Part shown: positions 1-39,272 of the stretch, piece by piece
How positions within the stretch are numbered: position 1 is the first letter of the stretch
Layout: every line of letters starts with the position of its first letter
Assembly: GCA_030634465.1 (NCBI GenBank)
Contig: DAOWAS010000005.1
Location: 1-39,272, forward strand
Direction of reading: 5' to 3'
Origin: Alphaproteobacteria bacterium
GTDB taxonomy: Bacteria; Pseudomonadota; Alphaproteobacteria; Sphingomonadales; SMXR01
Length of the DNA stretch: 39,272 nucleotides
The notes under the pieces: generated by a model
What the model saw: only the letters and a program-made list of their open reading frames with translations
The model's database searches: none
What the model was told of the DNA's origin: nothing
Translations under genes and position numbers: made by a program

Positions 1-657
1 AACCCCACCACCATGCAGCGTTCCCATGTACAAAAGTTGAAAGACATGGGGTCTGATATTTTCACAGTTTCATTTGATGCCGCAACACCTGACCTGTTTG
101 ACCGCACCCGTGGCAAGGGTGTGCAGTCGCCACACACATGGAAAAAATATTGGGAAATTATGGAAGACGCCAAGGACATTTTTGGTCCGAAAAAATTTGG
201 CGCACATATTATTATTGGCATGGGCGAAACCGAATTTGAAGCATTAAGCTTGGTTCAGCAAATTGTTGATATGGGCGGACACAGCCATATGTTCTGTTTC
301 TTCCCTGAAAAAGGCTCGCTTATGGATCATTTGCCAGCCACACCGCGCGACCAGTGGCGACGTGTTCAGCTAGCTCGTTACATGATCGATTATTGCGGTG
401 TTAAGGTTGAGCAAATGAGTTTTGATAGTGAAGGTCGGGTCACAGATTTTGGTCTGCCAAACAACGAAGTTAGCAATATTATCGATGCGGGCATTGCTTT
501 CCGCACATCTGGTTGCCCGGGCAAGTTCCAAGACGACATTTCAGCTTGTGACCGTCCTTATGGCGACAGCCCTGTTAGTGACCCTGCTAGCCTTCCATTC
601 CAGCCAAACAAAACTGACCTGCGTAAAATTCGTGGCCAACTGGGCATGAAAAAATAA
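1..657 (+). CDS. C-terminal part of radical SAM lipoate synthase-like protein (LipS1/LipS2 type), 5' truncated by window edge
   Basis: Frame open from base 1; radical-SAM-like barrel segment; C-terminal TSGCPG...CDRPYGDSP motif; directly upstream of lipoate ligase and an sHdr-LbpA cluster. Cannot distinguish LipS1 from LipS2. Confidence 0.7.
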   Translation, partial: NPTTMQRSHVQKLKDMGSDIFTVSFDAATPDLFDRTRGKGVQSPHTWKKYWEIMEDAKDIFGPKKFGAHIIIGMGETEFEALSLVQQIVDMGGHSHMFCFFPEKGSLMDHLPATPRDQWRRVQLARYMIDYCGVKVEQMSFDSEGRVTDFGLPNNEVSNIIDAGIAFRTSGCPGKFQDDISACDRPYGDSPVSDPASLPFQPNKTDLRKIRGQLGMKK

Positions 658-679
658 ATATAACTGTCGGGGGACAGGT

Positions 680-1786
680 GTGAGCAATGGTTCAAAAAAT
701 CCTTTAAGGGTAATATCCACCCCTGTGTATGAGGGGCGATATAATATTGCTCTGGGGCAAGCACTTATTGAAAGCCATAGCGAAGGGGCGTGCGGCGACA
801 CGCTGCGCTTTTTGCGTTTTTTACCAACTGCATTGGTGGGACGGCACCAAGACCTGTCACGCGAAGTTAATGTTAAAAATTGTCTGAAAAACAATGTCGG
901 TCTGGCGCGGCGTATAACTGGTGGCGGGGCAATTTATTTTGACCAAGGCCAGTTGGGTTGGGAGCTTGTTATTAGCCGCAAAACATTGGGCAATTTAAGT
1001 TTGGCTGAGGTTGCGGAAAAAGTATGCACTGCGGCGGCTAACGGCCTGTCCACGCTGGGTATTGAGGTTAAATACCGTCCGCGTAATGACCTTGAGGTTG
1101 ACGGTAAAAAAATAAGCGGTACGGGCGGTTTTTTTGATGGTGACACCCTGTTTTTCCAAGGTACTGTTTTGGTGGATATGAAACCCCAAGACATGGAGCA
1201 GGCGTTGAATGTGCCCCAAGCAAAATTGCGTAAAAAAGGCATAGCCAAGGCGGGCGACCGTATAACCACCATAAAAGCGCTGTTGGGCGACAAAACCCCG
1301 CCCATTGCCGATATAGAAAAGGCCGTGTTAGCGGGCATGGTTGACGGTTTTAATTTTGCGCCCACATCAGGCAAGTTTAGCACAGAAGAAGAGCGCTTGG
1401 CACAGGCCTGTTATGACGATGAAATAGGCACAGATGATTTTCTTTATGAAATTGACAGTCCAGACAAGGAACATAAAGTTTTCTCAGGAACCCACCAAAG
1501 TGCGGGCGGTACAATTACGTCGCACATTAGATTGGATGGCGCAAAAAATGACCGCATAAGAGAAGTGCTTATAACGGGCGACTTTTTTGTAACCCCGCCA
1601 CGGGTTATTTTAGATTTAGAAAGCAAGCTGCGCGGTCAGTGGGTTAAAGATGTTGAAAAAACCACCTTGGATTTTTTTGCTGAAAGCAATGTTGAGGTGA
1701 TGTCCGCCCAACCGCAAGATTTTATAATGTCTTTTGATGCCGCATTAAAAGGTGCATTAAAAGAAAAAGAGGATGCCTCAACATGA
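680..1786 (+). CDS. Lipoate-protein ligase, sLpl(AB)-like (LplA catalytic domain plus LplB-like C-terminal domain)
   Basis: 368 aa, GTG start; ARRITGGGAIYFDQGQLGWE and RPRNDLEVDGKKISGTGGFFDGDTLFFQGTVLVD are lipoate/biotin ligase motifs; context with lbpA. Confidence 0.8.
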   Translation: MSNGSKNPLRVISTPVYEGRYNIALGQALIESHSEGACGDTLRFLRFLPTALVGRHQDLSREVNVKNCLKNNVGLARRITGGGAIYFDQGQLGWELVISRKTLGNLSLAEVAEKVCTAAANGLSTLGIEVKYRPRNDLEVDGKKISGTGGFFDGDTLFFQGTVLVDMKPQDMEQALNVPQAKLRKKGIAKAGDRITTIKALLGDKTPPIADIEKAVLAGMVDGFNFAPTSGKFSTEEERLAQACYDDEIGTDDFLYEIDSPDKEHKVFSGTHQSAGGTITSHIRLDGAKNDRIREVLITGDFFVTPPRVILDLESKLRGQWVKDVEKTTLDFFAESNVEVMSAQPQDFIMSFDAALKGALKEKEDAST

Positions 1787-2484
1787 AGGTGCTTTCAATT
1801 ATTCAACATACATCTGCTGAGTATCTAGGTCTTATGGAAGACCATTTAGAAGGTCGGCAAATTCGTTTTAAATATTACCGCCCATTTGTTGAGGGCAACC
1901 CCATGCCCGACCGTGATGCTTTCGGCGATGGTCTTATATTGCTGGGTGGCGGGCCGTGGGGTGCGGCGGGCAGCCGTGATATTCCCACTTTGGCAGAGGA
2001 AGTAGCAGTGACCAGAAGTTGCCTGATGCAGGGCAAGCCCATTATCGCCATTGGCTTGGGGGCAATAATTTTAGCCATTGCCGCAGGTGGTTCGGCAAAA
2101 CCAGCACCGCTAACCTTTAGCGTTGGCGAGGCCAGACGAATTAAGGACGATGCCCTAAACGGATATTTACCCGAAGTGTTCCCCCATGTTGTTTACATGA
2201 AAGACGCGCCAGTTTTACCAGATTATGCTGAAATTTTGGCGGTTGATGAGGCGGGTGAACCTGCGGTTTTTCAAATTGGCGAAAATGCATTTGGCTTTAT
2301 TGGTCACCCCGGAACCAAACCTGCAATTGCTGAAGACCTGTTTATGGAATTTGAAGAAATTCCTGAAAATTCTGCGGCAGTTCTCGATTCGTTAAACATC
2401 AAAAAGGTGGATATAGAGGACGCTTTAATACCCATAATGACAGGGCTTATTCAAAAGACAGGGCTTATGGGGCGGGGCAATTAA
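1783..2484 (+). CDS. Class I glutamine amidotransferase-like protein, probably catalytically inactive
   Basis: GATase-1-like fold signature (ILLGGGPWGA, PIIAIGLGA, GFIGHPGTKP) but the nucleophile position is Gly; ATGA overlap with the ligase gene. Confidence 0.65.
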   Translation: MKVLSIIQHTSAEYLGLMEDHLEGRQIRFKYYRPFVEGNPMPDRDAFGDGLILLGGGPWGAAGSRDIPTLAEEVAVTRSCLMQGKPIIAIGLGAIILAIAAGGSAKPAPLTFSVGEARRIKDDALNGYLPEVFPHVVYMKDAPVLPDYAEILAVDEAGEPAVFQIGENAFGFIGHPGTKPAIAEDLFMEFEEIPENSAAVLDSLNIKKVDIEDALIPIMTGLIQKTGLMGRGN

Positions 2485-2742
2485 GTGTCTGATATTGTTG
2501 CGTTAATGTGATTAAGTTGCATGTTTTTTAATTTTTTTGTTTCAATATGTCAATTATTACTTTAGATTATTCTAATAAACAAAACTCACGTTCCTGTTTT
2601 ATTAAGTAGTACCAACGTTTTTTTAATATTTACCTGAGATAATGTTTAGCCTCAGGCTCATTTAAACGGCCTTAAAACAGGGTAGGGTTAGTAACAAAGA
2701 ATAAGAAATTTGAATAAATATAGGGAATTAAGGGGCTAATTT
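2485..2742. promoter_or_regulatory. AT-rich intergenic leader, likely promoter/operator region of the dsrE-shdr operon
   Basis: 258-bp noncoding gap in an otherwise tightly packed cluster; contains inverted repeats TTAGA-N4-TCTAA (2562-2575) and CCTGAG-N12-CTCAGG (2633-2656). Confidence 0.45.
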
Positions 2743-3120
2743 ATGTCAGACAAACTAATTATTGTTATTGCAAATACCGATCCAAGAAATGGCGAAGAAC
2801 TAGGCGCGCCGATTTTTCAGGCAACTGTTGCCGCCGCGATGGAATATGAGGTCGATGTTATTTTTACCGCCACAGCTGGCAAATTGATGAAAAAAGGCGT
2901 GGCTGAGAAGCTTTTTATTAAAGAAGGCTCTCCAAAATCAGTATATGAATTTATTAAAGATGCCCACGAAGCTGGCGCAAAAATGTACTGCTGTTCACCT
3001 AACCTAGACCTTTTCGACATGACTGTTGATGACCTGATACCAGAATGCGAAGGCGTTGTTGGTGGTGCGCATCTTATTGAAGAGATTATGGAAGAAGATT
3101 GTAAAGTTCTAACATACTAA
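2743..3120 (+). CDS. DsrE-family sulfurtransferase
   Basis: 125 aa; DsrE/F-like fold with YCCSPNLDLF Cys segment; first gene before shdrC1. Confidence 0.8.
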   Translation: MSDKLIIVIANTDPRNGEELGAPIFQATVAAAMEYEVDVIFTATAGKLMKKGVAEKLFIKEGSPKSVYEFIKDAHEAGAKMYCCSPNLDLFDMTVDDLIPECEGVVGGAHLIEEIMEEDCKVLTY

Positions 3121-3163
3121 TCTTTAGCTTGACGGCTTAACAATAAAATTGAGGAAATGCCAA

Positions 3164-3919
3164 TTGTCACATTCTCATTCATCTAGAGTTCAAAAGCATA
3201 TCGGTGATCCGATCTCTGAAAAACCTGCGGTAGATCAGGAGTTTTTAGAGGAAATTTTCAATGACATTCAGTCAGATTTTCGTTTTGATCACGAATTAAA
3301 TGGTTGTTTAAATTGTGGAATTTGCACAGCCACTTGCCCTGCGGCGCATTATTACGACTTTAGCCCAAGGGAAATGGTTCAGCTTTTGTGGACAGAAAAC
3401 TTGGAAGGCATTTACGATGCCATGCAGGAAAAAATTTGGGCCTGCGCCCAGTGTTATACCTGTGCGGCACGTTGTCCGTTTAAAAACTCTCCTGGTGGCT
3501 TAATTATGTTGATGCGTGAAACAGCAATTAAGCACGGCATGGAGAGTGCCAAGAGCGTTTTACGCCCATTTAGCCGTGTTATGTTGAAGCTGATATCAAC
3601 AGGCAACCAGTTGGCACCTGACATGATTACCCCTGATCACTTTCCCGATTGGGGTCCAAATATTTCCAAGGTTGATGCCCCTCTGAAATTGTTGCGTAAG
3701 GCCATTCCAATGGCAACGCTAAACACCACCGCAACCGCATGGGAAGTAAACCTGAAAACATCTATCGAGCTATACACAATTTGGGAAGAGACAGGCGTTC
3801 TAGACCAGTTGGAAACAATTGATGAAAACTTGTTCGATGTGATTGTGGATATTATGGACGAAAAGCGCGAAGATTTAGAAGATTGGGAAGATGAGCAAGA
3901 AGACGAGAACGACGAATAG
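3164..3919 (+). CDS. shdrC1: sHdrC1, heterodisulfide reductase subunit C-like 4Fe-4S protein
   Basis: Two 4Fe-4S motifs CLNCGICTATCP and CAQCYTCAARCP; TTG start at 3164 preferred (GAGG at 3151) over the ORF-track start 3149; gene order. Confidence 0.85.
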   Translation: MSHSHSSRVQKHIGDPISEKPAVDQEFLEEIFNDIQSDFRFDHELNGCLNCGICTATCPAAHYYDFSPREMVQLLWTENLEGIYDAMQEKIWACAQCYTCAARCPFKNSPGGLIMLMRETAIKHGMESAKSVLRPFSRVMLKLISTGNQLAPDMITPDHFPDWGPNISKVDAPLKLLRKAIPMATLNTTATAWEVNLKTSIELYTIWEETGVLDQLETIDENLFDVIVDIMDEKREDLEDWEDEQEDENDE

Positions 3920-3937
3920 GTCGCTCTCGTTTTTTTT
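3903..3937 (+). terminator. Terminator-like hairpin plus T8 spanning the shdrC1 stop codon (intra-operonic)
   Basis: ACGAGAACGAC - GAATAG - GTCGCTCTCGT (11-bp stem, one A.C mismatch) followed by T run 3930-3937. Confidence 0.6.
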
Positions 3938-3960
3938 ATTTTTAAAGCTAGGAGAACATT

Positions 3961-5313
3961 ATGGCTGATAAACATGATGGAGATGAGCGCTTTACCGGAC
4001 ACGGTGCAGAATGGCGCGATAGCAATCTTTCACAGGAAGATGCACAGGTAGCAACCGCTTGGGTTGAGCAAAAAATTGACCGCAGGTCTATGCTTACCAA
4101 CAAGGACCGCGTTGAAGATGTGCGCGATATTATGTGGCAGTTGGAAAAAGACGGCGAAATTGTTGTTCACAGAATTAAAGATGAGCACAACCCTGTTGTC
4201 GTAAAGACCCTGTTTGGTTGGGATAAAAAAATCCCTACAAACCAGTTGTGGCACCATAAGTCATGCGGTCAGTGCGGTAACATTCCCGGCTATCCGACAT
4301 CATTGCTATGGCTGATGAACGAAATGGGTATTGAATATTTGGACGAAACTGACCAAACATCATGCACCGCGTGGAACTATCATGGTTCGGGCATTGGTAA
4401 CATGGTTTCATTGGCGGCGGTGTTTTTGCGCAATTTCCATCAGGCTTATATGTCTGCGAAAGCTATGGGCTTGCCAGAGGGGCATTTCTATCCGCTAGTT
4501 CATTGCGGGACATCTTTTGGTAACTATAAAGAAGTGCGGGGCTATTTGCTGCACTCTGCCGAGTTGCGCGAGCAAGTTAAGAACATTCTAGGCAAGCTTG
4601 GTCGTTTGGTTGACGGCAAGCTGCTTATACCTGAAGAGATTGTGCATTATTCGGAATGGGTACATGTGATGCGCGGCGAAATTGCCAAGCGTCAGGTTGT
4701 GGACACTAGTAAAATTCGTGCCACCATTCACCCTGCTTGTCATGTTTACAAAATGGTTCCTGAAGATGTTGTTTATGATAACGATGTGCTGGGTGGTAAC
4801 CGTGTTGCTGTGTCTACGGGCATTATGGAAGCGTTGGGCACTAACGTTATTGATTATTCAACATGGTATGACTGTTGTGGTTTTGGTTTCCGTCACATTA
4901 TTTCAGAGCGCGAATTTACCCGTTCTTACGCCATTGACAGAAAAATTAAAGTTGCTGTGGAAGAGGCCAATTCAGATATAATGATCGGCCATGATACTGG
5001 CTGTATTACCACGCTGGATAAAAACCAGTGGATTGGTAAAGCTGTGGGCAAAGACTATGAATTGCCCGTTATGGCTGATTGTCAGTTTGCGGCTTTGGTT
5101 TGCGGTGCTGACCCATTTAAAATTGTGCAATTGCATTGGCATGCCTCGCCAGTTGAAAAGCTGTTGGCAAAACTTGGCATTGACTGGGACGAGAAAAAGG
5201 CAGGGTTTGAGGCTTATTTAAAAGAAGTTGAAGCTGGTAATCAGGAAAATTTGTATGACCCGCGTAAGCGTATTACGTCAGGTCCAGGATATAAAAGGAT
5301 TGAACAAAAATGA
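3961..5313 (+). CDS. shdrB1: sHdrB1, heterodisulfide reductase subunit B-like (Cys-rich CCG-type)
   Basis: HKSCGQCGNIPGYP, HPACHVYKM, WYDCCGFGF Cys motifs; position between shdrC1 and shdrA; AGGAG SD. Confidence 0.85.
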   Translation: MADKHDGDERFTGHGAEWRDSNLSQEDAQVATAWVEQKIDRRSMLTNKDRVEDVRDIMWQLEKDGEIVVHRIKDEHNPVVVKTLFGWDKKIPTNQLWHHKSCGQCGNIPGYPTSLLWLMNEMGIEYLDETDQTSCTAWNYHGSGIGNMVSLAAVFLRNFHQAYMSAKAMGLPEGHFYPLVHCGTSFGNYKEVRGYLLHSAELREQVKNILGKLGRLVDGKLLIPEEIVHYSEWVHVMRGEIAKRQVVDTSKIRATIHPACHVYKMVPEDVVYDNDVLGGNRVAVSTGIMEALGTNVIDYSTWYDCCGFGFRHIISEREFTRSYAIDRKIKVAVEEANSDIMIGHDTGCITTLDKNQWIGKAVGKDYELPVMADCQFAALVCGADPFKIVQLHWHASPVEKLLAKLGIDWDEKKAGFEAYLKEVEAGNQENLYDPRKRITSGPGYKRIEQK

Positions 5314-6347
5314 CAAAACCTATCCTAGTAGTTGGTGGCGGCCCCGCAGGTTTGGCGGCAGCACATTCACTATCAGCACTTGGCAAAAAGGTCGTGCTGG
5401 TTGAAAAGGAAGATAAGCTGGGTGGCGCACCTATTTTGTCTGGCTATGCAAAACTGGTTCCCTCTGGTGAGTGGGCCAAAGACGCTATTGGCGGCATGGT
5501 CAAACGGGTTGAAGACAGCAAGATGATTGATGTGCGTTTAAGCACAACGGTTAGCGAGTTGTCTGGCGACACTGGCAATTTTACCGCCAAGCTTTCATCG
5601 GGTGATGAGGTAAACGCAGCAGCCACGGTTATGTGTACAGGCTTTACCCATTTTGACAGTGTTAATAAGCCAGAATGGGGCTTTGGAACACATCAAGATG
5701 TTGTGACAACCACACAGGTTGAACAAATGATTTCATCTGGCAAGGGTGTTCGTTGCCCGTCGGATGACCGTAAGCCAAAGCGCGTTGCTATTTTGCTTTG
5801 CGTTGGTTCTCGTGACCGTCAAATTGGTCGTGAATGGTGTTCGAAAATTTGTTGTTCAGTTTCAGCAAATATCGCTATGGAAATTCGCGAAGAATTGCCA
5901 GATTGTCATGTGTATATTTATTATATGGACATTCGTACCTTTGGTCTTTTGGAAACTAAATATTACTGGAAAAGCCAAGAAGAATTTAAGGTTAAATACA
6001 TCAAGGCGCGTATTGCCGAGGTTACATCAAATGGTGAACAGTTGATTGTTAAGGGTGAAGATACGCTGGTTAAGCGTCCTATCACCATTCCGTTCGACAT
6101 GGTTGTTCACGCTGTGGGCATGGACCCTAATGTTGATAACCGTGTTTTATCTGAAAGCTTTGATGTTGATCTTGAACCACACGGCTTTATTGATCGCGCT
6201 GATAGCTACGGTGTTGTTGGTGCCACATCACGTGATGGCGTGTTTGTAGCGGGTTCTGCCACAGGGCCAGAAACCATTGACGACAGTATTGCCCAAGGTA
6301 AAGCCGCGGCAATGTCAGCGCTTGAATGTATTCAGGCTACAAAATAG
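5310..6347 (+). CDS. shdrA: sHdrA, FAD-dependent heterodisulfide reductase subunit A-like
   Basis: N-terminal GGGPAGLAAAHSL Rossmann motif; CVGSRD...CSKICCSVSANIAMEI HdrA signature; 4-nt overlap with shdrB1. Confidence 0.9.
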   Translation: MTKPILVVGGGPAGLAAAHSLSALGKKVVLVEKEDKLGGAPILSGYAKLVPSGEWAKDAIGGMVKRVEDSKMIDVRLSTTVSELSGDTGNFTAKLSSGDEVNAAATVMCTGFTHFDSVNKPEWGFGTHQDVVTTTQVEQMISSGKGVRCPSDDRKPKRVAILLCVGSRDRQIGREWCSKICCSVSANIAMEIREELPDCHVYIYYMDIRTFGLLETKYYWKSQEEFKVKYIKARIAEVTSNGEQLIVKGEDTLVKRPITIPFDMVVHAVGMDPNVDNRVLSESFDVDLEPHGFIDRADSYGVVGATSRDGVFVAGSATGPETIDDSIAQGKAAAMSALECIQATK

Positions 6348-6361
6348 GAAACACAAACTAA

Positions 6362-7249
6362 ATGGCGTCATTAGGCAGCATATTTGGAGGTAAGGGCAAA
6401 AGCCCTGTGCAGGAGGCCACCTTGGAACGTCCAAGGTTGGAGCTGTCTGGCCCCACATTGACCAGTGCCTTTGAAACCCTAACCACCATAAGTGAAGAGC
6501 ATGGCGGCATTGAAAAATATGTTGATGCTCTGAAACTGAAGTCTGAGCTGTTCAAAGAAGTGTTTGAAAAAGGTGCTGACACCCCGCTTGAGCCTGCCAT
6601 TATGAAGGGCATTTCGTTGGTTATGCCAACAGTGCGCCGGCGTATCGGCATTTATTTGGATGATGGTGAGAAGTTTGAAGTGTTGCGTAGTGCCATTTCT
6701 GGCCTGTTAGATGGCATGGATAATACCCGCACCACTGATGCTCGCATGGCGGCATTTTGTGCCTGTTTTCCTGAGGACAAAGCCCATCGCTGGGTGAAAG
6801 ACCTTGGTTCTGAAATTTTGCACAACACTGATCTGGAGCGTTACCCACAAATGAACCGTTGGATGTGGGATAAAACTTCAAACACTGGAATGTTACGTGA
6901 AATTTGGTACGACGATAACATCGACCATATTACTTTGGATATTCCTGATGGCTACGGCACATTTATTATGTTGCGTGAAGAAATAGCGCAATTTTTAAGT
7001 GGCAACGGAATTTATAAAGACATGTTCTATTATATTGATCTGCTGTTTGCTCAGGTTTACAGCGATTATATTACAGCACAGGGTGGCACATATTTGCGGG
7101 CGGATTTTTCCACCCCAGATGACCCAATGGAACACACCCGCAGGCTTTTGGGATTAGATGTGGTTCGCTATAAAAACCACCCAAATGCAGAAGACGCAGA
7201 TGAAGAGCAAACAGTTACTTTAATAGACACTAAACTTTTGATGAGTTGA
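6362..7249 (+). CDS. Hypothetical protein of sHdr clusters (the 'hyp' gene between shdrA and shdrC2)
   Basis: 295 aa; syntenic position equals 'hyp' in described shdrC1B1AhypC2B2 clusters. Confidence 0.75.
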   Translation: MASLGSIFGGKGKSPVQEATLERPRLELSGPTLTSAFETLTTISEEHGGIEKYVDALKLKSELFKEVFEKGADTPLEPAIMKGISLVMPTVRRRIGIYLDDGEKFEVLRSAISGLLDGMDNTRTTDARMAAFCACFPEDKAHRWVKDLGSEILHNTDLERYPQMNRWMWDKTSNTGMLREIWYDDNIDHITLDIPDGYGTFIMLREEIAQFLSGNGIYKDMFYYIDLLFAQVYSDYITAQGGTYLRADFSTPDDPMEHTRRLLGLDVVRYKNHPNAEDADEEQTVTLIDTKLLMS

Positions 7250-7256
7250 TAAAATT

Positions 7257-8036
7257 ATGCCTATTCATGAAAAATCGCTGATCCGCCCAGAAAATCTAGT
7301 TACCCATGACCAGTTGGTTATTGATGGTGTTGATGTTTCTGGTCACTGGAGCACCTTTATCGAAACAAGGGTGGTGAAGGACTATAATGAAGACATGCAA
7401 GATGAAATTGCAGCCCTAGCAGGTGGTGAAAATATTCACCGTTGCTGGCAGTGTGGCTCTTGTACCAATGCCTGCACGATCAATGCGGAAAACCCTGATT
7501 TTAATCCGCGTTATTGGATTTATCTAATACGCATGGGTATGGAAAGCGAACTTTTGCGCGATAAAGATATTATTTGGCAATGTGTTTCTTGTAATAAATG
7601 CACCTCGGCCTGCCCGCGTGATGTGGTGCCAGAAGGCGTTATGAAAGCTACAGCCCACTGGTTGGAGCTAAAAGGTCACACAGAAAAGTCATCATCCACA
7701 ATTTTTGACGAAGTGTTTTCAGAACAGGTTTTTGCCACTGGTAAAATTGAAGAAAGCAGAACCATGCGCCGCTTTTTCAGCCGCACTGGTCAGCCATTAA
7801 TGCCAAGTTGGTTTGTTGAGTTTATGAAAAGGCTTATCCGTTATTTGCCAGTAAAAATGCTTATGCACATGGGATTAGCCACTGTATTTACTCCCAAAAC
7901 CAAAAAATGGGATAAGGCCAGAGATGCTATTGAGGAATATGTAGCTGAGAAAAAAGCTGCTGACAGAAAAGCCCTTGGTTTAGATAAATTAATAGAACAA
8001 GCGAAGCAGGAAGTTAACAACATTGCTGCTGAATAG
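7257..8036 (+). CDS. shdrC2: sHdrC2, 4Fe-4S heterodisulfide reductase C-like protein
   Basis: CWQCGSCTNACTINAENPDFNPRYWIYLIRMG and CVSCNKCTSACP motifs. Confidence 0.85.
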   Translation: MPIHEKSLIRPENLVTHDQLVIDGVDVSGHWSTFIETRVVKDYNEDMQDEIAALAGGENIHRCWQCGSCTNACTINAENPDFNPRYWIYLIRMGMESELLRDKDIIWQCVSCNKCTSACPRDVVPEGVMKATAHWLELKGHTEKSSSTIFDEVFSEQVFATGKIEESRTMRRFFSRTGQPLMPSWFVEFMKRLIRYLPVKMLMHMGLATVFTPKTKKWDKARDAIEEYVAEKKAADRKALGLDKLIEQAKQEVNNIAAE

Positions 8037-8050
8037 GAGACTTCGCCGTT

Positions 8051-8983
8051 ATGGATAATAAAGATAAATATAAAAAGGTAGCTTACTATCCAGGTTGTGC
8101 GCTGGAGGGAACCGCGCACGCCTATGACAGTTCAACAAGAGAAGTTGGCAAGGCATTGGGTTTGGAGTTGGAAGAGGTTGAAAACTGGAACTGTTGCGGT
8201 GCAATGGAAGTTAAAAACGTAGACACCAAGTTGCAAACATATCTGTCTTCACGGGTGCTATCTATTGCCGCTAATGAAATGAAGCACGATGTGGTGATGG
8301 CGCCATGTAACGGTTGTTATCATAATTTGAAAAAAGCCGAGTATGACCTTGCTGAGGATGATGCATCGGTTGAGGTGGTGGAAAAGCTGTCTACAAAGGC
8401 TGGTCACGAAACGTACAAAGCAGGACAAATAGAAACTATTCATGCGCTGGACTGGATTAAAAAAGCTGTTGGCGAAGAAGAGTTAGAGAAAAAAATCGAG
8501 AACTCGTTACAAGGTCTGAAAGTAGCTAACTATTATGGTTGCATGTACACCCGCCCAAGGCATATTTTCCCTGAAAAAGACCAAGGTGAGGGAAGTGAGA
8601 GCATTGATAAGCCCCATTATATGGATGATCTTTTAGCTGTAGCTGGTGCTGAGAATGTTGAGTTCCCACTAAAAACAGCGTGTTGTGGCGGTGCGCACAC
8701 ACTATCTGATAGCGATATGTCCACCAAGCTGGTGTTGAACATTTTGCAAGCGGCTGAGGCATCAGGTGCTGAGGTAATAGCAACCGAATGCCCAACTTGC
8801 CACAGTGGTTTGGAAATGCACCAAGTGAGAGCCGAAAAAGAACTTGGCATTAAAACCAATGTTAAAATTATGTATTTTACGCAGTTGCTAGGCGTTGCTT
8901 TAGGTATGAGCAAAAGAAAAGTAAGCATTCATGAAAATGTTTCTGACGGCTCCAAGCTACTTAAAGAAAAGGGTATTGGGTGA
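8051..8983 (+). CDS. shdrB2: sHdrB2, heterodisulfide reductase subunit B-like (two CCG domains)
   Basis: YYPGCALEGTA, WNCCGAMEVKN, CNGCYHNL, CCGGAHTLSD, ECPTCHSGLEM. Confidence 0.9.
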   Translation: MDNKDKYKKVAYYPGCALEGTAHAYDSSTREVGKALGLELEEVENWNCCGAMEVKNVDTKLQTYLSSRVLSIAANEMKHDVVMAPCNGCYHNLKKAEYDLAEDDASVEVVEKLSTKAGHETYKAGQIETIHALDWIKKAVGEEELEKKIENSLQGLKVANYYGCMYTRPRHIFPEKDQGEGSESIDKPHYMDDLLAVAGAENVEFPLKTACCGGAHTLSDSDMSTKLVLNILQAAEASGAEVIATECPTCHSGLEMHQVRAEKELGIKTNVKIMYFTQLLGVALGMSKRKVSIHENVSDGSKLLKEKGIG

Positions 8984-9396
8984 GAAGCTTCGAAGATATA
9001 GAGCAGGCAATTGATGCTGCACAGAAGTCTGAAGAACCAATAAGTTCTGCTAAAGTCCTGCTTGAGGCAGGAGAAGATGTGATGGAACAATGGGTTAGTG
9101 CGCATGATGGTGAGCCAACCCAAAAAGAAAAAGAAGGCTTCAGACTGTTAGCCCTGCACCGCCAAGGGGCAAAGGGTGAACCAAGTTTTAACGCTTGTCG
9201 TGAAACTTGCCGAGAGCTTGTCTATTATTATAATCTTATTACATTAGATAAAAGCCATGAAGATGTTGCCAAACGGGTAGTTATGATGGCATTAGTAGCT
9301 AAACACCTGCTATATTTTGTTAGTGGGAAGATGATCGAGAATGAGTTGGGCGGCTTTTGCTGCGCTTCCAAGCCACTACGTGCCAATATGAATTAG
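8980..9396 (+). CDS. Conserved-hypothetical candidate; small Cys-containing, mostly helical protein of the shdr operon
   Basis: 138 aa, GTG start overlapping shdrB2 stop (GTGA); motifs NACRETCREL and GGFCCASKP; no family recognised. Confidence 0.75.
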   Translation: MRSFEDIEQAIDAAQKSEEPISSAKVLLEAGEDVMEQWVSAHDGEPTQKEKEGFRLLALHRQGAKGEPSFNACRETCRELVYYYNLITLDKSHEDVAKRVVMMALVAKHLLYFVSGKMIENELGGFCCASKPLRANMN

Positions 9397-9423
9397 CTGC
9401 GTGGCGACAAGAATTATAAGTAA

Positions 9424-9446
9424 AAATTAACATTGCTAGTTAATTT
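9424..9446. promoter_or_regulatory. Perfect inverted repeat upstream of lbpA (AAATTAAC-N7-GTTAATTT)
   Basis: 8-bp perfect arms with spacer ATTGCTA in the 77-bp gap before lbpA. Confidence 0.5.
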
Positions 9447-9473
9447 AAGAAGAAAACAAAGAGGGTCAAAATT

Positions 9474-9917
9474 ATGACAGATGTTCGCGGGTGCCACTTA
9501 CCAGATGAGTTGCTTTATGATGTTGCAAACCATATTTGGTTTACCGAAGTTGGCGATGGCACGGTTAAGCTTGGCATGACCACAGTTGCAACAGCACTAG
9601 CTGGGCAATTGGTAGCATTTACACCAAAAAAGGTGGGACGTTCTGTTAAGCCTGGCAAGTCATGCGGCACAGTAGAAAGTGGCAAGTGGGTTGGCCCTGC
9701 CAAATCTGCGGCTGGTGGCGAAGTGTTGGAAGTTAATACCGCCCTTGTTGATAAGCCTGATATGGCAAATGATGACCCTTACGGCGATGGCTGGATGGTA
9801 ATTCTTAAGCCAGATGATTGGGATAGTGTTAAGCCTACGCTGACACCAGGTACGGAAGTTACCGCACCTTACGAAGCAAAAATGGATGAAGACGGCTTTG
9901 CTGGATGTGGCGGCTGA
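9474..9917 (+). CDS. lbpA: LbpA, GcvH-like lipoate-binding protein of sulfur oxidation
   Basis: 147 aa GcvH-like; lipoyl Lys in VESGKWVGP (Lys71, codon 9684-9686); C-terminal GFAGCGG. Confidence 0.9.
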   Translation: MTDVRGCHLPDELLYDVANHIWFTEVGDGTVKLGMTTVATALAGQLVAFTPKKVGRSVKPGKSCGTVESGKWVGPAKSAAGGEVLEVNTALVDKPDMANDDPYGDGWMVILKPDDWDSVKPTLTPGTEVTAPYEAKMDEDGFAGCGG

Positions 9918-9928
9918 TAAGAGGTTTG

Positions 9929-9944
9929 AGGTCTGGATAGACCT
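9929..9944. promoter_or_regulatory. Inverted repeat AGGTCT-GGAT-AGACCT between lbpA and arsR-type gene
   Basis: 6-bp perfect arms, 4-nt spacer, in the 53-bp gap upstream of the regulator. Confidence 0.45.
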
Positions 9945-9970
9945 TGTGAATATGTGTTTGGGGAATAATG

Positions 9971-10321
9971 ATGAGTGATGTAGCTGAAGCCATGCCAATG
10001 GAAATGGATATTGACGCGTTGAAGGCCAATGCAAAAAATGCAACTGGTCTTTTGAAAACCATGGCTAACGAATGGCGTTTGCTAATACTTTGCCAATTGG
10101 CAGAGGGCGAGAAAAGTGTTGGTATTTTAGAAGACCTTATCGGTCTTTCACAATCTGCTTTGTCACAGCATCTGGCAATTTTACGCAGAGAAAATTTGGT
10201 TAAAACCAGACGCTCTGCCCAAAGCATTTATTATTCTCTGTCTAGCAATGAAGCCGAAGCTGTAATGGCAACGCTGTATTCTCTTTTTTGCGACCCTGAA
10301 ACCTGCGGGTCAGGCAGATAA
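9971..10321 (+). CDS. shdrR: ArsR-family transcriptional regulator, SqrR/BigR/sHdrR-type (persulfide/redox sensing)
   Basis: wHTH (LIGLSQSALSQHLAILRRENLV); Cys in RLLILCQL and YSLFC spaced 66 residues, as in SqrR-like sensors; ORF track starts at 9968 with ATGATG, so either Met is possible. Confidence 0.8.
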   Translation: MSDVAEAMPMEMDIDALKANAKNATGLLKTMANEWRLLILCQLAEGEKSVGILEDLIGLSQSALSQHLAILRRENLVKTRRSAQSIYYSLSSNEAEAVMATLYSLFCDPETCGSGR

Positions 10322-10327
10322 TATTTG

Positions 10328-10687
10328 CTACAGGCAGTGAAGAAGAACTTTGCGGCGTAGCTGGTTGAAGTTTTGCCAAGATGAAAACACAGACTCTTTG
10401 TCTTCTGTTCCAGTTTGATGCTCGAAAAAGATATTAATAAATGCCTCTAAGGGTTCTTTCAGCTCAAACGTTCTGAGGTCGCCTTTTGTCCAGCCAATTA
10501 CCATTCCTGCCTTTTTAAATTCATCTAGGTTTGAGGCTGTTTTTATAAGCGCAACCAGTTTTTCCAGACGTGCAATATCTTCACGAAGAAGCTGGCTTTC
10601 AAACATACTGTCCTGAACTTCGAGCTTTTGTTTAAGGTGAGTGATAAGAAACAATTTTAAAATCCTTGAAAAAGTTTCATTAGCCAT
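10328..10687 (-). CDS. Hypothetical protein
   Basis: 119-aa ORF convergent with the regulator, filling the gap before the DUF442 gene; no family recognised. Confidence 0.45.
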   Translation of the reverse strand: MANETFSRILKLFLITHLKQKLEVQDSMFESQLLREDIARLEKLVALIKTASNLDEFKKAGMVIGWTKGDLRTFELKEPLEAFINIFFEHQTGTEDKESVFSSWQNFNQLRRKVLLHCL

Positions 10688-10768
10688 TGCTAATATGATT
10701 AAACATACTATCTATATAGCTTCAAGAGATTAAATAAGCACTACTGTTCTAAAAATTAGGAGGCGGAA

Positions 10769-11194
10769 ATGACCAATATAGCACAAATTACCGATAACTA
10801 TTCAGTTGCCCCTCAGCTTACTGCGGCTGACTTTGCCACCATTGCGGAGGCTGGATATAAAACTGTTATAAATTTTCGTCCTGATGCAGAAAAGCCGGGC
10901 TATATGAGTGCTAGTGAAGCCCAAAAGCTGGCAGAAGAAAAAGGCTTGGCTTATTACCATATTCCAGTGCCCATGAACGGCCTTACAGCTGAGCATATTA
11001 AGGGTTTGAAAGATATTATCGCCCAAACCAATGATCCAATTTTAGCCCACTGTGGAACTGGCAAAAGAGCTTCTGTGGTATGGGCCTTTGCCCATGCTAG
11101 CGAAGGTGACATAGATAATATTGTGTCGTGTTGTGCCAAGGCTGGGCATAATATTGCTCCGTTACGCCCTCAACTACAGGGAATGAAGGGCTAG
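10769..11194 (+). CDS. DUF442/TIGR01244-type sulfurtransferase-phosphatase-like protein (BLH N-domain family)
   Basis: ISDNYSVAPQL-like start, HCGTGKRAS (CX4R) active-site loop, AGY..VINFRPD; AGGAGG SD. Confidence 0.8.
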   Translation: MTNIAQITDNYSVAPQLTAADFATIAEAGYKTVINFRPDAEKPGYMSASEAQKLAEEKGLAYYHIPVPMNGLTAEHIKGLKDIIAQTNDPILAHCGTGKRASVVWAFAHASEGDIDNIVSCCAKAGHNIAPLRPQLQGMKG

Positions 11195-11344
11195 CTTAGC
11201 TTTTACGCCATTTGTTAATACAAAATTTTCTTTTCTATGTTGTTCTGAAAGTGGTTAAACTTTCAGGGTGCTGTTGAATTTCGCATATTTAGAAATTCGG
11301 TGGATTAGTTTTTAAATCTAAGTAGTAGATTAGGGTCGATTTTT

Positions 11345-13120
11345 GTGGAAAAACCAGTGGGCATAAGAGCAAGAGTTGCTCTTTTAATGACAATGTTTAC
11401 GGTGGTGGCGGCTGTTTCCATGGCTGGTGTTGTCTACTTCTTGTATACCTCAGCCTTGGATGTTGAAAAAGACCACCTTTCAAAAATTGTCGACAGGCAG
11501 GCGGTTATTCTTAATGCCATTAGCGACCAAAACAGCCACGATAGTGTGGTAGCCAGTATAATTTCACCACAAGGTGGAGCGTATGGTTATGGGGGCTTTG
11601 CCGACACTGGCGAGGTGGTCGTAGGCAAAAGATCAGAAGACACAATTCTATATTATTGGTCAGAAAAACAATCAGACCAAAGCACATTAGATAATAGATT
11701 AAGCAGGGTTGTTCCTTGGCAATCTGGTTTGGCAGAACCGTTGCGCCGCGCACTTAACGGCGAGCAAGGAACCATGCTAGGCAATGACTATATGGGGCGC
11801 ACCGTTATTGCCGCTTATGCCCCTACAGCGGGCGGTGTTTGGGGTGTTGTTGCAAAATTAAATCTGGCAGAGGTTCAAAAACCATTTTTCCATGCTGGTC
11901 TGATAGTGGTTGGCAGCATAGTTGCCATTATGCTTTTGGGTTATTTATTGTTTAGAGCTTTATCCCATCCTTTTGTCGAGCGCACTAAGGTTGAAAAAGA
12001 GCTTATCGATAGTAAAAAGCAAATGGAGTTTGTTTTAGATAATACCGCAGATGGAATTATTTCCATGGCGGCAGACGGAACCATTTTAACCTTTAACCGT
12101 GCCGCAGAAAAAATGTTCCGATATTCCTCTGATGAGGTTTTGGGTAAAAACATTGCCGTTTTAATGACAGGCTTTGATGCTGACCGTCATGGTGGCTATG
12201 TAGAAGGCTACATGGAAACACGTTCCAAAAAAATTATTGGTATCGGCCCGCGTGAGGTAAATGGTGTTCGTAAAGATGGCTCTCTTATTCCTATTGACCT
12301 TGCTGTTAACGAAATTAAAGGCGTGGATAAGACTATTTTTGTGGGAAGTGTTCGTGATATTTCAGAACGTATTGTGCAAAGAAAACGCATTCAACGTTCA
12401 CAAAAAATAGAGGCCATTGGTCAGTTGACCAGGGGCGTTGCCACAGATTTCAATAATATCCTTATTAACATTCAGGAAAATTTGGATTTGCTTGAGGGTA
12501 AGCACGGCAGAGACAGCCAGTCGCTTGAATATATTCAAAGTGCGAATAAAGCGTCAAAACACGGTGTTGAAATGATCCAAAGGCTTTTGGCCTTCTCAAG
12601 GCGTCAGCAGTTAACGCCTGAGTCTATAAACATTAAAGATGTTATTACCGACACAGTTAAGCTGGCAGAGCCATCACTTGGCCCCAAAATAGAAGTTAAT
12701 CTGGATGTGTCCCGCGATTTGTGGAGCATTGTGGCTGATAAGGGGCAGTTGGAAAATACCTTGCTAAGTTTATGCCTGAACTCAAGAGACGCCATGCCTA
12801 GTGGTGGAGTTTTATCCATAAAGGCAGAAAACCTAATGCTAAATAAAGAAGATGCGGACAAAAAGTCAGTTATGCCCGGTGAGTATATTCGCCTGTGCGT
12901 GAATGATAACGGTATTGGTATGACCGAGGGTATCGTGGATAAGGTTTTTCAACCATTTTTCACCACAAAGGATTTTGGCAAAGGCTCTGGTCTGGGTTTA
13001 AGTATTATTCATAGTTTCGTTCATCAAACTGGTGGCACGATTGCTTTGCACAGTGAGGTTGATAAAGGTACAGAAGTTGAGATATTGCTTCCAAGACACG
13101 GACAGGTATCCCTAACCTAA
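11345..13120 (+). CDS. PAS-domain sensor histidine kinase lacking the phospho-acceptor His
   Basis: N-terminal TM/sensor region, PAS (ILTFNRAAEKMFRYSSDEVLGKN), HATPase motifs (NSRDAMPSGG, DNGIGM, FTTKDFGKGSGLGLSI), but GVATDFNN instead of GVAHDFNN. Confidence 0.85.
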   Translation: MEKPVGIRARVALLMTMFTVVAAVSMAGVVYFLYTSALDVEKDHLSKIVDRQAVILNAISDQNSHDSVVASIISPQGGAYGYGGFADTGEVVVGKRSEDTILYYWSEKQSDQSTLDNRLSRVVPWQSGLAEPLRRALNGEQGTMLGNDYMGRTVIAAYAPTAGGVWGVVAKLNLAEVQKPFFHAGLIVVGSIVAIMLLGYLLFRALSHPFVERTKVEKELIDSKKQMEFVLDNTADGIISMAADGTILTFNRAAEKMFRYSSDEVLGKNIAVLMTGFDADRHGGYVEGYMETRSKKIIGIGPREVNGVRKDGSLIPIDLAVNEIKGVDKTIFVGSVRDISERIVQRKRIQRSQKIEAIGQLTRGVATDFNNILINIQENLDLLEGKHGRDSQSLEYIQSANKASKHGVEMIQRLLAFSRRQQLTPESINIKDVITDTVKLAEPSLGPKIEVNLDVSRDLWSIVADKGQLENTLLSLCLNSRDAMPSGGVLSIKAENLMLNKEDADKKSVMPGEYIRLCVNDNGIGMTEGIVDKVFQPFFTTKDFGKGSGLGLSIIHSFVHQTGGTIALHSEVDKGTEVEILLPRHGQVSLT

Positions 13121-13208
13121 TAATTCATACAACCGAACACTTTCATATAAAATTACCTTGAACTTAGCTCAATGCTTTGAAACACTGTCTTTTCAAGAAG
13201 GTGGGGAT

Positions 13209-14348
13209 ATGTCTCAAGAAGAAAATGCATTAGTGGTTAAAGAAGACCCAGCTCTACTGGAAATTGATTTCCATGGAGACATGCTTATCGGCCGTGCCGC
13301 TGAGATTGAAGCCCAGCTTAAGAAATTCCAAGGCAAAAAACACAGATCCGCTATGGCTATTGTTGACCTGTCCAAGGTTACAAGTGCCGATACCGTTGGT
13401 GCATGGCTTATATATAAAACGGTTAAAGATATAAAAAAATATGTAGCAAAGGTTCATGTTCGTGGTGCTAGCCCAGATGTTGAAAGTCTTTTGCTGCAAA
13501 TTGAAGAAAATGACCAGCCGTTTGTGCCGCCGCCACCTCGCTTAAACGCAGTGTTAACCCAGTTGGAAGATGTTGGTCTGGCTACGGTAAGAATTGTTAC
13601 TGAAATGGGCAAGTTCTTGGGTTTTATGGGCTTGGTAACCACAAGGCTTGCTGGTGCATTTAAAGACCCAAAAAGAATTCGTATTGTGCCTCTGGTTTAT
13701 CAGATGGAGCATGTGGGTCTAAAAGCACTTTCTATAATTGGTTTGATGTCGTTTCTAATTGGCGCGGTTATTGTAAACCAAGGGGCTATTCAGCTTAGGC
13801 AATTTGGCGCTGAGGTTTTTGTTGTTGATATGCTGGCTATAACCCAGTTGCGTGAGCTAGGGGTGCTGTTAACCGCCATTATGGTCGCAGGGCGTTCAGG
13901 CAGTGCCTTTACCGCACAAATTGGCAGTATGCGTGCCAACGAAGAAATAGAGGCCATAGAAACCATTGGCATGCACCCCATTGATGTATTGGTAATTCCA
14001 CGGCTATTGGCACTGGTTTTAGTTCTGCCCATACTGGTGTTTTATGCTGATATCATGGGTTTGTTGGGCGGCGCGCTAACCGCATGGATAACCCTAGATA
14101 TTTCACCGGGTGCATTTGTGCAAAGGTTTCAGGAAGCGGTTGTGGTCAGCACCTTTATGGTTGGTCTTATTAAAGCGCCATTTTTTGCCGCTGTAATAGC
14201 GCTTAGCGGGTGTTTTGAAGGCATGAGCGTTTCAGGCAGTGCCGAAAGTGTGGGGCGGCACACAACCAGATCAGTGGTGCAGTCAATTTTCTTGGTGATA
14301 GTGTTAGATGCATTTTTTGCTATGTTTTTTACAGCATTGGATTGGTAG
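13209..14348 (+). CDS. ABC transporter permease, MlaE family with N-terminal STAS domain
   Basis: MlaE core (ITQLRELGVLLTAIMVAGRSGSAFTAQIGSMRANEEIEAIETIGMHPI); N-terminal STAS-like region; start 13209 has upstream GGTGGGG; ORF track start is 13158. Confidence 0.85.
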   Translation: MSQEENALVVKEDPALLEIDFHGDMLIGRAAEIEAQLKKFQGKKHRSAMAIVDLSKVTSADTVGAWLIYKTVKDIKKYVAKVHVRGASPDVESLLLQIEENDQPFVPPPPRLNAVLTQLEDVGLATVRIVTEMGKFLGFMGLVTTRLAGAFKDPKRIRIVPLVYQMEHVGLKALSIIGLMSFLIGAVIVNQGAIQLRQFGAEVFVVDMLAITQLRELGVLLTAIMVAGRSGSAFTAQIGSMRANEEIEAIETIGMHPIDVLVIPRLLALVLVLPILVFYADIMGLLGGALTAWITLDISPGAFVQRFQEAVVVSTFMVGLIKAPFFAAVIALSGCFEGMSVSGSAESVGRHTTRSVVQSIFLVIVLDAFFAMFFTALDW

Positions 14349-15146
14349 TTGGTGGAAAAAAGCAAAATTGATAATAGCGACAAAGACGATAACCCTGTTG
14401 TTGAGGTTAGGGGGTTGGTCACACGCTTTGGCATGAACACAGTGCATGACAATTTAGATATTAAAATGCGCAGAGGTGAAATTCTCGGCGTTGTTGGCGG
14501 CTCTGGCACTGGCAAGTCAGTTTTATTGAAAGCCATTTTGGGAATAATTAAACCCGCCGCAGGTAAAATTGATATTTGGGGGCAAGATCAGGCTGAGTTA
14601 AGTTCTAATGAGCTTATTTGCGAGAGAAGGCGGCTTGGTGTTTTGTTTCAGGATGGTGCGCTGTTTTCGTCATTAAGTGTTGCGGGTAACGTTCAGGTGC
14701 CCCTGCGGGAACATTTCAATATGTCACAACAGTTAATGGATGAAATATCTGCCATTAAAATTAGCATGGCGGGTTTGCCGCCTGATGCCGCACCTAAAAT
14801 ACCCGCTAGTTTGTCTGGCGGTATGCGTAAGCGTGCTGGCTTGGCGCGGGCACTTGCACTTGACCCGCAAATATTATTTTTGGACGAACCCACAGCAGGG
14901 CTAGACCCAATTGGCGCGGCAGCGTTTGACCAGCTTATTTTAAAATTGCGTGATACATTGGACTTGTCTGTGTTTCTTGTAACCCACGATTTAGATACAT
15001 TATACACTATTTGTGATAGGGTTGCGGTGCTGGCTGAGGGTAAGGTAATAGCGACCAAACCAGTCCACGAGTTAGAGAAGTTAGACCATAGTTGGGTTAA
15101 AGAATATTTTCGTGGCCCAAGGTCACGCCTTGCAAAAGAGGGTTGA
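14349..15146 (+). CDS. ABC transporter ATP-binding protein, MlaF-like
   Basis: Walker A GGSGTGKS, signature LSGGMRKR, Walker B ILFLDEPTAGLDPI; TTG start adjacent to permease stop. Confidence 0.88.
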   Translation: MVEKSKIDNSDKDDNPVVEVRGLVTRFGMNTVHDNLDIKMRRGEILGVVGGSGTGKSVLLKAILGIIKPAAGKIDIWGQDQAELSSNELICERRRLGVLFQDGALFSSLSVAGNVQVPLREHFNMSQQLMDEISAIKISMAGLPPDAAPKIPASLSGGMRKRAGLARALALDPQILFLDEPTAGLDPIGAAAFDQLILKLRDTLDLSVFLVTHDLDTLYTICDRVAVLAEGKVIATKPVHELEKLDHSWVKEYFRGPRSRLAKEG

Positions 15147-15211
15147 TGCTATTTTAATACTAGTTATGAACCAAGGCTCAGTTACAAAATAAGGCAAAGA
15201 GGCATAAATTT

Positions 15212-16144
15212 ATGGAAACAAGAGCACATCATTTGCTGATCGGGGCATTTATGGTTGTCATGGTCGCTAGCTTTTTAGGGTTTCTTATTTGGCTGGCCAA
15301 AATTGATATTGACCAAGAGTTTGGTGAATATGACATTTATTTTGATGAGAGCGTTGCCGGTCTGACAAAATCTAGCGTTGTTCAATATAACGGCATTCCC
15401 GTGGGTCAGGTTTGGGATATTCGCATTGACCCCAACAACCCTAACAGGGTTCTGGTTAAGGTGGAAATTGAAAGTGATATCGATATTTATGAAGATAGTG
15501 TTGCAGTGCTTGCAATGCAGGGTATTACTGGTGTGGCCTTTGTTCAAATTGAGGGCGGCAGTGCTGAAGCGGCAATTTTACAAGCTGATGGTGACGTAGC
15601 TCCCATTATAAAATCACGCATTTCAGCAATTCAGGAACTGTTCACTGGCGCGCCAGACTTTATTAACGAAGCAATTGGCGTGGTTAATAAAATTAATGAA
15701 CTATTGAACGAAGAAAACCGTGCCAGCATTGGCAATATTTTACGAAATATGGACGATGTTTCACAAAACTTCGCTGAGGGAACTGAAGACATTGCCGCAG
15801 TGGTGACAGAACTAAACAGGTCCATAAAAAGCGTAGGTGATGCGGCTGAGGCTATTGCTGAGGTTGCCACGGGTATTGAGGGCGAGTTGGAAGATGTTCT
15901 TAACGAGCTTGATGGTGTTTTAAGCGGTGCTAACAAGCTGATGGAGCAACTTAACGATTTGGTTTATGAAAATGAGGGTGCTGTAACCACATTTACCAAT
16001 GGCACTTTACCAGAGATATCTAGACTGGTTATCGATGCTAGACGCTTGGCTATTGTGCTTTCAAGCTTGGCGGAAAATTTGGAAGATGACCCCACAGGTC
16101 TGATCTTTAGTCCAAGTAAACCAGAATACTCGCCTGAGAAATAG
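15212..16144 (+). CDS. MlaD/MCE-family substrate-binding protein
   Basis: N-terminal TM and MCE domain (YFDESVAGLTKSSVVQYNGIPVGQVWDIRI). Confidence 0.88.
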   Translation: METRAHHLLIGAFMVVMVASFLGFLIWLAKIDIDQEFGEYDIYFDESVAGLTKSSVVQYNGIPVGQVWDIRIDPNNPNRVLVKVEIESDIDIYEDSVAVLAMQGITGVAFVQIEGGSAEAAILQADGDVAPIIKSRISAIQELFTGAPDFINEAIGVVNKINELLNEENRASIGNILRNMDDVSQNFAEGTEDIAAVVTELNRSIKSVGDAAEAIAEVATGIEGELEDVLNELDGVLSGANKLMEQLNDLVYENEGAVTTFTNGTLPEISRLVIDARRLAIVLSSLAENLEDDPTGLIFSPSKPEYSPEK

Positions 16145-16185
16145 GGCGAGAGCGACCTAATATAACGACACAGAAAGGCGGATTA

Positions 16186-16833
16186 ATGAGTAAACATATT
16201 GGCATAAAAAAAATAGTAGCAGTTTTACTATTACCAATGTTGGTGGCATGCGGCCCGTTGATAGAGTTTCCTGGCTCTGGCGATGCCCCGCGCCATTTTC
16301 AGCTAACCCCTAGCGGTGTGTCCCTAGCAAACAGTGCAACTGCTAATGTCAGTAGCGCAACCATTTATATGGAAAGTGTTTCATCGTCTGGTGTTCTTAA
16401 AACCACAAATATTCTGGTGCAGGCTGGTTCAAATGAACTGCAATATTATAAAGATGCCCTGTGGGTGGACAGAACCCCCATATTGGTTGAGCGTTTTCTT
16501 ATTGAGGCGCTAGCAAGCAATGGCAGCCTGACCGTTGTGGGTCCTGAAAGTATTGAAATACCTGCCGACTATAGGCTGAGAATTGACCTAAAGGGCTTTT
16601 CTTTTAAAACTGGGCAAATAGGAAGCTCTGACAAAGTATATATTAGCCTAACGGCAATGTTGGTTAAAAACGGCCCCATAGAAATTATGGGTCTTAAAGA
16701 ATTTAATATTGAACGTAATGTATCTAGTGGTGAGATTGATGAAGTGATTGAGGGTTTTAATATAGCTATGAATGGCTTGAGCCAAGATCTGTCAGGCTGG
16801 ATATATGAAACCTTGGAAAACGAAGCATCATAG
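16186..16833 (+). CDS. ABC-type transport auxiliary lipoprotein (PqiC/DUF330-like)
   Basis: Lipobox LVACG; ABC-trans-aux motif YYKDALWVDRTPILVERFLIEAL. Confidence 0.8.
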   Translation: MSKHIGIKKIVAVLLLPMLVACGPLIEFPGSGDAPRHFQLTPSGVSLANSATANVSSATIYMESVSSSGVLKTTNILVQAGSNELQYYKDALWVDRTPILVERFLIEALASNGSLTVVGPESIEIPADYRLRIDLKGFSFKTGQIGSSDKVYISLTAMLVKNGPIEIMGLKEFNIERNVSSGEIDEVIEGFNIAMNGLSQDLSGWIYETLENEAS

Positions 16834-16842
16834 GAAGCTAGT

Positions 16843-17505
16843 GTGTATAAAGATGAAAAGCAGGGCGTTGATAATTTCTATAAAACACCCCTTGGAAAAA
16901 TCTTTTCACAGCACCTAATGCTAACTATCAACCAATTGCTGGGCGATGTTTCTGGTCGAAATATATTAGTTATCGGCCCTGCCATTCCTGATATGGATCA
17001 ATTAGCGCTACGTTGTAGGAACATTCAATATAAAACCCTTAAAGGTACAAGTGTTTTCCCCTTTTCAGACGATAGTTTTGCAAGGGTGATAGTTCTACAC
17101 AGTTTGGAGTTTTCAGAACACATCACAGGCTTTCTTCGTGAGGTTTGGCGGGTTACCGAGCCAGAAGGAAAGGCTATATTTGTAGTGCCAAACCGTTTGG
17201 GGCTGTTGGTGCGTTCAGACAGAACACCATTTGGTTTTGGGCAACCCTATACAAAGAACCAGTTTAAAACCCTGTTGGTGGATAACCAGTTTAGTTCGCA
17301 AGAATTTTGTGAGGTTTTGTGCATGCCTGTGTGGTCGCTTTCTCGCAAGCCATCAGTTATTACTTTTATGGATAAAATGGGTCAGCTTTTATGGCCGCAA
17401 CTTTGTGGCGCTTTCATTGTTGATGCAGGAAAAAGTGTTTATGCCCCTGAAATGCAGGGTGAAAATGCTAAAGCCACACTAGCCCCCGCAACAGCACCAT
17501 ATTAA
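16843..17505 (+). CDS. Class I SAM-dependent methyltransferase domain protein
   Basis: Methyltransf_11-like pattern (FPFSDDSFARVIVLHSLEF...LREVWRVTEPEGKAIFVVPNRLGL); GTG start. Confidence 0.7.
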   Translation: MYKDEKQGVDNFYKTPLGKIFSQHLMLTINQLLGDVSGRNILVIGPAIPDMDQLALRCRNIQYKTLKGTSVFPFSDDSFARVIVLHSLEFSEHITGFLREVWRVTEPEGKAIFVVPNRLGLLVRSDRTPFGFGQPYTKNQFKTLLVDNQFSSQEFCEVLCMPVWSLSRKPSVITFMDKMGQLLWPQLCGAFIVDAGKSVYAPEMQGENAKATLAPATAPY

Positions 17506-17509
17506 TAAA

Positions 17510-18544
17510 TTACATTATTGGTGGCAGTTCTGTCAGGCGTAGCGGCCCTAGCCACAGGTGACCATTTTGCGCTGTAAGCGATAGGGGTATGCTGTCACCA
17601 CCTGAAAAGGTTTGCAGCAAAACCAAGCTGGAATTAAGCGTGTCTTGGGCTTGTTTATCCAAATTTATAAACCGACTAATCACTTCGCTTGCGGCTTGCG
17701 GTACGGCAATGCGGGTAGAAAGCGCCCCAAGTGGTTTTAGCTCTTGGTCTAGTGTTACACTGCCATCGGCTTTTACATCCATACCACTTATAATAATGTC
17801 AAATTGCGAAATTTCCAAAGTGCCACTGCCATCACGCCATGCTTCCAAGCCACTGCGTGACAGGTTCGGTGCGGTATCACCCCGCAACTCAGACACTAAT
17901 GTCAGCTCATCAATAACTTTGGTCGAGGTGTTTTCGCCAATGGTCAGCCCTTCAATACCTAAGGCCACATCAGCCAGTTTTGGGGCTAACAGCGTGTTTT
18001 CAGATGTGGGTATGTCTGATGCCGCCGAGCGAATATGCATGGCGAAGTTTTGCGCACTTAAAATAGGGCTGTTGTCGGCATAGCGTGAGGCAAAACTGCT
18101 AGTTAACTCAACAGATATACGAGAACCATTATTTTTCGGCCCATTGAAGCTTAAGCGCACCGCGGCGCTATCAAGAAAAATACCTGAACTGTCCGTATTA
18201 TTTGCACTTTGTTTTTCATAAACGCTTAAGCGTGATGCATTCGATGTGAAAATAAGATGAGAAAAGTTCCACGGCTGAGCATAGATGTGCAACTTGTCAC
18301 TAACCCATGTGGAATAGATATCGCCTTGTTCTTGACTAACCTTGGGGTTGTCTAGTGACACAATAATTCTGTAAGGAAAGCCAGTAACCTCAAAATTATC
18401 ATAAGTAAGGGTTATGCCATCTTTTTCCAGTTTTTGGATCATATCACGCACATGGTCTTCGGCATTTTCAGCAATATAATACCAATAGGCTGAGTATGCC
18501 GCTAGCAAGGCAAAAATAGATAATACTATGGATTTTAACTTCAT
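17510..18544 (-). CDS. DUF2125 domain-containing protein
   Basis: N-terminal TM, WYYIAENAEDHVRDMIQKLEKDGITLTYDNFEVTGFPYRIIVSLDNP pattern typical of DUF2125. Confidence 0.75.
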   Translation of the reverse strand: MKLKSIVLSIFALLAAYSAYWYYIAENAEDHVRDMIQKLEKDGITLTYDNFEVTGFPYRIIVSLDNPKVSQEQGDIYSTWVSDKLHIYAQPWNFSHLIFTSNASRLSVYEKQSANNTDSSGIFLDSAAVRLSFNGPKNNGSRISVELTSSFASRYADNSPILSAQNFAMHIRSAASDIPTSENTLLAPKLADVALGIEGLTIGENTSTKVIDELTLVSELRGDTAPNLSRSGLEAWRDGSGTLEISQFDIIISGMDVKADGSVTLDQELKPLGALSTRIAVPQAASEVISRFINLDKQAQDTLNSSLVLLQTFSGGDSIPLSLTAQNGHLWLGPLRLTELPPIM

Positions 18545-18554
18545 GTTTTTGCCT

Positions 18555-19283
18555 TTACTTAAATGTCATTGCTTCAAGCTTCTCGGTGGCGGTATCAATA
18601 TCGTTGCCCAACCTTTTCATAAACTCCTCACGAGATAAGCCGTTTTCGATAACAGGCAGAAACTCTAAATAAATTGTTCCCGGGCGCTTCAGAAAAGAAT
18701 TTCGTGGCCACAGTAGGCCAGAGTTAAGGGCAACAGGCACTACAGGCAATTTTAACTGTCGGTAAAGAGCGTAAACACCGGCCTGAAATTCGGCATCGTG
18801 TTCTGCCGAAACTCTGGTGCCTTCTGGAAAAATTACAATTTTACGGTTGTATGTTACGGCGGCTTTTGCCTCTTTTAACATTCTGCGTAACGCCTTGGAG
18901 CCAGCATTTCTGTCCACGCCAATCATTTTAAGTTTGCGTACATACCAGCCAAAAACAGGAATATCCCTTAGCCCTGTTTTAAGGACAATAGCGGGGTCTT
19001 TTAACAGTCCTTGGAACACCGTGGTTTCCCACGCCGACTGGTGTTTGCAGGCAACAATAACTGGCTCTTCAGGCAGGTTTTCCATGCCCTTATAAACAAC
19101 CTTAATGCCAGTTATAATAGGCAGAGCTTTTTGCATGCCTCTAGACCATTGCTCTTGGGGGAAAAGCGATCTTTTCCTAGGCAATGGCAGGGTTAACATC
19201 CCTATGATTGACCAAAGCGCTGCCCACACATAGAAAAATATAAAAAATAAAAATGAGCGTATAAAAATCACTATAAGGTCCAT
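18555..19283 (-). CDS. plsC: 1-acyl-sn-glycerol-3-phosphate acyltransferase
   Basis: KHQSAWET and FPEGTR acyltransferase motifs. Confidence 0.88.
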   Translation of the reverse strand: MDLIVIFIRSFLFFIFFYVWAALWSIIGMLTLPLPRKRSLFPQEQWSRGMQKALPIITGIKVVYKGMENLPEEPVIVACKHQSAWETTVFQGLLKDPAIVLKTGLRDIPVFGWYVRKLKMIGVDRNAGSKALRRMLKEAKAAVTYNRKIVIFPEGTRVSAEHDAEFQAGVYALYRQLKLPVVPVALNSGLLWPRNSFLKRPGTIYLEFLPVIENGLSREEFMKRLGNDIDTATEKLEAMTFK

Positions 19284-19288
19284 TGTTA

Positions 19289-19897
19289 TTAGAAAATACG
19301 GTACCGAGCTAAACTATATATATATTTTGTATATTCAAGGGCAATGGATGACCATTTTAGCTGTGTTTTGATCACAAATGGGTAAACTTTCAAATCAGGC
19401 GCTGTGTTCTCTAGCTCTAATAGCGCCCTTGGCATGTGAAAGTCAGATGTAATTACCATTAATGAAGTAAAGCCATTTTCTTCAGCCCAGTTTTTGGTTT
19501 CAGCGGCATTCCCCTTTGTATCCAGTGCTTGCCTGCCAAGGTTAATACATGTTTGCTCATCGTTATTTTCGCAATGTTTTAATGGGCTGTCATATGCGTT
19601 TAATATGGTGGTGGTGTTTAGGTTGGCATTAACACCTGAAATTAACAGGCGTTTTCCTAGCCGCAAATTCAGTGCTTCTATTCCCGCTTCAATGCGGCCC
19701 ACCCCGCCTGTTAGGGCAACAATGCCATCAACCTGTCTTTGGCTGTCTAAGCTTGAAGGTTCAGGTTTAAAGCTAATAAACCAAGCTAACCCCATGCCCC
19801 AAATGACAAGCAATATCAGGCAAAGTTTGATAAACCTGACAATTCTTCTGCGTCTTCTTTGCAATTTTATTCTGCGTTTATAAATGCTTGCTACCAT
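19289..19897 (-). CDS. YdcF/DUF218-family protein
   Basis: DGIVALTGGVGRIEAGIEAL, RLLISGVN, VITSDFHMPRALLELE. Confidence 0.8.
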   Translation of the reverse strand: MVASIYKRRIKLQRRRRRIVRFIKLCLILLVIWGMGLAWFISFKPEPSSLDSQRQVDGIVALTGGVGRIEAGIEALNLRLGKRLLISGVNANLNTTTILNAYDSPLKHCENNDEQTCINLGRQALDTKGNAAETKNWAEENGFTSLMVITSDFHMPRALLELENTAPDLKVYPFVIKTQLKWSSIALEYTKYIYSLARYRIF

Positions 19898-19901
19898 TGT
19901 T

Positions 19902-20786
19902 TTACATCATCTTTATAAGAGCTTTTCTAACCGCTTTGTCTGCGGTAACCATTGACAGTAGCGAAACTGCAAATGGAATAAGCCCTAAAGTTAATATCTG
20001 CCATAAGTTAAGGGTAAGCTTGGGTGTTAAGCCATCACCTAGGTCTTTGGTTAATATATAAAAAACTATAATTGTAATAATGGCGGCAACTAGCCCACCA
20101 ACACCACCTTTGAAACCATATATCATAAATCTGTTTTTAAACTCACGGGAAATGGCACTGTCCTCAGCCCCCATAAGATGAACTATTTCTATGTTTTCTT
20201 TGTGGGCGGACAGCCGTGCGTTGGTGGCAAAAACAATTATGGCAACGGTTGTCAGCATAATTAGCACTACAGCTAACCCTGATGTGGCCTGAATTGTGGC
20301 ACTTAGTTTTAATAGTTGGTCGACCCATTGTTGGTGTCCGTCCAGTTTTGCATCTGGTGCCACCGCATGTAACTTGCCCTCCAAGGCAATAATATCAACA
20401 TGTCGGTTGGGAACCAGTTGTGCTGTTATCATTGCTGGTATTGGCAGGTCATCTGTTACATTTCCAGACCCCAACCACGGCTCTAACAGGCTTGTTATTT
20501 TATCATCACTCAGCAGTTCGGCCGATGTTACCTCAGGCATGCTTTTTAAAATTTCAAGCACGCTTGCAGCTTGCTCGGCAACACTTTCGTCGTCAGCATT
20601 GCTTATTTGTATTGTCATGCTTTGGGACAGCTCTGATGACCACAAGTCGCTCATATTATGTAAGGCAAAGCCAGACCCAATTGATAGGGCTGATAAATAG
20701 GTCATAACCGCAATAACCCAAGGCAGTATTCCGCCGCCCTCTTTACCACTTGGAAGAAACTGAATGCTTGATTTTGCTTTGAACAT
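19902..20786 (-). CDS. ftsX: Cell division protein FtsX
   Basis: FtsX-like 4-TM architecture, adjacent to FtsE; EIVHLMGAEDSAISREFKNRFMIYGFKGG. Confidence 0.88.
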   Translation of the reverse strand: MFKAKSSIQFLPSGKEGGGILPWVIAVMTYLSALSIGSGFALHNMSDLWSSELSQSMTIQISNADDESVAEQAASVLEILKSMPEVTSAELLSDDKITSLLEPWLGSGNVTDDLPIPAMITAQLVPNRHVDIIALEGKLHAVAPDAKLDGHQQWVDQLLKLSATIQATSGLAVVLIMLTTVAIIVFATNARLSAHKENIEIVHLMGAEDSAISREFKNRFMIYGFKGGVGGLVAAIITIIVFYILTKDLGDGLTPKLTLNLWQILTLGLIPFAVSLLSMVTADKAVRKALIKMM

Positions 20787-21487
20787 TACACTTCCCCAAC
20801 TGTTGGGTTGGCGGCATTGCCAGCCGCAGGTATTAGCTCTAATTCACCATTTTTAAGGCGTAGCTCAGGCGCATTCATGTGTTTGACCATAGAAATATCA
20901 TGGGTGGCAATAACCGTGGTGGTGCCAATTTTGTTCAACTCAACAAAAAGATGCATCAGCCTTTGTGCCATTTCGGGGTCAACATTACCTGTGGGTTCAT
21001 CAGCCAACAGCAGATCGGGGCGACCAATAACCGCACGGGCAATGGCAAGTCGCTGCTTTTCTCCGCCTGAAAGTGTTGATGGTCGGGCCTCAAACTTATC
21101 CTTTAGGCCAACCCAGCTTAAAAGCTCCTTGGACTGTTCTTTCAGGCGCTCTTCTTTAACCTCGCCCGCTAAAACCATTGGCAACATAACATTTTCAACG
21201 GCTGTTAAATGCTCTAATAGCCGAAACTCTTGGAAAACAACGCCGATACGCCGCCTTAGTTTTGGCAAGGCCGCGCGGGTGGAGATAACAGTGTTAACAT
21301 CAAAAAAGCTGGTTAGGCCGCGTGATGGTCGGTGGGCTAAATATAACAGCTTCAATAATGACGATTTACCCGCACCACTGGCGCCGGTTAAAAAATGAAA
21401 AGAACCCCGCTCCAACTCGAAGCTGATATCTTTTAAAATTTCGCTATCCATACCATAGCGCATGCCAACATTTTCAAATCTTATCAC
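20786..21487 (-). CDS. ftsE: Cell division ATP-binding protein FtsE
   Basis: IRFENVGMRYG, LTGASGAGKSSLLKLL, LSGGEKQRLAIARA, LLADEPTGNVDP. Confidence 0.92.
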   Translation of the reverse strand: MIRFENVGMRYGMDSEILKDISFELERGSFHFLTGASGAGKSSLLKLLYLAHRPSRGLTSFFDVNTVISTRAALPKLRRRIGVVFQEFRLLEHLTAVENVMLPMVLAGEVKEERLKEQSKELLSWVGLKDKFEARPSTLSGGEKQRLAIARAVIGRPDLLLADEPTGNVDPEMAQRLMHLFVELNKIGTTTVIATHDISMVKHMNAPELRLKNGELELIPAAGNAANPTVGEV

Positions 21488-21595
21488 CAGTGTTTCCCAT
21501 TTTTTTATTCGTTCGTACCATATTTACAACCAGTGGCATTTCAGGTCTAGCCCTGCTCTTATCTATATTTCAATTCATAGGGTTTTATTTTGCCT

Positions 21596-21633
21596 GTTTT
21601 AGGTAGTAAGATAAGTTTTAGGTAGTAAGGTAA
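21596..21633. repeat. Two tandem copies of a 19-bp repeat (GTTTTAGGTAGTAAGRTAA)
   Basis: 21596-21614 and 21615-21633 identical except A/G at one position; in ftsE / zinc-ribbon divergent intergenic region. Confidence 0.85.
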
Positions 21634-21694
21634 TATGCTATCCGAAGTTTAGGGTTAGGTCACAGACAAAATGACATTAAGAGGTTTATGACAA

Positions 21695-22612
21695 ATGATT
21701 ATTGGTTGTCCCGATTGTTCAACAAAGTTTGGTATACCAGATGGTGCGCTAGGCGATGCTGGTCGCAAGGTTAGATGCGCTAAATGTGGCCATGTTTGGT
21801 TGGCCACTAATGAAGATGCAATTACTATGGAGCAGCCTGTAACTGAGGCTGCTGATGATAGTGTAAGCCCATCTCAGCCTGAGGCACCACAAGAGGAAAT
21901 CACACCACAACCCGAACCTGCTGACGAAAGCGTTGCGGATGAAGCCCCATCCCCTGAAATTGAGAACACTGAAGCTGAACATACTGACGTTGAAAGTGCT
22001 GAGGAAGATATTAAAGGTTTGGGTGACAGCAGTGTAGAAGAGGCGCTGGCTGTTATTAAGGGTTCCGCCATTGAAGAGCCTGACTTTCCCTTAGGCAAGG
22101 GTGAGATAGGCGAGTTCGCGGCAACAGCTAGTTCCAAAACAGTTGTAATTGGTTGGAGCGCTTTGGGCGTATTTATGGTTAGTATTTTGCTTGTGTTCTT
22201 CTTAATGCAGGACAGTTTGCGTAATGTGTGGCCGCCCATAACAAAACTTTATGATGTGGTTGGGTTGTTGGACGCCACCCATATGGAAAGCCAAGAAGAA
22301 GCTGACATGGCGCCTGTAGATTATTCCCAATATATTCGTATTTCAAACGATGCGGGACTTGAACGTTTGGCAAATGGCGTCCCCGCATTGGTTATTAGGG
22401 GGGCTGTAACCAACACTGCTGATTTTGACATTATCTTGCCTGGTGCTGAGATTGTTCTCAGAAATGAAAGACGTCAGGATATTCAGACGTGGCCTTTTGA
22501 GTTTGATGAGGAAACCTTAAAGGCTGGAAAAACCATGCCATTCATTGAGGCTATATCTAACCCGCCACGGGAAACAACCGAGTTTGAATTAATGCTTTTG
22601 TGGGAAAAATAA
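21695..22612 (+). CDS. MJ0042-type zinc-ribbon domain protein with DUF3426-like C-terminus
   Basis: IIGCPDCSTKFGIPDGALGDAGRKVRCAKCGHVW N-terminus, acidic linker, TM, C-terminal DUF3426-like domain. Confidence 0.82.
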   Translation: MIIGCPDCSTKFGIPDGALGDAGRKVRCAKCGHVWLATNEDAITMEQPVTEAADDSVSPSQPEAPQEEITPQPEPADESVADEAPSPEIENTEAEHTDVESAEEDIKGLGDSSVEEALAVIKGSAIEEPDFPLGKGEIGEFAATASSKTVVIGWSALGVFMVSILLVFFLMQDSLRNVWPPITKLYDVVGLLDATHMESQEEADMAPVDYSQYIRISNDAGLERLANGVPALVIRGAVTNTADFDIILPGAEIVLRNERRQDIQTWPFEFDEETLKAGKTMPFIEAISNPPRETTEFELMLLWEK

Positions 22613-22626
22613 ATTTGCCTGCAAGG

Positions 22627-23913
22627 CTAATTTGTTGAGCGAATGTGTTGGGCAAATGTTTCGCCCGTAGTTTCTTCTAGGCGCAAGGCCGTGTCCCACA
22701 ACAATGACGCTATTAAATCGACATCATACGATGGTGACAAGCTAAGCCGCCAATAGGCTGTGCGCAGTGCTATATAGACAACAAGGTCGTTGTTAATATC
22801 ATCTTTATTTTCAGATATCAGCTTCAGCCTTTGACCAAGCACCGCTTTCGGGGTGGGTTCTAACAGCAACGACTTTCTTATATTTATTATATTTCTGGCT
22901 ACTGGGTTTGAAAAAGTTTTTTGTGGCAAGCGAAATTGCAAAACATCGCTGGTGCTAACTTGCCCCATGGCATCTTCTATGTTTAACCAGCCCAAAACCA
23001 TGGTTCCTGCCCATGGGTTGGCACTAAGGTCTAGCCTTTGGTAGCGCTCTACGTTTTTTTGTTCAAAGGTCAACGGCAAGGGATGAGAAAAAACCTGCTC
23101 TTCGCTGTCGCCATCATCGCCGTATTGCCCCGCTTTTCTAAACTGGAAGGTTATTTTTCTTAAAGGGTAATCATCTTGCCCCACATATCCAACCTCAAGC
23201 GTGTTATCTGGCTGGGTAATTGGGGCTGATGTAAAGCCAACAGATGGCACCTCGTCACGTTTAACCTCAATGTTCCATACAACTGTGTTTTTTCCGCCAA
23301 AGTTAAGCTCCAGCTCGCCAGTTTGGTACATGGCAACTGTTTGTTGATAGGTATTTTCATATGGTGGTGGAAACGCTATCACCTTGCCGTTCAGGTAAAG
23401 GCGTGGTTTGCGTATGCCGCCCTCAATGCTGAACTTAACAATGCTACCTTCCAGCATTGTCAGGTTGTTATCATTTTCGCTAAGGTCTTTATAGCGATGT
23501 GCTTTTGCTAGGTTGGTGTGGCTGGTACCTGTGTAGTTAGGCGGTGCGACCCATGCCGAAATTTTTGCCTGCGAAATGGGCGCGTAAAAGTTAATTTTAA
23601 AAGCATTGATAACTATTTCTAACCCCTGACCTTGGGCGATGGCAAAGCCACTGGCTACGGCGAATATAATAATATATTTGGCACCATAATCACGTTGCCA
23701 CCCCCAATTTGCTTTGTTTAGGGCGGTTTTGGTTAAAAAATATGCGGTTAGCAGGGTTGCAACCAAGGCTATGGGTTGGGCAATGCTTGGTAGAAAAAAC
23801 CAGACATCAAATAGTGAGGTACAGACATAGATAGCCATAATACTGACAGCAGGCCATACCGCTCGCCATGTATTTTTTATAGTTAGAACTGCCTCATTAA
23901 CTTTGGAGGGTAT
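22627..23913 (-). CDS. DUF4175/TIGR02302-like membrane protein, short form; probable non-canonical AUA start
   Basis: Two N-terminal TM segments, WVAPPNYTGTSHTNLA..LYLNG..; ORF-track ATG at 23838 lacks an SD; in-frame extension to 23913 follows AAAGGAGG. Confidence 0.6.
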   Translation of the reverse strand: MPSKVNEAVLTIKNTWRAVWPAVSIMAIYVCTSLFDVWFFLPSIAQPIALVATLLTAYFLTKTALNKANWGWQRDYGAKYIIIFAVASGFAIAQGQGLEIVINAFKINFYAPISQAKISAWVAPPNYTGTSHTNLAKAHRYKDLSENDNNLTMLEGSIVKFSIEGGIRKPRLYLNGKVIAFPPPYENTYQQTVAMYQTGELELNFGGKNTVVWNIEVKRDEVPSVGFTSAPITQPDNTLEVGYVGQDDYPLRKITFQFRKAGQYGDDGDSEEQVFSHPLPLTFEQKNVERYQRLDLSANPWAGTMVLGWLNIEDAMGQVSTSDVLQFRLPQKTFSNPVARNIINIRKSLLLEPTPKAVLGQRLKLISENKDDINNDLVVYIALRTAYWRLSLSPSYDVDLIASLLWDTALRLEETTGETFAQHIRSTN

Positions 23914-23950
23914 AATAACCTCCTTTAGTTTGTTTTATTTATAAGCATTA

Positions 23951-24076
23951 CTAGGCAATGCTTTTTTCAACCTCAACGCTTCCATGTGTTGGTGCTACAG
24001 GGTCACCTTTTTTACCACAACCTGCCAATAACAGACTAGTTAGGCACAAAACAATTAATCCTGATTTTACTGTCAT
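23951..24076 (-). CDS. Small LptM-like lipoprotein (41 aa)
   Basis: Translation MTVKSGLIVLCLTSLLLAGCGKKGDPVAPTHGSVEVEKSIA; lipobox LLAGCGKKG; ATGA overlap with argH stop. Below the length cutoff of the ORF track. Confidence 0.82.
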   Translation of the reverse strand: MTVKSGLIVLCLTSLLLAGCGKKGDPVAPTHGSVEVEKSIA

Positions 24077-25482
24077 TTCAATTGTTCCTTCCACAATTTC
24101 AATTGCTCCTTTACGGCAGATGGTGCTGTGCCGCCAAGGCTTGAACGACTGTTAAGCGCTCGCCTTGGATCTAACACATCATAAATACCGTCTGTGATAT
24201 CAGCCTCTATGCTTTGCATGTCGCTTAAGCTTAGCTTATCCAACTCACATTTTTTCTGGTCAGCCATACCAACTAATGAACCGGTAATTTCATGCGCCCT
24301 TCTAAAGGGTATGTTCAGGTTTTGCACTAACCAATCGGCCAAATCAGTTGCTGTTATGTGGCCTTTCATGGTGGCGGCAGCCATGGCATCTTTGTTCACA
24401 CTTAATGTTGCAACCATGCCAGTTAAGGCCTTTAAGCTTAATATAAAATGATCAACACTGTCAAAAACCGCTTCTTTGTCTTCTTGCATGTCCTTGCCAT
24501 ATGCAAGGGGCAGACCCTTCATCACCGTTAGCATGGCAACCAAATTTCCCATTATGCGACCAACCTTGGCTCTAATTAGCTCTGCGCCGTCAGGGTTGCG
24601 TTTTTGCGGCATTATTGATGAGCCCGTGGAAAACGCATCGTCCAAAACAATGTAGCTATATGGTTGTGACGACCATATAACAATTTCTTCTGCCATGCGG
24701 GAAAGGTGGGTGGCGCTAATGGTAAGGGCGGCCAAAAATTCCAAGGCAAAGTCACGGTCAGAAACCGCATCAATTGAGTTTTGCATCGGTGCGCTAAAGC
24801 CTAATAGTTTTGCTGTCATGTCGCGGTCGATAGGAAAGCTTGTTCCCGCCAACGCCCCCGCACCTAATGGCGACAGGTTCATGCGTTTGCGGCAGTCACC
24901 TAACCGTGCCACGTCTCTACCCGCCATTTCAACATAGGCAAGCAGGTGGTGGGCTAGTGACACTGGTTGTGCCGCTTGCAGGTGGGTGGTGCCAGGTATC
25001 AGAGTTTCAACATGTTGTTCAGCTAAGCCCAACAATGCCTTTTGAAATGCTTTCAGTTCAATTACAATGCTGTCTAGCGAGCTTCTAGTCCACAAGCGAA
25101 AGTCGGTTGCCACTTGGTCGTTTCTAGAGCGTGCTGTGTGCAATCTTCCCGCAGGTTCGCCAATTATATCGCTTAATCTGGCTTCGATATTCATGTGAAT
25201 ATCTTCTTGCTCAATTTTAAAGTCGAACTGTCCTGCGGCTATTTCTTCGCTAATTTGCGCAAGCCCTCTTTTAATCTCGCTAAGGTCAGCATCGCTTATA
25301 ATGCCTTGCGTCGCCAACATAGTTGCATGAGCAATGGAACCTGTAATGTCCTCCTCAGCTAGACGCTTGTCAAAATGGATAGACGCATTTAACAGCTCCA
25401 TAGCTTCCGCAGGGCCGTGGTCAAAGCGACCACCCCATAGTTTATTTTTATTTGTTTTGTTATTGTTGTTTTTATTGCTCAT
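24073..25482 (-). CDS. argH: Argininosuccinate lyase
   Basis: KLWGGRFDHGPAEAMELLNASIHFD; GSSIMPQKRNPDGAELIRAKVGR signature. Confidence 0.95.
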   Translation of the reverse strand: MSNKNNNNKTNKNKLWGGRFDHGPAEAMELLNASIHFDKRLAEEDITGSIAHATMLATQGIISDADLSEIKRGLAQISEEIAAGQFDFKIEQEDIHMNIEARLSDIIGEPAGRLHTARSRNDQVATDFRLWTRSSLDSIVIELKAFQKALLGLAEQHVETLIPGTTHLQAAQPVSLAHHLLAYVEMAGRDVARLGDCRKRMNLSPLGAGALAGTSFPIDRDMTAKLLGFSAPMQNSIDAVSDRDFALEFLAALTISATHLSRMAEEIVIWSSQPYSYIVLDDAFSTGSSIMPQKRNPDGAELIRAKVGRIMGNLVAMLTVMKGLPLAYGKDMQEDKEAVFDSVDHFILSLKALTGMVATLSVNKDAMAAATMKGHITATDLADWLVQNLNIPFRRAHEITGSLVGMADQKKCELDKLSLSDMQSIEADITDGIYDVLDPRRALNSRSSLGGTAPSAVKEQLKLWKEQLK

Positions 25483-25539
25483 TATTCTATAACTCGTTCT
25501 GGTTTGTTTAAGATCGCCTTGTTTAAATGGAGATTATTA

Positions 25540-26109
25540 ATGAAGCGTTTTATCGTTGCGCTTATCATAATAGCTAGTTCGCTTAGTTTGCTTGTCTTTC
25601 TGTTGCGAGACAAGGGGCAATTGCAGGCTGACCTAAACTCTTTAGCTGTGGGCGAGCTTTCTATTGTTGAGGTTTTTAACCAACCAGCCACCGTATCGCA
25701 AACAAAATTTACTGACCGTGATGGTGAAAAGCTTAGTTTTTCCGATTTAGAAGGCAAAGTGCTGTTAGTTAATTTTTGGGCCACATGGTGCGCACCGTGT
25801 ATCCATGAAATGCCAGACCTGAACCGTTTGCAAAAAGCGCTGGGTAGTAATTCGTTTGAGGTCATTACCATATCATTAGACCGCCAAGGGTACGGCGTTA
25901 TCGACCCATTTTTTGATGAGGTGGGTATTGATAACTTAAAAGCTTACTTAGACCGTTCCAACAAGCTTTCGCTTGAGGTCGGGGCTACAGGCCTGCCGAC
26001 CACTATTTTGCTGGATAAAAACGGCAAAATGATAGCCCGTGTTGTTGGCCCCCTAAAATGGGACAGCCGCCAAGCAATAGAGTTTTTAGCAAGAGCAATC
26101 GAAGGCTGA
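25540..26109 (+). CDS. TlpA-family thioredoxin-like disulfide reductase
   Basis: NFWATWCAPCIHEMPDLNRLQ; N-terminal anchor; start 25540 follows GGAG (ORF track start 25504). Confidence 0.88.
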   Translation: MKRFIVALIIIASSLSLLVFLLRDKGQLQADLNSLAVGELSIVEVFNQPATVSQTKFTDRDGEKLSFSDLEGKVLLVNFWATWCAPCIHEMPDLNRLQKALGSNSFEVITISLDRQGYGVIDPFFDEVGIDNLKAYLDRSNKLSLEVGATGLPTTILLDKNGKMIARVVGPLKWDSRQAIEFLARAIEG

Positions 26110-26111
26110 TA

Positions 26112-26984
26112 TTACCGTGTTGGTGTTGGTTCACCATCACCAGAATAGTCGTAAAAACCTTTGCCAGTTTTCACACCCAGCCAACCAGCCTCAACATATT
26201 TTACCAATAGCGGGCAGGGGCGGTATTTGCTGTCGTTAAACTCGTTATAAAGCACATTCATAATTGCTAAGCAGGTATCCAAACCAATAAAGTCCGCCAA
26301 TGTTAGCGGCCCCATGGGGTGGTTGGTGCCAAGAACCATGGTTTTATCAATGGCTTTAATGCTGCCAATGCCTTCATAAAGAGTGAAAACCGCCTCGTTT
26401 ATCATTGGCATTAAAATTCTATTGGCAATAAAACCGGGGAAATCTTCTGAAACCGCAGGGTCTTTGCCCATTTTAATGGCAAGCGCCTCAATGATCTCAA
26501 ATGTTTCTTTCGATGTGGCAATGCTAGGAATTAGCTCAACCAACTTCATAATTGGCACAGGGTTCATAAAGTGCATGCCGATAAACTTTTCTGGTCTGTC
26601 GGTGGCGGAACCAAGTCGGGTTATGGAAATGGACGACGTGTTGCTAGCTAACAATGCCTCAGGCTTAAGGTGTGGGCACAGTTCTTTCAGAAGAGCAATT
26701 TTAATGTCTTCTTTTTCCACCGCAGCTTCAATAACCAGATCGCAGTTTGCGTGGTGTTCTAGCCCCACCGCAATGGTTATGGACGCAAGTGCCTTGTCCA
26801 TATCAGCCTGTGATATTTTTTCTTTTTGAACTTGCCTGTTCATGTTTTTAGTAATGGTTGCCAAACCTTTTTCAGCAAATTCTTGTTTTATATCGGTTAG
26901 AACAACCTTATAGCCAGCCAGTGCCGCAATATGGGCAATGCCATTGCCCATTTGACCTGCGCCAATAATACCGATGATTTTCAT
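26112..26984 (-). CDS. 3-hydroxybutyryl-CoA dehydrogenase
   Basis: GIIGAGQMGNGIAHIAALAGYKVVLTDI; HFMNPVPIMKLVEL; NHPMGPLTLADFIGLDTCL. Confidence 0.92.
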   Translation of the reverse strand: MKIIGIIGAGQMGNGIAHIAALAGYKVVLTDIKQEFAEKGLATITKNMNRQVQKEKISQADMDKALASITIAVGLEHHANCDLVIEAAVEKEDIKIALLKELCPHLKPEALLASNTSSISITRLGSATDRPEKFIGMHFMNPVPIMKLVELIPSIATSKETFEIIEALAIKMGKDPAVSEDFPGFIANRILMPMINEAVFTLYEGIGSIKAIDKTMVLGTNHPMGPLTLADFIGLDTCLAIMNVLYNEFNDSKYRPCPLLVKYVEAGWLGVKTGKGFYDYSGDGEPTPTR

Positions 26985-27000
26985 CTTGTTTTTCCTAAAG

Positions 27001-27927
27001 TTAAAGCGCTTTGTCTAGCTCAGGCAAAACATCAAACAGATCAGCAACCAAGCCGTAATCAGCAATTTGGAAAATTGGTGCATCTTCGTCTTTGTTAATT
27101 GCCACAATTATTTTGCTGTCTTTCATGCCCGCTAAATGCTGAATGGCACCTGAAATGCCCACAGCAATATAAAGATCAGGTGCTACAATTTTGCCTGTTT
27201 GCCCAACTTGATAGTCGTTAGGAACAAACCCTGCATCCACTGCGGCACGACTGGCACCAACACCAGCACCCAGCTTGTCAGCCACGGCTTCAATAAGGGC
27301 GAAGTTTTCGCCGCTACCCATGCCACGACCACCAGAGACAATAATTTTTGCACTGGTTAGCTCAGGTCGGTCAGATTTTGACAATTCAGCAGACACAAAC
27401 GAACTGTTGTCACTGCCTGCTTGGGCATCAACATTTACCAGTTCAGCACTGCCACCAGAACCCGCAGGGGCAAAACCAGTGGTGCGCACTGTTATTACCT
27501 TTTTAGCATCGCTTGATTGCACGGTTTGAATGGCATTGCCCGCATAAATTGGGCGCTTGAACGTATCAGGGCTTTCCACAGAAATAATATCTGAAACCTG
27601 CGCTACATCTAAAAGTGCGGCAAGGCGTGGCATTACATTTTTACCAGTTGTTGTTGCGGGTGCCACAAATGCTGAATAGTTTGCTTCCAAGCTTAGCAAC
27701 AACGGGGTGATGGCTTCTGCTAACGGGTGGGCATATTGCTCAGCATCGCTTACCAATACCTTGCTAACACCGTCAACGGCCTGTGCCGCCGCTGCGGCAT
27801 CACCGCAATTGTGACCAGCAACCAACACATGCACGTCGCTATCAATTGCCAGTGCGGCTGTAACGGCGTTTAATGTGGCATCTTTTAATGAAGCATTATC
27901 ATGCTCGGCTAATACTAATACGCTCAT
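27001..27927 (-). CDS. etfA: Electron transfer flavoprotein alpha subunit
   Basis: [40 protein letters not shown]. Confidence 0.94.
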
Positions 27928-28673
27928 GATAAAACTCCTTCACCTTTAAGTTTCTCTAACAGCTCAGCCACATTTTCAACCTTAACACCTGCGGTGCGTT
28001 TGGCTGGCTCTTCCACCTTCAACTGGGTTAGGCGCGGTGTTATATCCACCCCGTAGTCGTCAGTTGATTTTGTGATAATTTCTTTTCTTTTTGCCTTCAT
28101 GATGTTTGGCAATGAAGCATAGCGCGGTTCGTTCAAACGCAGGTCAGTTGTAACCACCGCAGGAAGGGTCAGCTTAACAGTTTCCAAGCCACCATCAATT
28201 TCACGGGTTACATTAACCGAACCGTCAGCCACTTTCACCTCAGATGCAAACGTACCTTGCGGCCAGTTCAGCAGTGCCGCCAACATTTGCCCTGTTTGGT
28301 TGCAATCGTCATCAATTGCTTGCTTGCCAAGGATAACCAGTTCAGGTTTTTCCTCTTCAACAATTGCTTTGATAATTTTAGCAACAGAAATTGGCTCAAC
28401 AGTTTCGCCAGTTTCAACCAAAATACCACGGTCACCACCCATAGCCAGTGCGGTGCGAATGGTTTCTTGCGCTTGGTTTGGGCCAATAGACACAATGATA
28501 ATTTCATCAACACCACCAGCCTCTTTAAGGCGGATGGCCTCTTCAACGGCAATTTCGTCAAATGGGTTCATGGACATTTTGACATTTTGCAGTTCAACGC
28601 CTGAACCGTCTGCTTTAACTCGTGCTTTGACGTTGAAGTCAATTACACGTTTTACAGGGACAATAATCTTCAT
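27924..28673 (-). CDS. etfB: Electron transfer flavoprotein beta subunit
   Basis: [51 protein letters not shown]. Confidence 0.94.
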
Positions 28674-28786
28674 CAGCCTTTGCGCTCCTAAGGTCTGTTT
28701 TATAATGTGAAATATTCGGCTTAGGGTTACCTGAATTGGCGGGGTTAGTCAATTATTGATAACCACAAAGGTTATGTAATTGAAAG

Positions 28787-29359
28787 CTATCTTGTGCCGC
28801 CCGGTACCCACAACACATCATTTTTGCCCATGTCGTTAACAAACCGCCCCAAAACAAACAAAAGGTCTGACAATCGGTTCAGGTATTTTATGGCGGATGG
28901 GTTTATTTTATGCTGTTGCTGTTGGGTTATAGCGCAGCGCTCGGCGCGGCGGCAAATGGTGCGTGCTAGGTGTAAATAGCTAGCGGCCTCGCTGCCACCG
29001 GGCAATATAAAACTGGTCAGGTCTTCTAGGTTTGCATTCATTTGGTCAATTTCTTGTTCCAAACGTGTTACCTGCGCATCTGTAATGCGAAGCTTGCCAC
29101 TTTCGCCATCTTCTTCACCATCTTCAATGGGGGTGGAAAGGTCAGCGCCAAGGTCAAACAGGTCGTTTTGAATGGCTTGAAGCATTTTTTTAGTGTCACT
29201 GCTAACATAAAGGCAGGCAATGCCAATGGCGGCGTTGGTTTCATCCACGGCACCATATGCCTCAACCCTGATGTCATCTTTGGCGACACGTTCGCCGTTA
29301 CTTAGCGAAGTTTCGCCCTTGTCGCCGCCACGGGTATATATTTTAGTTAGCTTAACCAT
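28787..29359 (-). CDS. Cob(I)yrinic acid a,c-diamide / cob(I)alamin adenosyltransferase, PduO type
   Basis: MVKLTKIYTRGGDKGETSLSNGERV; ARTICRRAERCA; YLNRLSDLLFVLGR. Start at internal Met 29359 preferred over ORF track 29395. Confidence 0.9.
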   Translation of the reverse strand: MVKLTKIYTRGGDKGETSLSNGERVAKDDIRVEAYGAVDETNAAIGIACLYVSSDTKKMLQAIQNDLFDLGADLSTPIEDGEEDGESGKLRITDAQVTRLEQEIDQMNANLEDLTSFILPGGSEAASYLHLARTICRRAERCAITQQQQHKINPSAIKYLNRLSDLLFVLGRFVNDMGKNDVLWVPGGTR

Positions 29360-29369
29360 TTTAGTTGTC

Positions 29370-29567
29370 CTAATTGCCAATGTTAACGGCGGCAAAAATG
29401 CCTAAAAGAATTATGGTGGCAAACTGGGCAATTACCCGCATGCGCATAAGCTTGTTAGAATTTTTTTTGTTAAACTCGCCGCCTCTAGCCATTGAAAACA
29501 GGCCGAAAAAAAGAATGCCAATAGTTCCTGCAAGTGCAATGCCGATCATTATATTTAATATGGTCAT
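29370..29567 (-). CDS. Twin transmembrane HIG1-domain-like small protein
   Basis: 65 aa, two TM helices, FGLFSMARGGEFNKKNSNKLMRMRVIAQ typical of HIG_1_N. Confidence 0.75.
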   Translation of the reverse strand: MTILNIMIGIALAGTIGILFFGLFSMARGGEFNKKNSNKLMRMRVIAQFATIILLGIFAAVNIGN

Positions 29568-29624
29568 GATAAAATACTCTGTTAATGAGAGGGAGTTATA
29601 TATTTCATGGTTTTATGCTTGTTT

Positions 29625-30488
29625 TCAAGACTTATCCATCAGTTTTTTTGCTAGTTCAATGCCATCATCACCGTGTTCTCGTAGTGACTTTAGTGTGGCT
29701 GAGCCGCTTCTTTTAGCCAAACGTTGCCCGTCATCATCAACCAACAGGGCATGGTGGTGGTAAATGGGTGTTTCAAACCCCAACAATGCTTGCAACAAGC
29801 GGTGAATGTGGGTGGCCTCAAACAGGTCAACCCCGCGAATAACATGGCTAATGTTTTCTAAATGGTCATCCACAGTTACAGCAAGGTGGTAACTTGTTGG
29901 TGTTTCTTTGCGGGCTAAAACAATGTCGCCTTGTTCAACTGGCGTTGCTGTAATTTCACCCTTAATTTCATCTTGCCAATATAGCGGCCAGTTGTTTTTG
30001 GCCTTTAGAAATGCAATTGCCTTTTCCATATCCAACCTTAGGGCATATGGTGCGCCGCTTTGTTGTTTTTGCGTTTGCTCGCTAACGCTTAGTTTTTTAC
30101 AGGTTTGCGGGTAAACCACTCCGTCAAACCCGTGTGGTGCTGATGGTGCGTTTGCGATTTCTTTTTTAATGTCGGCGCGGGTGCAAAAACACGGGTATAG
30201 CAGATCCATGTTATCTAGAATGTTCAGATATTTTTCATAATCAGCAAAATGCTGGGACTGGATGCGAACAGGCTCACTCCACTTAATGCCTAGCCAGCTT
30301 AGGTCTTTATAAATTTCTTGGGTAAACTCATCGCGGCATCTGGTTTGGTCTATGTCTTCAATGCGTAAAAGAAAACTGCCATCATTCGCTTGGGACATCG
30401 TATATGCCAGCAAAGCAGAAAAACCATGACCAAGGTGCAACAACCCTGTAGGGCTGGGTGCGAAGCGTGTGATGAAAGTTTTTTTCAT
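29625..30488 (-). CDS. gluQ: Glutamyl-Q tRNA(Asp) synthetase
   Basis: TRFAPSPTGLLHLGHGFSALLAY; RIEDIDQTRCR; short (287 aa) with no anticodon-binding domain. Confidence 0.92.
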   Translation of the reverse strand: MKKTFITRFAPSPTGLLHLGHGFSALLAYTMSQANDGSFLLRIEDIDQTRCRDEFTQEIYKDLSWLGIKWSEPVRIQSQHFADYEKYLNILDNMDLLYPCFCTRADIKKEIANAPSAPHGFDGVVYPQTCKKLSVSEQTQKQQSGAPYALRLDMEKAIAFLKAKNNWPLYWQDEIKGEITATPVEQGDIVLARKETPTSYHLAVTVDDHLENISHVIRGVDLFEATHIHRLLQALLGFETPIYHHHALLVDDDGQRLAKRSGSATLKSLREHGDDGIELAKKLMDKS

Positions 30489-30585
30489 TTTTTTAGCAAG
30501 CTTTCAATTATTTAGCTTTATCTAGCTTTTCTTTAGTACGCTCATAACATATTCTGTTGCCAATTGTGAAAGGTGATTATGTATC

Positions 30586-31245
30586 ATGACAGAAGTTGTT
30601 GAAATTAGCGGCCCTAGCTCTTTGCCAGAAAGTGGCACCAAACCAGATAGTATTGTTATTTTTTTACATGGCTATGGCTCAAACGGTGATGACCTTATTG
30701 GTCTTGCTCCAAACTGGCGGGCTATTATGCCTAATACGGTGTTTTTGTCGCCAAATGCACCAGAAAAAACACCCATGGCGCCAAACGGTTACCAATGGTT
30801 TCCCCTAAGCACACTGGCAAAAAGCGAGCGTGAAAGCGGTGTTTATAAAGCCGCACCCACTTTAAACGCTTATATTGATAAAGTATTGGCGGAATATGAC
30901 CTGAGCGAAGACAGGCTTGCTTTGGTTGGCTTTTCCCAAGGAACCATGATGGCACTGCATGTGGCGCCGCGCCGTGCAAAACAACTGGCATGTGTTTTGG
31001 GATATTCGGGCGCATTAGCCGCACCGCACAAATTGGTTGATGAAAGCAAGTCAAAACCACCTGTCATGCTTATCCACGGTGAGAGCGATGATGTTATTCC
31101 GTTTCCCGCCATGTTTGAAGCCGTGGGTGCGCTTGAGGCGCTTGGTTTAGAGGTGGAGAAACATATAAGTAAAAATACCCCCCACGGCATTGCCCCTGAT
31201 GGCTTGCAAAAAGGTGGCATTTTCCTAACAAGAGCATTTGGCTGA
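30586..31245 (+). CDS. Alpha/beta hydrolase (phospholipase/carboxylesterase family)
   Basis: VIFLHGYGSNGDDLIGLAP; LVGFSQGTMMALH; HGESDDVIPF. Confidence 0.88.
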   Translation: MTEVVEISGPSSLPESGTKPDSIVIFLHGYGSNGDDLIGLAPNWRAIMPNTVFLSPNAPEKTPMAPNGYQWFPLSTLAKSERESGVYKAAPTLNAYIDKVLAEYDLSEDRLALVGFSQGTMMALHVAPRRAKQLACVLGYSGALAAPHKLVDESKSKPPVMLIHGESDDVIPFPAMFEAVGALEALGLEVEKHISKNTPHGIAPDGLQKGGIFLTRAFG

Positions 31246-31526
31246 TGGCTAAGAAATTTGAAAAACTGGAAGATATGAAAAATTTGGGGCCAAAAACCTC
31301 AGAACGACTACGTGCTGTTGGTGTAAACACCCCTGCGGAGCTGGTGGAGATGGGCGCTGTTGAGGCCTATTGCCGGCTTAAGCTGACATATACTGATAGC
31401 ACATCAGTTATTGTCCTTATTGCCATTCAAGGCGCGCTTATGGACGTGCATTGGCAGGAGGTGCCACCAGTTTTAAGTGATGCTTTAAAGTTGGAAGCGT
31501 GGGAACTGCTAAAAGCCCAGAAATAA
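31245..31526 (+). CDS. Stand-alone TfoX C-terminal domain protein
   Basis: MKNLGPKTSERLRAVGVNTPAELVEMGAVEAYCRLK. Confidence 0.85.
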   Translation: MAKKFEKLEDMKNLGPKTSERLRAVGVNTPAELVEMGAVEAYCRLKLTYTDSTSVIVLIAIQGALMDVHWQEVPPVLSDALKLEAWELLKAQK

Positions 31527-31567
31527 AGAGCGGCCATAAATAAAGAACGACCAGAAATAAAGCACCG
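31517..31567. repeat. Three imperfect tandem copies of a 17-bp repeat (CCAKAAATAAAG...)
   Basis: CCAGAAATAAAGAGCGG / CCATAAATAAAGAACGA / CCAGAAATAAAGCACCG spanning the TfoX_C stop codon. Confidence 0.85.
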
Positions 31568-31577
31568 TAAGATGTTA

Positions 31578-32165
31578 TCAAACCCGCTTAGATAGCCATA
31601 TGGCACTGCGACAGCCAATTTTAATGGCTTCTGACAATAATTTATACCCTGGGGTGTCTTCAGCACCATGTTCAAGAGCTATGTTTTTATGCTCTACCTC
31701 TTCAGCTTGAAACTTCTCAATTTTTTTATTTAGCTCAGGTTCCGTATTCCACGCGCTGAGGGTTTCTCTCTGTTCTTGGTAATGTTCGTCTATGACCTCT
31801 TCAACAGCGGCTGTACAGGCCATGGCGGCCTTTTCGCCCATTATGGCGGTAACAGCACCCAAGGTGTAGCCAGCCACGTTCCAGAACGGGTATAGGGCAG
31901 TTGGGCGCACACCGCGTTCCATCATCAGTTCTTCAAAAGCTTCCAAGTGTTCATCTTCTTGCTCAGCCATGTGTTTAATGGTGGCATAGCTTGGGTGGTC
32001 AGGCCCTAGGATATCCATTTGCCCTTTGTAAATGCGCTTGGCGCCAAATTCACCAGCATGATCAACCCTTATCATACTAGCAATTGCGTCTTCACGGTTT
32101 GGCTCGCCAGGAAGCGGCAGGGGCGGAATTGCTTTTGTCTGCTTTTCTTTGCTCATATTACCCAC
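31578..32165 (-). CDS. coq7: Demethoxyubiquinone hydroxylase family protein (Coq7)
   Basis: MIRVDHAGEFGAKRIYKGQ; HMAEQEDEHLEAFEELM; AEEVEHKNIALEHGAE diiron ligands. Confidence 0.92.
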   Translation of the reverse strand: MGNMSKEKQTKAIPPLPLPGEPNREDAIASMIRVDHAGEFGAKRIYKGQMDILGPDHPSYATIKHMAEQEDEHLEAFEELMMERGVRPTALYPFWNVAGYTLGAVTAIMGEKAAMACTAAVEEVIDEHYQEQRETLSAWNTEPELNKKIEKFQAEEVEHKNIALEHGAEDTPGYKLLSEAIKIGCRSAIWLSKRV

Positions 32166-32166
32166 C

Positions 32167-32703
32167 TTATTCTTTTCTCAATTTAGACCAAGAGAATATA
32201 GCAAAAAATGCCATGAAAGACGCAATGAAAAAGTTATAGCCTGCCATGGAAATACCGAATAATGACCACGGAGCGGCATCACAGCGAATTATTGGCGCGC
32301 TAAACAGTTGGGCAAGGCGATCTTCATTGCTGCCTGAAAAGTCAATTGTGGGGGTGCAGGACGTGGGCCCTTGCCACCATTTATATTCAACACCAGTATG
32401 ATATGCGGCAATGCCTGCATCTACCGTTAATAAAACGCCACACAGAAGCAGTAAAATAAGAACAAAAGACTTGTCTAAATTGATGACACCCTTTTGTGCC
32501 AACAGGCCAATGGCGGATACTGCTATTGCACCCATGTAGGGGTAGCGTTGATAGTAACAAAGCTCGCACGGGGCATAACCAAAACCATATTGAAAAATAT
32601 AAGCCGTACCCAAAACTGCTACGGAAAGCAAAAATATTACTAACAGCGCGTTTGGAATAAGGCTTTCTAATTTGCTCATTATAAAATTCATTTTATTACC
32701 CAA
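32167..32703 (-). CDS. dsbB: Disulfide bond formation protein DsbB
   Basis: APCELCYYQRYPY; 4 TM; loop Cys pair (TSC...RCD). Confidence 0.88.
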   Translation of the reverse strand: MGNKMNFIMSKLESLIPNALLVIFLLSVAVLGTAYIFQYGFGYAPCELCYYQRYPYMGAIAVSAIGLLAQKGVINLDKSFVLILLLLCGVLLTVDAGIAAYHTGVEYKWWQGPTSCTPTIDFSGSNEDRLAQLFSAPIIRCDAAPWSLFGISMAGYNFFIASFMAFFAIFSWSKLRKE

Positions 32704-33277
32704 TATATTTGATGGCGATAAAGCCGAAGAATAATAAGAATACGGTTACTGATGTGACTAAAGTTAGGCGTTTTTCAATGAAATTTTGAATGGCCTCACC
32801 AAAATGCAAGATAAGAAAGCCCTCTATAAGAAAACGAGGGGTGCGAGAAGCCAGAGATGCGATAAGAAATGCTAGCGGGTCCATAGCCACCACACCACTT
32901 GCAATGGTGATAACCTTAAATGGGAAAAATGTTAGGCCAAATAAAAATACTAGCCATGCGCCCCATTCTATAAAATTTTCCTGAAAGCGGGCAAACTCAT
33001 CCATATAACCATAAAAACTGATAATTTCTTTGCCAACCAGTTCCCATGCGAAATAGCCAATGGCATAACCAAGCATAGCCCCCAATACAGAGCCTATTGT
33101 GCAGATGATAGCAAAGCGTATTGCCTTCTCACGCTTGGCTAGTGCCATGGGCAACAGCATTACATCTGGCGGAATGGGAAATACGGAGCTTTCGATAAAT
33201 GCAATAAACCCTAGCCAACGTTCAGCATAAGGTCGGTTTGCCAGTTCAAGCGTCCAATTATAAAGGCGTTTTAACAT
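32696..33277 (-). CDS. DedA/YqaA-family membrane protein
   Basis: ESSVFPIPPDVMLLPMALA; FFPFKVITIASGVVAM; RTPRFLIEG. Confidence 0.88.
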   Translation of the reverse strand: MLKRLYNWTLELANRPYAERWLGFIAFIESSVFPIPPDVMLLPMALAKREKAIRFAIICTIGSVLGAMLGYAIGYFAWELVGKEIISFYGYMDEFARFQENFIEWGAWLVFLFGLTFFPFKVITIASGVVAMDPLAFLIASLASRTPRFLIEGFLILHFGEAIQNFIEKRLTLVTSVTVFLLFFGFIAIKYIG

Positions 33278-33378
33278 ATGTTTTCCATTTTTATATGTTT
33301 CGATATAGCAGAGCAGGGCGCGTCAAACAATCATAACCCGAAGGGGCAATAAAAGTTTGTGCTGGTTAATATCATTAC

Positions 33379-33406
33379 TTGACGAAGGGGAAATCCTGTC
33401 TATGAT
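33379..33406 (+). promoter_or_regulatory. Sigma70-like promoter for tRNA-Leu
   Basis: TTGACG (33379-33384) - 16 nt - TATGAT (33401-33406), 15 nt upstream of the tRNA. Confidence 0.7.
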
Positions 33407-33421
33407 GCGCACACTTACCGT

Positions 33422-33508
33422 GCCCCCGTGGCGGAACTGGTAGACGCGCGGGATTCAAAATCCCGTTCCTGTATGGGAGTGTCCGTTCGATTCGGACCGG
33501 GGGCACCA
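33422..33508 (+). tRNA. tRNA-Leu (anticodon CAA), CCA encoded
   Basis: Acceptor GCCCCCG/CGGGGGC, anticodon stem CGGGA-TTCAAAA-TCCCG, variable arm, GTTCGATTC T-loop, ACCA end. Confidence 0.95.
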
Positions 33509-33550
33509 CTCTCTTTCTATCCTTATTAAATAACACTGAAATTTAAGCAT

Positions 33551-33590
33551 AAAAAAACGGCGCCCACTGGACGCCGCTTAATTATTTTTA
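33551..33590. terminator. Bidirectional terminator-like hairpin
   Basis: A-run, CGGCGcCCactGGaCGCCG stem, T-rich run, between convergent tRNA and TPR gene. Confidence 0.65.
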
Positions 33591-33603
33591 TTATCTATCT
33601 AAA

Positions 33604-34932
33604 CTATTCTCTAGCAGCCAGAGCCAATTGTTCTCTTCTGTTGGCTTCGTTGTTGATATGTCTAATCCACTGAGCTGACTGTGTGCGAGAGCGGCTATCT
33701 TTTCTTGATTCCTGAAAGGCTTCTTTAGCTTTTTGCAGCTGATCATTGTTAAAATAAGCCATGCCCAAAATCATATATGCCTGATCTTCTCTGTTTAGAT
33801 CACCTTTATCAATGCCTTGCATGATGGCGGCAATAGACTTGCTCCACTCATCACGAGCCATATAAACCTGTCCAAGTCTAAGTGAAAGGTCACCCTCTTC
33901 AGCTAGCTCAGCCGCCTGAATTAGTGGTGGAATGCTATCTTCCAATTCTTGCGCGTTAATAAGGGCGTTGGCATAAAGCTCATAGTTGTCTTTGCTTTCT
34001 TCCAGAACTTCAACTTCAAAACCTTTACGCATAACTTCTGCGGCTTTAATTGGAACCTCATTAAACATATAAAGTTGAGCCATGTTTCTAAGATGACTTT
34101 CTTCAACCAGATAACCTTGGTTATATGCAACTTCCATAGTAGCTAGTTGTGAAGCTTCATTTCTTAGTTCTGAATACATTGATGCAAGCTGTAGCCAGTA
34201 TCTTGGTTTGTTGTGGTTTAGAACAAGGTATTCCAGAATATCACGGGCTTCTGTGTAATTGTTTTTCTCGTAATAAATTGTCAGCAAAAGCAGATACCAG
34301 TTTTCTCTTACAACACCACCAGACAATTCAGTAAGCTCAACAGCTTTCAAAATAGGTGCGAGTGCGGCTTCGAAATCATTCATGGCGTAAAATAACTGAC
34401 CACGGAAAATATATGCTGATGCTTGTGGCTCGGCGGCATATAGAAACCATTGATCCAAATACTCCATAGATTTATCATAGTTTCCTTCAGAAAACTCTAA
34501 TTGAGCAAGTTGAAAGCGAATATTATCTTCAAATGCAATGGGAATACCTTCTAATTGCAAAATATTTTCAAAGGATTTAATGGCATTGGCCGTATCATCA
34601 AGTTCAAAATAATAATACGCATAGAAGTTCCACATGTTAGCTTCTTCATATGAATTAAGGCCCCTTACGTTATGCAGGTCCTCTAAACTCTCGCGTGTTT
34701 CTTCATAGTCTTTTATTTCTAACGCCGCTTGAGCGCGCTCTAGATATTTAAAAGCACTTGCGCGCATTGTTGGTGTGCGTCTTGTTTTGCGCTCAGGGGC
34801 TGCTTGCTGCTCTTGTGCAACAGCAATGTTGCCAGATGGCATAAAACCTGTGCCTGAAAAGACTGTTAGGGCTGCACCTGCCATTGTGGCGAGGGTAGCT
34901 TGCCGAACAATTTTTTTCATGGAAACTTTCAT
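33604..34932 (-). CDS. TPR protein associated with a TonB system
   Basis: Signal-like N-terminus, repeated TPR-like helices (LGMAYFNNDQLQKAKEAFQES); end of the TonB/ExbBD operon. Confidence 0.8.
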   Translation of the reverse strand: MKVSMKKIVRQATLATMAGAALTVFSGTGFMPSGNIAVAQEQQAAPERKTRRTPTMRASAFKYLERAQAALEIKDYEETRESLEDLHNVRGLNSYEEANMWNFYAYYYFELDDTANAIKSFENILQLEGIPIAFEDNIRFQLAQLEFSEGNYDKSMEYLDQWFLYAAEPQASAYIFRGQLFYAMNDFEAALAPILKAVELTELSGGVVRENWYLLLLTIYYEKNNYTEARDILEYLVLNHNKPRYWLQLASMYSELRNEASQLATMEVAYNQGYLVEESHLRNMAQLYMFNEVPIKAAEVMRKGFEVEVLEESKDNYELYANALINAQELEDSIPPLIQAAELAEEGDLSLRLGQVYMARDEWSKSIAAIMQGIDKGDLNREDQAYMILGMAYFNNDQLQKAKEAFQESRKDSRSRTQSAQWIRHINNEANRREQLALAARE

Positions 34933-34947
34933 ATTATATTCCTAGCC

Positions 34948-34963
34948 TCAGGATATATCCTGA
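34948..34963. repeat. Perfect 16-bp palindrome TCAGGATATATCCTGA
   Basis: Directly visible, in the tonB-TPR intergenic region / 5' leader of the TPR gene. Confidence 0.75.
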
Positions 34964-35010
34964 TTTTTTATTCATTTAGGTCTTGGTGTTTAGTAGCGAC
35001 CATTAAAAAT

Positions 35011-35613
35011 TTATTCTTCCATCTCAAAGGTAATGAGGTTTCTAACGCCGGCTGTTCTTTGTGGCTCGCCATTAATCACTTTAGGTTTGTATTTAAACTT
35101 AAGTGCGGCACGGGTTGCGGCACGTTCAAAATAACCAGTTGGCTCTGCTTCAATAACAATAGCATCTTCAACTGCACCTGTTTCTGTAACGGTAAACTCA
35201 ACCAATACCCAACCAGATATGCCACGTTCTTGGGCACGGCGTGGGTATTGTGGTGCAACCTTAACAATAGGAAGGTAGTCACCATCCATAGCGCCACCAA
35301 AACCTGTGCTCATATTAGCACCAACATCAACTGCGGCTCTTTCAAATGAAACGCCACTGTCAGTTGGGTTGTTAACATTAACCTGAAGGTCAAGCTCAGG
35401 CGGAGTGTCTTCAATTTCAGGTGGGCGTTCTGGCTTTCTATCTTCAACCATCGCCTGTTCATCACGGTCAATACGAACCATATCAACAATATTACCAGCT
35501 TTGTCGCCATCCAAGTTTACATCGCCACTTGCCACTAATAATTGCATTACAAAAAACAGAGCAAAGGTTACTGCTGATGCGAGAATTATAGAATATATGT
35601 ACCTTGTAATCAT
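35011..35613 (-). CDS. tonB: Energy transducer TonB (TonB2-like)
   Basis: N-terminal TM; C-terminal YPRRAQERGISGWVLVEFTVTETGAVEDAIVIEAEPTGYFERAATRAALKFKYKP. Confidence 0.88.
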   Translation of the reverse strand: MITRYIYSIILASAVTFALFFVMQLLVASGDVNLDGDKAGNIVDMVRIDRDEQAMVEDRKPERPPEIEDTPPELDLQVNVNNPTDSGVSFERAAVDVGANMSTGFGGAMDGDYLPIVKVAPQYPRRAQERGISGWVLVEFTVTETGAVEDAIVIEAEPTGYFERAATRAALKFKYKPKVINGEPQRTAGVRNLITFEMEE

Positions 35614-35630
35614 TTTAAGTATTCTCTCTA

Positions 35631-36029
35631 TTAACTTTGATCTGCTGATAAAGCTACGTTTGGCGCTCCAGCCTGTCTGGCCGCTTCCATAACCTGCATT
35701 GTAATTCCAGATTTAGCTTCCCTGTCGGCCTGAATAACAACAGTACCTCTTGGGTTTTCAGCTAATAGTCTTTCCAAAACAGTTCTTAGTGCTTTAATTT
35801 CAACTTTTTTACGATTGACCCATACCTGGTCAGCGGAAGTTACTGCGATTAGAACGGCCGCTTGTTGTTTCAACTCTGCTGATACCGCAATTGGTTTATC
35901 AACTGAAACGCCAGCCTCTTTAACAAATACCGCGGTAACAATGAAGAAGATTAACATGATGAACACAATATCCAACATGGGTGTCATGTTAATTTCTTCT
36001 GCTTCATCGGCTTGTGCGTGGTTGCGCAT
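35631..36029 (-). CDS. Biopolymer transport protein ExbD (second copy)
   Basis: EINMTPMLDIVFIMLIFFIVTAVFVKEAGVSV. Confidence 0.9.
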   Translation of the reverse strand: MRNHAQADEAEEINMTPMLDIVFIMLIFFIVTAVFVKEAGVSVDKPIAVSAELKQQAAVLIAVTSADQVWVNRKKVEIKALRTVLERLLAENPRGTVVIQADREAKSGITMQVMEAARQAGAPNVALSADQS

Positions 36030-36096
36030 AACTTTTCTCTTCTATTGTTATATCATGAAAATAGTAAAAAAACTATTTCCTGCATTAATCCAATGG

Positions 36097-36492
36097 TTAT
36101 TCGGCAATTGACACATTTTTCACGCCAGATAGCAGGGCTTGGTCGTATATCTCGACGATTAGTCCTGCGTGACTGTCAGGAAGGGCTTGTATTACCACCA
36201 TTCCTTCTGGGTTTTCTGCATGCAAGCGCTCAATGTTTGCTCTTACCGAACGGATATCCACACGTCTGAAATCAATGAAAATTTGGTTGTTATTATCTAT
36301 TTTGATAATAATATTTTTCTTGTCAGGGTCTGGTGGAGGCGGATTGTCATTATCTGGCTTGTTAACATCAAGACCATGTTCTTTGACAAAGCTCGCCGTT
36401 ACGATGAAGAAAATCAGCATAATGAACACGATGTCCAGCATCGGTGTCATGTTAATTTCGGCTTCATCGTCCTGTTTTTTAAATTTTCTCAT
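36097..36492 (-). CDS. Biopolymer transport protein ExbD (first copy)
   Basis: EINMTPMLDIVFIMLIFFIVTASFVKEHGLDV. Confidence 0.9.
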   Translation of the reverse strand: MRKFKKQDDEAEINMTPMLDIVFIMLIFFIVTASFVKEHGLDVNKPDNDNPPPPDPDKKNIIIKIDNNNQIFIDFRRVDIRSVRANIERLHAENPEGMVVIQALPDSHAGLIVEIYDQALLSGVKNVSIAE

Positions 36493-36499
36493 AACCGAC

Positions 36500-37018
36500 C
36501 TAGTGATCCATGGTTAAATTATCTTCAAGCTTTTCAGCTTCTCTCTTGGCTTTACGCTCGATATAGGTGCTTACGAAAACACCAGAAAGAGCGGCCACCA
36601 TACCTGCCATTGTTGGAATTGTAGCTTTGGAAACACCACCAGCCATTGCTCGTGCGTTGCCGCTACCCATGATTGCCATCACGTCAAAAACTTCGATCAT
36701 TCCAGTAACAGTGCCCAACAAACCCACTAGTGGGCAAATGGCAACAAGGGTTTGAATTAACTTAACGTTTTTATTCAAATCTATTGATACTTGAGAGATC
36801 ATAGCAATGCGAATTTTGTGTGCATGCCATGATTTGCGTTCTTTTCTATCTTCCCAAGCATTAATAACCTTGCTGGCATCTTTTTTGTAAACAGCACGGA
36901 AATACCAAAGTCTTTCGATGATCAACACCCACATAATGAATGTGACAAGCAGGACTAGGAAAAGGACGTCTCCGCCCTTTTCCATAAATTCCCGAATGGC
37001 GTCAAACGCCTCACCCAT
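36500..37018 (-). CDS. MotA/TolQ/ExbB proton channel family protein (ExbB2-like)
   Basis: IATLVAICPLVGLLGTVTGMIEVFDVMAIMGSGNARAMAGGVSKATIPTMAGMVAAL-type MotA_ExbB signature. Confidence 0.9.
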   Translation of the reverse strand: MGEAFDAIREFMEKGGDVLFLVLLVTFIMWVLIIERLWYFRAVYKKDASKVINAWEDRKERKSWHAHKIRIAMISQVSIDLNKNVKLIQTLVAICPLVGLLGTVTGMIEVFDVMAIMGSGNARAMAGGVSKATIPTMAGMVAALSGVFVSTYIERKAKREAEKLEDNLTMDH

Positions 37019-38417
37019 TGGCGGCCTCCTTCTCAGCGTGAGAAGCTATGATACCAGCACTTTGCTCTTCTAGGATGTGGATCACGCCCTTACTCATGCC
37101 AGCAACAAGGCTGTGCAAGAACAAGGTTGGGATAGCCACAAGAAGACCAAGAACTGTTGTCACTAGGGCTTGAGAAATACCACCAGCCATAAGCTGAGGA
37201 TCACCCGTACCAAATAGTGTGATAGCCTGGAAGGTTGCGATCATACCGATCACAGTACCAAGTAGACCAAACAATGGTGCCACCGCTGAGATCATTTTGA
37301 TAACTGTCAAGAAACGCTCCAATGCAGGAGTTTCTTTCAAGATAGCTTCATCAAGTTTCAGCTCTAAGGTTTCAACATCAACGTTCTTGTTGTTTTGGTA
37401 AACAGTAAGAACACGACCCAGTGGGTTGCTGCTAGAAGCTGCACCGCTTTTCATTGAGCCACGAACCTTCTTGGCAACGCCTGACAGGTAAACTGTGCGT
37501 TCAATAACCAGAGCAATACCAATAAGACCCATAAATGCGATGAAGTAACCAACAGGGCCACCTTGGTCAAAACGTTCCATCCAACTCGGTGCATTAATCA
37601 TAACACGAAGTAGTTGACCGCGACTTGGATCGATACCAAAGGCAACAATCTCGCCAGCATCTGCGTCTTCCAGATCATCAATTGTACCAGTGAAACGACC
37701 AGATGGTTGACGAGCTAGCTCTTCAACACGACCAGTTTCAGCACTGTATACAAAGTATTTTCCTTCTGCAGCCAGGTTAAAGTCACCGATACGAATAAGA
37801 TCAACATCAAGTGATTGACCATCAGCTGCAGCAACTGTGTAAGGGAATTTAACAACTTCACCAGAAGCAGTCATTTCTCTTTGCATTTCAAACCACAGAC
37901 CTTCTATTTCAGCAATAGAAGGAAGTTGTGAGCCACCAGATTTTTCAATCAAGGCGCTAATGCCTTCTTCACGGTTAGGGTAATGAACGCTCATCAATGA
38001 ACCAGCAAATACGCTACGTGTATCGCCAGCAACTTGTTGTAACACACCAAACAGCTCGCTTAGGTTACCCATGCGATCTTGCAAGCGTTGTGTAAGGTTT
38101 GTCAGCTCGGTTTCATTGGTTTGAAACGTAGCCTCTAAACGTTCACTGCGACGCTCTTCATTTGCTTTAGTTTGGTTTGCTTCACGAAGAAGTTGTTGTT
38201 GGCGTGAGCGTTGAGCAATAAACTCAGCTTCACGTTGGCGGTGCCATGCTGTTTCAGCAACACGACCTTCTTCAACAAGGCGTAAAAGCTCTTCCAAGCC
38301 ATCGGTTTCTACTTCAATCACAGCAGCGTCAGCTGGTGCGGTGTTTTCTTGCGCCCATGTGTTAGAAGCTGTTCCAACAAGGGCAAAAGCCATTATAGCT
38401 AATAAAATTTTCTTCAT
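37011..38417 (-). CDS. Long MotA/TolQ/ExbB proton channel protein with periplasmic coiled-coil (TtpC-like)
   Basis: Signal peptide, coiled-coil N-half, C-terminal APLFGLLGTVIGMIATFQAITLFGTGDPQLMAGGISQALVTTVLGLLVAIP. Confidence 0.88.
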   Translation of the reverse strand: MKKILLAIMAFALVGTASNTWAQENTAPADAAVIEVETDGLEELLRLVEEGRVAETAWHRQREAEFIAQRSRQQQLLREANQTKANEERRSERLEATFQTNETELTNLTQRLQDRMGNLSELFGVLQQVAGDTRSVFAGSLMSVHYPNREEGISALIEKSGGSQLPSIAEIEGLWFEMQREMTASGEVVKFPYTVAAADGQSLDVDLIRIGDFNLAAEGKYFVYSAETGRVEELARQPSGRFTGTIDDLEDADAGEIVAFGIDPSRGQLLRVMINAPSWMERFDQGGPVGYFIAFMGLIGIALVIERTVYLSGVAKKVRGSMKSGAASSSNPLGRVLTVYQNNKNVDVETLELKLDEAILKETPALERFLTVIKMISAVAPLFGLLGTVIGMIATFQAITLFGTGDPQLMAGGISQALVTTVLGLLVAIPTLFLHSLVAGMSKGVIHILEEQSAGIIASHAEKEAANG

Positions 38418-38421
38418 TTTC

Positions 38422-39237
38422 TTACTCCGGCGCTATAACGGGTAGGTTAATCAGGTTTGGTGTGGCTTGGTTGTTAGCAATACGAATGCCTTCAGTAATA
38501 GCATTACCGAAATCGTCATCTAACTCTATCCAACTCTTAGCTTTAGAGTTCCACATGCCTGACACTGAACCGTCTTTGGTTTGATAATATAAGCCAACAC
38601 GACCAATGCGAAGGAAGTTTACGTCACGTATAGAACCTTCGATTTCAGTAGTGCCTTCATATGCTTCAATTGTACGACCATAATCGTTTTCAATTTGATA
38701 AGCTTCAAAAACGTTACGGAACTTCTCTGATGGAGAAACGTTTGGATTGTCCATCATTTCATTGAGGCGATCAATACGACCATGACGCTCACCCTCTAGG
38801 AATGGCACATCATGATTAATGAACTCAGACAAAGACGCCATCATACGCATCATTAAAGGCGTAATTTGACGTTCGATGAGGGTAACCTCTTCAATAGAGG
38901 TGCGAAGCTCGCCCATTTCCACTATTTGTTTGGCAATTTGACGCTCTAATTGTGCATTGTAAACACGCAGGCCCTCAATTTCTTTCAAGATCCTTTTGTA
39001 ATCTTGAAGAAGATCGTCTGTTTCATTGGCGATATTGTTGATTCGTACTTGAGATGCTTGAGCAATGCGGTTGCCATCTGCGCTAACCGCAAAGATATCA
39101 TCAAGGCCTTCAGCATGTAGTGCACTTGCGCTAAAAGTTAGAGCAGTGGCAGCAACAGCAGTAAAGGCCAGCTTTCTTACACTTTGTTTTTGCATTCGTC
39201 TTCCCACAGGAATTGTCAGTTTTGTTACGGACTTCAT
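38422..39237 (-). CDS. DUF3450 domain-containing periplasmic protein
   Basis: Coiled-coil EIEGLRVYNAQLERQIAKQ, PFLEGERHGRIDRLNEMMDNPNVSPSEKFRNVFEAYQIENDYGRTIEAYEG; first gene of TonB2/TtpC-like cluster. Confidence 0.85.
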   Translation of the reverse strand: MKSVTKLTIPVGRRMQKQSVRKLAFTAVAATALTFSASALHAEGLDDIFAVSADGNRIAQASQVRINNIANETDDLLQDYKRILKEIEGLRVYNAQLERQIAKQIVEMGELRTSIEEVTLIERQITPLMMRMMASLSEFINHDVPFLEGERHGRIDRLNEMMDNPNVSPSEKFRNVFEAYQIENDYGRTIEAYEGTTEIEGSIRDVNFLRIGRVGLYYQTKDGSVSGMWNSKAKSWIELDDDFGNAITEGIRIANNQATPNLINLPVIAPE

Positions 39238-39272
39238 GTCTGTAACTCTTAATATAAAAACAGGGTGGTTTC

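Follow-up and report, generated by a model that had tools for sequence, protein, structure and literature searches.

The locus considered here raises the question of where translation of a DUF4175 gene begins when no conventional start codon is found at the place where one would be sought. The gene lies on the minus strand of the analysed stretch of DNA (the window, 39,272 nucleotides), which is contig C90 of a draft genome of 2.16 Mb (160 contigs, 95.8% complete). Its start region reads TAA AAC AAA CTA AAG GAG GTT ATT ATA CCC TCC AAA, and the Shine-Dalgarno (SD) sequence, the five-nucleotide spacer and the ATA are located exactly where the initial annotation had placed them (Table 1). That annotation had also described a frame open from the ATA and closed upstream by an in-frame TAA, with no ATG, GTG or TTG ahead of the ATG at 23838, and both statements are borne out by the sequence. 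From the ATA, the frame comprises 428 sense codons with a normal codon-position composition and ends at the TAA at 22627.

The AUA at 23913-23911 is probably the translation start of the DUF4175 gene. It is the best-supported reading because the strength and spacing of the SD, the homology upstream of the first ATG, the predicted first helix and the weak starts of the relatives agree, and it falls short of proof because it comes from a single draft assembly and from sequence evidence alone.

Table 1. Features of the DUF4175 locus, in window coordinates.
Feature	Position	Strand	Basis or remark
DUF4175 gene, short form, 428 codons from AUA plus stop	22627..23913	minus	Pfam DUF4175, E 4.2e-62
argH (argininosuccinate lyase), upstream gene	24073..25482	minus	Pfam Lyase_1, ASL_C2; TIGR00838 605.7 bits, above cut-off
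Small lipoprotein ORF (MTVKSGLIVLCLTSLLLAGCGKKGDP...)	23951..24076	minus	LptM-like by lipobox; direct reading
Convergent MJ0042 zinc-ribbon gene	21695..22612	plus	Neighbour conserved in family
Candidate SD AAAGGAGG	23926-23919	minus	Duplex with anti-SD -12.4 kcal/mol
Proposed AUA start codon	23913-23911	minus	5 nt past SD (spacer TTATT)
In-frame TAA closing the DUF4175 frame on the 5' side	23937-23935	minus	Sequence
In-frame ATT adjoining ATA	23916-23914	minus	2 nt from SD
Earliest in-frame NTG (ATG, residue 26)	23838-23836	minus	No SD; inside predicted first helix
Possible hairpin GGAGG/CCUCC, AUA in loop	23905-23923	minus	Weakly supported; -7.2 kcal/mol

The SD was compared with others in a 1.35-Mb portion of this genome, which amounts to almost two thirds of it. 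The motif AAAGGAGG occurs seven times in this portion, counting both strands. When every gene was given its best candidate, the SD of the DUF4175 gene ranked fifth among 918 genes (top 0.5%; median -5.5 kcal/mol), a rank to be read knowing that the site had been picked in the initial annotation partly for its SD. Moreover, among 954 open reading frames of at least 150 codons, the DUF4175 gene alone combines a near-cognate codon, an SD of -8 kcal/mol or stronger ahead of it and the lack of any NTG competitor. Two further AGGAGG sites at ORF starts had no NTG nearby, one of them with a plausible ATG downstream and the other in prfB. This gene, assigned by translation as encoding RF2, shows AGGAGG CAT CTT TGA C in its start region (L099, minus strand, reverse-complement offset ~11001), which is probably the programmed +1 frameshift site of RF2.

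The initial annotation had proposed a comparison with the start codons of orthologues, and the outcome was mixed: weak starts recur among them (CTG, TTG and GTG), but AUA itself was not found in other genera. No same-genus relative in which conservation of the AUA could be checked was found, and AUA is seen in one draft genome. Within the window's own family, none of the DUF4175 orthologues has an SD-backed ATG. The start is TTG in G001 and G006, GTG in G004, and TTG in G005 and G007, where an SD-less ATG three codons further on is the other option. Two more genomes of the family, both incomplete, show no copy of the gene. The G007 copy (L034 / L011) contains two in-frame TAA codons within about 25 nt that are absent from its close relative G005, reflecting either decay or an assembly error.

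The search was extended to 33 genomes of another family of the same order (f8, Kordiimonadaceae/Emcibacteraceae by its named records). Six of the ten genomes of genus g22 present an SD followed by six bases and a CTG (L233, L234, L235, L237, L238 and L239). The SDs are of the AAGGG- or AAGGA-type, the spacing is always the same, and the CTG always lies 37-38 codons ahead of the first transmembrane motif. Shuffling of the same regions gave an expectation of 0.10 of 10 loci with such a CTG, against the six observed. A seventh genome (G060, L241) carries TTG at this position, while the remaining ones have CCG (G025, L232), TAG (G034, L236) or an unrelated ATG (G064); where CCG or TAG is read, the start can have been moved or lost. 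An SD-backed ATG, GTG or TTG was found in just one of the ten genomes. The codons past the CTG include synonymous pairs (TCA CAG GAA / TCG CAA GAA), as would be expected just inside a coding region.

Genus g25 mostly conserves an ATG, with CTG behind an SD in G030 and G054 (loci L247 and L257). As a control, the start of the adjacent lysA is a conserved ATG at almost every f8 locus. Two CTG candidates from family f3 (L013 and L014), one in G009 at -7.4 kcal/mol and a weaker one in G026, are suggestive only as DUF4175 starts. Elsewhere, DUF4175 orthologues often pair GTG or TTG with strong SDs, such as the GTG of Ancylobacter at -9.5 kcal/mol. Counts of the best-SD NTG over all DUF4175 orthologues (20 ATG, 18 GTG, 13 TTG and 5 none, versus 23, 9 and 3 for lysA) are rough, as the simple caller used mispicks starts, and were given no weight.

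Regarding these data, we conclude that weak starts, some of them outside ATG, GTG and TTG, appear to evolve repeatedly in the DUF4175 gene: CUG in one genus, UUG and GUG in the window's own family, and AUA here. The CUG of the relatives supports the use of AUA in this genome, short of proof. This recurrence, including the conserved CUG, suggests that the output of the gene may be deliberately kept low.

The gene itself is a short member of its family. Its product scores 210.8 bits against Pfam DUF4175 (PF13779), well past the gathering cut-off of 27.3, and 102.7 bits against TIGR02302, below the NCBIfam cut-off of 394.3; the best TIGR02302 match runs from position 139 to 496 of the 851 in the profile, and the C-terminal part is missing. 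The product is a DUF4175 (TIGR02302-related) inner-membrane protein. Relatives measure 537-547 or 810-823 residues in the same family, 533-930 overall and mostly 665-930 in the order. The copies of a sister genus are intermediate in length (537-547 codons), and this short form is under purifying selection there (pN/pS 0.23). Between the stop codon of the DUF4175 gene and the end of the zinc-ribbon gene that converges on it there are about 15 nt (22612-22627), and the C-terminal half of most relatives is absent. A leftover of that half was considered and excluded, since those 15 nt leave no space for it.

The same shortening could be taken as a sign of decay. According to this explanation, an ATG (or GTG or TTG) has recently mutated to ATA, leaving a pseudogene too young for decay of its frame to have set in. 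The reduced length (428 aa versus 533-930 in relatives), the two in-frame stops of the G007 copy and the lack of a copy in two incomplete genomes of the family are consistent with it. Nevertheless, the 428 codons remain open with normal composition, and purifying selection acts on the sister-genus copy. A top-0.5% SD would have to be present by coincidence, and non-canonical codons are also found in related genera, so that a recent loss of the start is unlikely. An error of assembly or consensus at 23911-23913, or a minority allele hiding a canonical codon, would be conceivable in a draft genome of this kind. However, the scan of 1.35 Mb gave no second site of this type, which indicates that start-codon errors are uncommon here, and non-NTG starts are present independently in the relatives; this explanation is rather improbable.

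Another option is that translation starts at the ATG at 23838, the first canonical codon of the frame, and that the SD and ATA upstream are a chance remnant. Hydropathy alone tolerates such a start, as a shortened hydrophobic stretch would persist. The initial annotation had objected that this ATG has no SD and would cut into the first transmembrane segment, and the objection holds. In three relatives the alignment covers residues 9-46, 9-70 and 9-72 counted from the AUA (E 4e-5 to 3e-4), reaching at least 17 residues upstream of Met 26, and the first hydrophobic stretch matches plainly in the alignment, for example LWPALWPAVAIIGFYVALSLFDPW in G004 versus TWRAVWPAVSIMAIYVCTSLFDVW. Furthermore, the AlphaFold model (22 sequences, mean pLDDT 83) shows a single helix over residues 2-34 followed by Ig-like strands, and starting at Met 26 would remove most of this predicted helix. 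Since the relatives align upstream and the predicted first helix would be interrupted, the ATG at 23838 is unlikely to be the start, and we regard it as a very poor candidate. The neighbouring ATT, one codon 5' of the ATA, shares the frame, and infC is the classic case of an AUU start, but at 2 nt from the SD its usable duplex drops to -7.6 kcal/mol versus -12.4 for ATA, which makes it the least credible choice. A frameshift or an out-of-frame ATG close to the SD was also sought in the sequence, and no usable one was found.

Returning to the AUA, initiation would most likely proceed as follows. The initiator fMet-tRNA would read the AUA while the exceptionally strong and well-spaced SD holds the 30S subunit on it. 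The weak codon would slow initiation via IF3 discrimination, and the strong SD would make up part of the initiation lost to the codon. The outcome would be a low yet real expression of a protein that keeps its full first transmembrane helix. The sequences directly show the anatomy of the site, the homology ahead of the ATG at 23838, the SD rank and the CUG pattern of the relatives, whereas we infer actual use of the AUA, its dependence on IF3 and any benefit of the low expression. The GGAGG/CCUCC hairpin could mask the SD and further reduce initiation; its fold has a z of -2.2, with 8 of 200 shuffles as stable, a weak statistic, and no comparative support for an SD-hiding hairpin was found in the relatives.

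The initial annotation had drawn a parallel with autoregulated genes of the infC type. The infC gene, which encodes IF3, starts at AUU, AUA or AUC, and its product feeds back on its own start. The DUF4175 gene resembles it in having a near-cognate start with no NTG at the site, but its product is a DUF4175 protein and not IF3, no feedback loop is implied, and the infC gene of the same genome is on contig C138, away from this locus. Hence, the autoregulatory parallel is not supported, and what would apply to the DUF4175 gene is only the general IF3-sensitive mode of low initiation.

Closer comparisons can be found among other genes. The infC, ccpN and citZ genes of S. aureus have AUA starts with extended SDs and initiate at ~10-30% of AUG (PMC13009471). 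The DUF4175 gene is like them in carrying AUA behind an extended SD. On the other hand, the S. aureus starts were mapped by ribosome profiling and reporters, whereas the present one is known from sequence, and those genes encode a translation factor, a repressor and an enzyme of a Gram-positive organism, while here the product is a membrane protein of an alphaproteobacterium. ATG-to-ATA and ATG-to-ATT variants of rsbW in Listeria show that ATA is translated with lower efficiency and that selection can favour it (PMC13068326). They are selected variants, or variants between strains, of a gene that has an ATG, whereas the weak starts of DUF4175 recur from one genus to another. The GTC start of sigR in Streptomyces limits the amount of protein and is repressed by IF3 (PMC5472188), an effect shown experimentally there and supposed for the DUF4175 gene. 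In addition, the weakening of start codons has been found to be compensated by stronger SDs (PMC5622118).

Of greater interest than the AUA site alone is the pattern seen across the family, in which one genus conserves a CUG. Selection may keep the start of the DUF4175/TIGR02302 gene weak across several alphaproteobacterial families, so that an envelope protein whose gene neighbours ftsE would be made at a level set by IF3 fidelity; this is a tentative proposal, to which we give slightly less than an even chance. To our knowledge, few bacterial genes with non-canonical starts have been confirmed. These starts are missed because gene finders accept ATG, GTG and TTG alone. If AUA and CUG do recur in the DUF4175 family, they would offer a natural set with which to test why weak starts persist; the N-termini of its proteins would likely be misannotated, and the pattern may indicate that the dosage of this envelope protein, whose gene lies near ftsE, is controlled.

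Concerning the surroundings of the gene, the local order is argH, small lipoprotein, DUF4175, convergent MJ0042 zinc-ribbon gene and ftsE. The small lipoprotein ORF is intact, overlaps the argH stop and finishes 24 nt 5' of the DUF4175 SD. It is also found immediately 5' of DUF4175 in G005 and G006, and in G004 by reading frame, while G001 and the Kordiimonadaceae/Emcibacteraceae loci have lysA in this position. In the relatives checked, ftsE lies about 1-3 kb 3' of DUF4175. The gene resembles alphaproteobacterial DUF4175 (PF13779)/TIGR02302 genes in its domain, in the N-terminal hydrophobic helices of its product and in a neighbourhood of lysA or lipoprotein plus ftsE, and differs from them in its short form without the C-terminal half and in its AUA start. 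A PDB search with the protein gave no sequence relative; the fold matches of the model were generic Ig-like domains, and its soluble part is loosely like tandem Ig-like domains. In Rhodobacter, division and envelope genes are regulated by CenKR, and the listed targets of CenR include a TIGR02302 gene (PMC9275681); AdvA, a division protein of Acinetobacter, contains a DUF4175 domain (PMC7481262).

As a minor observation, lysA, found ahead of DUF4175 in many relatives, is absent from the operon described here (24073-23951), and lysA-like sequence appears at the ends of contigs C55 and C85 of this genome, in one case within an open frame of 841 codons that could be a fusion.
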